A stretch of DNA of 64,000 nt, from the NCBI GenBank assembly GCA_021849805.1, contig JAJZSL010000006.1, positions 1-64,000 of the forward strand. Direction: 5' to 3'. The translations under genes and the position numbers were made by a program. Below are positions 1 through 64,000 of the stretch, one piece after another; position 1 is the stretch's first letter; each line of letters starts with the position of its first letter. Source of the stretch: a bacterium (GTDB lineage: Bacteria > Verrucomicrobiota > Verrucomicrobiia > Chthoniobacterales > UBA6821). The notes beneath the pieces are model-generated. The model did no database searches, was not told the origin of the DNA, and saw only the letters and a list, made by a program, of their open reading frames with translations.

Positions 1-1467
1 AATGTAGAAACTTCCCAAGATCGCCTCAACGCCTTCATCACCTCCTTAAGCGACCTTCTGGAAGCTCATCCGGGAGCAACCTATTTTCTGCTAGGAGCTG
101 ATGGGACATTCCTCCCAAGAGAAGAGAGCCCACCAAAATCACTTCGTGGAGCGCAAGTTGGAACGATGCAACGCCTCAGAGCAAGGTTAGCAGCAGCAGG
201 GTGGGAGGAGCTCAGCGGACATCCTATCTTCCATATGCAAGATCATGCTGGAGAAGATCCTACTCTCCAAAATCCTAATCCGAGAACACCACACCTAGGA
301 GAAGATCCTCTGACCCGAGCAAGATTAGGCGGTATTATCCGATTCCTTAGGAATCAACTTCCTACTACTGCCCAAGCTTCCTTAGAAAATAAGAAAGCTC
401 CTCTGAGTGACCAAGAGCGATTTGAGAGACAACTGGAGATGATTGCAGGGAAAGGGTTAGCTGTAGATAATAAGATAGGAGCGGAACTAAGAACTAGGGA
501 GCTGGATGGCGTGGAGATGATAGCGCAACTGGCTGAAGGGAAGATCGAATTTCCCCTCCAGGTATCTCTCATCAGCTCGGCAAAAGAGTCTTCAGCGGGC
601 CCTCCAGAATATTCTCTAGTTGACTACTCCCTGCAAGCACTTCGCTATGACCTAGCCTTTGCCCTAGAGGCGAACCTCAAGAAGCTTGAGGAGAGAATTG
701 ATATTCTGAGGGCAACCGAGGAACAGAGAGCTAATCATCAGACAACCCTTCACTATCTAGAGTGCTATCAAGAAAGCCTCACTATGGGAGTAAATATTTT
801 ACGCAACCTTACCGATCATATAGAAGAACCAGGAGAGAGAGAAGCGGAAATTATCTTTGAGAGAATCAAGCTGCTCCATGAGTGCTTCTCTGCTCATGCT
901 CAGGCCCTAGAGGCACTTGAAGCAGGAAATAGGGACCGTGCTAGCTACCTGTATAGTCAAGCTCACGCTCTTACTCATCTTGCTATTGAGCTCTCTGAGG
1001 AGCAGCCTCGAGATTCTATCCTTGCGTATTATCGTCAAGCAATAGACCTCTTTGGCCAAGCACTAGAAGAACTTACTGCAGGCAATAGGGACCTTACTCT
1101 CTATCTGTATAATCAAGCCGAGGCTCTCTTCAGAGCTACCGAGGAAGAAGCAGGAGAGTATCGAGCGCCCATTATTTGGGGCTACAAGGAAGCCTCTGAG
1201 CTCTTTAGACGGGCAGTAGCAGCAGAGATGGCAGGAAATAGAAATCGTGCTCGCTATCTCTATAATCAAGGCGCGGCTCGCTTCAGCGCCACCAAGGAAG
1301 CAGCAGGAGCGAATCGAGCGGACATTGTCAGGGGCTACATGGAAGCCTCTGATCTCTATAGACGGGCAGCTGAAGCAGCGATGGCAGGCAATAGGGACCT
1401 TGCTTACTCTCTGTATAATCAAGGCCTTGCTCACTTTGAGGATACCAAGAGAGCAGCAGCGCAGTAG
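1..1467 (+). CDS. Helical-repeat protein of unknown function (5' end outside window)
   Basis: The frame is open from base 1, so the gene begins upstream of the window; the first internal ATG at 166 is not a convincing start because 55 codons of similar composition precede it. The C-terminal third holds four tandem copies of a 51-52-residue unit built around AGNRD/N followed by a YLYNQ-like motif. The AGNR codons start at 922, 1078, 1231 and 1384 (spacing 156, 153, 153 bp). Each unit reads as two amphipathic helices (EASxLYRRA, then AxxLYNQGxAxF), reminiscent of TPR or MIT helical hairpins, but no named family was recognised. No signal peptide can be judged because the N-terminus is missing. 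A scaffold or interaction role is only an inference from the repeats. Confidence 0.8.
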   Translation, partial: NVETSQDRLNAFITSLSDLLEAHPGATYFLLGADGTFLPREESPPKSLRGAQVGTMQRLRARLAAAGWEELSGHPIFHMQDHAGEDPTLQNPNPRTPHLGEDPLTRARLGGIIRFLRNQLPTTAQASLENKKAPLSDQERFERQLEMIAGKGLAVDNKIGAELRTRELDGVEMIAQLAEGKIEFPLQVSLISSAKESSAGPPEYSLVDYSLQALRYDLAFALEANLKKLEERIDILRATEEQRANHQTTLHYLECYQESLTMGVNILRNLTDHIEEPGEREAEIIFERIKLLHECFSAHAQALEALEAGNRDRASYLYSQAHALTHLAIELSEEQPRDSILAYYRQAIDLFGQALEELTAGNRDLTLYLYNQAEALFRATEEEAGEYRAPIIWGYKEASELFRRAVAAEMAGNRNRARYLYNQGAARFSATKEAAGANRADIVRGYMEASDLYRRAAEAAMAGNRDLAYSLYNQGLAHFEDTKRAAAQ

Positions 1468-1617
1468 CAACTTCTAGGCAGGGAATGGAGAAAGGGATCG
1501 TCTGGTTAAATTCATTTAAACTTCAAGAGGCTAAACTTATTTTTCAGTTACTACTCTCCAAAATAAAAATGATCAGTAGAAGGGCACCCCTCTACAAGCT
1601 TGATTCCAGCTTCATTA

Positions 1618-1728
1618 CCGTCATTCCCGCTTCTCTGTTGTTGTTGCTCCCCTTTTCGTCATCCCTGCCCCTTTTCGTCATTCCATCCCCTTTTTCGTCA
1701 TTCCTGCGGAGGCAGGAATCCAGAAAAG
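1618..1728 (+). repeat. CGTCATTCC-type palindromic repeats, left arm
   Basis: Several half-units of CGTCATTCC with CT-rich spacers lead into a palindrome, ATTCCTGC-GGAG-GCAGGAAT, followed by CCAGAAAAGG. This matches the widespread short palindromic repeat whose translation gives the artefactual VIPAKAGIQ peptide. The right arm at 1903-1975 is its inverted counterpart. Confidence 0.7.
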
Positions 1729-1805
1729 GGTCGTTGCAGTGTTGATGATTTTATAAGAACAAGGGAAAGACGTTTCCTTTTTTGAACAACGGTGAGAACT
1801 TCAAA

Positions 1806-1869
1806 TCAAAAAGGCTAAAAGACAAAAAGACAGAAAATCATACCGATTTTCTAAGAAAAACCTTTTTGA
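1806..1869. repeat. Nested inverted repeat (possible hairpin)
   Basis: TCAAAAAGG at 1806-1814 is matched by CCTTTTTGA at 1861-1869. Inside it, GAAAATC at 1833-1839 pairs with GATTTTC at 1845-1851. It lies midway between the two arms of the palindromic repeat. It could be a hairpin in either transcript; no gene end is close enough to call a terminator. Confidence 0.45.
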
Positions 1870-1902
1870 AAACTTGTCTCAAAGACCTTCCAATGCTCCT
1901 CT

Positions 1903-1975
1903 AGAAGGACTTCTGGATTCCCGCCTTCGCGGGAATGACGGAAAAGGGGCGGGAATGACGGAAAGAGAGAACGGG
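1903..1975 (-). repeat. CGTCATTCC-type palindromic repeats, right arm
   Basis: On the minus strand this reads as the same family as 1618-1728: a palindrome ATTCCCGC-GAAG-GCGGGAAT followed by CCAGAAG, preceded by further CGTCATTCCCG half-units. The two arms face each other across about 175 bp. Confidence 0.7.
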
Positions 1976-1991
1976 AATGAGAGAGTGGGAC

Positions 1992-2169
1992 GAGGTCTTA
2001 TAGGGTAGAGAGTAGTGAGGTCTGACAGGGTGGGGACGTGAGGTCTTATAGAGTGGGACGAGGTCTGACAGGGTGAAACCGTGAGGTCTGAAAATGTGGA
2101 GAGGTGTGAGGTTTGATAGGGTGGAACCGTGAGTTCTAAAAGAGTGGAGGGGCGTGAGGTTTGAAAATG
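1992..2169 (+). repeat. Degenerate ~23-bp tandem repeat, eight units
   Basis: Units resembling GAGGTCTGACAGGGTG plus a variable tail start at 1992, 2017, 2040, 2060, 2083, 2108, 2131 and 2156, so the period is 20-25 bp. Units alternate between GAGGTCTTATAGGGT-like and GAGGTCTGACAGGGT-like forms. It abuts the dispersed repeat that starts at 2173. Confidence 0.75.
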
Positions 2170-2172
2170 GAA

Positions 2173-2327
2173 CTAGTAGCATTTTCACTGCTTTTGTAGC
2201 CGCGCATTGTGGCGTCACTTTGGTGCTCGAGTCCTCGAGGATGAGAATAGACTGTGGGTCTTGGGCTTCTCGGTGCTGGCACTAGGGTGGCTACAACTTC
2301 ATTGAACATTGAAAACACTCTAATCTC
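2173..2327 (-). repeat. ~150-bp dispersed intergenic repeat, copy 1 (uninterrupted)
   Basis: Read on the minus strand it begins GAGATTAGAGTGTTTT, passes through TTCTCATCCTCGAGGACTCG and AGTGACG, and ends GTGAAAATGCTACTAG. It is collinear with 11793-12111 (after removal of the MITE there) and with about 63263-63405. The first 16 bases are identical to the copy at 11793. It has no coding potential. Confidence 0.75.
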
Positions 2328-2482
2328 CTAGAGGAGCCCCAGAGAGCAGTAACTTCTTCTCAATAGACTCAGTAAATTCAAGAGAGAAGCTATAGTGTAT
2401 TAAATTGAGAGGAGAAGCTTTCTGAGCGTGCTAAAGAGTTCTATGGTTATGCTATCTTCTTTTTTAAGCTCATGAGCTTATT

Positions 2483-4825
2483 CTAGAATTGATATCCGAC
2501 AGTAAAGTTAAACTGACCATTACTTTTATTGTAGGATTGATATTTGACGGGATATCCCCAATCAATATTGACTGGACCAATTGGTAGCTCTAAACGCACT
2601 CCGATACCAACATCTCCGCATGTATCAATAGTAGAATAATCATACGAACCAGCATTCACAAAACCCCAATCACTAAAAAGCGCTGCACGTACGCGTGTGA
2701 TGATTGGAATGGTGAGCTCTCCAGTACCGTAAGCAGAAGAATTACCACCAATAGGGTTGTTGTTTCCATCAACAGGACTAACTGTTCGAAAATAAAATCC
2801 TCGTAGATTATTAGCTCCACCAAGATAGAGTTCATCGAAGATAGGAGGCGTTCCAACTCCCTTCGATCCACTACTCCAGGAATTGACAGCAGCAATCGCT
2901 CCTTTGGTTAAGAAGATCATGTCCCAGGGAAGTGAAAAGTATTTCTTCCCCTCCAAGGTAAGTCCATAATCTTGAACATTACCACCTAGGCCACCACCGG
3001 CTCCAAAGAAAGTAAAATCGGCTTGTCCTCCTTTGCGTGGAAGGAAAATACTATCACGATTATCCCAGTTGAGTGAAGCTAGGAGAGCACTTTTGAAATA
3101 AGGGCTATTGTTGGCATTTGTCTGAATGGGGCTAGTGACTGGAACAGAATTGGACTGAACGTTGTTAATAGAAATTTGTTCTGGGCGATATTCAACGCTA
3201 CCTGCTAAGCAAGGAATAATCTCTTTGCGTGCTTGGAGAGCTCCTCCCCAATTGGTTTGATTATAGACAGGACTGAGAAAGGAAGCTTGATGATAGTAGA
3301 GCTCGCCACCAACAGAAACTTTGTAATCTAAAAACCATGGTTCTGTTAGTGACGTAGTAAAGTCGCGCCGCTGAGGACCACCTTGAGCACGAACTCTAAA
3401 GCGCTGACCACCACCAGTAAAATTAGGCCAATTGAAAAGGTCAAAGTTGGTTTGTTCCAATTCAGCAAAACCGATCAAATTATCAATGGTATTAAATCCA
3501 GCTCCAAAATGGAGAGCTCCTGTTTTTTTCTCTTCGACAATGACTTTGAGATCTTTGCGTCCTGGAGTTAAGGTCTCCTCTGGAAGACAGTCGACTTTGG
3601 AAAAATAATTAAGATTCATTAGTCTTGTTCTACTCAAGTCAACAGCACTAGTATTGTAGAGGCTTCCCGGCTCGATGACCATTTCACGACGAATGACCTT
3701 GTCCTTCGTTTTCGTATTACCTTGGATCGTGATCAAGTTAAGATAGGATTGAATTCCCTCATTCACGCGATAGAGAAGATCGACTTGATTGCCTGGAAGG
3801 GAGGTGATTTCAGGTTCAATCGTTACGTCGGCATAGCCACGTACTCCATAGAAGTCACGTAACTTCTTCAAATCTGCTCCCATCCCCTCAGGAGTGTAGA
3901 GAGAGCCACTTTTCATTTTCATTTCACTAGCTAAGGTTGAAGCAGAAGCCACGTTCACTCCTTCTATACTGAGGTGATGCACACGATATTGAGGACCTTC
4001 ACTCACGGTGATAGTTAAGGTGACTCCTTGGTTAGAAGCTGGTGTTGTTTGAACATTAATGACGCTGGCATCTGCAAAGCCACGGTTCTGATAGAGTGTC
4101 TTGATGGATTCCTCATCCTCTTCCATATCGGAAGGAAGAAGACGTCCACTCTTGGTGAGGAAGGAGAGGAGATTAGCTGTTTTTGTTTTCATCACCTTGA
4201 GGAGATCTTTAGGAGTCACTGAGTAATTCCCCACAAAGCGAATCTCTTTGACAATCAGTTTGGGACCTTCGGTAATGCGAAAGACAACGCACTTGCGCTT
4301 ATTACCCATCTCTGAGGTCAATGTTTGAACTTTTACATCTGTATAATTTTTATCTTCATAGAGCTTGATAATTTTTTGACGATCATCAGCAAGGCGTTCT
4401 TCACTGAACGCTTCTCCTGGTTTTGTGGTTATCTCTTTTCTGATTTTTGAAGGAGCAAGAGCAGATGCTCCCTCAATGAGCACCTCTTCAACTTGAGGTC
4501 GTCCTTGCAGGAGAACAGTTACTTTGAGTCCGCCTTGAATAGATTCTGCAAAAATTCTTGCATTAGAGATTTCTCCCGTAGCGTAGAGAGCTTTGATATC
4601 TTCTTCAACAAGATGATCATTGAAAGGTTGATCGACTTTTGTAGCTAGACTATCGAGCACACGTTCTCGACTCATGCTTGGTTCTCCGACAAACTGAACA
4701 TTAATTTCCTTAATCAAAGGAGGAGCCGATGGAACTTGAGCCTCAAGAAGTATTGAGAAGAACAACAATAGCAAAGAGCAAAGAGAGAGAACTTTCTTTG
4801 GGGGAATAGGGAGCAAACGTATCAT
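2483..4825 (-). CDS. bamA: Outer membrane protein assembly factor BamA
   Basis: BamA is the Omp85 core of the BAM machine that folds and inserts beta-barrel proteins into the outer membrane. The 780-residue product has an N-terminal signal peptide (hydrophobic core about residues 12-28, cleavage near LLEAQ). Five POTRA repeats follow (roughly 36-113, 114-190, 191-282, 283-363, 364-440), each ending in a VxEGPQ/K-like strand. A 16-strand barrel follows, with the lid-loop motif LRGF (family consensus V/LRGF). The protein ends in Phe (VGYQF), as expected for a BAM substrate. An AAAGAG precedes the ATG. The gene appears to be transcribed alone: a terminator lies just upstream and repeats lie downstream. 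Confidence 0.95.
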   Translation of the reverse strand: MIRLLPIPPKKVLSLCSLLLLFFSILLEAQVPSAPPLIKEINVQFVGEPSMSRERVLDSLATKVDQPFNDHLVEEDIKALYATGEISNARIFAESIQGGLKVTVLLQGRPQVEEVLIEGASALAPSKIRKEITTKPGEAFSEERLADDRQKIIKLYEDKNYTDVKVQTLTSEMGNKRKCVVFRITEGPKLIVKEIRFVGNYSVTPKDLLKVMKTKTANLLSFLTKSGRLLPSDMEEDEESIKTLYQNRGFADASVINVQTTPASNQGVTLTITVSEGPQYRVHHLSIEGVNVASASTLASEMKMKSGSLYTPEGMGADLKKLRDFYGVRGYADVTIEPEITSLPGNQVDLLYRVNEGIQSYLNLITIQGNTKTKDKVIRREMVIEPGSLYNTSAVDLSRTRLMNLNYFSKVDCLPEETLTPGRKDLKVIVEEKKTGALHFGAGFNTIDNLIGFAELEQTNFDLFNWPNFTGGGQRFRVRAQGGPQRRDFTTSLTEPWFLDYKVSVGGELYYHQASFLSPVYNQTNWGGALQARKEIIPCLAGSVEYRPEQISINNVQSNSVPVTSPIQTNANNSPYFKSALLASLNWDNRDSIFLPRKGGQADFTFFGAGGGLGGNVQDYGLTLEGKKYFSLPWDMIFLTKGAIAAVNSWSSGSKGVGTPPIFDELYLGGANNLRGFYFRTVSPVDGNNNPIGGNSSAYGTGELTIPIITRVRAALFSDWGFVNAGSYDYSTIDTCGDVGIGVRLELPIGPVNIDWGYPVKYQSYNKSNGQFNFTVGYQF

Positions 4826-4849
4826 CTCTTTGGTTCAATCAAGTGAAAT

Positions 4850-4879
4850 ATTGAAAAGCGAAATAGAGGAGAGGGTCAA
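4850..4879 (-). promoter_or_regulatory. Possible sigma70-type promoter for bamA
   Basis: On the minus strand TTGACC (4879-4874) is followed after 18 bp by TTCAAT (4855-4850), matching the -35 and -10 consensus at 5/6 and 4/6 positions, about 25-30 bp before the bamA start. It lies just beyond the terminator of the upstream gene, where a new promoter is needed. Judged by eye only. Confidence 0.35.
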
Positions 4880-4894
4880 GCGGGAAGAGAATAA

Positions 4895-4934
4895 AAAAAT
4901 TGGGAAAAGTGATTTTGCACTTTCCCCAATTTTT
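4895..4934 (-). terminator. Intrinsic terminator of the H1-like gene
   Basis: A 17-bp stem with a single mismatch (arms 4895-4911 and 4918-4934) and a 6-base loop is followed on the minus strand by a run of seven T. It lies 34 bp beyond the stop of the H1-like gene and separates it from bamA. It is the clearest rho-independent terminator in the window; A/T-rich arms mean it may also work in the opposite direction. Confidence 0.85.
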
Positions 4935-4968
4935 GGCTTTTAAAAAAGATGTACTCCATAGAAGAACA

Positions 4969-5208
4969 TTATTTCTTTTTTATAGCGGCAGTTTTCTTTT
5001 TAGTAGCAGCTTTCGCTTTTGGCTTAGTGACGACTTTCGCTTTTGGCTTAGCAGCAGGCTTCACTTTTGATTTGACAGTAACTTTTGCTTTTGGCTTAGC
5101 AGCAGGCTTCACTTTTGATTTGACAGTAACTTTTGCTTTTGGCTTAGCAGCAGCTTTTAGTACTTTTGATGGAAGAGTTTTTTTAACAACTTTCTTTTTG
5201 ACAGGCAT
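4969..5208 (-). CDS. Histone-H1-like lysine/alanine-rich DNA-binding protein
   Basis: The product is 79 residues from the ATG at 5208, which has GGGGTG 6 bp upstream; a longer frame reaching 5247 would add 13 unrelated residues and is rejected. Composition is almost entirely Lys, Ala, Val and Pro, arranged as AAKPKAKV/TVKSKVKP repeats, like bacterial histone-H1 homologues (Hc1/Hc2-type tails, AlgP-type tails). Such proteins bind DNA without sequence specificity and compact nucleoids. Two units are perfect 48-bp DNA repeats. It stands alone between coaC and its own strong terminator. Confidence 0.75.
   Translation of the reverse strand: MPVKKKVVKKTLPSKVLKAAAKPKAKVTVKSKVKPAAKPKAKVTVKSKVKPAAKPKAKVVTKPKAKAATKKKTAAIKKK
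5045..5140 (-). repeat. Two perfect 48-bp tandem repeats inside the H1-like gene
   Basis: Units at 5045-5092 and 5093-5140 are identical and a partial third follows. Each encodes 16 residues, so copy-number change keeps the frame and alters the length of the basic tail. Confidence 0.9.
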
Positions 5209-5351
5209 AATATTCACCCCTTTCATTTCGCAGCAGCGAATAAACAATCATCATAGAAATAAAATCTTGCTTCCTGTGCAAGCCCCTTATTATTAGAAAT
5301 AACTTTTTCTTTTTTCTTTTTCTTGAACTCTTCGTGTCAAAAAAAAGAACA

Positions 5352-5972
5352 TCACTTTTTTTTATTCAAGATTATTTCTACATGCTCCACGATAGCGCTA
5401 GGTTCTATCAGCTTTCCCACTCCTTCATAGCCACAAGCTAATCTTCCTAAAACTGGCCCTAGAAACTCTACTCCGCGTTCACGTAGTCGATTGACGTTGT
5501 CGCAGGTGGCAGGATGCATCCACATTTTCCCATTCATTGCTGGAGCCAGAAGAATAGGGGCACGTGTTGCTAGAGCCACAGCACTGAGGGGATCATCAGC
5601 AAAACCATAGGCTAAGCGTGCTATCGTATGAGCTGTTGCAGGAGCAATAAGCAACAAGTCAGCTCTATCAGCAAGCTCAATATGCTGGCAGGAAGTAGGA
5701 TCTTCTTGCAGAAAATTTTCAAAAACAAGATTCCCTGAAAGCGTTTGTAATGTTAGTGGCGTAATGAAGTTTCTAGCTCCTGCAGTCATGATGACAAAAA
5801 TTACATGTCCTCGTTGACGCAATTGGCTAACGATCTCAGCTGCTTTATACGCAGCAATGGAAGCTGTGACTCCAAGAAGAATTACTTTCTTTCTTGAGGG
5901 TATTGGTGGAAGCGAAATTTCATGAGAATGATTTTCAATCACCTCTTTGGAATCTTCATCATACTTATTCAT
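5352..5972 (-). CDS. coaC: Phosphopantothenoylcysteine decarboxylase (CoaC-only flavoprotein)
   Basis: This FMN-dependent enzyme decarboxylates 4'-phosphopantothenoylcysteine in coenzyme A synthesis. The 206-residue product has the flavoprotein fold: GVTASIAAYKA (34-44), active-site His97 in QHIELADRAD, the PAMN motif at 144-147, and Cys180 in the LACGYEGVGK flap. It ends right after the flavoprotein domain, so the CoaB synthetase half that is fused in most bacterial CoaBC proteins is absent and must be encoded elsewhere. The first ~27 residues are a non-conserved extension. It follows gmk by 56 bp on the same strand and is probably co-transcribed. The order gmk-coaBC is common in bacteria, usually with rpoZ between; no rpoZ is seen here. 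Confidence 0.9.
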   Translation of the reverse strand: MNKYDEDSKEVIENHSHEISLPPIPSRKKVILLGVTASIAAYKAAEIVSQLRQRGHVIFVIMTAGARNFITPLTLQTLSGNLVFENFLQEDPTSCQHIELADRADLLLIAPATAHTIARLAYGFADDPLSAVALATRAPILLAPAMNGKMWMHPATCDNVNRLRERGVEFLGPVLGRLACGYEGVGKLIEPSAIVEHVEIILNKKK

Positions 5973-6028
5973 ATTAAATATTCTAACAGATGCTCAGAAA
6001 ATGACGGCGCTTCTCTTAGAAATGCTCC

Positions 6029-6676
6029 TCAGCGTGATAGCTTTTGAGGGATAACCAAGGAGAAGCGTCTGCTCTGGTAACGTTCTGCACGCATGATAGC
6101 ACGGAATTTTTCAATGTTCTCCTCCATTGATCCGCTGATGATAGTGTAGCGATAATCACGCCAGCACTCCATTTCACGCGCTGCATTAGTAAGACGCAAC
6201 TCCACCTCTTCTTTCTTTTCGGTTCCTCGACGTTCCAGACGACGACGTAACTCCTCAAGATCTGGAGGCATGATGAAAACATCGGCGAGAGCATGCACAA
6301 TGAGAGGATCAGGGTTGCTGCGAATAGCAGCTGCACCTCGTGTGTCAATATCAATGAGCACATCAATCCCTTTCTCTAGTTGTTCTAGAACTGGTTCTCT
6401 CAACGTTCCGTAAAAGTGTCCATGCACGTTGGCATATTCTAGAAAAGCATGAGCTGCTATTTTTTCTTTAAATAATTTTGAAGAGAGAAAGTGATAATCT
6501 TCTCCTTCTATCTCTCCAGGACGAGGGGAGCGTGTTGTGCAAGAAACAGAATAAACAAAATCAGGCTTTTGTCGTAGTGCTGTACAAAGAGTTGTTTTTC
6601 CTGCTCCAGAAGGAGCAGAAATAACAAAAAGAATGCCTGTTCGCTGGAAGAGCGATGTGGTTGGAATGGAACTCAT
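6029..6676 (-). CDS. gmk: Guanylate kinase
   Basis: The enzyme phosphorylates GMP to GDP with ATP. The 215-residue product shows the P-loop SAPSGAGKT (20-28), the GMP-binding segment STTRSPRPGEIEGEDYHF in near-standard form (here CTTRSPRPGE), and the lid region FIMPPDLEELRRRLERRGT. Length is slightly above the usual ~205 because of a short N-terminal extension. It heads a minus-strand unit with coaC and is divergent from polX across about 290 bp in which no further gene is seen. Confidence 0.97.
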   Translation of the reverse strand: MSSIPTTSLFQRTGILFVISAPSGAGKTTLCTALRQKPDFVYSVSCTTRSPRPGEIEGEDYHFLSSKLFKEKIAAHAFLEYANVHGHFYGTLREPVLEQLEKGIDVLIDIDTRGAAAIRSNPDPLIVHALADVFIMPPDLEELRRRLERRGTEKKEEVELRLTNAAREMECWRDYRYTIISGSMEENIEKFRAIMRAERYQSRRFSLVIPQKLSR

Positions 6677-6968
6677 CTTCAGAAATTCATTAGTGATGGA
6701 TATGTTAACATTGATACCTAATTTAGATTTTCAGCATATCGGTAACAAAATATTCACTTTAGAGATTCTAAACACTTTTCTACTCTCCTAAGACTCCATC
6801 ATCAAGAATTCCGTTACTTTTTTCGGATCAGTTATGAAGATTTAGGATTGCTCTCCTTTGCTCATCAATCGAGAGTAAAAAACATAGTCTCATTGCTAGA
6901 GGAAGCATCGTTGAAAATCATTTTCTTGCTTTCATAGTTGATTCTTCTATTTGATCCACGGTACTTCT

Positions 6969-8735
6969 ATGTCCTCTAACAACCCACAAGAACTCGCTGC
7001 GCTGTTTGAAAAAATAGCTCAGCTCCTAGAACTGCAAGGAGAAAATCCATTCAAAGTACGTGCTTATTTACGAGCAGCTCGTTCTCTGGAACAACTGAGA
7101 GAACCACTCGAGCTCCTCATTAGAGAGGAGCGACTTGGAAGTATCGAAGGCATTGGGAAGAATATCGAAGAGAAGATTAAGGAGTTTTCTCTTACTGGTC
7201 GTCTTCTTATCTACGACGAACTGAATGCACAATTTCCTCCTTCTCTTCTAGAACTTTTTGAAATCCAAGGTTTGGGGGCAAAAAAGATCCGTCTTCTTTA
7301 TCAAAAACTTCAGATCTGCTCTCTAGAAGACCTAGAGAAAGCTTGCCTGCACTCTCAAATAGCAATGCTGCCAGGATTTGGCCCCAAATCAGCAGAAAAT
7401 ATTGAGCAAGGAATTCTTTTCTATAAAAAAAATCTTGGCAAGTTTCGACTCGACCAAGTCCTCTCTCTCGCTAAGAAAATAGTGCCTACTCTAGAAGCTT
7501 CCCCTGACGTTCTTCGATGTCAGATTGCTGGTAGTCTACGCCGTTGGAAAGAAACTATTGGCGATCTTGATCTCATTGTCTCTTCAAGGAATCCTACGGC
7601 TGTCATGGCTCTTTTTCTTGAGCATGCTCTTGTTGCTGAAGTTTTGATGAAGGGAGCAACGAAATCGAGTGTTCGCCTAAAAAATGATCTAGGAGAAAGC
7701 ATGCTCCAATGTGATCTTCGAGTTGTTAAGCCCGAGGAATTTCCTTTTGCTCTTCTTTATTTTACTGGTAGCAGAGAACATAATATCCGCCTGCGTAGTC
7801 GTGCTCTAGAATTTGGTTGGTCGTTAAATGAATATTCATTGAGCGCTCAAGAAGGGGCTCCACCTCCTCCACTCATTGAAGAGGAAGAAGACATTTACCA
7901 TGCCTTGAAGCTAGATTTTATTGCACCAGAATTGAGAGAAGATCGTGGTGAAGTTTCTGCTGCTGCTCTAAGAGAGCTTCCAGAGCTTCTTGAGTGGCCG
8001 CAGCTCTGTGGAACCTTTCACTGTCATACAAGAGCCAGTGATGGGAAAAATACTATTGTAGAAATGGCAGAGGCAGCTCAAGAGCTAGGGCTTGATTACT
8101 TGGGAATTGCTGATCATAGCAAAAGTTCTCTCCAGGCTCACGGACTAAGTGAAGAGAGGCTCTTTGAGCAAATAGAAGAAATAAGAATCTTCAATCAATC
8201 CTCTAGAGGCATTCATCTCTTTGCCGGTATTGAATGCGATATTCTCAAAGATGGTCGTCTTGACTTCTCCGATGAAATTTTATCAAAACTCGATTATGTC
8301 GTTGCTTCCGTCCACTCTTCCTTCCAACTCGATGAATGCACCATGACCAATCGTATCCTTCGTGCTATGGAGAATCCTTATATCACCATGATTGGGCACC
8401 TGAGTGGACGACTGCTCTTTTCACGAGAACCTTATGCCCTAAATATTCCGACTATCTTAGATGCTGCTGCTGCCACAAAAACATGGATTGAACTCAACGC
8501 CAGCCCATATCGTCTTGATCTAGACTGGCGCTGGTGGTCACTAGCAAAAGAAAAAGGCGTTCGCTGCGTGATCAATCCTGATGCTCATCATACTTCAGGA
8601 TTCCAGCATCTTCGATTGGGTGTTCATAGTGCACGGAAAGGAGGGCTGAGGAGAGAAGAGGTCATCAATACCCTCCCTTTAGAGAAAATAGGAGAGGCTC
8701 TCAAGCTCAAGAGAACCATGATCACTTCTTCTTAA
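6969..8735 (+). CDS. polX: Family X DNA polymerase / PHP-domain exonuclease (PolX)
   Basis: Bacterial PolX proteins fill short gaps in base-excision repair and have a Mn2+-dependent 3'-5' exonuclease in the PHP domain. From the ATG at 6969 the product is 588 residues; an in-frame TTG at 6951 gives six more but the conserved start (ALFEKIAQLLELQGENPFK) fits the ATG. Helix-hairpin-helix motifs occupy the first ~150 residues (LGSIEGIGKNI, FEIQGLGAKK, LPGFGPKSA). The polymerase signature GSLRR...GDLDLIV follows near 185-205, then the PHP domain from ~345 with HCHTRASDG, ADHS, and the terminal NPDAHH metal ligands. Its 3' end overlaps the convergent downstream gene by 14 bp. Confidence 0.93.
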   Translation: MSSNNPQELAALFEKIAQLLELQGENPFKVRAYLRAARSLEQLREPLELLIREERLGSIEGIGKNIEEKIKEFSLTGRLLIYDELNAQFPPSLLELFEIQGLGAKKIRLLYQKLQICSLEDLEKACLHSQIAMLPGFGPKSAENIEQGILFYKKNLGKFRLDQVLSLAKKIVPTLEASPDVLRCQIAGSLRRWKETIGDLDLIVSSRNPTAVMALFLEHALVAEVLMKGATKSSVRLKNDLGESMLQCDLRVVKPEEFPFALLYFTGSREHNIRLRSRALEFGWSLNEYSLSAQEGAPPPPLIEEEEDIYHALKLDFIAPELREDRGEVSAAALRELPELLEWPQLCGTFHCHTRASDGKNTIVEMAEAAQELGLDYLGIADHSKSSLQAHGLSEERLFEQIEEIRIFNQSSRGIHLFAGIECDILKDGRLDFSDEILSKLDYVVASVHSSFQLDECTMTNRILRAMENPYITMIGHLSGRLLFSREPYALNIPTILDAAAATKTWIELNASPYRLDLDWRWWSLAKEKGVRCVINPDAHHTSGFQHLRLGVHSARKGGLRREEVINTLPLEKIGEALKLKRTMITSS

Positions 8736-9501
8736 ACTGAGTCTGGTAAAAAGAGCAGAACTTCCACCAGGGGAGAAGAAGCTTCATCCACGTCGGCGGA
8801 GAGGGAAGAGGCCGATCCTCTTGTTTCTTCAGGCTAGATCCTCTTGTTCGTGTGGTATTAAAATGAAGAGGAGCCATTCTTTTGCCTGCTTGAAGAACTC
8901 TTAGAAGCCACTCCTCTAGCATGAGCTCTCCGTAAGTAGGATCGAGCAAAAAATCTTTTGTAAATAAAGAGGCACGCCCAAAGAGTGTGCTCGCTATGAT
9001 GCGAGGGCGCACTGTCCAAAAATATTCTAGAGAAAAAACTTGAGGAGCGTAAGAAAAAGTTTTGCCTGCTGCTTCATCTTCAACAATGGCTCCTGCAAGG
9101 AGAAGATCAACTTCCCGATGAGCCTGAAAATATTTTTCTACAGCAATGAGAGCTCCAGGAAGATATTCTTCTCCCGGTTGAAGAAATCCAACAATATTTC
9201 CTCTCACCCGTGCTAGAGCACGAGCGAAACCCTCATGAGCAGTAATATTCTTCTCTTCCAGTAAACGTAATGTGTAGTGAGAAGCATGTTCAGAGAGTTG
9301 AATTTCTTTGGAGATTTTATTCCAAAGGAAACTCTCACCCCCAAGATGTTCAAGGAGCTCTTCGCTTTTAACGCTTTGTTGATTAATCAGAGAAGCAAGA
9401 GAGCTAAGAAGAGGATCATCTTTCTCTCCAGAACCATGATGAATAGTAATAATGGAGAAATCGGGGAGAACAAGCTGATGGTTGGAGAGAGCAAAAGACA
9501 T
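8722..9501 (-). CDS. Divergent family 2 glycosyltransferase-like protein
   Basis: The 259-residue product begins with a GT2-like strand (FSIITIHHGSGEKDDPLLSSLASLINQ) and keeps the later GT2 pattern of an insertion (NITAHEGFARALARVRGNIVGFLQPGEEYLPGAL), but the usual DD and DxD residues are replaced (LQPGEEY where GT-A enzymes have DxDD). The activity is therefore uncertain: it may be a degenerate or specialised transferase. It ends inside the 3' end of polX (14-bp convergent overlap) and lies 66 bp after the exonuclease gene on the same strand. No signal peptide or membrane span. Confidence 0.6.
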   Translation of the reverse strand: MSFALSNHQLVLPDFSIITIHHGSGEKDDPLLSSLASLINQQSVKSEELLEHLGGESFLWNKISKEIQLSEHASHYTLRLLEEKNITAHEGFARALARVRGNIVGFLQPGEEYLPGALIAVEKYFQAHREVDLLLAGAIVEDEAAGKTFSYAPQVFSLEYFWTVRPRIIASTLFGRASLFTKDFLLDPTYGELMLEEWLLRVLQAGKRMAPLHFNTTRTRGSSLKKQEDRPLPSPPTWMKLLLPWWKFCSFYQTQFKKK

Positions 9502-9567
9502 ATATATAACGAGATTAATGATTCCTATCGCGTGCTCGTGTCAAAGTAAAATCATTACTGCTAAGTT

Positions 9568-10164
9568 TTATTCCTGAATGAAAAGATGAATTGATTGATC
9601 AAAAAGATTTGCTCTCTCAAGAAGATAGAGAAGCAGTACTAAGGAAGCCAATGCATCAGAGAGTGCTTCATGCCAACGAAAATCAGGAAGCAACAAGTGC
9701 ACTTTTTCTAAAAGACCAAACTGTTCAAGGAGTGCAGAGAGACGATAAGAACGCAAACCAGGAACAAGTTTTCTACTCAATGTTAAGGTGTCAATCCATG
9801 GTCCGAAGCCATGCATAGGAAAAGCTCTGAGAAAGCGACGCTCTGTACCTCGTCCATGTGCTACTAAATAGCGTGCTTGAAGACGCTGCTGAAACTCTGG
9901 CCAAAGCTCTTGCATAGAGGGAGCATCTCTGAGGTGATGTGGTTCAATCTTATGAATGTGTTGTGCCTTCCATGCAATGGCGGAAGCTGTTCTTAAGTAG
10001 GATCTAAAAAATAAGGAAGATTCAAATCTCAAGGCCCTCATCGGAGCTATTCCTACTTCGATGGGATAGGTTGTTTCACCAGGAAGAAGACCAGCAGACT
10101 CAAAATCGATAGCCACTAGTGCTGCTTCTCTAATCAATGTAGAAGAGGAAGAAGAAGCCTCCAT
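9568..10164 (-). CDS. DEDDh-type 3'-5' exonuclease (DnaQ/ribonuclease T superfamily)
   Basis: The 198-residue protein has an Exo I motif AIDFESAG (Asp-x-Glu), an Exo II-like AHGRGTERRFL, a WIDTLTLSR segment and an Exo III HEALSDA (His-x4-Asp), the four acidic residues plus His of DEDDh nucleases. The acidic residue of Exo II is Glu rather than the usual Asp. The substrate is unknown: the superfamily includes proofreading subunits, RNases and stand-alone nucleases, and this lacks the extra domains of PolC, DinG or UvrC-linked forms. It sits 48 bp downstream of the DAHP synthase gene on the same strand, so it may be co-transcribed with it. Confidence 0.8.
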   Translation of the reverse strand: MEASSSSSTLIREAALVAIDFESAGLLPGETTYPIEVGIAPMRALRFESSLFFRSYLRTASAIAWKAQHIHKIEPHHLRDAPSMQELWPEFQQRLQARYLVAHGRGTERRFLRAFPMHGFGPWIDTLTLSRKLVPGLRSYRLSALLEQFGLLEKVHLLLPDFRWHEALSDALASLVLLLYLLERANLFDQSIHLFIQE

Positions 10165-10212
10165 AAAATCGCTGATCTACTCAAAATTATTAAATGGCAC
10201 TCTCCTTAGTCG

Positions 10213-11265
10213 CTAGAGAGCACGTAGGAGTGATGCTGTGCTTTCCCAATCCAAACAAGGATCAGTGATGGAAACTCCATATCGCAGAGAAGAAGGATCC
10301 TCCAGCAGAAGCTGATGACCTCTCTCTAAATAACTCTCAAGCATCACTCCGATGATTTCTTTTCTTCCTGACCTTCGCTGTTCTATCACATTATTGAGAA
10401 CATTTTTCTGCTCGAGTGGATTCTTTCCGCTATTAGCATGACTACAATCAATCATCAGCGCTAAGGGAGCTTGAGCTTTTTTTAGCTGCTCAAGAGTTTG
10501 AGCGATCTGTTGAGGAAAGTAATTCGCTCCATCGCGCCCACCACGTAGGACTAAGTGAGATTGATCATTCCCTTCCGTCATAATGATGCTGGTCATCCCT
10601 TCTTGATCGATACCAAGAAAGCTATGTGGGATGCGTGAAGAGCACATGGCATTAATGGCTGCTTGGATATGACCATCGGTACTATTCTTAAATCCTACCG
10701 GCATCGATAGGCCACTAGCCATCTCACGATGTGTTTGGGATTCTATTGTTCGGGCTCCAATGGCAGACCAACTAATAAGATCAGCAATATATTGAGGAAT
10801 AATAGGGTCGAGAAACTCCGTTCCTGCAGGAAGGCCTAAATCGGCAATTTCTAAGAGAAGCCGACGGGCAATGATGATTCCTTCTTCGATTTTTCCAGAA
10901 TCATTGAGGTAAGGATCATTCATGAGCCCTTTCCAACCAATTGCTGTACGTGGTTTTTCAAAATAGACACGCATGACAATGAAGAGACGATCCTCTAGCT
11001 CGCGAGCAAGCGAGGCGAGGCGCTGAGCATAATCGATGGCACCAAGAGGATCATGAATAGAACAAGGTCCCACAACAACAAGCAAGCGCTCTTCTTCTTG
11101 ACGAAGAATGCGTCCTATTGTGTTCCGAAAATGGAGAACACGCTGAAAGTTTTTCTCAGAAGTAGGCAGTTTTTCTTTAATAAAACGAGGAGAAGCTAAA
11201 CGCGTTATAGAGTGAACACGTATATTCTCAACGCTCTTGAGCAGTGTACTAGAGGAATCAGGCAT
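10213..11265 (-). CDS. aroF: 3-deoxy-7-phosphoheptulonate (DAHP) synthase, class I AroF/G/H type
   Basis: The enzyme condenses phosphoenolpyruvate and erythrose 4-phosphate as the first step of aromatic amino acid synthesis. The 350-residue product matches the E. coli AroG/F/H layout: LLVVVGPCSIHDP, MRVYFEKPRTAIGWKGLMNDP, PAGTEFLDPIIPQYIADLISW, IGARTIESQTHREMASGLS, GFKNSTDG, LVLRGG and IDCSHANSGK. Active-site Cys, the Lys of EKPRT, and the metal ligands are visible. The N-terminal extension that mediates feedback inhibition is present, but which aromatic amino acid it senses cannot be read here. The intergenic region towards yajQ is only 46 bp, so divergent promoters there must be compact. 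Confidence 0.95.
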   Translation of the reverse strand: MPDSSSTLLKSVENIRVHSITRLASPRFIKEKLPTSEKNFQRVLHFRNTIGRILRQEEERLLVVVGPCSIHDPLGAIDYAQRLASLARELEDRLFIVMRVYFEKPRTAIGWKGLMNDPYLNDSGKIEEGIIIARRLLLEIADLGLPAGTEFLDPIIPQYIADLISWSAIGARTIESQTHREMASGLSMPVGFKNSTDGHIQAAINAMCSSRIPHSFLGIDQEGMTSIIMTEGNDQSHLVLRGGRDGANYFPQQIAQTLEQLKKAQAPLALMIDCSHANSGKNPLEQKNVLNNVIEQRRSGRKEIIGVMLESYLERGHQLLLEDPSSLRYGVSITDPCLDWESTASLLRAL

Positions 11266-11311
11266 GAATATCTAGACTAGAATTTTTGAATTTTTATGAC
11301 AAGATCCTTTG

Positions 11312-11800
11312 ATGCCCTCTTTTGATATTGTTTCTGAAATAGAACGCATGGAAATTGAAAATGCCGTGAATCAAGCCCGTAAGGAGACGACAACTCGATT
11401 TGATTTTAAAGGGAGTAGAGTCACCATCGAGCAACCCAAACCAGAAACTATTATTCTAGAAGCTCAAGATAGTAAAAAGCTTCAAGCACTGCGAGAAATC
11501 ATGATTGGAAAATTGGCTAAACGAAATGTCGATTTACGTAATGTCGAGGAAAAGAATCCTCTGATCTCTCCCTTGGGTCATGCTCGTCAAGAATTACTCA
11601 TTAAACAAGGCCTTGATGGCCCCAAAGCTAAAGAAATTGTAGCTGCTATTAAGGAGAAAAAATTTAAAGTTCAATCGACTCTCCAAGATCGTCAAATCCG
11701 TGTTACAGGGCCGAAGCGAGATGAACTTCAAGCAGTGATCTCTTTTTTAAAACAGAGCGACTTTGCTGTTGCTCTCAATTTTAAAAATTTTCGAGATTAG
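11312..11800 (+). CDS. yajQ: YajQ family nucleotide-binding protein
   Basis: YajQ proteins are small two-domain proteins that bind nucleotides; some homologues bind cyclic di-GMP and act with transcription factors. The 162-residue product begins at the ATG at 11312 (a TTG one codon earlier gives no gain) with MPSFDIVSEIERMEIENAVNQA, the classic family N-terminus, and shows the duplicated RFDFKGS and VQSTLQDRQIRVTGPKRDELQ segments. Its function in this organism is not determinable from context. The last codons and stop lie at the beginning of a copy of the ~150-bp dispersed repeat. Confidence 0.95.
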   Translation: MPSFDIVSEIERMEIENAVNQARKETTTRFDFKGSRVTIEQPKPETIILEAQDSKKLQALREIMIGKLAKRNVDLRNVEEKNPLISPLGHARQELLIKQGLDGPKAKEIVAAIKEKKFKVQSTLQDRQIRVTGPKRDELQAVISFLKQSDFAVALNFKNFRD

Positions 11801-12111
11801 AGTGTTTTAGAATGTTTTAAATAATGTTGCACTCGATATAGTCACATTACTTAGAAATTCAAGGAAAGAGTGCAGAGATTTTTAAAAAAGGCAAGGCCGA
11901 AGACCAAGTGCTATCTCAACGATAAGGTGATGGGATGAGAACGCTGCACTTTTTAAATAAGATCAAGTCCATTCCCTCTAATTTCTAAGTAATTTGACTA
12001 TAATGCCAGAGGAGAGAAGTGCAAACCCACCATGTATTCTCATACTGGAGAACCTGAGTACCGGAAGTGACACCGCTATACACGGCTAGAGCATTCGTGA
12101 AAATGCCCTAG
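11793..12111 (+). repeat. ~150-bp dispersed repeat, copy 2, interrupted by a MITE
   Basis: The segments 11793-11838 and 12003-12111 together align with 2327-2173 (minus) and about 63263-63405 (plus). The left part begins GAGATTAGAGTGTTTT, identical to copy 1, and overlaps the yajQ stop codon. The right part runs from ATGCCAG through TTCTCATACTGGAG and GAAGTGAC to ATGCCCTAG. The break coincides exactly with the MITE ends at a TA dinucleotide. This 322-bp gap between yajQ and the pseudopilin gene holds no gene. Confidence 0.75.
11837..12002 (+). mobile_element. 166-bp MITE with TA ends, copy A
   Basis: Both ends carry an inverted repeat of about 22 bp, TATAGTCAAATTACTTAGAA and onward (left arm 11837-11859 with one C for A; right arm 11980-12002). 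There is no open reading frame of note. A second copy of identical length lies at 41315-41480 in opposite orientation, and a decayed third at 61945. TA at each end fits the TA target duplication of Tc1/mariner/IS630-type transposases; the mobilising transposase is not in this window. Confidence 0.85.
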
Positions 12112-12124
12112 CTTCTTTGTTCTT
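12085..12124 (+). terminator. Hairpin with U-rich tail, possible terminator for the yajQ transcript
   Basis: Arms GCTAGAGCATT (12085-12095) and AATGCCCTAGC (12102-12112) form an 11-bp stem with one mismatch, followed by TTCTTTGTTCTT. It is the distal end of the dispersed repeat. The U-tract is interrupted, so efficiency is uncertain. The opposite strand lacks a U-tract. Confidence 0.4.
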
Positions 12125-12722
12125 AGAGCTCACTCTCCTTCTCAATACTTCCTAAATTTTCATTATTGCTCAGTTGGTGAGGGGTGTAGGAGAGGGCATC
12201 TCCACCTCGATGCATGATAACACAGCCTTTATTGCCATAGGGCTTAGTAGAGTGATCTAAGGTAATAGACATGGTAGAACCATTTCCATGAATGGTAGCA
12301 TTGCGTGTAATCAGGAAAATAGCATTCCCTTCACTCTCTTCTTTCACCGAGTAGAGGCGAAATGCTGTTTGAGCAGCACTTGTTGGAAAATGACTCTCAG
12401 AAACATGAACTCCAGGAGCAGAGCAGAGTTTGGCAAATTCATTTTTGGAAAGATAGCCATGACAGAGTGCATCAGCCCATGCCGAGAAGCTACTGGGAGT
12501 CATATCACCAGGCCATCCTAGTGTTTGATCACCACTAGTTGCAGCATCAATAGCCATCGATTGTGTAGCCAGGTAGAGTTGACGTGCATTACTGGCTGTT
12601 TGAAGCATTTCACCCTTTGTGAGCGCTGAAAGCAGATGAGGTAAGGTCAGTGAAACCATTAGTGCAATAATGGAAATAACAATGAGTAACTCAAGCAAGG
12701 TGAAGGCGGTCTGTTTTTTCAT
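12123..12722 (-). CDS. Type IV pilin-like / type II secretion pseudopilin
   Basis: From the ATG at 12722 the product is 199 residues and starts MKKQTAFTLLELLIVISIIALM, the prepilin signature: a short basic leader, cleavage before Phe, Glu at mature position 5 and a hydrophobic N-terminal helix. A longer frame starting at a TTG (12773) is rejected because it would overlap the end of glgB and bury the leader. The residue before the cleavage site is Ala rather than Gly, which prepilin peptidases tolerate less commonly. The globular part has no recognised family; single PVC-type pseudopilins like this are frequent. It follows glgB by 47 bp on the same strand. Confidence 0.85.
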   Translation of the reverse strand: MKKQTAFTLLELLIVISIIALMVSLTLPHLLSALTKGEMLQTASNARQLYLATQSMAIDAATSGDQTLGWPGDMTPSSFSAWADALCHGYLSKNEFAKLCSAPGVHVSESHFPTSAAQTAFRLYSVKEESEGNAIFLITRNATIHGNGSTMSITLDHSTKPYGNKGCVIMHRGGDALSYTPHQLSNNENLGSIEKESEL

Positions 12723-12769
12723 GATGTTAGAGAGTAGGGAGCAAAATGACGACTCCTCTTCTCTTGCAC

Positions 12770-15034
12770 TCAAGAGGAAGCTTTCTCTGGAAGATACAAG
12801 TAGAGAGTACTCAAGGGTGGTAGATCGAGAAGAAGTGAAAAAGGTAAACCGTGAGCTCCAATTGGCTCGGAAGAGAAAGAGCGTGTTTTATTGAAGTCAC
12901 TTCCCCCAAAAAAAGCGTCATCGCTGTTGAGTAATAAGTCATAAGAGCCTGCAAAGGGAACACCAAGGCGATAATGATAACGAGGCAGCGGTGTAGCATG
13001 AACAATAACCAAAAGATCTCTATAGCGCTCTCCTTGCGAAGCTAGAACTGAAGAGGGAGCTTTTCGAAGAAAAGCCCAAACACTCTGCTCTGCATCTTGA
13101 AAATCGATCCACTGAAATCCTTCCCAAGAATCATCTAAGAGGAAGAGAGCTGCTTCACGGCGATAGATTTCATTCAGGCGCCTAACCAATCGCTGCACAC
13201 CACAATGAGATGGATCTTGCAGAAGATGCCAATCAAGACTTTGTTGATGATTCCACTGAGCACGTTGGGCAAATTCACCACCTTGAAAGAGCAATTTCTT
13301 TCCAGGATGACTCCACATCCATGATAAAAAGAGCCGAAGGTTCGCAAATTGTTGCCAATCATCCTCAGGCATTTTAGAGAGGAGCGATCCTTTCCCATGA
13401 GTTACTTCATCATGGCTTAAAACCAAAATGAAATGCTCATGATAAGCGTAGATCATTGAAAAAGTAACCTCTCCTTGATGATACTTACGATAGATAGGAG
13501 AACGACTCATGTACCTTAGGGAATCATTCATCCAGCCCATGTTCCATTTAAAACCAAAACCAAGACCTCCATGATAAGTTGGTTTGGAAACTTGGGGCCA
13601 TGAGGTTGATTCCTCAGCAATCATCATGATTCCAGGATGCCTACTGTAGCAGAGCTCATTGCACTCTTTAATAAAACTAACAGCTTGAAGATTCTCACGC
13701 CCTCCATATTCATTGGGAATCCACTCTCCTTCTTTTCTTGAGTAATCCAAATAGAGCATCGAAGCCACAGCATCCATGCGCAATCCATCAATATGATACT
13801 CGGCTAACCAGTAGAGCGCATTAGCAAGGAGAAAATTCCTAACTTCCTTGCGCCCATAATTAAAAATCATTGTCCCCCAGTCTTGATGTTCTCCTTGTCG
13901 TGGATCTTCGTGCTCATAGAGCGCTGTTCCATCATAGCGCCAGAGTCCATGAGCATCACGTGGGAAATGTCCTGGGACCCAATCAAGCAAGACACCGATA
14001 CCAGCTTGATGCAATCGATCCACTAAGTAGCGAAAATCATCTGGTTTTCCAAAACGACTGCTAGGAGCAAAATAGTTGACAATTTGATAACCCCATGATC
14101 CTTCAAAAGGATGCTCCATCACCGGTAGGAATTCGACATGGGTAAATCCCATCTCCAACACATAGTCAACTAACTTCTCAGCCAGCTCTCGATAGCTGAG
14201 GGGACGATTATTTTCTTCGGGAACACGGCGCCATGATCCCAGGTGAACTTCATAAATAGAGAGAGGTTGACGATAACAATCACTACAGAAGCGCTTCTTC
14301 ATCCAATCATGATCATTCCAGACATAGTCATTGAGGTCATAGACCATGCAAGCGGTGCTCAAATCATGCTGTGCAAAAAAAGCATAAGGGTCTGTTTTTA
14401 AGAAAACATCGCCATGAGGTCCTCTCAATTCGTATTTGTAATGAGCTCCTGGAGCGACTTTTGGCAGAAAGATCTCCCAAACACCTGAGGATCCCAAACG
14501 GCGCATGGGATGAAAGCGGCCATCCCAATGGTTAAAATCACCCACAACACTAACACGTTGAGCATTGGGAGCCCAAAGAGCAAAGCTTGTTCCAGCAACA
14601 CCGCAAACCACTCGCCGATGAGCTCCTAGAAAGCGATAAGCTTCTGCATGCTTTCCTTCGGAGAATAAGTAGAGATCAAGCTCTCCAAGCTGAGGAGCAA
14701 ACGAATAAGGATCTACTATTGTTATTCTCTCTTCCCGCTGAGTAATGATTTCTAACTGATAATCGAGAAAAACTCCTCTTGATTTTTCAACATGCTCTCT
14801 GGGAAGGACTATTTCAAAGAGTCCTTCCCTCTCTACAGAGGGGATCTCTAGGAGTGAACACTCTCTTTTCTCTACCAGATCAAGTTTTAGGAAAAGTGCT
14901 CTTGCTTCTGGATACCAAACTCGCAGTAGCGCTCTTTCTTCATCCAGGAGATGCATGCCTAATAATCGATGAGGATCACTATGTCTCAATTCTATCAAGG
15001 GATAGAGGTCATCAGCCGGGAGAATCGAAGACAT
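12770..15034 (-). CDS. glgB: 1,4-alpha-glucan (glycogen) branching enzyme
   Basis: GlgB makes alpha-1,6 branches in glycogen. The 754-residue product has an N-terminal N1 domain (1-~115), a CBM48 domain (LWAPNAQRVSVVGDFNHWDG, ~153-172), the GH13 barrel with nucleophile Asp421 (DGLRMDAVASM), acid/base Glu474 (AEEST), the second Asp in LSHDEVTHGKGS, and a C-terminal all-beta domain. Full length with the N1 domain resembles E. coli GlgB. It is followed at 47 bp by the pseudopilin and is divergent from the GH5 gene. No other glycogen genes are in the window. Confidence 0.96.
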   Translation of the reverse strand: MSSILPADDLYPLIELRHSDPHRLLGMHLLDEERALLRVWYPEARALFLKLDLVEKRECSLLEIPSVEREGLFEIVLPREHVEKSRGVFLDYQLEIITQREERITIVDPYSFAPQLGELDLYLFSEGKHAEAYRFLGAHRRVVCGVAGTSFALWAPNAQRVSVVGDFNHWDGRFHPMRRLGSSGVWEIFLPKVAPGAHYKYELRGPHGDVFLKTDPYAFFAQHDLSTACMVYDLNDYVWNDHDWMKKRFCSDCYRQPLSIYEVHLGSWRRVPEENNRPLSYRELAEKLVDYVLEMGFTHVEFLPVMEHPFEGSWGYQIVNYFAPSSRFGKPDDFRYLVDRLHQAGIGVLLDWVPGHFPRDAHGLWRYDGTALYEHEDPRQGEHQDWGTMIFNYGRKEVRNFLLANALYWLAEYHIDGLRMDAVASMLYLDYSRKEGEWIPNEYGGRENLQAVSFIKECNELCYSRHPGIMMIAEESTSWPQVSKPTYHGGLGFGFKWNMGWMNDSLRYMSRSPIYRKYHQGEVTFSMIYAYHEHFILVLSHDEVTHGKGSLLSKMPEDDWQQFANLRLFLSWMWSHPGKKLLFQGGEFAQRAQWNHQQSLDWHLLQDPSHCGVQRLVRRLNEIYRREAALFLLDDSWEGFQWIDFQDAEQSVWAFLRKAPSSVLASQGERYRDLLVIVHATPLPRYHYRLGVPFAGSYDLLLNSDDAFFGGSDFNKTRSFSSEPIGAHGLPFSLLLDLPPLSTLYLYLPEKASS

Positions 15035-15189
15035 AGGAGCTCTTGGAGATCGTTGAAGGTTGATTATTTTTCTGGAGATTTTCTAGAAAGGGAAAATGAT
15101 AAGCCATCCAAGTTATCGAGACTAGACTTTTAAGTAGCAACAGCTTCTTTTATTCACTCCATCATTCACTCCACTAGAAAATCAAATCG

Positions 15190-16674
15190 ATGAAAAAACA
15201 TATTCTTCTCTATTTTTCCTTTTTGCTCCTGCTCTCTTGCTCAACAATGGTAGCTACTCCCGTTTTATTGAACTATCTTGGAACAGGAAGTAATCCAAGA
15301 ATTTCGTTGAGATTATCTGATAATGGAAATGGTTGGAACGCCTATTCAATTGACTACCAAGCTAGCGGAAGTATTCCCTGGGGTTCTAGTGCTCAAAATA
15401 ATTGGAGTACGTGGAATGTGACTGATGAAAATAATAATTATTATGGAACTATTACCATTGAAGATGTTTCAGGGATACCATCTGAAACCAAGTATGTAGC
15501 TGGTAATAATGGCTACTACCTTGAAGGAATCCATTTTAGTTCCATCAGTAGCAATGAATATCAACTCACTGTTGATGCCATCCATGCTGGATCTTCTCCT
15601 AGCGGACCTTTCCCTAACACTCCACTGGCGACACCAGCCCTTTATCCAGACTCACAAGTTCCCATTACCCTCTCCACATTAGGAGAGAATATTGTTAACG
15701 ATCAAGGAGTACCTATCATTTTAAAAGGCCTCGTACGTCCTTCTTTGGAATGGAATGCTCAGGGTCAAAATCTTAGCCCTAATGATATTACCAATATAAG
15801 AAACTGGGGAGCCAATGTCATTCGCCTTGATCTCAATCAAGGCTATTGGCTTAGCTCAGCTCCTAGAAGCACGAGTGGTTCCTACCAACAAATTGTTGAT
15901 GCTATCATCTATTACGCCATCCAAAATAAAATGGCTGTTATCCTCGATTTACATTGGTTAACCCCTAATGGTGGTCAACAGCCCATGGCAAATGATGATT
16001 CTCTCACTTTTTGGCAGCAAGTGGCAACGGCATATAAGGATTTTGGCACGGTTATCTTTGAGCTCTATAATGAACCCTATGGCATTAGTCAAAGTGACTG
16101 GCTTCATGGAGGCGATGGTGTTGTTGGATACCAGCAGCTCTATGATGCCGTGAGAGGAACAGGTGCAAAAAATCTCTGTATTGTTGGTGGCCTTGACTTT
16201 GCTTATGACTTGAGTTTTGTGAATGAAAACTTCTCTGTCAGTGGTTTCAATATTGTGTACTCTTCTCATCCCTACAATCAAAAAGGAGAAAAAGGGTATC
16301 GTGGTGCCGGAGGAACTTTTGAAAACGATTTTGCAGGGATTCTGGGGAAGTATCCGATCATTTTTACTGAATTCGGAGTCAACGATAGTTCCTATTTTCC
16401 TACAGGTTATCAAAGCATCTACACGAATATTTTAGCCTATGCGAATGCTCATCACCTCTCTTACTCAGGCTTTGCTTGGTGGGTCGATTCTGATACTAAT
16501 AAAGTCAATACATTCCCAGATCTCATTGCCGATTGGACGGGAACTCCCCTCAATGGAGGCCTCTATGTCCATGATGATTTACAAAATCTTCCGGGAACAC
16601 CGATTGACTCTACTTCCTCAAGAACCAAGAAAAGTACGATACTCAAAGAAAATATTACTCCTTCTCCTTTCTGA
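15190..16674 (+). CDS. Secreted GH5-type endoglucanase-like lipoprotein
   Basis: The 494-residue protein has a lipoprotein signal (LLLLSC, Cys17), so it is probably anchored in the membrane and exposed outside the cytoplasm. Residues ~25-140 form a beta-rich domain with no recognised family, perhaps carbohydrate binding. The rest is a GH5-like barrel: IILKGLVRPSLEW, NVIRLDLNQGYW, VILDLHW, acid/base Glu295 in ELYNEPYG, and nucleophile Glu394 in FTEFGVND. Family GH5 cleaves beta-1,4-glucans and mannans; the exact substrate cannot be read. A 20-residue Ser/Thr/Lys-rich tail follows. It converges with a GT9 gene 36 bp away. Confidence 0.85.
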   Translation: MKKHILLYFSFLLLLSCSTMVATPVLLNYLGTGSNPRISLRLSDNGNGWNAYSIDYQASGSIPWGSSAQNNWSTWNVTDENNNYYGTITIEDVSGIPSETKYVAGNNGYYLEGIHFSSISSNEYQLTVDAIHAGSSPSGPFPNTPLATPALYPDSQVPITLSTLGENIVNDQGVPIILKGLVRPSLEWNAQGQNLSPNDITNIRNWGANVIRLDLNQGYWLSSAPRSTSGSYQQIVDAIIYYAIQNKMAVILDLHWLTPNGGQQPMANDDSLTFWQQVATAYKDFGTVIFELYNEPYGISQSDWLHGGDGVVGYQQLYDAVRGTGAKNLCIVGGLDFAYDLSFVNENFSVSGFNIVYSSHPYNQKGEKGYRGAGGTFENDFAGILGKYPIIFTEFGVNDSSYFPTGYQSIYTNILAYANAHHLSYSGFAWWVDSDTNKVNTFPDLIADWTGTPLNGGLYVHDDLQNLPGTPIDSTSSRTKKSTILKENITPSPF

Positions 16675-16710
16675 AATTAAAAAATCTTCTTTCTCTCGTG
16701 GCTTGATTTT

Positions 16711-17808
16711 TCAAGGTCCTGTGATTTTTAACATGCTCTTCATCTCTCTGATAACACTTTCAACAGAAATGTGACTCATTTCATTCTTAGAAGAAGCTGC
16801 TTCCCTGCTGCTTTCCCAATCGGGCTTCTGAAGTTCGATGATCTGATGTCCTGGTCGATTGTCCAAGGGCCCATACATCCTCGCAGGACTGCGATAGTGA
16901 AGCAGTGCAAGGGTAGGACAACCAATAGCAAAACCCAGATGCATGACTCCTGTATCTGTACTCAAAAGCATTACAGCTTCTTTGAGGAGTGCACCTGTTT
17001 GCTCTAGTGTTGTTTTTTCTACGAGATTGAGCACCCAAGGGCATGCCTTTGCAATGGAGCCTCCTGCTTCTCGATTATCTTGACCACCAGTAAGGATAAT
17101 TTGATAATCAGTATGCTCATTAAGCCAGTTGATAAGTTGAATGTAGGACTCTACAGGCCAGTTGCGCCAGGAGAGCGTTCTCCCTCCTCCTGTTTGAAAA
17201 ACAAGGAACGGTTTTCTCAGTTGGGGATAATCTTCATGGAGTCGTTTTATCTCTTCCTCTCGCACTTGATAGACCATGCCGCGATCAATATTGGCTCCCT
17301 GAGCAGCTTGAGCGACCTTGAGTGTTGCCTCGACAATATGTTCTTCTTCTTCTGTTCTTACAGGATGCGAGAGCAAAAAACTAAAATCCTGACAGCGCTC
17401 CAGAGAACCTACAAAAGCACGACGATTGAGAAGATAACCTAGTGGAACAGCTTCTTCATTCACGTGAAGTGCTACGACTAAATCAGGTTGTCGATTTTTA
17501 AAATACTTCAATAAGCGTCGTTGAGAAAAAGGGGATTTACTCAAAGGCAGCACGATATCTACAAAAGGATTATGCTCTGCTACTGATTGGCGCCGATGAT
17601 GTGCAGCAACAACAATGGTAGCATTGGGGTACCCTAGTTTTAAGCTTTTGATGGCGGCAGAATCAAAAAGACTATCACCAATGCCTGTTGTGCTGAGAAC
17701 TAAAATAAGGCGAGGATCTCTTGGAAGAGGCTCTGCTCTTGGTGGCAGCATCGATGCAAGAGCACGATAAAAACATTTATTAAAAAATCGGGTCCATTGA
17801 TTCCACAT
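16711..17808 (-). CDS. Glycosyltransferase family 9 (heptosyltransferase-like)
   Basis: GT9 enzymes such as WaaC/WaaF/WaaQ add heptose or related sugars to the LPS inner core. The 365-residue protein shows ILVLSTTGIGDSLFDSAAIKSL at the N-terminus, the acceptor-side AALHVNE region, FQTGGGRTLSWRNWPVESYIQL with LTGGQDNREAG, and the donor-site STDTGVMHLGFAIGCPTLAL with FGP-like PARMYGPL. The N-terminal Asp (GD) is the expected catalytic base. Which sugar or acceptor it uses is not determinable. Cytoplasmic face, no signal peptide. Confidence 0.9.
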   Translation of the reverse strand: MWNQWTRFFNKCFYRALASMLPPRAEPLPRDPRLILVLSTTGIGDSLFDSAAIKSLKLGYPNATIVVAAHHRRQSVAEHNPFVDIVLPLSKSPFSQRRLLKYFKNRQPDLVVALHVNEEAVPLGYLLNRRAFVGSLERCQDFSFLLSHPVRTEEEEHIVEATLKVAQAAQGANIDRGMVYQVREEEIKRLHEDYPQLRKPFLVFQTGGGRTLSWRNWPVESYIQLINWLNEHTDYQIILTGGQDNREAGGSIAKACPWVLNLVEKTTLEQTGALLKEAVMLLSTDTGVMHLGFAIGCPTLALLHYRSPARMYGPLDNRPGHQIIELQKPDWESSREAASSKNEMSHISVESVIREMKSMLKITGP

Positions 17809-18087
17809 AAACAGAGGGGCGTAAGAGTGTTCGGTTCTATCGTGTATTAAATTGAAAAGAGCACATTAAAAAAAGATCCTCTAAAAGCAACGAAGGTTTT
17901 TTTAGACAAGGCCAAAAATCAACCTGCTATCAAATAATAGTGCAAGAGTTATGAACGCTCTCCTGAGAAAAAAGAGCAAATTAATCGCCTTTCCTTTTCC
18001 GTTGCACCCATGGTCCATTACACTACGAGTCGCTTATAAAAATAAACAACTATTTTTCATCTCTTGACTCTTCATCATGTAGTCAGC

Positions 18088-19317
18088 ATGCTCTTTGGCC
18101 CCATTTTACTCACTTCTCTCCATCTTGTTGTGAATATTTTTTCCTTTCCCACTCTCTTCATTTTCCTTCTGCTCTCTTCCCTCTCATCGGCTTTGACTCA
18201 AGAAAGCAACTATCCTCTCTTGAATACAAAGAGCTCTTTGCTCAGAGGCAACATTCAAATTCAAGGTAGAGAGCTACTCCTTGATGGAGTCCCTTTTGTG
18301 ATGAAAGCTGTTTGCTACAGTCCTATTGCTAAAGGAAAAAGTGCCCATTCTCTTGAGGATGTCATCTTGCTTCACCCTAGCAAGGAAGATTTGGTCCTCA
18401 TTGAGCATGATTTTAAACTAATGCAGGATGCAGGAGTCAATACAGTGCGGACATATTTTCCCATGACGGAGAAACCTCTTCTCGATCTTTTGGAAAAATA
18501 CCATTTGCGAACCATTGTTCCTATTTTCAATAGTCTGGCTTTTATTCCTTATGATCAAATTCACCAGCGCGTCACGCAAATAGCAGCAGCGCTCAAGAAT
18601 CATCCCTCCACCCTTCTGTGGGAAGTTGGCAACGAGTGGAATTATAATAATTTTTATAGCTCTGAAGTAAAAGGGGGAACAGCTCCTTCCTCCCTCGAAT
18701 TATTAACAACAGCAATAACTGCTCTTAGGGAGGAGGACCAAGTACATCCCATTAGCACCGTCCTTGGCGACCTTCCCAAAGAAGAATCGTTTTGGAAGTC
18801 ATTACCTGATGCTCAAATTGATCTCTACGGGAGTAATATCTACGATGGCTTGACTTTTGGAGATCGTTTTCAACGCTGGAAGAATATCAGCACCAAGCCA
18901 CTCTACATTGCTGAATTTGGAGCAACGGCCTTCAATGATAAAAAACAAGGAGAAGATGATGCTTCTCAAGCTTTGGCCTTACGATCACTGTTGACTCAAA
19001 TTCAAGAAAACTTATCAGCAAAAAACCCTGACCATGTTCTTGTAGGAGGAGCTATCTTTGAATTTGCTGATGAATGGTGGAAGGGAGGAGGCTCTCCTTC
19101 GAGCCATGGAAGTGATGGTTTCTATTTGATTGCTGACCAAGAAGGGAAATCGATACTTCGTTCTTACCCAAGCGACCATCTTAAGGATAAAAATAGTCCT
19201 AAAATTGCTGGTCCCTATCCTGATCAGATTTTTCATGAAAAATGGTGGGGAATCGTCGATATTGATCGGAACAAACGACCTGCTTATAAAGTCGTTGAAG
19301 AAATTTATCACCAATGA
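18088..19317 (+). CDS. Exported clan GH-A glycosidase (GH2/GH72-like TIM barrel)
   Basis: The ATG at 18088 gives 409 residues; a TTG eight codons earlier is also in frame. A hydrophobic N-terminus (about residues 1-35) suggests a signal peptide or anchor. After a short strand domain (IQGRELLLDGVPFVMKAVCYSP) the barrel shows DAGVNTVRTYFP, acid/base Glu183 in WEVGNEWN and nucleophile Glu276 in YIAEFGAT, as in glycosidases of clan GH-A. The layout matches proteins annotated as glycoside hydrolase family 2 TIM barrel or glucanosyltransferase. The stop overlaps the start of the APC permease gene (ATGA), so the two are translationally coupled and the permease may import a product of this enzyme or a related compound. 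Confidence 0.8.
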   Translation: MLFGPILLTSLHLVVNIFSFPTLFIFLLLSSLSSALTQESNYPLLNTKSSLLRGNIQIQGRELLLDGVPFVMKAVCYSPIAKGKSAHSLEDVILLHPSKEDLVLIEHDFKLMQDAGVNTVRTYFPMTEKPLLDLLEKYHLRTIVPIFNSLAFIPYDQIHQRVTQIAAALKNHPSTLLWEVGNEWNYNNFYSSEVKGGTAPSSLELLTTAITALREEDQVHPISTVLGDLPKEESFWKSLPDAQIDLYGSNIYDGLTFGDRFQRWKNISTKPLYIAEFGATAFNDKKQGEDDASQALALRSLLTQIQENLSAKNPDHVLVGGAIFEFADEWWKGGGSPSSHGSDGFYLIADQEGKSILRSYPSDHLKDKNSPKIAGPYPDQIFHEKWWGIVDIDRNKRPAYKVVEEIYHQ

Positions 19318-20723
19318 AAGTCAAGCAACTCACCTCTTGGACGCTAACACTCCTGATCATTAGTGCTATTGATAATGTGAGGAATCTTCCTCAAATAGCT
19401 CTTTTTGGAACAACCCTTATTTTTTATTGCCTTCTCTCAGCTTTCATTTTTCTCATTCCTGTTGCCTTGATCTCAGCGCAGCTCTCCTCTGCTAATAGAA
19501 AAGAAGGAGAGAGCGGTGGCATCTATCGCTGGACTTGCTTAGCTTTTGGTCCTCGTGTTGGCATGATGGCCATCTGGCTTCAGTGGATTAACACACTAGT
19601 TTGGTTCCCAACAATCCTCTCTTTTATAGCTGCAGTAGCTGCTTATTTTTTCAATCCAGAACTGGCAACTAATAAAACATACCTCGTTACTGTTACTTTA
19701 GCGGTTTTTTGGGGAATGACTCTTTTAAATCTCTTTGGTATTGAGCGCTCCGCTTCGCTAGCAACACTCTTCTCAACACTAGGGACGCTTGCTTCTATTG
19801 CGCTGATTATTGTTTTTTCTTTTCTCTGGATTCTCCTAGGAAAGCCAACAGAGCTCCATTTTCATTGTGCCAACCTCCTTCCTTCTTTCCATGGAGCTAA
19901 CTATTTCTCCTCGCTAACAGCAATCACAGCCATCATGACATCTTTGCTAGGTGTTGAGCTAGCTACTGTTCACATCAATGAAGTAAAAAACCCTGAGCAT
20001 AGCTTCCCCCGGGCCCTCTTATTGGCGGTTATTGTTATTTTAGTGTCGATGATTCTTGGATCTCTTGGGATTGCTCTTGTTCTACCTGCTCACCAGATCA
20101 GTCTTGTTGATGGAGTGATGCAAATCTTCACTGTTTTTACAAAAACTTACCACCTGACCTTTTTGCTCCCTATGATTGTACTAATGATTCTCTTGGGCTG
20201 TTTATCAAGCATGATTGGTTATATTATCTCCCCAGCTAAAGGGATACTAGAAGCAGCAGAGCATGGTTATCTCCCTTCCTTCTTGAGGATGCAAAACCGT
20301 CACGGTGTTCCTGCTCGTCTTCTCCTAGCACAAGCTCTTATTGTCAGTCTTCTCTGCTCTGCTTGGGGACTGATGCCAAGTGTCAATGGTTCTTACTGGC
20401 TTCTCACCGATCTGAGCACTCAACTCTATGTGCTGATGTATGTTTTTATGTTCCTAGCAGCTCTCAAACTAAAAGCTCATACTCCCTACACACCTCATCG
20501 CTTCAATATTCCTGGTGGTTTTTTAGGAACAGTCCTAACTTGTTCCCTCGGCCTACTAGGAACATTGATGACACTACTCATTGGATTCATTCCTCCAAGT
20601 AATATCGATGTAGGCACTCCTCTTCATTATTTTCTTATCTTTTCTACTGGCATGGTTGTGATGATTTTTCCTGTGCTAGGATGTTATGCTTACCAGAGTT
20701 TTTCTTCTTCAAAAAATCGCTAA
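19314..20723 (+). CDS. APC superfamily amino acid permease/antiporter
   Basis: The 469-residue protein has about 12 hydrophobic segments and the APC superfamily N-terminus (SWTLTLLIISAIDNVRNLPQIALFG, then EGESGGIYRW). That wording resembles the glutamate:GABA antiporter (GadC/YjeM-like) branch rather than the classic AAT branch. The substrate is not deducible. The start codon overlaps the stop of the upstream glycosidase, and its last 38 bp overlap the start of the CLC gene, so the three form a tight operon. Confidence 0.85.
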   Translation: MKVKQLTSWTLTLLIISAIDNVRNLPQIALFGTTLIFYCLLSAFIFLIPVALISAQLSSANRKEGESGGIYRWTCLAFGPRVGMMAIWLQWINTLVWFPTILSFIAAVAAYFFNPELATNKTYLVTVTLAVFWGMTLLNLFGIERSASLATLFSTLGTLASIALIIVFSFLWILLGKPTELHFHCANLLPSFHGANYFSSLTAITAIMTSLLGVELATVHINEVKNPEHSFPRALLLAVIVILVSMILGSLGIALVLPAHQISLVDGVMQIFTVFTKTYHLTFLLPMIVLMILLGCLSSMIGYIISPAKGILEAAEHGYLPSFLRMQNRHGVPARLLLAQALIVSLLCSAWGLMPSVNGSYWLLTDLSTQLYVLMYVFMFLAALKLKAHTPYTPHRFNIPGGFLGTVLTCSLGLLGTLMTLLIGFIPPSNIDVGTPLHYFLIFSTGMVVMIFPVLGCYAYQSFSSSKNR

Positions 20724-21999
20724 AGCTCTACTCGGAGCTACACTGCATTTCTCCTCTAGAACTCCTAGGGGAAAAGGGCGCTTCCTTCTCCCTCTACTAT
20801 TAGGACTTTCTATCTTGACCTTACTGAGTGTCGTTATTGGGTCTCTTTGTGCTTTTTTCTTGAATAGTCTCCAGTGGGTTACCACCTATCGGTTAAGTCA
20901 TCCTAGAGCTCTTTTTTTTCTTCCAGGAGCAGGGTTGCTCCTAGGGCTTCTCTACCACTATTATGGAAGAGCATGTGAGAGAGGTAACAATCTCATTCTC
21001 GAGCAAATTCATCAACCAGGAGGCGGTCTTCCCAAGCGTATGACTCCTTTGATATTATTTGCAACGCTACTCACGCATCTCTTTGGTGGATCTGTAGGAC
21101 GTGAAGGAACAGCTATTCAAATGGGAGGGAGTATCGCAAGCACTCTAGCAACATGCTTAAAACTCCCCCCTGAACCAACAAAACTGCTGCTTCTCTCTGG
21201 GGTGGCAGCAGGATTTGGAGCTGTTTTTGGGACGCCTCTAGCAGGAGCACTCTTTGCATTGGAAGTGTTGCAAGCACGACTCTTTTTTCGTTTGGATGAT
21301 TTTCCCATCCTTCTGATTGTTTCCATCGTTGCCACACTGAGCGCTCGTGCTTGGGGAATTCATCATTTTATCTATCAGTTCTCTACTAGTATTGATCACC
21401 CTTTTCTATCACCTTCACTTCTTCTTAAAGCAGCTCTTCTTGGTCTTGGAGTAGCCATCATTCTTAGAATTTTTATTGCTACAGAACACCTCCTCCATCT
21501 TGGATTTGAAAAAACTCTCCCTTACCCACCACTGAGACCCTTGGTGGGAGGCTTCTCTATTCTTGCTCTCGTAGCGCTCTTGGGAACTCAGTCCTATCTT
21601 GGCCTTGGAGAATATTCCTCCTCCGATGCTTCGCTCCTAACTATCGAATCTTTTTTTCAATCAACTTCGATTTCTCCTTGGACTTGGTGGTGGAAATTAC
21701 TATTCACCGCACTAACACTTGGCTCTGGATTTAAAGGAGGCGAAGTCACCCCTCTCTTCTTCATGGGAGCAGCCTTTGGAAACACTCTTGGGGGGATCCT
21801 AGGAGTTCCTGCTGATCTTTTTGCTGCACTCGGATTAGTGGCTATTTTTGCAGGAGCTACCAAAACTCCCTTTACTTCACTCATCATGAGCCTTGAGCTT
21901 TTTGGAGTCAAACTACTCCTCCCAATGATCGTTGCCTCCTTTTGCTCTTACTTTCTAAGCGGTCAGAGGAGTATCTTTCCATCTCAACGGAGACATTAG
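20686..21999 (+). CDS. CLC-family anion transporter, possibly the fluoride/proton (CLC-F) type
   Basis: The 437-residue membrane protein keeps CLC landmarks: GREG in GGSVGREGTAIQMGG, containing the gating glutamate; GAVFGTPLAGALFALE; and GGEVTPLFFMGAAFG. The segment aligned with the chloride-selectivity GSGIP of E. coli ClcA reads GNNLILEQIH, without the Ser. GNNL, GREGT and GGEVTP together recall the fluoride/H+ antiporter branch (CLC-F), a family-level recollection that I cannot verify here. There is no C-terminal CBS pair. It starts 38 bp before the permease stop and converges with efp 36 bp away. Confidence 0.85.
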   Translation: MLTRVFLLQKIAKALLGATLHFSSRTPRGKGRFLLPLLLGLSILTLLSVVIGSLCAFFLNSLQWVTTYRLSHPRALFFLPGAGLLLGLLYHYYGRACERGNNLILEQIHQPGGGLPKRMTPLILFATLLTHLFGGSVGREGTAIQMGGSIASTLATCLKLPPEPTKLLLLSGVAAGFGAVFGTPLAGALFALEVLQARLFFRLDDFPILLIVSIVATLSARAWGIHHFIYQFSTSIDHPFLSPSLLLKAALLGLGVAIILRIFIATEHLLHLGFEKTLPYPPLRPLVGGFSILALVALLGTQSYLGLGEYSSSDASLLTIESFFQSTSISPWTWWWKLLFTALTLGSGFKGGEVTPLFFMGAAFGNTLGGILGVPADLFAALGLVAIFAGATKTPFTSLIMSLELFGVKLLLPMIVASFCSYFLSGQRSIFPSQRRH

Positions 22000-22035
22000 A
22001 GCAATAAAAAAACCTACTGAGATTACTGGAAAAGA

Positions 22036-22593
22036 CTAAGCTCTTCCCATGTACTCCCCCGTCCGTGTATCGACCTTAATGATCTCTCCCTCCTTAATAA
22101 AAAGAGGAACATTAATTGATTTGCCTGTTTCTAACACCGCCGGCTTCATCACATTATTGGAAGAATCACCTCTCACTCCTTCTGGAGACTGAGCGACTTT
22201 GAGGTTGGCACTTGGAGGAAGCTCCAGTGAAACAGCACGGCCTTCTACATAGAGCACCTCAACACTCATTCCCTCGGTAAGATAATCCTTCGCGTCGCCA
22301 AGGAAATCTTTCTGAAGAGTCGTCGTCTCAAAAGTTTCAGGATCCATAAAATGATATCCCTCATGATCATTATAGCTAAACTCAAGAGCACTTCGTGTTA
22401 CATCCACTAATTCTACCTTTTCTGTAGAAGAAAAACGGACATCAGCTGACTTACCAGTACCAATATAGCGGATAATACATTGAACAAAGGCACGAAGATT
22501 TCCGGGCGTACGATGGGTAACTTCGAGCACAATAGCAGCATTGCTATTATATTTTATTGCCATTCCTTTACGAAGATCATTTGCGAGTGCCAT
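22036..22593 (-). CDS. efp: Elongation factor P
   Basis: EF-P relieves ribosome stalling at proline runs. The 185-residue product has the three beta-barrel domains of normal length: an N-terminal KOW-like domain (1-63), an OB domain ending around 130, and the C-terminal OB domain ending VDTRTGEYMGRA. The loop that carries the modified Lys34 in E. coli (PGKGQAF) reads PGNLRAF (30-36), so the lysine is replaced by Asn and a neighbouring Arg appears. This form is known to me from PVC bacteria and implies no EpmA-type lysylation. It is convergent with the CLC gene and 76 bp downstream of kdsD. Confidence 0.95.
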   Translation of the reverse strand: MALANDLRKGMAIKYNSNAAIVLEVTHRTPGNLRAFVQCIIRYIGTGKSADVRFSSTEKVELVDVTRSALEFSYNDHEGYHFMDPETFETTTLQKDFLGDAKDYLTEGMSVEVLYVEGRAVSLELPPSANLKVAQSPEGVRGDSSNNVMKPAVLETGKSINVPLFIKEGEIIKVDTRTGEYMGRA

Positions 22594-22669
22594 AGAAAAA
22601 TAAAATTAGAAAAAAGTGTTCTGAGCATAGTCAGCGCTTTCCATGGAGAAAACAAAAAAATGAAAACCT

Positions 22670-23641
22670 CTAGAAAACTCTCCATTTGAAGAGGTCCTGA
22701 GAATCAATAAGTCCAACAACTTTTTGCGAAGCATCAACGACAACGAGATCTTCAATCAAATGATGCTCTAAAATAGCAAGAACATCAGCAGCAACTTTAT
22801 CTTCGTCAATAGTGATGGGAGAAGCTGTCATTAGCTCTCTAACAGGGCGCTGGTGCACATGAGGATCCGTGATGAAATGACGCACGAAATCACCATGAGT
22901 AAAAATACCTGCTAGTCTTCCATCTTCGTAAATAATAATAGCAGCTCCTAAGCGCTTTGCTGCCATTGCTCTTAAGACATCATTAACTAGCGTTTCCGGT
23001 CTTAAAGCCACTACTTCCGAGAGAGGGCGCATGACATTTTCTACTCTTAATAAGACTGAGCGGCCCAAGTGGCCTGCAGGATGAAAGCGAGCAAAATTTT
23101 CACGAGTAAATCCTCGCTGCTCCAAAAGCACCATGGCTAGAGCGTCTCCCAAAGCCATCATCACAGCTGTACTCGATGTGGGAGCTAAGTTATGAGGACA
23201 AGCTTCCTGAGAAACCGCAACATCTAAGACCACATCACTTGACTTTGCTAAGAGAGAATGAGGATTGCTTGTCATGGCAATACGTCGAGCATCAAAATGG
23301 GCTAGGGAAGGAAGAAGACGGAGCAACTCTTCTGTTTCTCCGCTGTAGCTAAGGAGCAACAAAAGATCTCCATCACAGACAACCCCCAGATCGCCATGCA
23401 GTGCATTAAGCGAATTGAGTACTAGAGCCGGTACTCCAGTACTTGTTAGTGTCGCAGCAATTTTCTCTCCAATGTGTCCTGATTTTCCAACACCCAGTAC
23501 AATGACCTTCCCACGTCGTTCTACTGTTTCTAGAAATAGAGTAATCGCTTTTTCAAAGTGGTGATCTAACCGCCTTGCCAACGATTTGATTTCTTCTGAC
23601 TCAATGTTTAAGACGCGACGTGCTTGCTGGAGGTAATTCAT
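22670..23641 (-). CDS. kdsD: D-arabinose 5-phosphate isomerase
   Basis: KdsD/KpsF converts ribulose 5-phosphate to arabinose 5-phosphate, the first step towards Kdo of LPS. The 323-residue product has a SIS domain (~40-175; VIVLGVGKSGHIGEKIAATLTSTG, LLLLSYSGETEELLRLLP, HNLAPTSSTAVMMALGDALA) and two CBS domains (~205-323; VMRPLSEVVALRPETLVNDVLRAM and PITIDEDKVAADVLAILEHH). This is the complete KdsD/GutQ/KpsF layout. It lies between efp and the discoidin glycosidase on the same strand and fits the LPS theme of the window. Confidence 0.95.
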   Translation of the reverse strand: MNYLQQARRVLNIESEEIKSLARRLDHHFEKAITLFLETVERRGKVIVLGVGKSGHIGEKIAATLTSTGVPALVLNSLNALHGDLGVVCDGDLLLLLSYSGETEELLRLLPSLAHFDARRIAMTSNPHSLLAKSSDVVLDVAVSQEACPHNLAPTSSTAVMMALGDALAMVLLEQRGFTRENFARFHPAGHLGRSVLLRVENVMRPLSEVVALRPETLVNDVLRAMAAKRLGAAIIIYEDGRLAGIFTHGDFVRHFITDPHVHQRPVRELMTASPITIDEDKVAADVLAILEHHLIEDLVVVDASQKVVGLIDSQDLFKWRVF

Positions 23642-23713
23642 GAACTAAGTACTTTGAGCTCTCATACTCGAAGAGAGAATCATAAAATCGAAGAGGGGTC
23701 CAATCTTTACCTT

Positions 23714-25993
23714 TTATGGAGAAACTTTAGAAATATGAGTGAAAACATGAATCGACCACGGGGCGAGGAGAAGATCCTCTCCTCCTTCTTGAAATGTTAA
23801 GAGAGGTCCATGAGAAGTCACTTGTACCTTAGCTTGAGCTACACCTGCTCGCGGTGGTAGATTGCAAAGAGGCTTCCCATCTGCTTGAGCAGCATGCCAG
23901 CGGTATTGCTCTGAACCATAAGAGTAGTAAGACCAAGTACCGCTTAACGCTTGATCTAGAAAATGATTGGGAGCATGCCTCCAGGAACATTTCAGATGAT
24001 AAGATGTTCTAGGACTTTTATTCACCAAGAGAAGAGCATCCTTCTTATTGCCAGAGCACTCTTTGCTCAACCAATAAGCTGTTAACTCAGGAGAGCTAGA
24101 GCGTGAATTCTTTTCTATTCCTGCAGCATAGAGATCAGCGGGACCTTTGAGTCCAAAAGCCCACTTTTGTGTGATCAACCAAGCTGCATAGTAAGTAGGA
24201 AGGGGCGTTATGCAATGGGAGGATGTGCTCTCTTGAAGAAACATCATGAGATTCCCCCAAGAATTTCCATAAGTACATTCCAGTTCATTGGGCTCATAGC
24301 CATAGAGGTAGGAAGTTGCTCCTCCCAATAATAAAAATTGCGCAGCAATATCAGCATTGAGGAGTGCTGCTGCTATGGTGACTTCTGGTTCTCCAGAGAA
24401 AACAGAATAACCATATTCACTGATGATCAGTGGCATAGAGATTGGGATTCCACCGCGGTGAAGTCGTTCTATTGCTGCTTGGAGACGTTTTGGTTGATTA
24501 AGGAGCAGTGGAGCAGCAGGAAGTAGCAAATCATCGAAGGGGTACCACTCAAAACTTAGAAAATCAAATTTCTCTCCTTTTTTGTAGAGCTGCTTGAAAA
24601 AACGCTTTAACCAAGGGCGCTTATCTACTCGATAAATGAGGTCACCTTTGTTGACATCAATAGTTACAAAACTGAGTCCCCCTAATTGCAACTGTGGATG
24701 GAGAAGATGTATTTTCCTTGCACATTGAGCATAGAGTTCTGCGACATCAGAAGGATCAACGCGCTGTCCATCGGGTTCTTCTCCAAGTTCTATGCGGTTG
24801 AAGGCAGAGAGATAACCACGCTCTGTTAAAAAATCGATTTCAGCAGCTGTATTCTCCGGAGTATCATAGAGCATCGGAGCAGACCAGAGAATAGGTTGAT
24901 GATGAGCTAGTCCTGATTGTGCTACAAGATCGATACCCGGTTGCTGAGTTCTCTCATCCCGGTCACACGCACGATGCCAAGGATCTGTCGAGGAAACATA
25001 GACTAACGTTTGAGCTTGGTCAGGCCGGTGAATCACATGATCTTGAAATTTTCCACTTCTCAGCCATCCTACTTCTACTTCGCTCAGAGCATACCCCATC
25101 TTATCACGAGGATCCTGACTGTTAGGAGGAGCACTCCCCGAACTCTCTGTCATGAGGATCCTCACAAATTGAACAGGAACTGGTTTTCCAAGAAGAGAAG
25201 AAGGAGTTCCCAGATGGAGTAGTGGAGAACCTCCTGAAGCGTGTTGAAGATGACCGTGAGGAAAATCATGCCAAAATCTCTTCTCTCCAAAATAGAGCGA
25301 ACCAGCAGAAGCATACTGAATATGAAAATTCGTTGCATACGGGTCCTTCCAATGAAGGCGAGCCGCATTGATGAGCACTGGTTTTCCAAAATCAAGGAGG
25401 ATCCATTGCGGATGTTTTTCATCAGACTCCTTGGTGTAATATTCCGTCAGATAGGGATTGCTTTTCCAAAAAGTCGTTGGGTTTCCATCATCAAGTCGTG
25501 AGTAGCCATCATTGTTTGCTTCATCGAGGGTATGACCGCGTCGTGGTAAACGATAGCCATAACTGACATCAATGAATTTTTTCGATCTGCTCGAGGAGGT
25601 CCAATAACCTTGCTGATGTTTTGGATCACTCCATCTCCCTTGGGGATTCCAATGCCAAGCCTCAATTCCTAATTCTGTACGCAGACGATAAGCAAGTGGT
25701 TTGAGTCCTGAGCTGGACATGGCATCGATACTACGTTGAGATAATTGATGATCACCTCTTCCATCATGCCCATCGATCCCTCCTCCCAAGGTGGAAGCCA
25801 TCTCCTGGACATGTCGTCGCTTTGCTAAATCAATGATGACTTCCAAACAAGGAGAAGACGTCTTCTCTAAGATTCTTGCTTGCAGACTTACTGGAGAGTT
25901 CGTAAGGAGAAAAAAAGAAAAAAAGAAGCAGAGGCACCTCTTCCTCTCTCTACTAGCTTGAAGAAAGAGAGGGGGAAGAGAAAATTTTCTCAT
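23714..25993 (-). CDS. Exported glycosidase with discoidin (F5/8 type C) domain
   Basis: The 759-residue protein has a basic N-terminus followed by a hydrophobic stretch (20-38) and is probably exported. Residues ~155-310 look like an F5/8 type C carbohydrate-binding domain (LDDGNPTTFWKSNPY, WILLDFGKPVLINAARLHW, VQFVRILMTES). The central region resembles a clan GH-A barrel with candidate acid/base Glu405/406 in ELGEEPDG and candidate nucleophile Glu526 in IISEYGY. A beta-rich C-terminal domain closes it. The precise GH family was not recognised, so activity is inferred. It is followed by kdsD at 72 bp and is divergent from the nuo operon. Confidence 0.7.
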   Translation of the reverse strand: MRKFSLPPLFLQASRERKRCLCFFFSFFLLTNSPVSLQARILEKTSSPCLEVIIDLAKRRHVQEMASTLGGGIDGHDGRGDHQLSQRSIDAMSSSGLKPLAYRLRTELGIEAWHWNPQGRWSDPKHQQGYWTSSSRSKKFIDVSYGYRLPRRGHTLDEANNDGYSRLDDGNPTTFWKSNPYLTEYYTKESDEKHPQWILLDFGKPVLINAARLHWKDPYATNFHIQYASAGSLYFGEKRFWHDFPHGHLQHASGGSPLLHLGTPSSLLGKPVPVQFVRILMTESSGSAPPNSQDPRDKMGYALSEVEVGWLRSGKFQDHVIHRPDQAQTLVYVSSTDPWHRACDRDERTQQPGIDLVAQSGLAHHQPILWSAPMLYDTPENTAAEIDFLTERGYLSAFNRIELGEEPDGQRVDPSDVAELYAQCARKIHLLHPQLQLGGLSFVTIDVNKGDLIYRVDKRPWLKRFFKQLYKKGEKFDFLSFEWYPFDDLLLPAAPLLLNQPKRLQAAIERLHRGGIPISMPLIISEYGYSVFSGEPEVTIAAALLNADIAAQFLLLGGATSYLYGYEPNELECTYGNSWGNLMMFLQESTSSHCITPLPTYYAAWLITQKWAFGLKGPADLYAAGIEKNSRSSSPELTAYWLSKECSGNKKDALLLVNKSPRTSYHLKCSWRHAPNHFLDQALSGTWSYYSYGSEQYRWHAAQADGKPLCNLPPRAGVAQAKVQVTSHGPLLTFQEGGEDLLLAPWSIHVFTHISKVSP

Positions 25994-26138
25994 CTGTTTT
26001 TCTTAAAATGATTTTGAGAAGTGCGTTATAATGATGACAAATTACTATTAGAAACTCGACACCGTGGATGTGAAGATTATCCTAAAAACGTTCATAAAAT
26101 CAGCATATTCACATAAAATTTGAGGAAGCTTGATTGAA

Positions 26139-26200
26139 AAATAGTTGTTATGAAGTCCTTGCTAACCTGGTAAGTTAGTAGAGCAGGAGAACAACTATTT
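26139..26200 (+). promoter_or_regulatory. Long imperfect hairpin in the presumed nuo leader
   Basis: AAATAGTTGTT (26139-26149) is perfectly complementary to AACAACTATTT (26190-26200). Between them TCCTTGCT and AGCAGGA pair with one bulge and AAC/GTT closes an inner loop, so the whole 62-nt segment folds back on itself. It lies 77 bp before nuoH in the 284-bp divergent gap that has no gene. A TATAAT sequence at 26027-26032 could be the -10 of a nuo promoter, but a matching -35 is not obvious. No U-tract follows the hairpin, so a simple terminator is unlikely. Confidence 0.5.
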
Positions 26201-26277
26201 GAAAATGAGCTCTACTGATTAGCATTTTTTATTTTCATTCCCATTTTTAGAATTATACCTTTCTCTTCCAGATCATC

Positions 26278-27480
26278 ATGGATGCTTCCAATTTTATCAG
26301 CCAATTTTTTTCACCGGCCGCTTGGACACTACTCAAGTCCTTAGGTCATCTCTTGATGACCCCTAGTGGATTCTTCATTTGGACAACATTGCTCAAATCC
26401 ATCATTCTTCTTGCTGTGATTCTAGGGCTTGTTTCCTACACTGTTTATGCAGAGAGAAGAGTCAGCGCTTTGATTCAAGATCGTCTTGGACCCAATCGTG
26501 TAGGGTGGCAAGGACTCCTACAACCAATCGCGGATGCTCTCAAGTTATTGCTCAAAGAGAATTTTACTCCTAAGAGTGCCAACTATTTCTACTTTAGACT
26601 AGCTTCCAAGTTAGCCATGGTCCCGCCTGTTCTTGTTCTAGGAGTATTGCCTTTTGGTAGCTCTTTATTTGGAGTTCCTATGACGATTGCTAGTATTAAT
26701 GTTGGTGCTCTCTATGTGTTGGCTATTTCTTCTATTTCTGTTTACGGAATTGTCCTTGCAGGTTGGTCCTCCAACTCTAAATACCCTTTTCTAGGCGGAA
26801 TTCGCTCAAGTTCTCAAATGATTTCTTATGAACTTTCTCTCGCACTTTCCCTCATCCCTGTCTTCATGATTGTTGGCTCTTTAAACTTAGATGAAATTGT
26901 CCACTATCAGGTTTCCCATGGGTGGATGATTGCTCCTTGTTGGCCTCAAGGAATGAACTTCCATACGCTACTCCATCCTCTGGTTCTTTGGAAATCATTC
27001 TCTGCAGGGTGTTCTTTATCACAGTTTTTGCTCTGGATCCCACTTTGCATCTCTTTTTTAATTTTTTTTATTTCGATGTTTGCAGAAACAAATCGCCTTC
27101 CCTTTGACCTACCAGAAGCGGAGCAGGAACTCATTGGCGGTTACCATACAGAGTATTCTTCGATGGGTTTTGCTCTCTTTTTCCTCGGTGAGTATACCGC
27201 CATGATTGCGGGCGCTAGTGTCATTACTACACTTTTTTTAGGAGGCTGGAGTTTACCGCTGATTCCTGATGGATCAGCAGGATGGTGGTGGGGTCTAATT
27301 AATATTGCTGTTTTTTTCACCAAAATCATCCTCCTACTCTTCATATTTATTTGGGTTCGTTGGACCATTCCACGGTTTCGTTTTGATCAACTTATGAAAC
27401 TCGGATGGTACTTCTTCTTTGAACTTGCTGTTGCTAATATTTTTCTTGCCGCTCTTCTTCTGGCCTATGTTAAGAAATAA
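26278..27480 (+). CDS. nuoH: NADH-quinone oxidoreductase subunit H
   Basis: NuoH forms the quinone-binding junction between the peripheral and membrane arms of complex I. The 400-residue protein has about nine membrane segments and the family hallmarks YAERRVSALIQDRLGPNRVGW, QPIADALKLLLKENFTP, GGIRSSSQMISYELSL, and the acidic quinone-site loop AETNRLPFDLPEAEQELIGGYHTEYSS. It is the first gene of this nuo block; nuoA-G are not upstream, so complex I genes are split in this genome. Confidence 0.97.
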   Translation: MDASNFISQFFSPAAWTLLKSLGHLLMTPSGFFIWTTLLKSIILLAVILGLVSYTVYAERRVSALIQDRLGPNRVGWQGLLQPIADALKLLLKENFTPKSANYFYFRLASKLAMVPPVLVLGVLPFGSSLFGVPMTIASINVGALYVLAISSISVYGIVLAGWSSNSKYPFLGGIRSSSQMISYELSLALSLIPVFMIVGSLNLDEIVHYQVSHGWMIAPCWPQGMNFHTLLHPLVLWKSFSAGCSLSQFLLWIPLCISFLIFFISMFAETNRLPFDLPEAEQELIGGYHTEYSSMGFALFFLGEYTAMIAGASVITTLFLGGWSLPLIPDGSAGWWWGLINIAVFFTKIILLLFIFIWVRWTIPRFRFDQLMKLGWYFFFELAVANIFLAALLLAYVKK

Positions 27481-27532
27481 TGGGATGACAAGAAAATAAA
27501 AATAGTTCTTTTTTAGCTCTTACTAACTAGTC

Positions 27533-28057
27533 ATGATCGTTCATCGGAAAAAACTCAACTGGATCGAAAAATTATATCTTCCTGCGATTCTTGGAGGACT
27601 CGCTATCACGTGGAAGCATTTCAAGAAATCGCTTTTGGGCAAAGGAGTTATCACCATGCAGTATCCAGAAGAAAAATGGGATGCTCATCTGCCGGCCTGG
27701 TATCGAGGAGCTCCAACACTCGTCAAAGATGAGCATGGCCGCGAACGCTGTGTCTCCTGTCAGCTATGTGAATTTATTTGTCCTCCACGTGCCATTACGA
27801 TCGAACCAATGGAAATCCCTGAAGGAGATCCTTGGCGCAAGGTAGAAAAAGCTCCCCAGAAGTTTGACATTGATATGGCTCGCTGTATTTATTGTGGCTT
27901 GTGTGAAGAAGTATGCCCAGAACAAGCAATTTACTTACGAAAAGATTATTCCATTACTGGACTCAATCGAACTGAAATGATCCACCATAAAGAAAAACTT
28001 TATGAAATGGGAGGCGTCATGCATGGGCTTGTTTTCAAATGGAACGAAAAAAAATAA
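27533..28057 (+). CDS. nuoI: NADH-quinone oxidoreductase subunit I
   Basis: NuoI carries iron-sulphur clusters N6a and N6b and passes electrons towards N2. The 174-residue product has both 4Fe-4S motifs, CVSCQLCEFICPP and CIYCGLCEEVCPE, with all eight Cys. It is the only peripheral-arm subunit in this block. It lies 52 bp after nuoH in the same direction. Confidence 0.97.
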   Translation: MIVHRKKLNWIEKLYLPAILGGLAITWKHFKKSLLGKGVITMQYPEEKWDAHLPAWYRGAPTLVKDEHGRERCVSCQLCEFICPPRAITIEPMEIPEGDPWRKVEKAPQKFDIDMARCIYCGLCEEVCPEQAIYLRKDYSITGLNRTEMIHHKEKLYEMGGVMHGLVFKWNEKK

Positions 28058-28121
28058 CATCTCCCACACTAAGAGAGCGATTCCTTGAATTTCCTCTTAA
28101 CTCATTAACTATTCTTCTCTC

Positions 28122-28622
28122 ATGCAACTGACGCTTTTTTGGATTTTCTCATCGTTGATGATTCTTTTTGGACTTGGCGTCATTACACTCCGTAGTCCTG
28201 TTTCTTGTGCTATGTGTTTAGTGAGCTCTTTTATTTCTCTAGCAGCTCTTTTTATAACGCTGGATGCTTTTTTTATTGCTGTTATCCAAATTTTAGTAGC
28301 TGCAGGTGCTGTCATGGTTCTCTTTCTTTTCATTATTATGCTTCTCAATCTCCAGGCAGAAGAATGTCGTCGTCTTCGCTTCCCCGTGATCTTGGGCGGC
28401 ATCGCGACTATTTTATGTTTTTTGATACTTCTCTCACAAGTGCTCGCTTCCAACCCTCAATTCCTAGAACCAATACCAGCCCTTCAATCAACACTGAGCG
28501 ATGTGAAGATGATTGGGATGACTCTTTTTCATTCTTTTAATTTACCATTTCAAATCATTGGCCTTCTACTTTTAGTGGCAACAGTAGGTGTTGTTCTCTT
28601 GAGTCGACGCACATTGAAGTGA
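28122..28622 (+). CDS. nuoJ: NADH-quinone oxidoreductase subunit J
   Basis: A 166-residue membrane subunit with five predicted spans. Family features include the N-terminal RSPVSCAMCLVSSFISLAALF and VAAGAVMVLFLFIIMLLN around the third helix, the region with the pi-bulge in complex I structures. Position between nuoI and nuoK is standard. Confidence 0.95.
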   Translation: MQLTLFWIFSSLMILFGLGVITLRSPVSCAMCLVSSFISLAALFITLDAFFIAVIQILVAAGAVMVLFLFIIMLLNLQAEECRRLRFPVILGGIATILCFLILLSQVLASNPQFLEPIPALQSTLSDVKMIGMTLFHSFNLPFQIIGLLLLVATVGVVLLSRRTLK

Positions 28623-28677
28623 TTTTATTTTTATTGATGAAACCTAAAAGCTGCTCACATCAGTTTTCAACGACTCT

Positions 28678-28995
28678 ATGACACCTCTTTCACACTATTT
28701 GATGGCCAGTGGACTTCTTTTCTCCTTGGGGCTTGCTGGTGTTCTACTCCGACGTACTATTATCATCATTTTCATGTGCCTTGAAATGATGCTCAGCGCT
28801 ACAAACCTCTCCTTAGTTGCTTTTTCTCGCTATGGCATCATCCATGGACATCAAAACTATGATGCTCAAATTTTAGTCTTCTTCATCATTACCGTAGCTG
28901 CTGCTGAAGTAGCAGTAGGATTAGCTATTATTGTTGCTCTTTTTCGCTCTCAACAGATCACCCATACAGAAGATTTAAATCGTTTGAAATTTTAG
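28678..28995 (+). CDS. nuoK: NADH-quinone oxidoreductase subunit K
   Basis: A 105-residue three-helix proton-channel subunit. The essential membrane glutamates are present in MCLEMMLSATNLSLVAF and AAAEVAVGLAIIVALFR. Spacing to nuoJ is 55 bp and to nuoL 30 bp. Confidence 0.96.
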   Translation: MTPLSHYLMASGLLFSLGLAGVLLRRTIIIIFMCLEMMLSATNLSLVAFSRYGIIHGHQNYDAQILVFFIITVAAAEVAVGLAIIVALFRSQQITHTEDLNRLKF

Positions 28996-29025
28996 TATTC
29001 AAGAACGATTTTAACAACATCACTT

Positions 29026-30894
29026 ATGCTAGCTCTCTTTCTCTCTTGTTGCGCTGCTTGGACTGCTTCTTGGACCTCTCTTCCCAATCTTGTTTGGGTG
29101 ATCTATTTGGCTCCCCTCCTTGCTGCACTATTCATTTTATCTCTTACGCGACACCATCGTAGGATAACAGCAGCACTAGCCCTTATGGCTACTTTTATTT
29201 CTGCTCTTGGAAGTTGGATTGTTTTTTATCGAGGTCTTGAGGGAAATGTCCCAGGATTGAAGTGGATAAATTTTGGTGATGCTCTCACCATCTCCATAGG
29301 GATGACCATTGATCCTCTAGCCCGCACCATGCTCGTAGTGGTAACAACTATTGCCACCCTTGTTTTTATCTATTCAATCGGATACATGCGTCAAGAAAGT
29401 GGATTTACTCGTTATTTTGCAGGGCTTTCCTTCTTTCTCTTCTCCATGCTTGGCATAGTCCTAGCAGATAATTTTATCATGCTTTTCATCAATTGGGAAC
29501 TTGTTGGATTTAGCTCCTATCTTCTCATCATGCATTTCTTCGAAAAAAATGCTGCAGCCGATGCAGGAAAGCAGGCCTTCATCGTGAATCGTGTTGGGGA
29601 TTTTGGATTTCTTTTAGGCATTTTACTCTTATGGATTGCTACAGGCAGCCTCTCTTTCTCCACAATCAATCATTCCTTAGAGCTCTTTGTAGAACATCCC
29701 ACACTACTTGCAGTATCACTCATCTTTATTTTTTGTGGCACCATTGGGAAGTCAGCTCAATTTCCGCTGCATGTTTGGTTACCCAATTCCATGGAGGGTC
29801 CTACCCCTGTTTCCTCACTACTTCATGCAGCGACCATGGTCGCTGCTGGTGTCTACCTGTTAGCTCGAATTTTTCCACTCCTCCACTTCTCTCCTGGGGC
29901 TCGGGAAATAATTCTCTGGATTAGTGCCATCACAACACTGGGAGCGGCTTTTCTGGGAACACAACAAAATGATTTTAAGCGTGTCCTAGCCTATTCAACA
30001 ATTTCTCAACTTGGCTATATGGTGACAGCTGTTGCAATGACTACCAGTGCAGCTATCCCAATGTTTCATCTCTTCACACATGCTTTTTTCAAATGCCTAC
30101 TCTTCCTTACTTCAGGAGCTGTTATGCTTCGTATGCACCATGAACTGGATATTTGGAAAATGGGAGGCCTGCGCAAAAGAATGCCCTTCACGTGTATTGC
30201 TTTTTTCTGTGGAATGTTAGCCTTAGCAGGTTGTCCATTTTTTAGTGGTAGTTTCAGCAAGGATCTCATCATGAAGTTGGCTTTTGAGTCAAATAAAGTC
30301 ATTTTCTGGATGATTGTTATCGCTGCAGGCCTAACGGCTTTCTACATTACCCGCGTTTGCATCGTGGCCTTTTTTGGAGAACCGCGAACAGAGCAAGCTC
30401 GTCAAGCTTCAGAAGCACCAGTCGTTATGCTACTACCGATGCTTCTTCTTTCTTTACCTGCCATTTTTGCTGGCTATCCATTTTTTGCAAATCGATTTCT
30501 TGCTCCTCTTGGAAGCCTGCAACTTCCTCATGAACTACCAGCTTTTGTAGAAATAATTTTTATTCTCGTTTTCTTAGCTGGCACGCTTGCTGCTCTACTA
30601 ATCTATCGCAATGCAACGAGGGATCCCATTTCTATTCCAATTCTTATTAACCGATTTTATATTGATGCCTGTTATGATTGGTTGGTAAAATCGATTCAAG
30701 ATCGATTTGCTGCTGCTCTAGATTTTATAGATCACTGGATTATCGATGGAGTATTTGTGCAAGGGACAGCTCTTATAGCTTGGTCTTTTGGATTTCTATT
30801 GCGCCTTCTGCAAGTAGGTAATCTTCAAGCTTACACACTTTTTCTTACAGGAGGAGTGATTGGGATCATCCTGTTTTTATTAAAATTCCACTAA
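29026..30894 (+). CDS. nuoL: NADH-quinone oxidoreductase subunit L
   Basis: NuoL is the distal antiporter-like subunit with the long lateral helix. The 622-residue protein shows the Mrp-antiporter core: FINWELVGFSSYLLI, KSAQFPLHVWLPNSMEGPTPVSSLLHAATMVAAGVYLLAR, and FKRVLAYSTISQLGYM, with the channel Glu and Lys residues. The C-terminal amphipathic and anchor helices are present (RFYIDACYDWLVKSIQDR...). Confidence 0.97.
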   Translation: MLALFLSCCAAWTASWTSLPNLVWVIYLAPLLAALFILSLTRHHRRITAALALMATFISALGSWIVFYRGLEGNVPGLKWINFGDALTISIGMTIDPLARTMLVVVTTIATLVFIYSIGYMRQESGFTRYFAGLSFFLFSMLGIVLADNFIMLFINWELVGFSSYLLIMHFFEKNAAADAGKQAFIVNRVGDFGFLLGILLLWIATGSLSFSTINHSLELFVEHPTLLAVSLIFIFCGTIGKSAQFPLHVWLPNSMEGPTPVSSLLHAATMVAAGVYLLARIFPLLHFSPGAREIILWISAITTLGAAFLGTQQNDFKRVLAYSTISQLGYMVTAVAMTTSAAIPMFHLFTHAFFKCLLFLTSGAVMLRMHHELDIWKMGGLRKRMPFTCIAFFCGMLALAGCPFFSGSFSKDLIMKLAFESNKVIFWMIVIAAGLTAFYITRVCIVAFFGEPRTEQARQASEAPVVMLLPMLLLSLPAIFAGYPFFANRFLAPLGSLQLPHELPAFVEIIFILVFLAGTLAALLIYRNATRDPISIPILINRFYIDACYDWLVKSIQDRFAAALDFIDHWIIDGVFVQGTALIAWSFGFLLRLLQVGNLQAYTLFLTGGVIGIILFLLKFH

Positions 30895-30979
30895 CGTTGA
30901 ATAACAATTTTTACTTTGAACAGCAACGACTAAAAAATAGAGCATCTCTTTTTGACATTCATTCAACTTTCTTCTTCAA

Positions 30980-32443
30980 GTGAGTCCACTCCTTTTCTTA
31001 ATCCTCCTTCCGCTTTTTGCTCTTGTTTTTATTCTTCTTGGAGCTCCTGCACGCTTCACTTCACTGATGGCAACAGCACTGAACGTTCTTTTAGGATGTT
31101 TTTTGTTCCTCCACTACGATCGCATTGCCGCAGGTTGGCAGTATTTTCAGGAAATACCTCTTCTTCCTCAACTAGGACTCAATTTTACTCTAGGAGCCGA
31201 TGGATTAAGTCTCACCATGCTGCTGCTGACTACCCTTGTTTCCTTTACAGCTCTTTGGGTAACTCCTAGAGTCGAGCAGTATCCTGCTCTTTTCTACAGC
31301 TGCTTACTTTTGATCTCTATTGGTTTAGTAGGAGCTTTTTGCTCACTCAATACTTTTTTCCTTTATGGTTTTCATGAGATAGCCCTGATTCCAGTTTTTA
31401 TCATGATTGGCATTTGGGGATCTGGAGATCGCCAAGCTGCTGCTTGGAAAGCTACTCTTTATCTTGGAGCTGGCAGCTTCATTCTCCTTCTAGGAATCAT
31501 AGCACTTTATTTGGCAGCTCCTAGTAATTTGCGTTCCTTTGACCTTCGTGTCATGACGGAACTCAGTCAGCATAACATCAGTCATCCTGCTTCTTGGATT
31601 TATCTTTTATTACTTGTTGGATTTGGGACATTAGTTTCGCTTTTTCCTTTTCACTCCTGGGCTCCAAGTACGTATTCTAGCGCCCCAACACCAACAGCCA
31701 TGCTTCATGCTGGTGTTCTTAAAAAATTTGGCCTCTACGGTTTTATCCGACTTGCTCTTCCTATTTTTCCAATAGCTGTTGAAAAATTCTCCCTTCTCGT
31801 ACTTTTTCTCTTAGTGTGCAATATTCTCTATCTCGGTTATGTCACCATTGCTCAACAACGGTTCGATTGGACAATTGCTTATTCGAGTGTGATGCACATG
31901 GGCACAATATTTTTAGGTCTCGTTGCCTTTAATATTCTCAGCCTCAGCGGTGCGATCCTCTTAATGTTTGGTCACGGACTCTCTGTTGCCGCTCTTTTTG
32001 CACTTTGTGGAGCTCTTCGTTGCCGCACGCAAACACTCGAGTATCAAAAATTAGGTGGTTTGGCTTCTCGATTCCCAAGATTATCATTTTTAGTTGGATG
32101 TGCAACCATGGCTTCTCTTGGTTTACCAGGCTTTGCCAACTTTGCTGGTGAAATCCTTATTTTCTTTGGAGCTACCGCGAGCATCATTATTAATCACGGC
32201 TCTTTAAGCTTTACGATTGCTACTATTATTTCCATTTGGGGGATTGTTATTTCAGCAATTTATATGCTGCGAGCTTATCGTCGTATCTTCTTTGGAACAC
32301 TACCTGCCCATGAGGACTCAACTCATTGGAGCGATCTTTCTCTTTTTGAATGTGCACCTATTTTGATACTTCTACTACTTCTCTTAGTTGTTGGAATTTT
32401 TCCACAAGCCATCTTAAGTTTAGTAACGACTGCTTTACGTTAA
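30980..32443 (+). CDS. nuoM: NADH-quinone oxidoreductase subunit M
   Basis: A 487-residue antiporter-like subunit starting at GTG 30980; no ATG suits the conserved start MSPLLFLILLPLFALV. Motifs: LGADGLSLTMLLLTTLV, FHEIALIPVFIMIGIWG, FPFHSWAPSTYSSAPTPTAMLHAG and LMFGHGLSVAALFALCGA. Confidence 0.96.
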   Translation: MSPLLFLILLPLFALVFILLGAPARFTSLMATALNVLLGCFLFLHYDRIAAGWQYFQEIPLLPQLGLNFTLGADGLSLTMLLLTTLVSFTALWVTPRVEQYPALFYSCLLLISIGLVGAFCSLNTFFLYGFHEIALIPVFIMIGIWGSGDRQAAAWKATLYLGAGSFILLLGIIALYLAAPSNLRSFDLRVMTELSQHNISHPASWIYLLLLVGFGTLVSLFPFHSWAPSTYSSAPTPTAMLHAGVLKKFGLYGFIRLALPIFPIAVEKFSLLVLFLLVCNILYLGYVTIAQQRFDWTIAYSSVMHMGTIFLGLVAFNILSLSGAILLMFGHGLSVAALFALCGALRCRTQTLEYQKLGGLASRFPRLSFLVGCATMASLGLPGFANFAGEILIFFGATASIIINHGSLSFTIATIISIWGIVISAIYMLRAYRRIFFGTLPAHEDSTHWSDLSLFECAPILILLLLLLVVGIFPQAILSLVTTALR

Positions 32444-32591
32444 GATGATTGATCAAATAAAGATTATTATCCGACCTGCTCTTAGAGATTACTCTGCTGA
32501 TACGAACTGAAACTGATTGGTTGATTGAACCAGTTAGCTTAAAACCGAAACAAGATTCTGCCGGCTCACTAACAGTTACTCCTACAATTTT

Positions 32592-34031
32592 ATGAATCCA
32601 CTATTTCTCGAATTAGCTCTTGTCCTTCTCGGTATTACTTTACTCATGATAGAGGCTTTTTCCCCAAAGATTCCTAAAAAAAAGCTTGCTTTCATTGCTC
32701 TTATTGGACTGGCTATTGTTTTTTCCCTAACTTGGATTCCTCTTCAACCTCTTTCTGCAGAGAGCGCTCGTTTTTACACAACAGATACAATAGCACTTTT
32801 CTTTAAGCGTTTCATGCTTGTGACGACAATGATGACACTGCTTATGTCGCTAGACTATATCCCTGTTCTTGAGCGAGGGATTCCCAGTGAAAAACCGGAG
32901 TCAGGAATTGGTGAGTTTTTTATTCTGCCTATTTTTGCTTGTGCAAGTCTCATGTGGCTTGTTTCAGCCACTAGTTTTATCATGCTTTTTGTTTCCCTAG
33001 AGTGCATGACTGTGGTGCTCTATGTGACTATTTCCTATTTACGCAAAGATCCTAGAGCACTTGAAGCAGGAACAAAATATCTTATCCTCAGTGCTCTAAC
33101 CACAGGATTTCTTGTCTATGGTATTAGCTGGATTTTTGGAGTTACAGGAACAATGAGTATTACTCATCTTGCAGCAGCAATAAAATTACTTCCTACCACA
33201 TCCCTCGTGTCACTCTTCTTTGGTATTGGACTCATTCTTGTTGCATTCTGTTTTAAAATTGCAGCTTTCCCTTTTCAATTTTGGCTGCCTGACGTTTATC
33301 AAGGAGCTCCAACACCTATTACAGCTTTTCTTTCTATTGCTTCCAAAGCTGCTGGTTTTGTTGTGTTGATACGCTTTCTAGAACAACTTTATCTTCTTCC
33401 ATTTCTTAATAAGAAAATCTTTGCACTCATAACACTACTGGCAATGCTCACTCTTCTTTTCGGAAATTTTGCAGCGATGGCACAAACAAATATGAAACGC
33501 TTGCTTGCTTACTCTAGCATTGCTCATACAGGTTACTTACTCATGGCAGTGGCAAGCCTTGGAATTTCTTTAGCACTTCCTGCTCTGGGATTTTATTTTG
33601 TTGCTTATCTTATCATGACAGCACTGGCTTTTATCGTGCTTATCATTGTGACAGAAACTTCTGGTGGGGATGACATTTATCGATTCCAAGGTCTCTATCA
33701 ACGTTCTCCGCTCTTAGCAGCTGCTATGACAATAGCAATGGCTTCTTTGGCAGGACTTCCTCTTACAGCTGGATTTTTTGGAAAGTTTTTTATTTTCCAA
33801 GTAACCTTACAACAGGGGCATTATGGGTTACTTGGCGTTGGTACCCTCTCAGTAATAGCTGGTATTTATTATTATTTGAAAGTCCTTAGAGCTATTTACT
33901 GGCAGCAACCAGCTCCAGAAGCCCTACCCATCGTCCTTTCAACACGAACTACATTTCTTATTTCAACATTGATAGGTCTTATTTTAATCTTAGGGATTGA
34001 TCCAGCGCCTATTTTAATGTCACTTAGGTAG
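32592..34031 (+). CDS. nuoN: NADH-quinone oxidoreductase subunit N
   Basis: A 479-residue antiporter-like subunit that closes the membrane-arm block. Motifs: FVSLECMTVVLYV, KIAAFPFQFWLPDVYQGAPTPITAFLSIASKAAGF, and MKRLLAYSSIAHTGYLLMA. The 148-bp gap before it holds only a 21-codon frame and an imperfect AACTG/GGTT inverted repeat. Its stop is 4 bp before the GTG of the Mg2+ ATPase gene. Confidence 0.97.
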   Translation: MNPLFLELALVLLGITLLMIEAFSPKIPKKKLAFIALIGLAIVFSLTWIPLQPLSAESARFYTTDTIALFFKRFMLVTTMMTLLMSLDYIPVLERGIPSEKPESGIGEFFILPIFACASLMWLVSATSFIMLFVSLECMTVVLYVTISYLRKDPRALEAGTKYLILSALTTGFLVYGISWIFGVTGTMSITHLAAAIKLLPTTSLVSLFFGIGLILVAFCFKIAAFPFQFWLPDVYQGAPTPITAFLSIASKAAGFVVLIRFLEQLYLLPFLNKKIFALITLLAMLTLLFGNFAAMAQTNMKRLLAYSSIAHTGYLLMAVASLGISLALPALGFYFVAYLIMTALAFIVLIIVTETSGGDDIYRFQGLYQRSPLLAAAMTIAMASLAGLPLTAGFFGKFFIFQVTLQQGHYGLLGVGTLSVIAGIYYYLKVLRAIYWQQPAPEALPIVLSTRTTFLISTLIGLILILGIDPAPILMSLR

Positions 34032-34035
34032 GTTC

Positions 34036-36717
34036 GTGAATATTCCATTTTTACGAGAAAAGTTTTTTCCTTCGATCTTTTTTCTCAAGTCTCACAGTAC
34101 TAGTAGTAACACTCGTTCTGAACATGAGAAAAAGTTCATTGATCTCTGCTCCTCTCCTCTAGAAAAAGTTCTCAAGGAACTCCATTCCTCAGAACAAGGC
34201 CTTACTAATGAACAAGCCGATGCGCTATTACGTGAATATGGTTCTAATGACTTAGGAAAGAAAACACAACAAGGCTTCTTCAGGGAGATTCTAGCTCGCT
34301 CTAAGAACCCTCTTGTTATTCAGTTGATTGTGATTTGTATTGTCTCTCTGCTCATGAGTGACCTTCCTTCAGCAATCATTGTTGGTTGTATGGTTATCTT
34401 GAGTATTGGATTTGCTTACTTCCAAGAGTACCGCACCAATCGAGCTGTAGAGAAACTACGTGCCATGGTACAAACAAACTGTCATGTGATTCGCCAGGGT
34501 CAAGAAATAGAAATTTCCATGACTGATATTGTTCCTGGAGATCTTATTGCTCTGCAAGCTGGCTCACTTATTGCAGCAGATATGCGACTTCTTTCAGCAA
34601 AAGATTTTTTTGTCAGTCAGTCTTCTCTGACTGGTGAGTCAATGCCAGTAGAAAAAACCGCACTTCCTAATCATTCTTCTCCTGGTATAGAGAAATCTGC
34701 TCTCGAGCTCTGTAATGCTATTTTTCAAGGATGTAATGTCATTAGTGGCAGTGCTAGAGCTCTCGTGATTAATACTGGAGTGCGGACTTATTTTGGAGCG
34801 ATGAGTCAAAAACTTGCCAGCAGTACTCCCGTACTGACCAGCTTTGATCGGGGAATAGCTGGGTTTACTTGGTTAATGATTCGCTTTATGGTTGTGATGG
34901 TCAGTCTCGTTTTCTTGATTATTGGTTTGAGAAATCATCATTGGCCAGAAGCTCTGCTCTTTGGTTTATCTGTAGCTGTAGGTCTTACTCCCGAAATGCT
35001 TCCGATGATTGTGGCTGTCAACCTCGCCAAAGGAGCCATGGCTATGTCCAAGAAAAAAGTCATTGTCAAACGACTCAATGCCATTCAGAACTTTGGAGCT
35101 ATCAATATCCTCTGTACTGATAAAACAGGAACACTCACTCAAGATCGTGTGATTTTAGAGAAAAGCGTTGATGTGACTAATCGCGATAGTGACGATGTAC
35201 TGCGCTATGCCTATATGAATAGCTATTATCAAACTGGCATGCGTAGTTTACTCGATGCCTCGGTTCTTTCGCATACTGATTTGGACGTCGATCGTGATTG
35301 CAGAAAAGTAGATGAAATTCCTTTTGATTTTCAGCGTAAACGGATGTCTGTTGTCGTCGATTATGAAGGAGATCATGTCTTGGTTTGTAAAGGATCCGTA
35401 GAAGATATTTATAGGGTGTGCACTCAATACCAAGTTGATGATGAAGTTTACATGATGATTGATCTGATCAAAAACGACTTACTCGAAGAATATGAAAAAC
35501 TAAGTCGTGATGGTTATCGTGTTCTTGGTATTGCTTACCGAGAGTTCTCTCAAGATAAGACAACTTTTTCCATTGCTGATGAAAGTGAACTAACACTTCT
35601 TGGTTATATTGCTTTTCTTGATCCTCCAAAAGAATCAGCTCACAAAGCCATTGCATCGCTCCGATCATACGGTGTCACCACGAAGATTCTTACTGGCGAT
35701 AATGCTATTGTAACTCGCAAAATCTGCAAAGATGTAGGTATTGAAGTCGATGAGGTCATCACGGGAGATCAACTTCTCTCGCTTACTGAAGAGCAATTAG
35801 GAACTCTTAGCGAAGAAAAAAATGTTTTTGCACGACTCTCTCCCTCTCAGAAAGAACAAATCATTCTTGCTCTCCAAAAACGAGGACATGTTATCGGCTA
35901 CCTGGGTGATGGAATTAATGATGCTCTCTCCATGCGTGCAGCAGATGTCGGCATTTCAGTTGATACAGCCCAGGATATTGCTAAGGAATCAGCAGATATC
36001 ATCCTACTAGAAAAAAGCCTCATGGTTCTCGAAGATGGTATTTTAGAAGGACGGAAGGTTTTTGGAAACATTCTAAAATATATTCGCATGGGAGCTAGCT
36101 CCAATTTTGGAAACATGTTTAGCATGGTTGGAAGTGCTTGTTTTCTGCCCTTTCTCCCCATGGCTCCTATTCAAGTTCTCGTCAACAACTTGCTCTATGA
36201 CACCTCCCAAATTGGTATTCCCTCTGATCATGTCGATGCCGAATATCTTCTAAAACCACGTAAGTGGAACATTGGTAATATTGGTCGCTATATGCTCTGC
36301 ATTGGACCATTGAGTTCTATTTTTGATTATACGACTTTTTTTCTCATGCTCTACTTCTTTCATTGTCATCTCTTCAAGGATCCTCAAACCACACCTGCTA
36401 TGAAAGAGTATTACGAAAAACTTTTCCACACAGGATGGTTTGTTGAATCAATTTTAACGCAGACCCTCATTGTGCATATTATTCGCACGGCTAGAGTCCC
36501 GTTTTTTCAAAGTATTGCTAGCCCCTTTCTTCTCATGATGACGTCATTGACGATGATCCTTGGTGCTATCATTCCTTATAGTTCTCTAGGGGCTTATTTT
36601 CAGATGGTTCCACTACCTCCGATTTATTGGGTTTGGATTGCTGGCTTTCTTCTTTGCTATGCAACGATGACACACAAAGTGAATGTTTGGTGTCTCAAGC
36701 GCTTTGGTATTAACTGA
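34036..36717 (+). CDS. mgtA: Mg2+-importing P-type ATPase (MgtA/MgtB type)
   Basis: P3B-type ATPases import Mg2+. The 893-residue product starts at GTG 34036, has an N-terminal cytoplasmic segment, the actuator motif SLTGESMPVEK, the phosphorylation motif LCTDKTGTLT with Asp362, KGSVEDI and GDGINDALSMRAADVGISVD of the ATP-binding and hinge regions, and ten predicted helices including the C-terminal six (VNNLLYDTSQ, typical of MgtA). It starts 4 bp after nuoN and is very likely co-transcribed with the complex I block, an arrangement I do not know as standard. Confidence 0.93.
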   Translation: MNIPFLREKFFPSIFFLKSHSTSSNTRSEHEKKFIDLCSSPLEKVLKELHSSEQGLTNEQADALLREYGSNDLGKKTQQGFFREILARSKNPLVIQLIVICIVSLLMSDLPSAIIVGCMVILSIGFAYFQEYRTNRAVEKLRAMVQTNCHVIRQGQEIEISMTDIVPGDLIALQAGSLIAADMRLLSAKDFFVSQSSLTGESMPVEKTALPNHSSPGIEKSALELCNAIFQGCNVISGSARALVINTGVRTYFGAMSQKLASSTPVLTSFDRGIAGFTWLMIRFMVVMVSLVFLIIGLRNHHWPEALLFGLSVAVGLTPEMLPMIVAVNLAKGAMAMSKKKVIVKRLNAIQNFGAINILCTDKTGTLTQDRVILEKSVDVTNRDSDDVLRYAYMNSYYQTGMRSLLDASVLSHTDLDVDRDCRKVDEIPFDFQRKRMSVVVDYEGDHVLVCKGSVEDIYRVCTQYQVDDEVYMMIDLIKNDLLEEYEKLSRDGYRVLGIAYREFSQDKTTFSIADESELTLLGYIAFLDPPKESAHKAIASLRSYGVTTKILTGDNAIVTRKICKDVGIEVDEVITGDQLLSLTEEQLGTLSEEKNVFARLSPSQKEQIILALQKRGHVIGYLGDGINDALSMRAADVGISVDTAQDIAKESADIILLEKSLMVLEDGILEGRKVFGNILKYIRMGASSNFGNMFSMVGSACFLPFLPMAPIQVLVNNLLYDTSQIGIPSDHVDAEYLLKPRKWNIGNIGRYMLCIGPLSSIFDYTTFFLMLYFFHCHLFKDPQTTPAMKEYYEKLFHTGWFVESILTQTLIVHIIRTARVPFFQSIASPFLLMMTSLTMILGAIIPYSSLGAYFQMVPLPPIYWVWIAGFLLCYATMTHKVNVWCLKRFGIN

Positions 36718-36783
36718 TAGAAATGCAGATTCTCTTCAAAAAAGCTGCTAGTCATTCTTCTGCTCCGTTATTCATCAATTTCC

Positions 36784-38325
36784 ATGAAAACCTATTTCAT
36801 TACTACTGCTATTGATTATACCAATGCACCACCACACATCGGCCATGCCTATGAGAAGGTTCTAGCTGATGTTCTAGCTCGCTATCAACGTCTACGTGGG
36901 AGGGAGGTCTTCTTCCTCACTGGAGTTGATCAGCATGGCCAAAAAGTACAGCAAGCAGCAGAGAAGCAAGGAATCTCACCGACAGCATTTACAGAGGAGC
37001 TTTCTAAAGAATTTCTAGAACTCTGGAAAAAACTCTCCATTTCCTATGATGCTTGGGCTTCCACAACGAAGAGAAAACATACGATTATTGTTGGAAAAAT
37101 TTTGGAAAAACTTTTTCAAGAAGGTTGGCTCTATAAATCTGCTTACCAAGGTTACTACAGTGTGCGACAAGAACAATTTCTCACTGATAAAGAACGCAAT
37201 GAAGCTGGAGAATTTGGACCAGAGTGGGGCGAGGTTCTTTTTTTAGAGGAAGAGAATTGGTATTTCCGTCTTGCTCGATGTCAGCCATGGCTAACTTCTT
37301 TTCTAGAGAAACATCCCGATTTTCTCACTCCAGCTTTTCGTCAAAAAGAACTTAAAAATGCCATTGAGAAAATGAGTTCGGATCTCTGCATTTCACGCCC
37401 AAAGAGTCGTCTTAGCTGGGGTATTGATATTCCATTTGATCCTTCTTTTGTTGTTTACGTTTGGTTTGATGCCCTCATTAACTATCTTAGCTTTGCAGAG
37501 TATTTCAACGAGGAGGAAGAACTCTCTTTTTCTCAACGCTGGCCATGTGACACTCACGTCATTGGAAAGGACATTCTCATTCCAGCTCATGGAATTTACT
37601 GGCCCTGCATGCTTCACGCCATGGGATTTTCCGATGAGCAGATGCCACGCTTACTAGTCCATGGTCACTGGACATTACATGGAGAAAAAATCAGCAAGAG
37701 CACTGGCAATGTTCTTGACCTCATGGACCTTGTTAATCGTTATGGTGTTTCAGCATTACGCTACTATCTCATGCGTGAAGCCATTGTCGGACGTGATGCT
37801 GATTTTAGTGAAGAGCGTCTTCTCCTACGCTATCACACAGATCTTAGTAATGGGCTAGGAAATCTTCTCAATCGCACTTTGGGAATGGTAGTGCGCTACC
37901 GTCCTGAAGGACTATCTGCTCTTCCTTTGTCCAAAGAGTGTAACAAGCTTCTTGAAGACCATGAAGAGCTGCTCGAGCGCTATTGTCAAGAAATGGAATT
38001 GTCAAATATCCATGCTTCTTTGGAAATCATGATGCAAATTGTTACTTCAACGAATGTTTTTATCGATCAGACTGCTCCCTGGAAAATCGCTAAAGATAGG
38101 ACTCAATCTGATCGTCTTTCCTCTATTTTATGGACTCTTCTACAATCAACACGCCTTACAGCCACTCTTCTTCTTCCAGTGGTTCCTGCAGCAGAGAAAA
38201 TTTTCAAGCAGTTAGCACTCCAGCCAGTAGCACTCGGTGGTGAGAAAGAACTTTTTAAATTTCCCGCGCACTATAGAGCAAGCGAAGGAGAGCCTGTTTT
38301 CCCACGACTGATTCCCAATAGCTAA
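36784..38325 (+). CDS. metG: Methionyl-tRNA synthetase (short form)
   Basis: The enzyme charges tRNA-Met. The 513-residue protein has HIGH (PHIGHAY, residues 18-21) and the KMSKS variant KISKS (302-306), plus the class Ia connective domain. The zinc-knuckle cysteines of many MetG proteins are missing (YYSVRQEQFLTDKERN in the equivalent place), and the C-terminal tRNA-binding/dimerisation domain is absent, so it is the compact, zinc-free type. The anticodon-binding helical domain with QTAPWKIAKD is present. Confidence 0.95.
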   Translation: MKTYFITTAIDYTNAPPHIGHAYEKVLADVLARYQRLRGREVFFLTGVDQHGQKVQQAAEKQGISPTAFTEELSKEFLELWKKLSISYDAWASTTKRKHTIIVGKILEKLFQEGWLYKSAYQGYYSVRQEQFLTDKERNEAGEFGPEWGEVLFLEEENWYFRLARCQPWLTSFLEKHPDFLTPAFRQKELKNAIEKMSSDLCISRPKSRLSWGIDIPFDPSFVVYVWFDALINYLSFAEYFNEEEELSFSQRWPCDTHVIGKDILIPAHGIYWPCMLHAMGFSDEQMPRLLVHGHWTLHGEKISKSTGNVLDLMDLVNRYGVSALRYYLMREAIVGRDADFSEERLLLRYHTDLSNGLGNLLNRTLGMVVRYRPEGLSALPLSKECNKLLEDHEELLERYCQEMELSNIHASLEIMMQIVTSTNVFIDQTAPWKIAKDRTQSDRLSSILWTLLQSTRLTATLLLPVVPAAEKIFKQLALQPVALGGEKELFKFPAHYRASEGEPVFPRLIPNS

Positions 38326-38336
38326 GAAAAACTGCT

Positions 38337-39335
38337 GTGAGTCATTTTAAGCGCTTCCGCTACTACAGCGAATACATTACTCTCCGTTTACTTGCTTGGA
38401 TCATTCAATGCCTTCCATGGCCATGGTTGCGTCCTCTTGGAAGATTCCTCGGTTCCCTTTTCTTTCACTTTGATCATCATCGCCAAGCAGTAGCTCTTGC
38501 TAATTTAGAAGCTGCTTTTGGTGAGAAATATGACCCGAAAACTCGCTTGCAAATTACCCAGAAATCTTACGGAATTTTTGCAACAACGATGTTGGAACTA
38601 CTCTGGTCTCCTCGTTTGACTCCAACGATTATGGATGAGATTGCCACCATCGATGTTCTCGATCCAAGAAGCTCCCCCAACAATGAAAACATCTCTGCTA
38701 TTTATTGCTGTTTACATGCAGCAAATTTCGAGTGGACAGGCCAAATAGCAGCACGCTATACAAAAAAATTTCCCGTTATTGCTCAAAAATTTAAAAACCC
38801 TTTTCTTGGCCATCTTTTTAATACTTGGCGCTCTAGCTTAGGACAAGAGGTTATTGCTCAAGAGCAAGCTATGCTCAAGTTATTTCGTTATCTAAGAAAA
38901 GGAGGAAAATTTGGGATTCTCATTGATCTTAACCTCAAACCAAACGAAGGCCCAATTCTTGTTCGTACTTTTGATCGCTTGATCATTCCGCTCACTCCAC
39001 TTCCTGCCGAACTAGCACTTCGAACGGGAGCACTTCTGGTTCCTGTAGAGTGTTTAATTCGAACTCAAGGAGGCTATCACCTTCGATTTCTTCCACCCAT
39101 TCCAATCACTGGAAAAAGCAATGTTGCCTCTCTTACACAAGCTCTCTGGAGTTCTCTGGAAGCAGGGATTCAAGCACATCCAGAATATTGGCTCTGGTCT
39201 TACAAACATTGGCGCTATCGACCATCGTATGAAAAAACAGACCATTATCCTTTTTATGCCAACTATTATGAACCTTTCGATCAACTTTTCTTAGAACAAC
39301 AAAAAAAATATTGTGATAGCTCTCCCTATCTTTGA
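38337..39335 (+). CDS. LpxL/HtrB-type lipid A acyltransferase
   Basis: This family adds secondary acyl chains to Kdo2-lipid A at the inner membrane. The 332-residue product starts at GTG 38337, 11 bp after metG, has an N-terminal hydrophobic segment (~15-30) and the catalytic HX4E motif at His127-Glu132 (HAANFE), followed by IAQKFKNPFL, GILIDLN and the WSYKHWRYRP C-terminal block. Whether it is LpxL, LpxM or LpxP type cannot be told from sequence reading. Confidence 0.87.
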   Translation: MSHFKRFRYYSEYITLRLLAWIIQCLPWPWLRPLGRFLGSLFFHFDHHRQAVALANLEAAFGEKYDPKTRLQITQKSYGIFATTMLELLWSPRLTPTIMDEIATIDVLDPRSSPNNENISAIYCCLHAANFEWTGQIAARYTKKFPVIAQKFKNPFLGHLFNTWRSSLGQEVIAQEQAMLKLFRYLRKGGKFGILIDLNLKPNEGPILVRTFDRLIIPLTPLPAELALRTGALLVPVECLIRTQGGYHLRFLPPIPITGKSNVASLTQALWSSLEAGIQAHPEYWLWSYKHWRYRPSYEKTDHYPFYANYYEPFDQLFLEQQKKYCDSSPYL

Positions 39336-39362
39336 GAATCTATTTTTAACTATAGCATTCTT

Positions 39363-39548
39363 ATGAAAATATCTACTTCTACTGCTTGCATTCTACTCCT
39401 AGGATTTTTACTTACAATGGTTGGTTGTAATACTATTCGTGGTGTTGGTGAGGATATTAGTGGTTCTGCTAATTTTGTTGAAAGAAAAATGACTGGCAGC
39501 GACTCCGATCTCTCCACTAATCCTCCTCAGTGGCCTAAACAGCAGTAA
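39363..39548 (+). CDS. Entericidin-like small lipoprotein
   Basis: The 61-residue product has a lipoprotein signal ending LLTMVGC (Cys22) and then NTIRGVGEDI, the signature of the entericidin EcnA/EcnB family. In E. coli EcnB promotes lysis and EcnA counters it; most single homologues elsewhere have no tested role. It lies 27 bp after the acyltransferase and 41 bp before the next membrane protein, so it is probably part of their transcript. Confidence 0.85.
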   Translation: MKISTSTACILLLGFLLTMVGCNTIRGVGEDISGSANFVERKMTGSDSDLSTNPPQWPKQQ

Positions 39549-39589
39549 CTCTTTTCTGTTACTGCTTCGTTAAGCTGGAGTATGAGAAG

Positions 39590-41311
39590 ATGGCTTGCTC
39601 TTTTTTTGAAAATTTTTCCCCTAAGAGAACTAATGTTTTAGAATCTTTTTTTTCTTCTAGGGGCTTTAATAAATACTTTCCTTGGGTTCTTCTTATTCTT
39701 GGAGCTTTGATTCGTCTCTGGGCTTTAGATCTCAAACCACCTCATTTTGATGAAGGTATTAATGGATGGTTTGCTGATGTGGTCCAAGAGCAGGGATTCT
39801 ATGCTTACGATCCAACCAACTATCATGGACCACTTTTTTTCTATCTTCTTTTTTTAGTTCAACATTTTTTTGGAAGAAACCTTTGGGCTCTACGGATGCC
39901 CTCCCTGCTAGCAAGTATCATGATGGTTTGGTTGGCACTTCGATTTGAATCTTTTTTGGGTAGGAACGCAGCTCGTTGGGGTGCTCTAGCACTTGCACTC
40001 TCTCCAGCTATGGTATTTTATGGTCGATATGCTATCCATGAATCTTGGGTAGCCATGTCCTTGATGATTCTCTTGCTCGGTCTTCTGGGATTAGGTTCTC
40101 ATGGCGATCGTCGCTCCCTCCTCCTCTCTTTACTAGGAGTAACATTACTCCTCCTTCTCAAAGAGACGCTAGTCATTCATTTGCTCTCCTTAATGATCAC
40201 AACAGTGCTGCTACTGCTAGGCTCCTGGTGGTATCGTTCAAAAAAGTCTTCTGCTCTTAACAAAAAGCTCATCGTGGAGAAAGAACCATTTTTTTCTCCT
40301 CTTATTACTCAACAACAATGGACTTACTGGGATCTTGGAGTGGGTGCTCTTATTTCGTTGCTTCTTCTCTTCCTATTCTATTCTGGAGGTTTTCTCTACC
40401 TTCGTGGTTTCTTGAATCTTTGCTACGCCCTCCCTGCTTGGATCCATACTGGAATTCACGTTGGAGGACATACAAAATTATCTTATCAACTAGGACCTCT
40501 TAATTACTATTGGCTCGCTTTGATGCTACGCTACGAGCTCCCTGCTCTCTTAGGCTTTGGGTATGCTCTCTGGCTTACTCTTAACTATCATGTCAAACTC
40601 TTCTCTCCTGATGGTACTGCTACTTATTATTCAGAAAATAATTTTTCTTCTTTCCACAACTATTTGTCGCTCTATGCCCTAGGAACTTTTGCTGGGTATT
40701 CACTTATTCCTTATAAAACCCCTTGGTGTATTATTTCTATCATTTGGCCATTGACACTTCTTTTTGGAGTTTTTTTAGAAAAAATACGTCCTATTACTTG
40801 GAGATTTATTCTTGGTTTTTTAGTATTAGGAATTTCTTTCTTTCTCTGTTTGCGTCTGAATTTTTGGCATTACGTCGATTTTTCAGAACCTTACGTCTAT
40901 GTACAGACTTCTCCTGAAATAAAACTACTAACAGAACCTTTGCTTCTCCTGGCAAAGAAAAATCCACGCTACTTTCAATTAAGAGGACAAATTCTTCTAG
41001 AAAGTTATTTTCCACTACCATGGATTCTGCACGACTTCAAATCATTCGGTTATTATTCTAAAAGTAATATGCCAAAAGAATATGATGCCGATATCATTGT
41101 TGTAGAGCTCTCTAGGAGTGCAGCTATTGAAAAACAACTGCAAGGATATTACTATCGGAGAGAATTTCAATTACGTGATTCTATGGAGAAATGCGTCGTT
41201 TTTTTCAAGAAAAAAACTTTCGAAGATTTTTTTGACCACCAAAACCTACCGACTCCTAACGCTGATTCTATCAACCAGAGAAAGTCAAGAGCAGAACATT
41301 TTATTTTTTAG
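39590..41311 (+). CDS. GT-C membrane protein of the Agl23 / TIGR03663 type
   Basis: The 573-residue protein has about 11-12 membrane segments and the TIGR03663 wording near the N-terminus: LKPPHFDEGINGWFADV, YHGPLFFYLL, RMPSLLASIMMVWLA and YGRYAIHESWV. The acidic FDEG in the first loop is the GT-C-like catalytic position. The family is described as flippase-associated (Agl23) or PMT-like and is linked to lipid-carried glycans; the actual reaction is unknown. The stop codon lies 3 bp before the MITE at 41315. Confidence 0.8.
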   Translation: MACSFFENFSPKRTNVLESFFSSRGFNKYFPWVLLILGALIRLWALDLKPPHFDEGINGWFADVVQEQGFYAYDPTNYHGPLFFYLLFLVQHFFGRNLWALRMPSLLASIMMVWLALRFESFLGRNAARWGALALALSPAMVFYGRYAIHESWVAMSLMILLLGLLGLGSHGDRRSLLLSLLGVTLLLLLKETLVIHLLSLMITTVLLLLGSWWYRSKKSSALNKKLIVEKEPFFSPLITQQQWTYWDLGVGALISLLLLFLFYSGGFLYLRGFLNLCYALPAWIHTGIHVGGHTKLSYQLGPLNYYWLALMLRYELPALLGFGYALWLTLNYHVKLFSPDGTATYYSENNFSSFHNYLSLYALGTFAGYSLIPYKTPWCIISIIWPLTLLFGVFLEKIRPITWRFILGFLVLGISFFLCLRLNFWHYVDFSEPYVYVQTSPEIKLLTEPLLLLAKKNPRYFQLRGQILLESYFPLPWILHDFKSFGYYSKSNMPKEYDADIIVVELSRSAAIEKQLQGYYYRREFQLRDSMEKCVVFFKKKTFEDFFDHQNLPTPNADSINQRKSRAEHFIF

Positions 41312-41314
41312 TGT

Positions 41315-41480
41315 TATGGTCAAATTACTTAGAAATGACAGGAAATTGACTTGATCTTATTTAAAAAATGTAGCGTTCTCATCCCATCATCTTATCGTTG
41401 AGATAGCGCGCGGTCTTCGGCCTTGCCTTTTTCAAAAATCTCTGCACTCTCTCCTGTACTTTCTAAGTAATTTGACTCTA
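41315..41480 (-). mobile_element. 166-bp MITE with TA ends, copy B
   Basis: It is the same length as copy A (11837-12002) and closely similar in reverse orientation; shared inner blocks include GGCAAGGCCGAAGAC and GGGATGAGAACGCT. Terminal inverted repeats are TATGGTCAAATTACTTAGAA (left) and the complement of TTTCTAAGTAATTTGACTCTA (right). It fills the space between two convergent genes and its right end contributes the last three bases, the stop codon, of rfbD. Confidence 0.88.
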
Positions 41481-42410
41481 TGTACAATAAAAAGTAGTGA
41501 TGTACTCTTCGAGTGCTTCTTGCCAAGAACGCAGAGGATGCCCTAGAAGAGTTGAAAATTTTGTTGTTCTCAGAGAGGTTCGAGGTGGTCGTGGGGCTAG
41601 AAAATTTTTCATTTCTGCTAGCTTCAAAGGGGCTACCGAAGAAGTTAAGAGAGGAATACCACGAGAAGTAGCATATTGAAGAGCATATTCTCCATAGGCT
41701 CTCCAAGAACAGTTTCCACTATTGCAGAGATGATAGATACCACCTGGGACATTAGTTTCATTCTTTAAGAAAAGAGCAAACCATCTGGCTAAATCTTCTG
41801 TATAACTGGGAGAAGAAATTTTATCGTCGATGGCAGCAACTTCTTTTGAGTGACGAGCACGCTGAATGATTTGGTCGATAAAGCTAGGTCGATCGCGACC
41901 AAAAATCCAAGAAACACGAGCCACAATATGGTTCTCTGAAGTAGCTAAGACACCTTGTTCTCCTTCCAATTTACTAACTCCATAATAGCTCAAAGGAGCT
42001 GGCATATCTTCTTCGCTATAATCTCGCTCTAGCAATCCATCAAAAACATAATCCGTACTCACTTGAACAAAGCGAACTCCTCTATCAGCTGCTAAACTTG
42101 CTAATAGTGCTGGAGTAAGTGCATTGACATTCTTAGCAAGCGCAGGTTCTCTCTGGCAGCGATCAACATCAGTAAGTGCTGCAGAGTTAATGAGAACTTC
42201 TCCTGACGTCAGTTCACAAGCTTTCATTGCTTCTAGGGCTGCTTTGGGAGCTTGCAAGTCAATTTCTTCTCTTCCTAATCCAAGAACTTCCACATTAGGA
42301 AAGCTCTTTTTCCATGTTCGAATCAACGTCGCTCCAAGACGACCTCGGGCGCCTAATACAAAGATACGCTTCTTTTTCTCTGGAAAAAAATTGTTCTCTT
42401 GCAAATTCAT
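41478..42410 (-). CDS. rfbD: dTDP-4-dehydrorhamnose reductase
   Basis: RfbD performs the last step of dTDP-L-rhamnose synthesis. The product is 310 residues from ATG 42410 (a GTG three codons earlier is possible). It shows the NAD(P) motif VLGARGRLGATL, INSAALTDVDRCQREP, QVSTDYVFDG and the catalytic YYGVSKLEGE. The C-terminus ends EEYITTFYCT and its TAG stop is formed by the end of the MITE, so the original terminus may have been altered by the insertion. It is the last gene of the O-antigen transcript, 64 bp after rfbB. Confidence 0.94.
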   Translation of the reverse strand: MNLQENNFFPEKKKRIFVLGARGRLGATLIRTWKKSFPNVEVLGLGREEIDLQAPKAALEAMKACELTSGEVLINSAALTDVDRCQREPALAKNVNALTPALLASLAADRGVRFVQVSTDYVFDGLLERDYSEEDMPAPLSYYGVSKLEGEQGVLATSENHIVARVSWIFGRDRPSFIDQIIQRARHSKEVAAIDDKISSPSYTEDLARWFALFLKNETNVPGGIYHLCNSGNCSWRAYGEYALQYATSRGIPLLTSSVAPLKLAEMKNFLAPRPPRTSLRTTKFSTLLGHPLRSWQEALEEYITTFYCT

Positions 42411-42473
42411 TTCTCTCACTACGTTTTTATCTACGGAAGAATTTCAGCTCTCTCTAGTGGCTTCCTAGTAATC

Positions 42474-43463
42474 TTATTGTTGAAGAAGTGGCTCCCACCA
42501 TGATGCATGCTCAAGATACCATTGAATTGTTGTTGCTAACCCTTGTTGATGCTCCCAGCGAGGTTTCCAGCCTAACTCTTGTTGAATTTTGGAAGAATCA
42601 ATAGCATAACGACGGTCATGCCCCAAACGATCGGCAACGTTGGTAATAAGCGACGTTGGTTTCTTAAGATATGATAAGATTTCTTCAACAAGGGTGATAT
42701 TTTTCAGCTCTACATTCGCTCCTATATTATAAACTTCGCCGCGTTTACCTCGTGTGAGCACCTGCCAGAGAGCTTCACAATGATCTTCAACATGAATCCA
42801 GTCACGCACTTGCAATCCATCTCCATAAACTGGCAATGGCTGATCATTCAAAGCAGAAATGATCATTAAGGGAATTAATTTTTCTGGAAATTGATAAGGA
42901 CCATAATTATTCGAACAGCGTGTAATTACAACATCTTGACCATAGGTGTGATGAGAAGCTCCCACAAGAAGATCTGCTCCTGCCTTGCTTGCAGAATAAG
43001 GAGAGTTGGGATGCAGTGGGGTAGTCTCAGAAAATTTTCCACTTGGTCCAAGAGATCCATAAACTTCATCAGTGGAAACTTGTAAAAAACGCTTGACTTT
43101 ATATTTCCGTGCTGCAGCAAGAAGAATACTTGTTCCTAAGACATTAGTATGAATGAAATCATGGGGACTTTTGATACTCCGATCAACATGAGATTCTGCA
43201 GCAAAATTCACAACTGCTTCTATTGATCCTCGAGAACGCTCAAAAGCTTGAGAAAAAACCGTCTCCATGACCAAAATATCAGCAATATCAGCTTGAATAA
43301 AGCGGTAGCGTGGATCACTTTCTATTGAATCAAGATTTGCTCTGTTCCCAGCATAGGTCAAAAGATCGATATTAATGACTTCTGTAACCTCTGATCGATG
43401 TAAAATCTGTTTAATAAAATTACTACCGATAAAGCCACAACCACCCGTAATTATAAATTGCAT
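42474..43463 (-). CDS. rfbB: dTDP-glucose 4,6-dehydratase
   Basis: RfbB makes dTDP-4-keto-6-deoxyglucose. The 329-residue product has GGCGFIGSNFI at the N-terminus, NFAAESHVDRSI, the STDEVYGSLG segment with Asp-Glu catalytic pair, YSASKAGAD (Tyr-x3-Lys), and NNYGPYQFPEKLIPLMI. Length and motifs are complete. Here rfbB and rfbD are at the far 3' end of the cluster, whereas rfbA and rfbC are near the 5' end. Confidence 0.96.
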   Translation of the reverse strand: MQFIITGGCGFIGSNFIKQILHRSEVTEVINIDLLTYAGNRANLDSIESDPRYRFIQADIADILVMETVFSQAFERSRGSIEAVVNFAAESHVDRSIKSPHDFIHTNVLGTSILLAAARKYKVKRFLQVSTDEVYGSLGPSGKFSETTPLHPNSPYSASKAGADLLVGASHHTYGQDVVITRCSNNYGPYQFPEKLIPLMIISALNDQPLPVYGDGLQVRDWIHVEDHCEALWQVLTRGKRGEVYNIGANVELKNITLVEEILSYLKKPTSLITNVADRLGHDRRYAIDSSKIQQELGWKPRWEHQQGLATTIQWYLEHASWWEPLLQQ

Positions 43464-43511
43464 AGCAACCAGACTAGCAGATGAATGCTAGGAGTGCAAT
43501 GAAGACTCCTA

Positions 43512-45878
43512 TTACCGTGTTACACCTTCCACATAACTCATGACGACTTCATAGCCCTCTTTTTCTACTACAGCAGGCATGATGCGTTCTAAGGCATGAA
43601 GAATCGTTCCATCATGAGGCAAGGGCTCTTCGGGATAATCTTCATTTTTAAGATTAAGCGCAAATAATGGCTTTAAAGCATCTGTTCTGGCCCAAAACAT
43701 ATTTCCTATGGGAAAATTAAATTCTTGATGAAATTCTTTGACTCCTAATTGGTGAAGAAATTTTTTCCCAATTTTTTGATTTTCATCCCAACCATTTATA
43801 TGAGGATCTGAAGGGAAGACTAACCCAATTTTTTTTTCCTGGGCCATTTTCCCAATAATAATATCTGCCATACGGGCCTTACCCCCCAGCAAATTTTCTA
43901 AAAGAAAATCAAACCATTTTTTACCAATCGATTTATCTTTTTGGTCGTTCGTTTTTTTTGTATGAAAATGCCCAATAATATCATAATTATTCTGAATTTC
44001 TTCATGAAATGCTGTAAGAAATGGACCTATATCTCTCCCACGATTTTCGACAACCCGAATATTGACTCTTCCCGAATATTTTTCTAAGCAATAGAGAAGA
44101 TCTCTATTTTCAATAGGTTGAGTCACACTCAGTAATAAATCAGGTCTAATTTTGTTAAGATTCAGTCGAGCAATGATCTCTACTAACATCTCATGGTAGT
44201 AAGCATGAATTTGCAAACCAAGATGTAGATCTGAAGGAACAGAACAAATTTTTTCTTTATTCGTAATAAGATTGCTACTCCATCGTCCAGAAGGTCTCCC
44301 TGAGTTAATAAAATGTACTAAAGGGTTTAAAGAATCTATCGCTTGCATACACTCTTCTTGATAAATTCCAGGATGAAATCCTGCAAATGGTTTTCGCCGG
44401 TAAACGCCAGACTTCCAAAATCTGATATACCTTTTAGCAGTTTCATTAAGATTTATTAAATTGTTATTGGCGCCATTAATAAAAATTTTATCTAAAATAT
44501 TTTCTTTTTTTATAATTTCAATTTCCTCTTCTTCTTTAAGGAAATCAGAAACAGCTTTATTACCATAATAATCAAGTTTTTGAATGTAATAAGGCATATC
44601 AAAATGCTGTAATGCCATTTTTTTTGAAAGTTCGCTGATTTCCTTACGAAGAGAAGATGAACGAGCTAGTGTTAATATTTTTTCAGCCATCTCATTTGTA
44701 TCTAAATAATCAGCTACACATTGCCCTAGCCCATTATTTTTTAATTTTTCAGCAATTCCAGTTGTCTTATCAAAACAGACTAAAGGAATTCCTTTAGAAA
44801 GAATATCAATGGCAACATTAGGTAATGGATCCAGACGGGAACTTAAAAGGAAAATATCAGCTAAGTCATATACCTCTTCTATATTTTTAACCTCTTTAAA
44901 GAAAAAAACATCTTTTTCTAATCCCGCTCGTTGAATTTGATCTGCAAGATAAGCAGAATACTGAATATCGTTTTGAGGATCATAGCCACTTCCTGCCCAG
45001 ATAAACCGAATGGGAATTTGAGGGTCTTTTTTTTTAGTCATTGCAGCTATCTCAATGAAAGAATCGATACCTTTACGGTATTGACAGAAGCCAGCTCCAA
45101 GAACCACAAGCCCTTCCTTCAAAAAGTATTCAGACCTGATCAATTTTTTTATTTTTTCTTCTTCTGCAGAAGAAATTTCTTCAGATGGAGGCAGCTGACA
45201 TTTTCCTTGAGGTAGCACCAGAAGATTTTGATCTCTTATTCTCAGAGAAGGAAAATAAGAAAGGGCGTTCTGTTTAATAAGCTGCGTAGAAAAAATAGTA
45301 TAGCCAGAATAAGAAATTATATCTAAAAAAGCGCTTTTTGGAGTGATATAAGTCAAAAACTCATGAATTAAAGAAATGACTGGAATCTTTTCTGATGATA
45401 GCTCTTTTAAAACATATCGTGATTCGATACTATTGATAATGGCATATTTAATAGATGTAGTTTTTACTATCTTTTTAATGAAGTCTTCTTTATGAGCTCT
45501 TGGTATTGGCCCAATAATCTGAGCACCAATATTTTTTATAGATTGAATGATTGGTCCATCTTTAAAATAAGTACAGAGGACATTGTACTTTTCTAAAAAT
45601 TGAATTGCTATGTTATAACCTAAAATAGGAGCTCCCGTATAAGAACCTTCATGAAGTATTAAAAGAATCGTTTCTTTTTTAGGATCAATGATTATAGGAT
45701 CGTTTGAAGTAGAAGTTACCTCACCAACTCCTTTTCTTCCTTCATATCGACCACAGTACCAAAAATGGATATAGGGATTCATTCCTGCATCTTGAACATC
45801 TGGATAAGTACTTAAATACCACTGAGGATCAAAGGGGGTATTTCTTAGTAGAAATTTAGCTACTATTTTTCTAACCAT
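43512..45878 (-). CDS. GT4 glycosyltransferase fused to RgpF (rhamnan synthesis F) domain
   Basis: The ATG at 45878 gives 788 residues, 13 bp after the upstream stop; a TTG 12 codons earlier would overlap it. Domains: one FDPQWYLSTYPDV...EGRKGV repeat (~14-50), a GT4-like transferase (~75-450; HEGSYTGAPILGYN, GAGFCQYRKGIDSFIE, SSRLDPLPNVAIDIL), and an RgpF domain (~540-788; NRGRDIGPFLTAF, GHFHTKKT, FPIGNMFWARTDAL, PHDGTILHALER). The GT4 catalytic EX7E is DX7D here. RgpF-type domains occur in rhamnan assembly. The layout duplicates the C-terminal half of the 1568-residue protein, which suggests gene duplication within the cluster. A rhamnosyltransferase role is inferred. Confidence 0.85.
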   Translation of the reverse strand: MVRKIVAKFLLRNTPFDPQWYLSTYPDVQDAGMNPYIHFWYCGRYEGRKGVGEVTSTSNDPIIIDPKKETILLILHEGSYTGAPILGYNIAIQFLEKYNVLCTYFKDGPIIQSIKNIGAQIIGPIPRAHKEDFIKKIVKTTSIKYAIINSIESRYVLKELSSEKIPVISLIHEFLTYITPKSAFLDIISYSGYTIFSTQLIKQNALSYFPSLRIRDQNLLVLPQGKCQLPPSEEISSAEEEKIKKLIRSEYFLKEGLVVLGAGFCQYRKGIDSFIEIAAMTKKKDPQIPIRFIWAGSGYDPQNDIQYSAYLADQIQRAGLEKDVFFFKEVKNIEEVYDLADIFLLSSRLDPLPNVAIDILSKGIPLVCFDKTTGIAEKLKNNGLGQCVADYLDTNEMAEKILTLARSSSLRKEISELSKKMALQHFDMPYYIQKLDYYGNKAVSDFLKEEEEIEIIKKENILDKIFINGANNNLINLNETAKRYIRFWKSGVYRRKPFAGFHPGIYQEECMQAIDSLNPLVHFINSGRPSGRWSSNLITNKEKICSVPSDLHLGLQIHAYYHEMLVEIIARLNLNKIRPDLLLSVTQPIENRDLLYCLEKYSGRVNIRVVENRGRDIGPFLTAFHEEIQNNYDIIGHFHTKKTNDQKDKSIGKKWFDFLLENLLGGKARMADIIIGKMAQEKKIGLVFPSDPHINGWDENQKIGKKFLHQLGVKEFHQEFNFPIGNMFWARTDALKPLFALNLKNEDYPEEPLPHDGTILHALERIMPAVVEKEGYEVVMSYVEGVTR

Positions 45879-45891
45879 AAAGAAACGAATC

Positions 45892-46578
45892 TTAGTTTTT
45901 ACGCCATAGCTCAAACCATAAATAAGAAATTAACTTTTTGCCAGTTGGCCATACTGTAAAATTAGTCTTTCCGTGAGGACGCGCTACTTCGGTGGTAGGA
46001 AATTCTGCTCTTGGGATCTTAAGTTTATAAGATCGTATAACCATTTCAATATCGATGGATAATCCATGTTCAAGAATAGCCATTTTGTCAAAAGAAGTTT
46101 TTGTCCAGCCCTTAACTCCATGCAATACATCCCTAACCCAGTAACCCTCTCTTTTCCATATCAGTGCAGAAAAGGCTGCTAATCCAAAAACAGCCCATTT
46201 TCGAAAACGTACTATTTTCCCATCTTCTTCATTTTGGGAACCTTGAATCTGACGGCTTGCAATGACAAGTTCATATCCTTTCTTAAAATATTCTCTAAAC
46301 TTCAAAAGATCTTTGGGAGGAATTGTTCCTTTTGGGAAAAAAACGATTACTACTTCTCCCGTTGCTTTTTTATGGGCATGAAGATATCCATTATTAAGAC
46401 CCTTTTTAGGCTGTTGATAAACAGGTATCCCTTGAGATTCTAAATATTCAATAGTGCCATCGCTACTTCCTCCATCTACAGCATAAATTTCATGAAATTC
46501 TCCTGCCGGCAGGTTAGGAACATCAATTTTACATCCCTCGAGCTCATTCCAAACCAATAAACAGAGACTAATTTTCAT
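45892..46578 (-). CDS. Family 2 glycosyltransferase
   Basis: The 228-residue protein has a GT2 start (ISLCLLVWNELEGCK, YAVDGGSSDGTIEYLESQGI) and resembles dolichyl-phosphate-mannose synthase-like enzymes in length. The strand that usually ends in DxD reads VIVFFPKGTIPPKDL, so the metal-binding aspartates are replaced. It may therefore use a metal-independent mechanism or have altered specificity. It starts 1 bp before the flavoprotein stop region and is tightly spaced within the O-antigen transcript. No membrane anchor. Confidence 0.8.
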   Translation of the reverse strand: MKISLCLLVWNELEGCKIDVPNLPAGEFHEIYAVDGGSSDGTIEYLESQGIPVYQQPKKGLNNGYLHAHKKATGEVVIVFFPKGTIPPKDLLKFREYFKKGYELVIASRQIQGSQNEEDGKIVRFRKWAVFGLAAFSALIWKREGYWVRDVLHGVKGWTKTSFDKMAILEHGLSIDIEMVIRSYKLKIPRAEFPTTEVARPHGKTNFTVWPTGKKLISYLWFELWRKN

Positions 46579-46579
46579 A

Positions 46580-47797
46580 TTATCGAGTTGCTAAAACAAT
46601 TTGTTTTGCTATGGCTATAGCTTCTGCAACTGCGATGTCACTATTCATATGCTCCCATTTTCCCCACCTTCCCAAACCATAAATGTTATTTCCTTGACCC
46701 CAATCGAGAATCGTTGCTATCGCTTTTGGCTTGTCCAGTGTATTGACAGGATAAGCATACTCATTATGATGACGAAATCCTTGTGCTTGTGGAGAACGTG
46801 CTCCATTACACTCGGTCCAATATCCTTGAGACCCTGGACAAAAATTAGACCTTACTAAAATTCTATGGTAAGAAATCTCTTCTCGCGGTTCATAGATCCA
46901 ATGAGCTGGAGTTGATAAGTTTTCCTTTTGATAATCAACATCAATAGAAATATGGACTAGTTTCTTGATACTTTCACAAATTGTTTCTGGTAGTGAAGAG
47001 GCTATTTTTAGCCATAGAGTCCATGGTATCGAAGTAATAATATGTTCTGCTTGGTACGTATCATTAATTATTTTATTGGGAAGATCTATTTTTGTAACTT
47101 TAGTATTCGTAAAAAGTCTATCTCCTAGCGCCTTTCCCATTCTTTTCCAGACTTCCCCGTATCCATATTTTTTAGGATAAAGGAAGGTTCCATGAGCAGG
47201 AAGAGCTCCAAATGCCTTTCCTTCAAGGCAGCTTTTTAATATTTCATGAAAAGAGACATCAGGAAGCTTATAAAGCCAATACGTTCCTAACAAATTTAAA
47301 TCCATGGACCATATTTTCTGATTATACGGAAGCATATAATCATCAGCTATGCGTTCTCCTAACTTCCAACGAACCCATTGAATAAAAGATTTTGGCATTT
47401 TCTCGCCGCGAACACTCCCTGTTTGAGCAATGGATTCTAGATATTTTACCTGATCCTCTTTTGTAAGCTGCCAAAGATTCGCTTCTAGTGGATGGTCAAT
47501 CTCTTGATCCCTTAAAATAATTTTTGCTACACGATCATGGCTATTCCACTCCTCTGGAGGCATGAATCGAAAAAGAAAATCTAAAACCTCTCTTTTTCTA
47601 ATATCTAGAAAATGCCCCCCTCCAATATCAAGTGGAGAACCATCGACAACGGTAGATCTGCATAGACCACCAGGTTCTTCATTTGCTTCAAGAACAAGTA
47701 GCTCTTCTCTAGCAATGCCTAGATCCAGTAGTGTGTGAGCTAATGTTAATCCACTAGGACCAGCCCCCAAAATAAGATACTTAATTTTTTGATACAT
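46580..47797 (-). CDS. Glf-like FAD-dependent oxidoreductase/mutase
   Basis: The 405-residue protein has the FAD-binding start LILGAGPSGLTLAHTLL, an acidic loop LVLEANEEPGGLCRS, GGGHFLDIR, and a C-terminal FAD block IYGLGRWGKWEHMNSDIAVAEA. It belongs to the amine-oxidase/UDP-galactopyranose mutase superfamily; YNQKIWSMDLNLLGTYW and NEYAYPVNTLDKP recall the Glf branch found in polysaccharide clusters. A UDP-sugar mutase or a related redox-cofactor reaction is likely, but true Glf identity is not proven. Confidence 0.72.
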   Translation of the reverse strand: MYQKIKYLILGAGPSGLTLAHTLLDLGIAREELLVLEANEEPGGLCRSTVVDGSPLDIGGGHFLDIRKREVLDFLFRFMPPEEWNSHDRVAKIILRDQEIDHPLEANLWQLTKEDQVKYLESIAQTGSVRGEKMPKSFIQWVRWKLGERIADDYMLPYNQKIWSMDLNLLGTYWLYKLPDVSFHEILKSCLEGKAFGALPAHGTFLYPKKYGYGEVWKRMGKALGDRLFTNTKVTKIDLPNKIINDTYQAEHIITSIPWTLWLKIASSLPETICESIKKLVHISIDVDYQKENLSTPAHWIYEPREEISYHRILVRSNFCPGSQGYWTECNGARSPQAQGFRHHNEYAYPVNTLDKPKAIATILDWGQGNNIYGLGRWGKWEHMNSDIAVAEAIAIAKQIVLATR

Positions 47798-47805
47798 CCT
47801 GTTTT

Positions 47806-49410
47806 TTAATGATCCATGTTTTTGAGCAAAAAGATACCAAACTGGCTACCATCTGGTTGTTTTGTCGCCAGCCATTTAAACTCATAATCTTGGCTATGAT
47901 GTAGAAATTCTACAATTTCTGATGTTAACCTAGATGAAAAAGGAGGCCAATTTTCTCCAGTCTTAAAAATTATCATTGGAATTTTATTCTTTTTAATAAA
48001 TGTTATTGCCTCTGGCAAAGTATATTTTATTTCGTAATAAGGTAATATAATAAATTTAATTTCCTCTTTTTTGAGGCACAAAAGGTGATAACGAAAAAGA
48101 TTAATATGGTAGTAACGATTCCCCCCTAAGAATAATAATGTCCGGTTTAATTTATACTCTGTAAATAAATTATCTATTTCTGATACAACTTCTTCAGTTT
48201 TCCAATTTCGAGGGTCAGGAGCGGAACATTCTGAAGATGTATTTTCAAGTAATTTAAAGCTCAAACCTTGTGCTTTTAAGAACGTATTAATAAAAGAAAT
48301 TTTTATAAAAAATAAACAGTAAATTATAATCGGAATAGTTGAAAAAATATTTCTAAAACATCCTGTTATACCAAGGCTTCCAAGAATAAAAATAATTGGT
48401 AAGACAGGATATGAATATCGTGAATCTTTTACTGTTCCAAATGCAACACATAGAAATGGTACTATAAATGAAATTAATGCAACAAGTAAGATACCATTAC
48501 TGATCATTTTTGTTTTTGGAATGATCTGTTGAATAATAAGCAAGCATAATCCGCTCAGCATAAAAGCCGGAATAGGTTGATAAAAAATCGCATGAAAATA
48601 TTCTATAGCTCCTTGAAAACTCCATACTGGAAAAAATCCATATAACTCTGTAATTTTAGAACTTGATAAATGTTTTGTCATAGCAACTAAAGATTCAAAG
48701 TTATAGATATAATAAGGGGCAGCTAAGGTAATAATACAAACCCCAATAACAACAATAAATTTTATTTTAGATTTTTTGTTATGCTGCTCAGATAGTATTT
48801 TCCACGTTAATACAGTAATAGGGATAAGAAAAATAGGAAAAGTCACTTTGGTGAGCATTCCTAAACTAATACTAATTCCTAATAGCCAAAGATAATAATT
48901 TCTCCTGGATACTAGATATTTTAAACCTAATGCATAGGTAGTTGTTACTAACGAAACCAACAAAAATTCTACAAAAAAATAATTAGTTAAGACTGTGGTT
49001 TGTGGATAAACACCAAATAAAAAAAATGCTAAAACTGATGCACCTTCTCCATTTTTTTTGTTGAGGATTGTTCCAATAGTATAAAAAGACCAAGCTAGTA
49101 AAAACCAAAAAAAACCCATGCTCATAACAGCAACAGCAAGTTTTGGTCCGAATAAAAGGAAACTTGGTTGAACTAACATGGTGAGTAAAGGAACTCTGCC
49201 TCTATCCGCGTTGAATAGACTAGTAATGTAACCAATAATGCCTTGCGATAATAGTGCTTGATGATGCATTGTTGATTCCAGAAGATAGAGACTTTCATCC
49301 CATCGAGGAGGACTATGATCGATAAGTGACCACCTTAGCGTAAAAGCAAAAAAGGTGCAGGCTAAAATAACCATTATCATCTTCCACGAGAACTGAACTT
49401 TCTGAATCAT
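47806..49410 (-). CDS. GT-C membrane glycosyltransferase (GT39/ArnT-like)
   Basis: The 534-residue protein has 10 or more membrane spans. The first periplasmic loop contains PPRWDESLYLLES, the acidic pair typical of GT-C enzymes such as ArnT and PMT, which use polyprenyl-phosphate sugars on the periplasmic side. A C-terminal soluble part of ~150 residues follows. Sequence is A+T-rich compared with flanking housekeeping genes. The sugar transferred is unknown; it could decorate the exported O-antigen or lipid A. Confidence 0.72.
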   Translation of the reverse strand: MIQKVQFSWKMIMVILACTFFAFTLRWSLIDHSPPRWDESLYLLESTMHHQALLSQGIIGYITSLFNADRGRVPLLTMLVQPSFLLFGPKLAVAVMSMGFFWFLLAWSFYTIGTILNKKNGEGASVLAFFLFGVYPQTTVLTNYFFVEFLLVSLVTTTYALGLKYLVSRRNYYLWLLGISISLGMLTKVTFPIFLIPITVLTWKILSEQHNKKSKIKFIVVIGVCIITLAAPYYIYNFESLVAMTKHLSSSKITELYGFFPVWSFQGAIEYFHAIFYQPIPAFMLSGLCLLIIQQIIPKTKMISNGILLVALISFIVPFLCVAFGTVKDSRYSYPVLPIIFILGSLGITGCFRNIFSTIPIIIYCLFFIKISFINTFLKAQGLSFKLLENTSSECSAPDPRNWKTEEVVSEIDNLFTEYKLNRTLLFLGGNRYYHINLFRYHLLCLKKEEIKFIILPYYEIKYTLPEAITFIKKNKIPMIIFKTGENWPPFSSRLTSEIVEFLHHSQDYEFKWLATKQPDGSQFGIFLLKNMDH

Positions 49411-49416
49411 GTAGCT

Positions 49417-51063
49417 TTATTTATGAAAGTTGCGTTGCTTTGAAAAATTTTTGATGCATTGGTGGAACAGCCAGCTTCCTAAAATGATCAGCATGGAGAA
49501 TTCTGGCATCACAGGAAAAAGATAGCGTGGTTGTGCACCATTCCAAGCAGTTGCATCTAAGAGTCCAAAAAATAATATTCGTGTTATTATTGCTGTGCTA
49601 AATAAAAAAATCACAGGAAAAATGAACCTCTCCTGCTTCAGATATATTGCTGTCCCTATGCCAATAAGTGCCATCCATTGTAAGTAGCGAACTATCTGAT
49701 AATAAGTTGATTCCCATAAAGTCTGCAAATGCCAAGCCCAATAAGCTGATTTTATTGGCCCTCTATTCGCCACAACATCAAATTCATGTTTAATAGCATT
49801 ACTTAACATGGCTTGATCTCCAATATGTCTTACTGGTGATGAAGAAGTTAGGAAAGTATTATAAACAGCTTTTAAACTTGTTATATATCTTGGCAACCAA
49901 TGTAGTAAATCAGGGTCGATCATGGTTACGGGAACATAACGATACGGTAGCTTTTTTTCTTTTAATGCTGAATTAATTTCTTTTCCTATTTTGTAAAAAA
50001 AAGAATCTGTTTGTACGGGTGTTCTCCCATATCCTGCTCTCACTGCTGAATCATACAAAGCCCAATAAAACCAACCTGCTGATATTTCCAAAGGATCAAG
50101 ATTTTTTATTCCCTTTTCATCTGTCCATGATTTTGAAAAAACAGCCCATCCTTTTCCTACAGGTCCTTCCAGCTGATCTTCCAGAAGTGCAAAAGAAGGA
50201 CTTACTTTATAAGCGGCTTTTCTGGCCTCAACAGTAATAGGAATATAGTCTCTATTTTTCTCAGGACGTATCGATTGAAGAGCTTTAAATGCAGCGCTGT
50301 AGCCTGGAGCTGTTAATATGGAATTAGTAAAGAGTCCCCATCTAAAATAATTTATAGAGCAGATCGTTAAACTCAAGACACAGCAGGCAACAAATGGAAT
50401 TCCAACACCTACAAGAAGCCTCTTAGTTAAAATTTCTTTTTTTTCAGAAAAATCTGTGAAAAGTACACACAGTCCAAGAGCAATAAATATTGGGAAAAGT
50501 ATAATAGCTTCTTTTCTAACATTCCATGCTAATGCCCAAAAAAAACTGGACAATAACGCAGGATAAAGAGCTCCGGAGGTTTTTCTCATGATCCACCATT
50601 GAAGACTTTGAGAAAAAGATAATAGCAATAGAGAAGCTAACAGAATCTCTGGACCGAAACGGTTGGGAAGTTGAAAAGAAGCAGGGTTGAAAATAGCTGC
50701 AAACCCTACTAATCCTGCAATACTAGTAGGAATTCCCATTCTTTGTAATACAACAGCAAGTAAAGAGCAGCTAAAGCAATAAAGCAATTCCATCACCAGC
50801 CTCAAAGGAGCACCTGTAACACTCACTAGTTTTATAAATAGAGGGTAAATCGGTAAATGATATAAATAATCTGCTCCATATGTTCCACACCAATACCAAC
50901 GTTGAGCAGCCCATACCTGCCATAAATCATCATTAGGCAGATAAAATCCTAACATTTCTTCTCCTGAAGATAATATAAGCTTAGCAAGTGTTAAAATAAT
51001 TAAACTATAGAAAAGCCACACCGTTACTTTTGGTTTACTGTTTTTTTGATAGTATGATTCCAT
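49417..51063 (-). CDS. Polytopic membrane protein, probable GT-C-type transferase
   Basis: The 548-residue protein has about ten membrane segments. An early loop carries LPNDDLWQVWAAQRW, an acidic pair in the place expected for a GT-C enzyme, followed by LYHLPIYPLFIKLV (compare the YHLPIYP-like loop of dolichyl-phosphate sugar transferases). No specific family was recognised. It is spaced 6 bp from the next gene and 19 bp from the fusion protein upstream, so it is part of the cluster transcript. Confidence 0.65.
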   Translation of the reverse strand: MESYYQKNSKPKVTVWLFYSLIILTLAKLILSSGEEMLGFYLPNDDLWQVWAAQRWYWCGTYGADYLYHLPIYPLFIKLVSVTGAPLRLVMELLYCFSCSLLAVVLQRMGIPTSIAGLVGFAAIFNPASFQLPNRFGPEILLASLLLLSFSQSLQWWIMRKTSGALYPALLSSFFWALAWNVRKEAIILFPIFIALGLCVLFTDFSEKKEILTKRLLVGVGIPFVACCVLSLTICSINYFRWGLFTNSILTAPGYSAAFKALQSIRPEKNRDYIPITVEARKAAYKVSPSFALLEDQLEGPVGKGWAVFSKSWTDEKGIKNLDPLEISAGWFYWALYDSAVRAGYGRTPVQTDSFFYKIGKEINSALKEKKLPYRYVPVTMIDPDLLHWLPRYITSLKAVYNTFLTSSSPVRHIGDQAMLSNAIKHEFDVVANRGPIKSAYWAWHLQTLWESTYYQIVRYLQWMALIGIGTAIYLKQERFIFPVIFLFSTAIITRILFFGLLDATAWNGAQPRYLFPVMPEFSMLIILGSWLFHQCIKNFSKQRNFHK

Positions 51064-51082
51064 TAAAATAAAAATGTTCGCC

Positions 51083-54000
51083 TTAACGAATAACTCCCTC
51101 TAAATAAGTAGAAGCGCTCTGATAGTGAGTATGCTCTACAATCAATGGCAGTAATCTTTCAATGGCATGTAGCATGCTTCCATCATGTGCTAGCGGTTCT
51201 TGAGGGTAGTCATCCCAATTAAGATTAAGATCAAAAAGAGGCCGTAATGCATCTGTTCTAGCCCAGAACATGGATCCAATAGGAAAATTGAGGTGCTCTG
51301 GCAGCCAAGAAAAATTCATCTTCATTTTTCTCATCAGTTCCTTGGCAAAAGGCTTATTGTCTCCCCAAGCAACTATGTTTGGATCATCAGGAAATACTAA
51401 TCCTAATTGAGAATTATTCTGAAATTCTTGAAGAATTGTATTCGCCATATTGTAGCATCCTCCAAGAAGATTACTGTATAGAAAATGAGTCCATAGACTA
51501 GAATCCATTATTCCCTTTTCTCCCATATCAACTGATTTTTTAGTGTGGATATGGCCAATAACTTGGTATTTTTCTAAAATTATTCTTTTAAATCCTGTAA
51601 GAAGAGGTCCAAAATTACGTCCACAATTGGGAAATTCTTTAATCAAGATCATACCATTTTCATATTTTGAAAAAACCTCATTCGCTTCCACTGAAGCTTC
51701 CTGAGAAGCAACGCTAATCAGTAAATCCATCTTATAATTTATACCTCGTAACCGATGGAGAATTTCTGAAGCCATCTCTGGATAGTAGAGATGAATATGA
51801 AGTGCGGTATCAAGTGAAATTTTAGTAAGAGATTTTGATTGATTCTTATTAAGAATTTTTATTTTCCATGGCCCAGAAGGAAAACCATTGCTAATATAGT
51901 GTGCTAATGCATTCCTACCTTTGAGTTCGTGATACTCAGCATAAATTTCAGAATGAAATCCAGGAAAAGGTTTTCTTAACTGAAAGCGCATTTTTTGATT
52001 TTTAATATACCACTTTACAATATCAACACATGGTAAATGCGCATGTGGTGCAATCATAAAATCCATATTGAAAAGGTTTGTTCTTCTAAGAATGATTTCA
52101 TCCTCTAATTCTTGTTTTTTATCCTTAACACATTTCAAAGCAATTTGATCGATTTGTTCTACATATTTTTGAAAATTAAAAGTCAATGCAGCAATTTTTT
52201 TGCCTGCACGCCCTATCTTGACGCGTAAACCCTCATCTTCTATTAATTGATAGATTTTTTGAGCAGCTGTTTCTACATTCAAATAAGGAACAATTCCAAA
52301 CACAGCATCAGGGTCTTTCAATAAATATTCAGTAACTCCCGTAGCCGATTCAAAACAAATTAAAGGTTTTTGATGATTAAGAGCATCTAATGCAACCAAT
52401 GGTAGAGGATCAAGTCGGGAACTAAGGAATACAATATCTGAAAGCAAATAAGCTGAATCAATATTCTTTATTGGCTCTATAATACTTACAATGTCCTTTA
52501 GGTTAGAGCGTTCAATTTGATCTGCTAAATAAACCGAATAGATACCATCTAGTTGAGGATTAAATCCTTCTCCTATCCAAATAAATCTAAAGTTTTTTTT
52601 AGGCCCTAACTCTAAAACTCTTTTTGCACAGCTAATAAATAGATCAACTCCCTTACGTAATGAAACTGTTCCAACTCCCAAAATTACAATTTCATCTTCA
52701 GTCCATCCTTTTTCTTTTAAAAGATTCTTAATGTTAATTTTTTCTGAATCATCTCCAAGATTAGGAACCCTACAAATACCTTGAGGTAAGGTGATGCTTG
52801 AAACACTACTAAGTTGAGGTGCATCTTTGACAGCATTTTCACGAACAATATCTACCGAATAGATTTGCTTTTCTGACAAGAACGCAGAATTTAAAAATAA
52901 ACCTTGAGGACGTGTATAGGAAGAAAACTCATGAATTAAATGCAAAATGACAATACTATTTTCAAAAAGAGGCAATAGAACACTAGAGCTTACAATCGAG
53001 TTAACAATAGCATATTTAATTTTTGATTTTTGGTTGATTTCGTTGAACAAAAAATAAAGAAAAGTATCGTTTTTTTCTTGTGGAGTGAGAGGTCCTATTA
53101 ACAAATTACAAACAGTTTGAAAATCATCTAATAAACAGCCTCCCTCTAACGATAATATAATAATATTGTACTTTTCTTTTAACGATGTAGCTAAATTATA
53201 AACTAATACAGGAGCTCCTGTACGTGATGCTTCATGACTCACTAAAAGAATAGTTTCTTTATCTTCATGAAAGGATTGTAAAAAAGGATCTATTTTTTCT
53301 TTTCCATATTGTTGAACCTGATTGAACAATTCAGACGAGAGATCCAACCTCTTCCTTTCTACTTTATAAAGAGGTTTATCAAAAGGATTGGGAAGGCGTC
53401 CTTCAGCTTTTCCGAAGTTGAGATAATGATAAAATGGATTATAATCTTTAGGTAAATCAGGATATTTTTCTAGGTACCAATTTGGAATAAACAATGGATT
53501 AGGAGATTGTCCTTCTATCCACCCTACAGTAACATAGTGAATGAGTGGATTTTGATCAAGTGCTCCAGGATTTTTTTCTGTGTACCAGTGAACATCAAAA
53601 GTTGGATGTGGTTGCATCTTTCTCTTCCATCCTTCTGTGCAATAGTAAGTAAAAGGTTCTCGTTTCTCCTTATGAATTTCTGGATATTTTTCTAAAAAAA
53701 ACTTGGTGTCAAATAGCCAATGAGGGTTTCTGCATTCTTTCCAGCCGTGTGTCATATAATGAATAAACGGCGTCATCTCTGAGCCTAAAATATCTGGATA
53801 GCAATTTAAGTACCAGTCTTCATTGAAAATAGGAGGTTGAATAAAGACTTTTGATGTTATTTTTTTGGGGGGAAGATTCTTATAAAACGATGGTTTTAAA
53901 TTAGAGATGATCTTATTTATGAATCGTGATTCTTTTAATCGCGTCAATACGGTATTCCATTTTCTATTTTTTATCCTAACCTCTTGTTTTTTAAGTTGCA

Positions 54001-55789
54001 TGTCTCTTTCAGCAACAATAAATTCATTTTTACTTAATGTTTTTTCATGATCTAAACAGTATCGATTATTATTTTGACTTTCTTTTTGAGATGAATTTTT
54101 ACCCTTAGCTATAGTTGCAATACTCTCTTGACTATGTTCGATCCAACCAGCAAAGGAATTATTAACACTTGTGGAAACAATATTTTGAATTTTCTGTTCC
54201 ATACTAAAATAGCGTTCATAATCTGATTGGTTTAATAAACCTGGTTGTACTGCTTCTAGAGAAAGATATATAAATTTCTGTCTTTCTAAAAATTCTGTGA
54301 ATTCCTTAACATTGCCGGAGATAGTATAAAGCGCTCTAAATAAGAGATAACCTATTTCTAATGGTTCAGTTAAAATCCACTCCCTATCAATAAACACAGG
54401 GAGACCATGTTTGTTAATAATAATGTTCTGTGGAATCGCGTCAAAAAAAGATCCTGGGATTTTAATGTAGGGAGAAAGTTCATCAATTTGTACTTTTTCT
54501 GCTTTAAGTAAGCTTGAAAGAACAAAAAGATATTTTTTAATGAAATTAGCAATATCAACGAAGTTTTTTTCTTTCCTAGCTAAAATTTTTATTAGTTCAA
54601 AAGAAAGAGGTTCTCCTAAGGTATATCTTGTACTTTCAGGAAGTATAAATTTTATGAAGGGATTCTCCTCTTCTGAAATGACCTTGCTAGGCTCCTCTTT
54701 TTCATACTCAACAAAGATATCTTTATCAGTAGCACATTTGAATAGCGTAGCTTTGCAATATTTTTGTGCTCTTCCTGTAGTATAATGATAAGCTAAAATC
54801 GACTCATCAAGAAAGCTCCCTCTAGTAGGAGAAGCAACAACTAAAAAAGAATTAGAAAGTTCTAAACCTAATTGGTTTTTGATAATTTCAGGCCATGCAA
54901 GCTCCAGTGAAAAGTTTGTATCAAAAAATAATTGAGGATCATTTTTTACACTTTGCCAAGCAAAAGCAGAAGCATCAAAATTTTCGTTGATCATCCCCTC
55001 TTGGGTAATTATAGAAATAGGAAATTTGTAATCTGGAAGAGGTATTAACCACTGCTGATGAGCGAAGCCCGCATCATCAAACATTTTTTTCAGAGTAACA
55101 TATCCGAAGGTTTCCGGTTGATTTTTTTTATATCGCCCTTCAATACCAACCATCTTTTCCCCAAGGTGGTCTTCGGGAGCGCCTGCAAAGTATTTCAACC
55201 CAAGCTGATTTTCTATAGCAATAATTATTTTCCCATGGGGCTTTAGCAGTGACCTTGCATGTTGTAACATGGCAAGAGGTCGATTTTCTCCTTCCATAAA
55301 AAGGTTGGCGTACTCTAAAACACCAATTAGCGTGATAATATCAAAAAGATGGAAAGAAGGTAGCTGACTGAATTTCTCTGCTAAAAGAGTGACATTTTCT
55401 AAATCTCGAGTTCGAGATCTTGTAATATTGGCTCTTCTGAGACTTCCTTCTAGCGCCAGTACATTGGCTCTGCATTCTCCTAAGTAGCGTGTTATTGCAC
55501 CACATCCAGCACCCACTTCTAACACATCAGCTCCTTCTAAGAGATGTTTGAAGGGGCGTAAAACGTTTGTGCGTATTTTACTTAAATGATAAAGAGAAGG
55601 CCAATCATTACAGCTTTGTAATAATTCTTGAGAATGTAGAGAAACATCTTCACTTTGTGCTATGATTGATTCTATGCGTTGCTCTACATCCTCTCCATCG
55701 CTATAGTTAATACTCTCATAACACGGCAATGACCATACTTTTACTTCCTTGTTAAAAAAATAACCTGCTTTTTCTAAAAGATTGATCAT
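51083..55789 (-). CDS. Giant fusion: SAM methyltransferase, kinase-like, coiled coil, WYL/YPD repeats, GT4 and RgpF
   Basis: The 1568-residue protein overlaps the wzt stop (TAATG). Domains: class I methyltransferase (~50-320; motif I VLEVGAGCGAI at 89-99); a kinase-like domain (~330-510) with FFDAIPQNIII and a following IDREW where protein-kinase-fold enzymes have the catalytic loop and DFG; a charged probable coiled coil (~570-625); four WYL-YPD-HYxxxGWxEG repeats (~655-803); a GT4-like transferase (~845-1220; GVGTVSLRKGVDLFI, SRLDPLPLVALDAL with DX7D); and an RgpF domain (~1370-1568; NCGRNFGPLLTGF, FPIGSMFWARTDAL). Methyltransferase-kinase-coiled-coil order is that of WbdD, which caps E. 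coli O8/O9 O-antigen chains. A capping and elongating role is inferred. Confidence 0.85.
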   Translation of the reverse strand: MINLLEKAGYFFNKEVKVWSLPCYESINYSDGEDVEQRIESIIAQSEDVSLHSQELLQSCNDWPSLYHLSKIRTNVLRPFKHLLEGADVLEVGAGCGAITRYLGECRANVLALEGSLRRANITRSRTRDLENVTLLAEKFSQLPSFHLFDIITLIGVLEYANLFMEGENRPLAMLQHARSLLKPHGKIIIAIENQLGLKYFAGAPEDHLGEKMVGIEGRYKKNQPETFGYVTLKKMFDDAGFAHQQWLIPLPDYKFPISIITQEGMINENFDASAFAWQSVKNDPQLFFDTNFSLELAWPEIIKNQLGLELSNSFLVVASPTRGSFLDESILAYHYTTGRAQKYCKATLFKCATDKDIFVEYEKEEPSKVISEEENPFIKFILPESTRYTLGEPLSFELIKILARKEKNFVDIANFIKKYLFVLSSLLKAEKVQIDELSPYIKIPGSFFDAIPQNIIINKHGLPVFIDREWILTEPLEIGYLLFRALYTISGNVKEFTEFLERQKFIYLSLEAVQPGLLNQSDYERYFSMEQKIQNIVSTSVNNSFAGWIEHSQESIATIAKGKNSSQKESQNNNRYCLDHEKTLSKNEFIVAERDMQLKKQEVRIKNRKWNTVLTRLKESRFINKIISNLKPSFYKNLPPKKITSKVFIQPPIFNEDWYLNCYPDILGSEMTPFIHYMTHGWKECRNPHWLFDTKFFLEKYPEIHKEKREPFTYYCTEGWKRKMQPHPTFDVHWYTEKNPGALDQNPLIHYVTVGWIEGQSPNPLFIPNWYLEKYPDLPKDYNPFYHYLNFGKAEGRLPNPFDKPLYKVERKRLDLSSELFNQVQQYGKEKIDPFLQSFHEDKETILLVSHEASRTGAPVLVYNLATSLKEKYNIIILSLEGGCLLDDFQTVCNLLIGPLTPQEKNDTFLYFLFNEINQKSKIKYAIVNSIVSSSVLLPLFENSIVILHLIHEFSSYTRPQGLFLNSAFLSEKQIYSVDIVRENAVKDAPQLSSVSSITLPQGICRVPNLGDDSEKINIKNLLKEKGWTEDEIVILGVGTVSLRKGVDLFISCAKRVLELGPKKNFRFIWIGEGFNPQLDGIYSVYLADQIERSNLKDIVSIIEPIKNIDSAYLLSDIVFLSSRLDPLPLVALDALNHQKPLICFESATGVTEYLLKDPDAVFGIVPYLNVETAAQKIYQLIEDEGLRVKIGRAGKKIAALTFNFQKYVEQIDQIALKCVKDKKQELEDEIILRRTNLFNMDFMIAPHAHLPCVDIVKWYIKNQKMRFQLRKPFPGFHSEIYAEYHELKGRNALAHYISNGFPSGPWKIKILNKNQSKSLTKISLDTALHIHLYYPEMASEILHRLRGINYKMDLLISVASQEASVEANEVFSKYENGMILIKEFPNCGRNFGPLLTGFKRIILEKYQVIGHIHTKKSVDMGEKGIMDSSLWTHFLYSNLLGGCYNMANTILQEFQNNSQLGLVFPDDPNIVAWGDNKPFAKELMRKMKMNFSWLPEHLNFPIGSMFWARTDALRPLFDLNLNWDDYPQEPLAHDGSMLHAIERLLPLIVEHTHYQSASTYLEGVIR

Positions 55790-57153
55790 TAATTTATTTT
55801 TCCTATAGCCATTTTTAAATCTAAATCTGCTAAACCTAAAAAGGAATTTTTAGTAGTTATTTGAAAATGGATAGCGTCATAACGTCGGTCATGTGGAATA
55901 ATTTCATTGCCATTTCTTGTAGCGACACCTAAAGAAATAAAATAGTCACCTGGACTAAGCCTCCCTATAAAGCAGGCATTTATTTGTAAAAGAGAATCTT
56001 TTGCAGCCACACTAACCGTGTCATTAATATTTAGTAATTCAGAATTGGTACCATAGAGAGTAATGCCTTCTTTAGTCTTAATATTAATACCAATAATAGG
56101 TCGATGTAATAGCATGTTAAATTTTATGGAAGCAAGTAACTTAATCTCTTTGCCACTTTCTATTAATGACGGATAGTGTTTGCCATCTACTTCTAATAAG
56201 TAGTCTAAGATCACTGCTGCCTGATCACCCCATCGGTATTCATACTTATTATAGCCGTGTCGCGTAGAAAAAACATCCTCACATTGACTCAATAGAAACG
56301 ACGTTTTCAAAATGGGTTCAGAACAACTTGATGTTGCAGAGACTGTATCAGGAGTGATGGTTTTTTCTTTCTTCCCAAAAATGAGATCCATATAGCAGTG
56401 CACAACATGCTTTGGTGCACCAACAGCTCGCTGCTCTCCTTGATCAAGAAGTATTGCAGAAGAACAATGCTTGATCACATCTTCACTAGAATGAGTTACT
56501 AAAAGAATACTTGTTCCTCGTTTTTGAAGCTGTCTTAATCGTTCAAAACATTGTGCCTGAAATTTAGCATCTCCAACAGCTAAAGCCTCATCTACAATAA
56601 GTACATCAGGATCCACCATGGATTGAACTGCAAATGCCAACCTTACCACCATACCACTTGAGTAGGTCTTCACTGGTTGGGTGATAAAGTCACCAATGTC
56701 GGCAAAGGCTACGATTTTTGCAAAGCGAGCATCTGTTTCTTCGCGTGTGAGGCCGAGAATGGAGGCATTGAGATAGACATTTTCATGACCAGTAAATTCT
56801 GGATTAAAGCCACTACCGAGTTCGAGTAAAGCTGCCACACGTCCGTTGACAGTGACGGAGCCATTGGTGGGTTGTAGTGTTCCAGCAATAATTTGAAGCA
56901 GGGTTGACTTTCCAGAACCATTGCGGCCAATAATGCCAATTGATTCTCCTTTTTTTACCTCAAAGGAAATATCATTTAACGCATAAAATTCGCTGCAGAG
57001 TCCTTGTAATTTTGCGTCGATTTTCTTACGTAGCGGAGGAAATAACTCTCCCACTAGATTCAAACCAGGGTGCTTCAGACGTGCCGCTGGATCACGCCAG
57101 ATCGTATAAGATTTAGAAACGTTTTGAACAGAGATAGCAAGGTCAGAAGACAT
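55789..57153 (-). CDS. wzt: O-antigen ABC exporter ATPase with C-terminal glycan-binding domain
   Basis: Wzt powers export of finished O-antigen across the inner membrane. The 454-residue product has Walker A GRNGSGKS (76-83), the signature YSSGMVVRL (164-172), Walker B VLIVDEA (184-190) and the switch His in VTHSSED. A C-terminal domain of about 165 residues (from ~RHGYNKYEYRWGDQ at 299) matches the Wzt-C carbohydrate-binding fold, which in E. coli O8/O9a reads the capped chain end. Its presence beside a WbdD-like gene supports chain-end-controlled export. Confidence 0.94.
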   Translation of the reverse strand: MSSDLAISVQNVSKSYTIWRDPAARLKHPGLNLVGELFPPLRKKIDAKLQGLCSEFYALNDISFEVKKGESIGIIGRNGSGKSTLLQIIAGTLQPTNGSVTVNGRVAALLELGSGFNPEFTGHENVYLNASILGLTREETDARFAKIVAFADIGDFITQPVKTYSSGMVVRLAFAVQSMVDPDVLIVDEALAVGDAKFQAQCFERLRQLQKRGTSILLVTHSSEDVIKHCSSAILLDQGEQRAVGAPKHVVHCYMDLIFGKKEKTITPDTVSATSSCSEPILKTSFLLSQCEDVFSTRHGYNKYEYRWGDQAAVILDYLLEVDGKHYPSLIESGKEIKLLASIKFNMLLHRPIIGINIKTKEGITLYGTNSELLNINDTVSVAAKDSLLQINACFIGRLSPGDYFISLGVATRNGNEIIPHDRRYDAIHFQITTKNSFLGLADLDLKMAIGKIN

Positions 57154-57506
57154 TCTTTACTGTGTAGCAGTTGAAGTGACAAGTTGAAGAATCGAAAATG
57201 ACAGGAATGAAAATAAGAGAGAGATGGGAATAAAAAACCTAGAACTGAGGATCATAAATTTCTTTCAGGCTGAATTTGCAATGCTCACATTGAGAAAGGT
57301 GTTTTTTGATAATTAAAACCTGCTCTATTCGCTTTTCTCCAATAGAATTCTATGGTTTTTGACATAATAAATCTTTCATCAATTGTTTTCCTATTGGGCC
57401 ATATTGTTGAGGATGTTTTCGTTCTTTTTGATTAGTTCTTCATCTAGTCAAATTGTAATAATTTTCATAACTATTTGATAATATCGAGAATAGTTCTTCC
57501 CTTTGC
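57154..57506. other. 353-bp gap between wzm and wzt, no gene seen
   Basis: The stretch is A+T-rich and has no convincing open frame. It contains a 12-bp palindrome ATAGAATTCTAT at 57342-57353 and a GGAATGA...GAGAGAGATGGGAAT segment (about 57202-57233) that weakly resembles the degenerate repeats near 1950. Wzm and Wzt genes are usually adjacent, so a separate wzt promoter or an eroded insertion is possible. Confidence 0.5.
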
Positions 57507-58358
57507 TTATAGTACATCTGCAAATGCTGGCTTCATTTTCATAAAAAGAGCATAGCCTGAGGTTGCCACAATGATGCTAATAATCAGTTGCATCATGTAC
57601 ATGACCATGTTCGGCCATTCACCAAAAACGAGTGCATTACGTGCCATGGAGATAAGGACGGCCGCTGGATTTAATATCATCATCCAACGCCATGCTGAAG
57701 GAATGGCAGTAATAGAAAAAAAAATAGCGCTCATAAACATCAAAATTGTAATCAAAGCAGGAATCATCGCGCTAATATCGCGCAAGAAAACACCCAGAGC
57801 CGAGAGAACCCAAGCAATACCGAGCGTATAAAAAAGAATGGGAATAAAAATTAAAAAAAGACTTGTTGCTGAAAGTGCTATGGCTCCTTGAGAAATTACG
57901 AGCAAAATTAATAGTGGAATAAACCCAATAGCAGTATGCACCAGGGTTGAGGAGATCATTGCTATGGGTAAAATTTCTAAGGGAAAAATAACTTTCGTCA
58001 CGAAGTTAGCATTTCCTACAATCAGCCCAGGTGCTACTAGCATCGATCCTGCAATAACATCCCAGAGAAGCAGACCACAAAAGAGACCCAAAGCAAATTG
58101 GACTTTTGTTTCTTCTGGATGACCGTAGCTTCCTCTAAAAATAAACCCAAAGACAATCGTGTAAACCAGAAGCATCAAGAGGGGTGTCATAAAAGACCAA
58201 AAGAGCCCTAGCAACGTTCCTCGATAACGGCGCTCAACTTCTCTTTTCGTAAATTGCCATAGAAGTGATTTGTAAGAGGCAAGGTGTCGTAGAATTTTCC
58301 AGGGAAGCAAGAGCTCTCTCCAGGATGATCGATTAGAAGAAATATAACTGACGGTCAT
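57507..58358 (-). CDS. wzm: O-antigen ABC exporter permease
   Basis: The 283-residue protein has the ABC-2 permease layout: an amphipathic N-terminus (LLWQFTKREVERRYRGTLLGLFWSFMTPLLMLLVYTIVFG), then six membrane segments. The RYRGT-LG-W motif is characteristic of Wzm/KpsM-type polysaccharide exporters. It partners Wzt, although a 353-bp gap separates them. Confidence 0.93.
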   Translation of the reverse strand: MTVSYISSNRSSWRELLLPWKILRHLASYKSLLWQFTKREVERRYRGTLLGLFWSFMTPLLMLLVYTIVFGFIFRGSYGHPEETKVQFALGLFCGLLLWDVIAGSMLVAPGLIVGNANFVTKVIFPLEILPIAMISSTLVHTAIGFIPLLILLVISQGAIALSATSLFLIFIPILFYTLGIAWVLSALGVFLRDISAMIPALITILMFMSAIFFSITAIPSAWRWMMILNPAAVLISMARNALVFGEWPNMVMYMMQLIISIIVATSGYALFMKMKPAFADVL

Positions 58359-58398
58359 GATATCAGGCTAATAGCAAGAGTGGTTTTTCTTGTTGATA

Positions 58399-59007
58399 TT
58401 ACTTTTTGTGCAAAGAAGTGATATTCCCTCCATCGGAACATACTTCCATCTTTTCCATTGTTATTTTCTGAACTATTGCCTCTTCAAAAGTGATGCCTTT
58501 TTTATCTTTTTCAGAAAGTTGTACTGCATACCCTTGTGGCCACGTGACACTGAGTGTAGGATCATTCCAGCGAATCGTTCGTTCATACTCTGGAGCGTAG
58601 TAATCGGTAGTTTTATAGAGCACATCGGCGCTCTGGCTCAAAACTAGGAATCCATGAGCAAAACCAGAAGGAATCCAAAGTTGATAACGATTTTCTTCTG
58701 AGAGTTCAAACCCCTCCCATTTTCCAAAAGTTGAAGATCCCAGGCGTAAATCGAGTACCACATCAAAAATTTTTCCGCATATGACACGTACCAACTTTCC
58801 TTGCGGCTTTTCTACTTGATAATGAAGGCCTCGGAGGACTCCTTGTACTGAATGACTATGATTGTCTTGGACAAAGGAAGAGACAATGCCCGTTTTTTGT
58901 GAAAAGAGATTCTTATTAAAGCTCTCAAAAAAGAATCCTCGTTCATCACGAAAAATTTTGGGCTCGATGAGAAAGAGACCAGAAATGGTCGTCGTAATGA
59001 TCTTCAT
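58399..59007 (-). CDS. rfbC: dTDP-4-dehydrorhamnose 3,5-epimerase
   Basis: RfbC epimerises dTDP-4-keto-6-deoxyglucose at C3 and C5. The 202-residue cupin shows FFFESFNKNLF, QDNHSHSVQGVLRGLHYQ with the catalytic His, LVRVICGKIFDVVLDLR, and IPSGFAHGFLVLS. It is 4 bp downstream of rfbA and is followed by wzm. The last ~20 residues extend beyond the usual length. Confidence 0.95.
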   Translation of the reverse strand: MKIITTTISGLFLIEPKIFRDERGFFFESFNKNLFSQKTGIVSSFVQDNHSHSVQGVLRGLHYQVEKPQGKLVRVICGKIFDVVLDLRLGSSTFGKWEGFELSEENRYQLWIPSGFAHGFLVLSQSADVLYKTTDYYAPEYERTIRWNDPTLSVTWPQGYAVQLSEKDKKGITFEEAIVQKITMEKMEVCSDGGNITSLHKK

Positions 59008-59011
59008 ATTA

Positions 59012-59932
59012 CTAGATTTTTTCTTGGAGTAATTGTTTCAAATATTTCCCATATCCGTTTTTGAGTAGTGGCTCTACTAATTTCTCCAATTGCTCTGACG
59101 TGATAAATCCACTGCGGTAAGCGATTTCTTCAGGACAAGCAACTTTGAGACCTTGCCGATGTTCAATCGTTTCAATAAAGTTACTTGCTTCCATTAAGCT
59201 ATCATGAGTTCCTGTATCTAACCAAGTGTAACCACGCCCCATGATTTGCACGTGGAGTTTTTCCTGCTGGAGATAGAGTCGATTTAAATCGGTAATTTCG
59301 AATTCACCACGTACTGAAGGATGAAGCTGCTTGGCCATTTCAACAACATGTTGATCATAAAAATAGAGTCCTGTTACCGCGTAGCTGCTTTGAGGATGAA
59401 GTGGTTTTTCTTCAAGAGAAACCGCTCTCCCTTGAGCATCCATCTCTATGACGCCATACCTTTCCGGATCGTTGACATGATACGCAAAAACAGTTGCTCC
59501 CTCTTCCTTCTCATTGGCATGATCTAGAAGCTGCGAAAAATCATGTCCATAAAAAATATTGTCGCCCAAAATTAATACAGAGGGATGATTTGCTATAAAA
59601 CTTTCTCCAATTAAAAAAGCTTGAGCAAGCCCTTGAGGAGCGGGTTGAATAGCGTACTGAAAATTTACTCCCCACTCACTTCCATCTCCAAGGAGGTGTT
59701 GAAAATGAGGAAGATCATGAGGTGTTGAAATGATAAGTATGTCGCGTATTCCAGCAAGCATCAACGTGCTCAGCGGATAGTAAATCATCGGCTTATCATA
59801 AACTGGGAGTAGCTGCTTGGAGATAACTTTAGTTACAGGATAAAGTCGGGTTCCCGATCCGCCTGCTAAGATGATTCCGCGACGATGATGATGGATCGCC
59901 TTACAGGAAACGGATATTGTTCCTCTCTTCAT
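59012..59932 (-). CDS. rfbA: Glucose-1-phosphate thymidylyltransferase
   Basis: RfbA makes dTDP-glucose, the first committed step to dTDP-L-rhamnose. The ATG at 59932, 11 bp after the galE stop, gives 306 residues; a longer frame from 59992 would run into galE and is rejected. Motifs: [55 protein letters not shown], and [14 protein letters not shown]. The initial 15 residues before RGIILAGG are longer than usual. Confidence 0.95.
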
Positions 59933-59943
59933 ATTAAAATTTT

Positions 59944-60972
59944 TTATTTCCTTTGGACCTTCAAAGAGTCTAAATGACATTGCCAATGCCAACTATGAGC
60001 ACACATCATTTCTAAATTGTAAGTAGCAGACCAACCGAGTTGTTGCTGGGCAGCTGTTGGATCAGCCCAAGAAGCAGCAACATCTCCTGGTCGCCGTTGG
60101 ATAACTTCGTAAGGAATATTCTGCCCACTCGCCTGCTCAAAAGCGTCAATAACCTCTAGTACAGAAGAACCACGGCCTCTACCTAAGTTAAATGTCCAGC
60201 ATCCCTCTCTTTGCTCGGTTTTTTGAAGAGCAAGAACATGCCCTTGAGCTAGATCCATAACATGAATATAGTCTCGTACAGCCGTTCCATCAGCTGTTGG
60301 ATAATCATTCCCAAAGATAAAAAGTTTTTTGCGTATACCAGCAGCAACTTGCATGAGATAGGGAAGGAGATTATTAGGCGTACCAGTAGGAGTCTCTCCA
60401 ATGAAACCACTAGGATGAGCTCCAATAGGATTAAAATAACGGAGAGAAAGGACACTTTGGAGAGTGTTAGCGTGATAGAGGTCATTGATGATTTTCTCTA
60501 TCATAAGTTTTGATCGCCCGTAGGGGTTGATAGGATCAAGAAGTGCTTGTTCTTGAAAGGGTGGTATAGTCTTCTCTCCATAGACAGCAGCTGAAGAGGA
60601 AAAAACTAATCTTGAAACTCCTGCTTGTTTCATTGCTTTCAATAAAACGAGTGACCCTGTAACATTAATGTCGTAATAATCAAGAGGCTTAGCAACTGAT
60701 TCTCCAACAGCTTTCACTCCCGCCAAATGAATAACAGCATAACAAGGGTACGTTTGGAAAATTTCCTTTAAGGTTGCTAAATCACGAATATCACCTCGTA
60801 AAACAAGAAGTGATGGCCCAATCAGCTGGGTCAATCTCTCTATTACGGAAGGATCGCTATTGCTGAAGTTATCAAAGAGAAGAGGTCGATATCCTGCTTG
60901 CGCAAGAGCAACACAAGTATGTGATCCAATATAACCAGCCCCTCCAGTAACAAGAATAATTTTTTGTTGCAC
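59944..60972 (-). CDS. galE: UDP-glucose 4-epimerase
   Basis: GalE interconverts UDP-glucose and UDP-galactose. The 342-residue product starts at GTG 60972 and has [35 protein letters not shown] with [11 protein letters not shown] (catalytic Tyr-x3-Lys), and [13 protein letters not shown]. It is the first gene of the O-antigen transcript, so a promoter is expected in the 211-bp gap towards tonB; none was convincing by eye. The implied galactose or GalNAc-type donor would add to the rhamnose in the chain. Confidence 0.94.
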
Positions 60973-61198
60973 TATAAAAACGATCAGAAAGAAAGAAAAA
61001 GCCTGCTATGAGCCGTTGAACTTTAATCATTCCTCGAATTTTAATAAAGAATCATTTTTCTTGCAGAAGGCAAGCGAGATTTGAGATCCATGTTTTTATT
61101 ACTATGCCAAGGAAGGAGCAACCTCTTTTGCTCTTCTTATAGAACAACTCTTTTCTTTCTATGAAAATTAGAAGAAGTATAAATTGCATCTTCTAATT

Positions 61199-61786
61199 AT
61201 GGACTCTTACTTTGCTTCCTTTCTCTTAGCATTAGTAGTCCATGTTCTCTTTTTTATTTCATGGAATTCCATAAAGGAAAAACCTCGGTATGGTATTCAT
61301 CAAGGACTCTCTAGTTTAGAGATTATTGTTGCAGAGAAAATCCAAAAGGAAGAAGAGAATCCTCTTTTTAAAGAAAAAAAATTCCTTCAGCATCAACAAG
61401 GAGAAATCTTTCAACAACCAAAAGGCTCACTCTCTTTACAAAAAGAACACACTCTCTCCTCCTCGAAGAATTTTCTCTCAACTGTCTCCTCAGCTTCTTC
61501 TGGAGCTCTAGAAGCTACTCCGAGCTATCTTAAAAATCCACAGCCACTCTACCCGCACGAGGAGAGAGAAGCGGGACATCAAGGTGTTGTTCTTCTACAT
61601 GCTACGCTCAATGCCCAAGGAAGAATCGTTCATTTAGAAGTTATACATTCTTCAGGCTACCCAAAATTAGACCAACAAGCTGCATTAACAGTAGGAAAAA
61701 GCTGGCTGTTTCGTCCAGCGTATCAACACGGCCATGCTGTTTGCTCAGAAATATTGATTCCCATCCACTTTTCTCTCCAAGATTAA
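61199..61786 (+). CDS. TonB-family energy transducer
   Basis: TonB links the inner-membrane proton-motive complex to outer-membrane transporters. The ATG at 61199 gives 195 residues (a TTG five codons earlier is also in frame). One N-terminal membrane segment (MDSYFASFLLALVVHVLFFISW) is followed by a charged and Ser-rich linker (not the usual Pro-rich one) and a C-terminal TonB domain (NPQPLYPHEEREAGHQGVVLLHATLNAQGRI..., SGYPKLDQQAALTVGKSWLFRPA). No ExbB/ExbD genes are adjacent. It converges with the mS38-like gene 11 bp away. Confidence 0.88.
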   Translation: MDSYFASFLLALVVHVLFFISWNSIKEKPRYGIHQGLSSLEIIVAEKIQKEEENPLFKEKKFLQHQQGEIFQQPKGSLSLQKEHTLSSSKNFLSTVSSASSGALEATPSYLKNPQPLYPHEEREAGHQGVVLLHATLNAQGRIVHLEVIHSSGYPKLDQQAALTVGKSWLFRPAYQHGHAVCSEILIPIHFSLQD

Positions 61787-61797
61787 GATTTTTAAAA

Positions 61798-61902
61798 TTA
61801 AGATTTGTAACGCAAACGTTTTTTGTGACGATTGAGTTTCATCCGTTTCCGGCGTTTGTGTTTAGCAATTTTTGCTTTTCTTTTCTTTTTAATTGATCCC
61901 AT
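61798..61902 (-). CDS. AURKAIP1/COX24 (mS38/bS22-type) small basic ribosomal protein
   Basis: This 34-residue gene, too short for routine gene finding, starts MGSIKKKRKAKIAKHKRRKR and continues with MKLNRHKKRLRYKS. The KKKRKAKIAKHKRRKR...KKRLR pattern is that of the AURKAIP1/COX24 domain, homologous to mitochondrial mS38 and bacterial bS22-like proteins of the small ribosomal subunit, and such stand-alone genes occur in Verrucomicrobia and Bacteroidetes. It lies on the minus strand, convergent with tonB, and its start is 43 bp from the end of the decayed MITE. Confidence 0.85.
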   Translation of the reverse strand: MGSIKKKRKAKIAKHKRRKRMKLNRHKKRLRYKS

Positions 61903-61944
61903 TGAATTGTTCTATTTTCAGATGTTAGAGCGAGAGTTCTCATT

Positions 61945-62067
61945 TATAGTCAAATTACTTCAAAGTTACAAGAGAGAACGCAGAGATTTCTAGAAAGAAC
62001 AAGGCTAAAGATAAAATGCTATTCTCAAGAACAAATCTCATGTCTGCTATTTTAAACTCATTTGACG
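61945..62067 (+). mobile_element. Decayed MITE, copy C
   Basis: The left end TATAGTCAAATTACTT at 61945 matches the MITE inverted repeat; internal blocks GCAGAGATTTCTAGAAAG and AAGGCTAAAGATAAAATGC align with GCAGAGATTTTTAAAAAAGG and AAGGCCGAAGACCAAGTGC of copy A. The right inverted repeat is lost or reduced to an ACTCATTTGACG relic. It occupies much of the 229-bp gap before the secreted orphan gene. Confidence 0.65.
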
Positions 62068-62131
62068 AAAGAATCTACAAGGAGAAGTATTCTCTTCTAG
62101 CACATAGCTCTCTTAGAGTGATTCAAAAAAA

Positions 62132-63229
62132 ATGATGAGAATCGTTTTCTTTTGCCTCTTGGTGATAAATATTTCTTCTTTCGGTCAAGAAGTATGTCGT
62201 GCTCTTCCACTGAGGAAGTCAGTCCTTTTAGCAAACTCGGAGAATAAAAATTTGAAGTCTCAACCACTTCGAGCTTCTTCGTGTCAAGCTACAGCAGACT
62301 GGATCGCTCATCAACCAGAGATGGAGGTGACTTGGCATGAATTTTTTGGACAACGCTATAGTCCAATGAAACAATGGTCTTTCAGTGAGCTTGTTTCTCG
62401 TATTCCATCACCACTTGTTGTTCGTTATTTGTTTGGAGGGCCTGATCTCCTCAGTCTCTTAGCTTTTTTTCCTGATGCTCCAACCTACATTCTCTGTGGT
62501 ATGGAGCCAATTGGTAATATGCCATCGATAGAGGAACTTTCGCTTGAAGAATTAGAGAAAGGAGCTACTCAAATTTGTCAGAGTACAAAAACTTTTTTTA
62601 CTTATGGGTATTTTATTACTAAGGAAATGAAGGAAAGAATGAACCAAAAGAGGTCTTTCCAAGGAGTTCTACCGATCTTATTGACTTTCTTGGCACTGCA
62701 TGGTGCTTCTATTCTCGATATTGAGCCTTTTTCTCTAGGAGGAATTCCAGCAGTAAAAATTTCTTTTCAATCCTCCTTCAAAAATATTCCTCAAGATGTT
62801 TTCTACATTCAAGCGGATCTTTCCAATGAAGGAGATCTTTCTATATTCAAGTGGCTACGTTCTTTTGGTCCAGGAGCTGCTTATTTAAAGGCAGCTTCTT
62901 ATTTACTTCATGAAAATCGATTTTCTCGTGCTCGCGAATTTCTATTAACGGAATCAACTTCTATTCTCGAAGATGATTCTGGCATTCCATTACGCTTTTT
63001 TAATCAACAGCAATGGTCTCGGTATTTCTTCGGGGATTACCAAGGCCCTATCGAGCTTTTTAAAAAATATCACCAAACTGACCTTACTTCCGTTTATACT
63101 ACGTCACCACTAAGTGGCCCCATGCCTTTTGGGACAGGTTATCAGTTCAAGGATGGAACTGATGGAGGAGCTCATCTTCTACTTTTTGTTAAAAAGGAAT
63201 TTATTCCAAAAGCCACTCTCACGAAGTAG
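62132..63229 (+). CDS. Exported protein of unknown function
   Basis: The 365-residue product starts with an MM doublet and a signal-peptide-like segment (IVFFCLLVINISSFGQ, cleavage probable after residue 18-19). The mature part is a soluble alpha/beta protein with FGGPDLLSLLAFFPDAPTYILCGMEPIGNMPS, an unusual stretch near residue 105-135, and IFKWLRSFGPGAAYLKAASYLLHE. No family was recognised and no catalytic motif is obvious. It is flanked by a decayed MITE and by a dispersed repeat, and stands alone on its strand. Confidence 0.75.
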   Translation: MMRIVFFCLLVINISSFGQEVCRALPLRKSVLLANSENKNLKSQPLRASSCQATADWIAHQPEMEVTWHEFFGQRYSPMKQWSFSELVSRIPSPLVVRYLFGGPDLLSLLAFFPDAPTYILCGMEPIGNMPSIEELSLEELEKGATQICQSTKTFFTYGYFITKEMKERMNQKRSFQGVLPILLTFLALHGASILDIEPFSLGGIPAVKISFQSSFKNIPQDVFYIQADLSNEGDLSIFKWLRSFGPGAAYLKAASYLLHENRFSRAREFLLTESTSILEDDSGIPLRFFNQQQWSRYFFGDYQGPIELFKKYHQTDLTSVYTTSPLSGPMPFGTGYQFKDGTDGGAHLLLFVKKEFIPKATLTK

Positions 63230-63262
63230 CAATTAAGAATTGGCGTGTCCCTGCCATCTGTC

Positions 63263-63405
63263 ACTAGACCATTTTAAATAAAGTTATAACTGATGCAGTA
63301 TCAGAAACGAGGAACACAGACCCGCCGAGCCTTCTCATGCTCGAAGACTCGAGCACCGAAGTGACGTCACAACACGGTGCTACAACGTTAGTAAACATGC
63401 TCTAG
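63263..63405 (+). repeat. ~150-bp dispersed intergenic repeat, copy 3 (uninterrupted)
   Basis: It shares the right-hand block with copies at 2173 and 12003: CAGACCCGCCGAGC, TTCTCATGCTCGAAGACTCG, CACCGAAGTGACGTCAC and ATGCTCTAG. The left-hand block (CATTTTAAATAAAGTTATAA) aligns less well with ATGTTTTAAATAATGTTGCA of the copy at 11793. No MITE is present at the position corresponding to the insertion in copy 2. Confidence 0.65.
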
Positions 63406-63425
63406 AGAGAGATAGAGCTCTCTTC

Positions 63426-64000
63426 TCAGTTCTCACCTGCATAGCTGCGATACCACTCTACAAATTTTGGAATTCCTACATTAATAGAGACTTGAGGATT
63501 GTATCCTAATAGCTCTCGTGCCTTACTAATATCAGCATAAGTATGTGGCATATCTCCTGGTTGTTCTGGAAATTTTTCGATGATTGCTCGTTTCCCAAGC
63601 TCTTTTTCAAGAGCAAGGAGAAGCTCTGAAAGAGAAATTGTTTTATGTTCTCCCAAATTAAAAATATCAAACCTTTTTTTATGATACCTTAGGGCTCCTA
63701 ATACTCCTTGAACAATATCCTCAATGTAAGTATAGTCACGACGTGTTGAGCCGTCTCCAAATTGTTTCAGTGGGCGCCCCTGCATAATGGCTTTCGTAAA
63801 AGCATGAATTGCTAAGTCTGGCCTCTGTCTTGGTCCGTAAACAGTAAAAAAACGTAAACAAATAATACTCATTCCATAGAGATGAGAAAAATTTCCGCAG
63901 AGCTGCTCTCCAGCAAGTTTGGTAGCTGCATAGGGACTTAAGGTTTGTAGAAGAGGCATCTCTTCGTGAAAAGGAAATTGTGTACTTGATCCATAAACAG
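63426..64000 (-). CDS. NAD-dependent sugar-nucleotide epimerase (5' end outside window)
   Basis: The frame is open through the right edge, so the N-terminal Rossmann motif is beyond the window. Visible features: VYGSSTQFPFHEE at the edge, the catalytic SPYAATKLAGEQLC (Tyr-x3-Lys), RFFTVYGPRQRPDLAIHAFTKAI, FGDGSTRRDYTYIEDIVQG, and YNPQVSINVGIPKFVEWYRSY. The wording matches UDP-glucuronate 4-epimerase-like members of the SDR superfamily (WcaG/GalE relatives). It may belong to another envelope polysaccharide operon to the right. Confidence 0.88.
   Translation of the reverse strand, partial: VYGSSTQFPFHEEMPLLQTLSPYAATKLAGEQLCGNFSHLYGMSIICLRFFTVYGPRQRPDLAIHAFTKAIMQGRPLKQFGDGSTRRDYTYIEDIVQGVLGALRYHKKRFDIFNLGEHKTISLSELLLALEKELGKRAIIEKFPEQPGDMPHTYADISKARELLGYNPQVSINVGIPKFVEWYRSYAGEN

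Follow-up and report, generated by a model that had tools for sequence, protein, structure and literature searches.

The ~150-bp intergenic repeat at positions 2173-2327 of the window (the whole 64,000-nt stretch of DNA analysed here) is almost certainly a gene-less MITE of ~141 bp, which carries the ~27-bp ends of a Chthoniobacterales subgroup of the IS630 family (Tc1/mariner-like), would be moved by an IS630 transposase and inserts at TA. A preliminary description of the window had offered a structured RNA, a non-autonomous element and a protein-binding site as candidates for this repeat, and it is the second of these that the analysis bears out and makes specific, as a MITE with IS630-family termini. 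The element is short, non-coding and multi-copy, has terminal inverted repeats and a target-site duplication, and shows evidence of mobility. That the family is new, while its kind is ordinary and already known, is well supported.

The repeat itself was confirmed at a level well above chance, its precise extent running from TA to TA, and a profile search of the window recovered the three copies in both orientations that had been described. Coordinates are collected in Table 1. Copy 3, which spans 11808-12110 (-) overall, is split by a second repeat. The MITE consensus is 141 bp long and has imperfect terminal inverted repeats of ~27 bp (left, TAGAGCATTTTCACTAACGTTGTAGCC; right, as the reverse complement, TAGAGCGTTTTAAATGAAGTTGTAGCC), with termini of the form TAGAGCrTTTT...GTTGTAGCC and TA at the ends. 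Of the 30 copies fitted to this consensus, 23 have TA at the left end and 22 at the right; the remaining ends have decayed, been cut off or given way to another repeat. Mean divergence from the consensus is 15.3% (26 copies). Sequence outside the TA mostly shows no relation from copy to copy; a few copies (L001, L004, L006, L016 and L028) adjoin another repeat family. The reported absence of coding potential agrees with our finding of no ORF of at least 110 aa across the element in 30 copies. The palindrome-rich core also stood, as CTCGAGTCCTCGAG in the consensus and GTGACGTCAC in the copy at 63265-63404; the "hairpin end" of copy 1 (TGAAAATG...CATTTTCA, about 2162-2188), on the other hand, is treated as incidental because it is partly flanking sequence.

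Table 1. Positions of MITE copies, their terminal repeats and MITE2 sites in the window
Feature	Position	Strand	Profile match
MITE copy 1, full length, TA...TA	2174..2322	+	2176-2309, E 1e-33
Copy 1, left terminal inverted repeat	2174..2201	+	
Copy 1, right terminal inverted repeat; 7-bp insertion relative to consensus	2289..2322	+	
MITE copy 2, full length, carries GTGACGTCAC	63265..63404	-	63266-63403, E 3.5e-31
MITE copy 3, left part	12001..12110	-	11996-12108, E 1e-19
MITE copy 3, right part, beyond nested insertion	11808..11838	-	11809-11863, E 0.023
Second MITE family (MITE2, TAGTCAAATTACTTAGAAAT...), inserted in copy 3 at TA	11839..12000	-	
Further MITE2 sites	41314-41481, 61945-62027		

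Several other repeats lie near copy 1. Directly before it, at 1992-2164, is a degenerate tandem repeat with units of about 23/48 bp (GTGAGGTCTGACAGGGTGGA-like), and similar sequence precedes copies L004, L006, L016 and L028. A ~40-bp repeat (CCCTTCTATTGATCATTTTTATTTTGGAGAGTAG-like) at 1551-1596 has over 20 matches in the genome, and one terminator-like site was called within it, at 1576-1595. The same intergenic region holds an inverted pair of GTCATTCCCGC...GCGGGAATCCAG-type repeats at 1671-1725 and 1911-1965.

The family is not limited to the window. In the genome to which the window belongs (G000; 1.68 Mb, 18 contigs), collection of copies with BLAST gave 31 matches at E<=0.01, spread over most contigs and both strands, and a profile search gave 44 at the same threshold, 26 of which scored >85 bits, with some of the weak profile matches being pieces of a single copy. 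Thirty of the BLAST matches were taken as loci, oriented and aligned; the best-fitting 26 constitute alignment A1, which leaves out four diverged or partial copies (L027-L030) and from which the sequence-only profile R1 was built. The consensus matched all genomes of the genus except G003, which is 73% complete (five of six), none of 16 sister-genus genomes and one of 36 other genomes of the order, there over one terminus only. A stricter core pattern, from which the copies in sister species differ by one base, found nothing in the named genome collection. The terminus alone, written as an IUPAC pattern, was found in 42 stretches of the named genomes, all of them in records of Verrucomicrobia/Verrucomicrobiia, Chthoniobacterales, Spartobacteria or Kiritimatiellae. 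Because several interiors differ between the same ends, those of L068, L073, L093 and L095 being quite different, the termini mark a transposon group and not one repeat. G002, G004 and G005 have a long form of the MITE (L040, L054, L059 and L070), in which a GC-rich module (...GCTCGCTCCCGCTCGGCTCGCC...) separates the core from the right end. L071 appears to combine the left end of an IS630 element with the right end of a MITE.

The source of these termini is the IS630 family. At L080 the terminus lies beside a reading frame whose end reads ...YSPDLNPIEQRWSKVK...WFASCGYNII, which we take to be an IS630 signature, and this transposase frame terminates within the terminus. A search of the six genus genomes for DDE_3 (PF13358) gave zero matches in G000, G002 and G003, such that no autonomous IS630 partner was found in the window's own genome, and matches in G001, G004 and G005. 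The match in G005 is a truncated, degraded IS630 relic with the terminus directly behind it. With this relic as the query against 197 genomes of the order, we detected IS630 transposases in 14 genomes, at 21 loci in all. Six of these loci carry the terminus on both sides, four on one side and 11 on neither. The six two-ended loci represent five distinct elements of 1000-1003 bp (L112-L116; L125 repeats the L113 pair). By comparison, the terminus with <=6 mismatches had no match in 300,620 shuffled bases. L112 and L115 each carry two overlapping frames; their ORFs match the NCBIfam model "IS630 family transposase" (NF033545), and the second frame of each matches Pfam DDE_3. The overlap suggests a possible programmed frameshift; such frameshifts are common in the IS630 family. 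The MITE therefore shares its termini with autonomous IS630 elements. Its interior, compared by eye, is not visibly a deleted IS630 interior, the likeness stopping after the terminus, so the comparison lends no support to an origin from that IS through internal deletion.

The MITE has multiplied recently in the sister species G005, from which we extracted 18 elements falling into near-identical groups, all in different flanks; pairwise identity among the 15 of standard length is 88-100% (median 91%). For 31 distinct copies (loci L031-L102) we also joined the two flanks with a single TA and checked the junction for frames. A long frame crossed the junction in eight of the 31, most clearly for dxs in G004, where the MITE lies inside the gene (L039, G004:C10, element at 1501-1640). 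The orthologue in G005 is uninterrupted and 92% identical to the G004 gene. The filled site in G004 reads ...CTCC-TA...TA-GCTCAACAAGG and the empty site in G005 ...ATTC-TA-GCTCAACAAGG, the two genes matching to the left and right of the one TA where the element entered. The target duplication of the MITE is thus TA, as is expected for IS630. The dxs gene is without the MITE in G000 and G002, as well as in G005. The 138 bp added by the G004 copy are divisible by three and amount to 46 codons with no stop, so the frame stays open and this isoprenoid-pathway enzyme would be produced with an extra segment encoded by the MITE. We considered whether in-frame insertion is a habit of the family and rejected this, given that a long host frame is open through the element on both sides only in dxs, one of 40 distinct copies; at L047, L072, L078, L093 and L099 the frames are short or unidentified. 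An empty site within G000 was also sought through L016 and L006, which lie in another repeat family, and the MITE-free copies of that family align too imprecisely for a duplication to be read.

The repeat that splits copy 3 belongs to a second MITE family, MITE2, which is ~162 bp long, ends in TAGTCAAATTACTTAGAAAT and is strongly palindromic. We counted 16 context-resolved MITE2 copies in 464 kb (deduplicated by hand), and MITE2 has inserted into the first MITE on at least three occasions (copy 3, L007 and L022). It too has an IS630 partner, in G004, where the ends of L106 and L109 match those of MITE2 with 0-1 mismatches and the ORFs of L106 match IS630 models in NCBIfam and Pfam searches.

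The strong folding of the repeat could be taken as the sign of a conserved structured RNA, either a small RNA or a cis-regulatory RNA. The consensus folds as RNA with -50.2 kcal/mol (z -3.93), and the window copy folds as DNA (z -2.89). However, the consensus folds well because long inverted repeats must, and the hairpin is the inverted-repeat geometry itself. When the alignment was scored against the consensus-derived structure, standard pairs occupied 76.9% of pair cells versus 78.0% after shuffling, and double (compensatory) changes were fewer than in the shuffles. Slid controls pair less than the real pairing, which is expected because the structure was derived from the consensus. RNAalifold placed no pairs on alignment A1, and the window had no Rfam match at gathering thresholds, the sub-threshold match to PVT1_3 lying outside the element. 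Moreover, the flanks vary between copies and the copies decay independently. The check for covariation therefore found none, a result that removes the RNA reading only, and we regard a structured RNA as extremely improbable. A family of protein-binding sites centred on the CTCGAG palindrome, for example nucleoid or segregation sites, would account for the observation that the core (consensus 43-65) is the least divergent part of the element (9.5% vs 15.3% overall), yet column permutation gave no significance to the reduced divergence of the best 22-bp window (P 0.118). Most of the G005 and G004 copies shown have CTCGCGTCCTCGAG in place of the palindrome, which is therefore not conserved in the genus. 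Sharply defined TA ends and an empty site are hallmarks of transposons. The earlier suggestion of a protein-binding site is consequently true in a trivial sense of the ends, as transposase sites, and did not hold for the core, where such a site family seems scarcely credible.

Where the copies lie raises a different question. Using gene context from crude ORF calls (>=110 aa), we found 21 of the 30 copies in G000 between convergent ORFs, seven in tandem pairs and one in a divergent pair, with one unresolved. The convergent setting thus accounts for 21 of 29 resolved copies compared to a background of about 16%; in 464 kb of G000, 46 of 293 ORF pairs are convergent and hold 15.9% of intergenic bases (binomial P 2e-11). 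This 464-kb set contains eight element matches, every one of them in a convergent gap. A weaker bias was seen for MITE2, with 4 of 14 non-nested copies (Fisher P 0.009), and for the MITE in four sister species, with 10 of 28 (Fisher P 0.008), both counts hand-deduplicated with unresolved copies dropped. As a separate observation, the upstream ORF stops at the element's first TAG in seven of the 30 copies (L005, L010, L015, L021, L022, L023 and L024), always at the left end, and L003 shows a similar arrangement at the right end. The stop codon is thus provided by the TA-plus-G terminus.

One explanation for this placement is that the repeat is a MITE by origin and that the copies surviving in G000 have been domesticated as a bidirectional 3´-end structure, acting as a transcription barrier or mRNA 3´-end stabiliser between convergent genes. 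The strength of the bias in G000, its weakening for MITE2 and in the sister species, and the folding of the consensus are all consistent with such a role. Real copies also fold slightly better than column-shuffled ones (-39.1 vs -37.5 kcal/mol; 1 of 60 shuffles was as low), though this advantage could be caused by relatedness among the copies. Against domestication, as given above, shuffled alignments keep pairs at least as well as the real one and contain more compensatory changes, and convergent copies fold no better than the others (P 0.40). A scan placed no intrinsic terminator inside copy 1, and the two terminator-like sites called for copy 2, both at one end, extend across into the flank. 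Furthermore, RUP, SPRITE and IS elements are likewise enriched between convergent genes in pneumococcus, which the authors of that work explain by tolerance (PMC3049150); such a bias usually reflects tolerance and not function. We judge domestication of the copies unlikely; if true, it would mean that the lineage retained them as 3´-end structures once the transposase had been lost, and that a dead transposon family had turned into a genome-wide set of gene-end elements. Based on this analysis, we prefer tolerance over function as the probable basis of the convergent bias in G000, and purifying loss of harmful insertions is in keeping with a bias that is stronger in the species whose copies are old.

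Collectively, these data suggest how the family may have arisen and spread. An IS630 transposase would bind the ends of the MITE, move or copy it, insert it at TA and duplicate the TA. Such a transposase probably mobilised the MITE in trans, and the copies in G000 may now be immobile remnants that survive mainly between convergent genes, where they would do the least harm. With no IS630 transposase detected and 15% mean divergence, the G000 copies look like fossils. The results explain an unannotated repeat family and define an IS630 subgroup whose termini bound unrelated MITE-like interiors across Verrucomicrobiota, including Kiritimatiellae. They also provide a series for the study of MITE death, from recent activity in a sister species to fossils in G000. 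The element is of an ordinary kind, but in a poorly studied bacterial group; literature searches on MITEs in Chthoniobacterales and on MITEs generally found no paper on MITEs of the order.

Among known systems, IS630-family insertion sequences have the same terminal inverted repeats and TA ends as the MITE, but carry a transposase, whereas the MITE is without one and has an interior that looks unrelated. REP/RAYT elements are tagged palindromes of 20-40 bp with a RAYT transposase, and the size and TA-bounded terminal inverted repeats of the MITE fit IS630 better. Correia elements are known to act as promoters and IHF sites. Rickettsia palindromic elements (RPE) are palindromic mobile elements able to sit in frame inside a protein gene; an insertion of this type is a single clear case for the MITE (dxs in G004) and no family habit. 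RPE are listed with an open reading frame in PMC2229807. According to PMC2229807 and PMC3049150, the Correia/NEMIS elements of Neisseria are MITEs of ~107/155 bp with 24-26-bp terminal inverted repeats and TA termini, alike by this description to the MITE, and their long and short forms likewise differ by an internal module. RUP is found in another phylum, has another sequence and is shorter than the MITE (107 bp with 9-bp terminal inverted repeats versus ~141 bp with ~27-bp repeats), and its IS is present in the same species, pneumococcus, whereas that of the MITE is missing from its own genome. Still, RUP resembles the MITE in being small and gene-less and in its proposed movement by an IS630 transposase (that of IS630-Spn1) which recognises common termini; it also has TA targets and is found preferentially between convergent genes (PMC3049150, PMC2229807). 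The MITE is thus a further case, after pneumococcal RUP, of IS630 MITEs accumulating between convergent genes.
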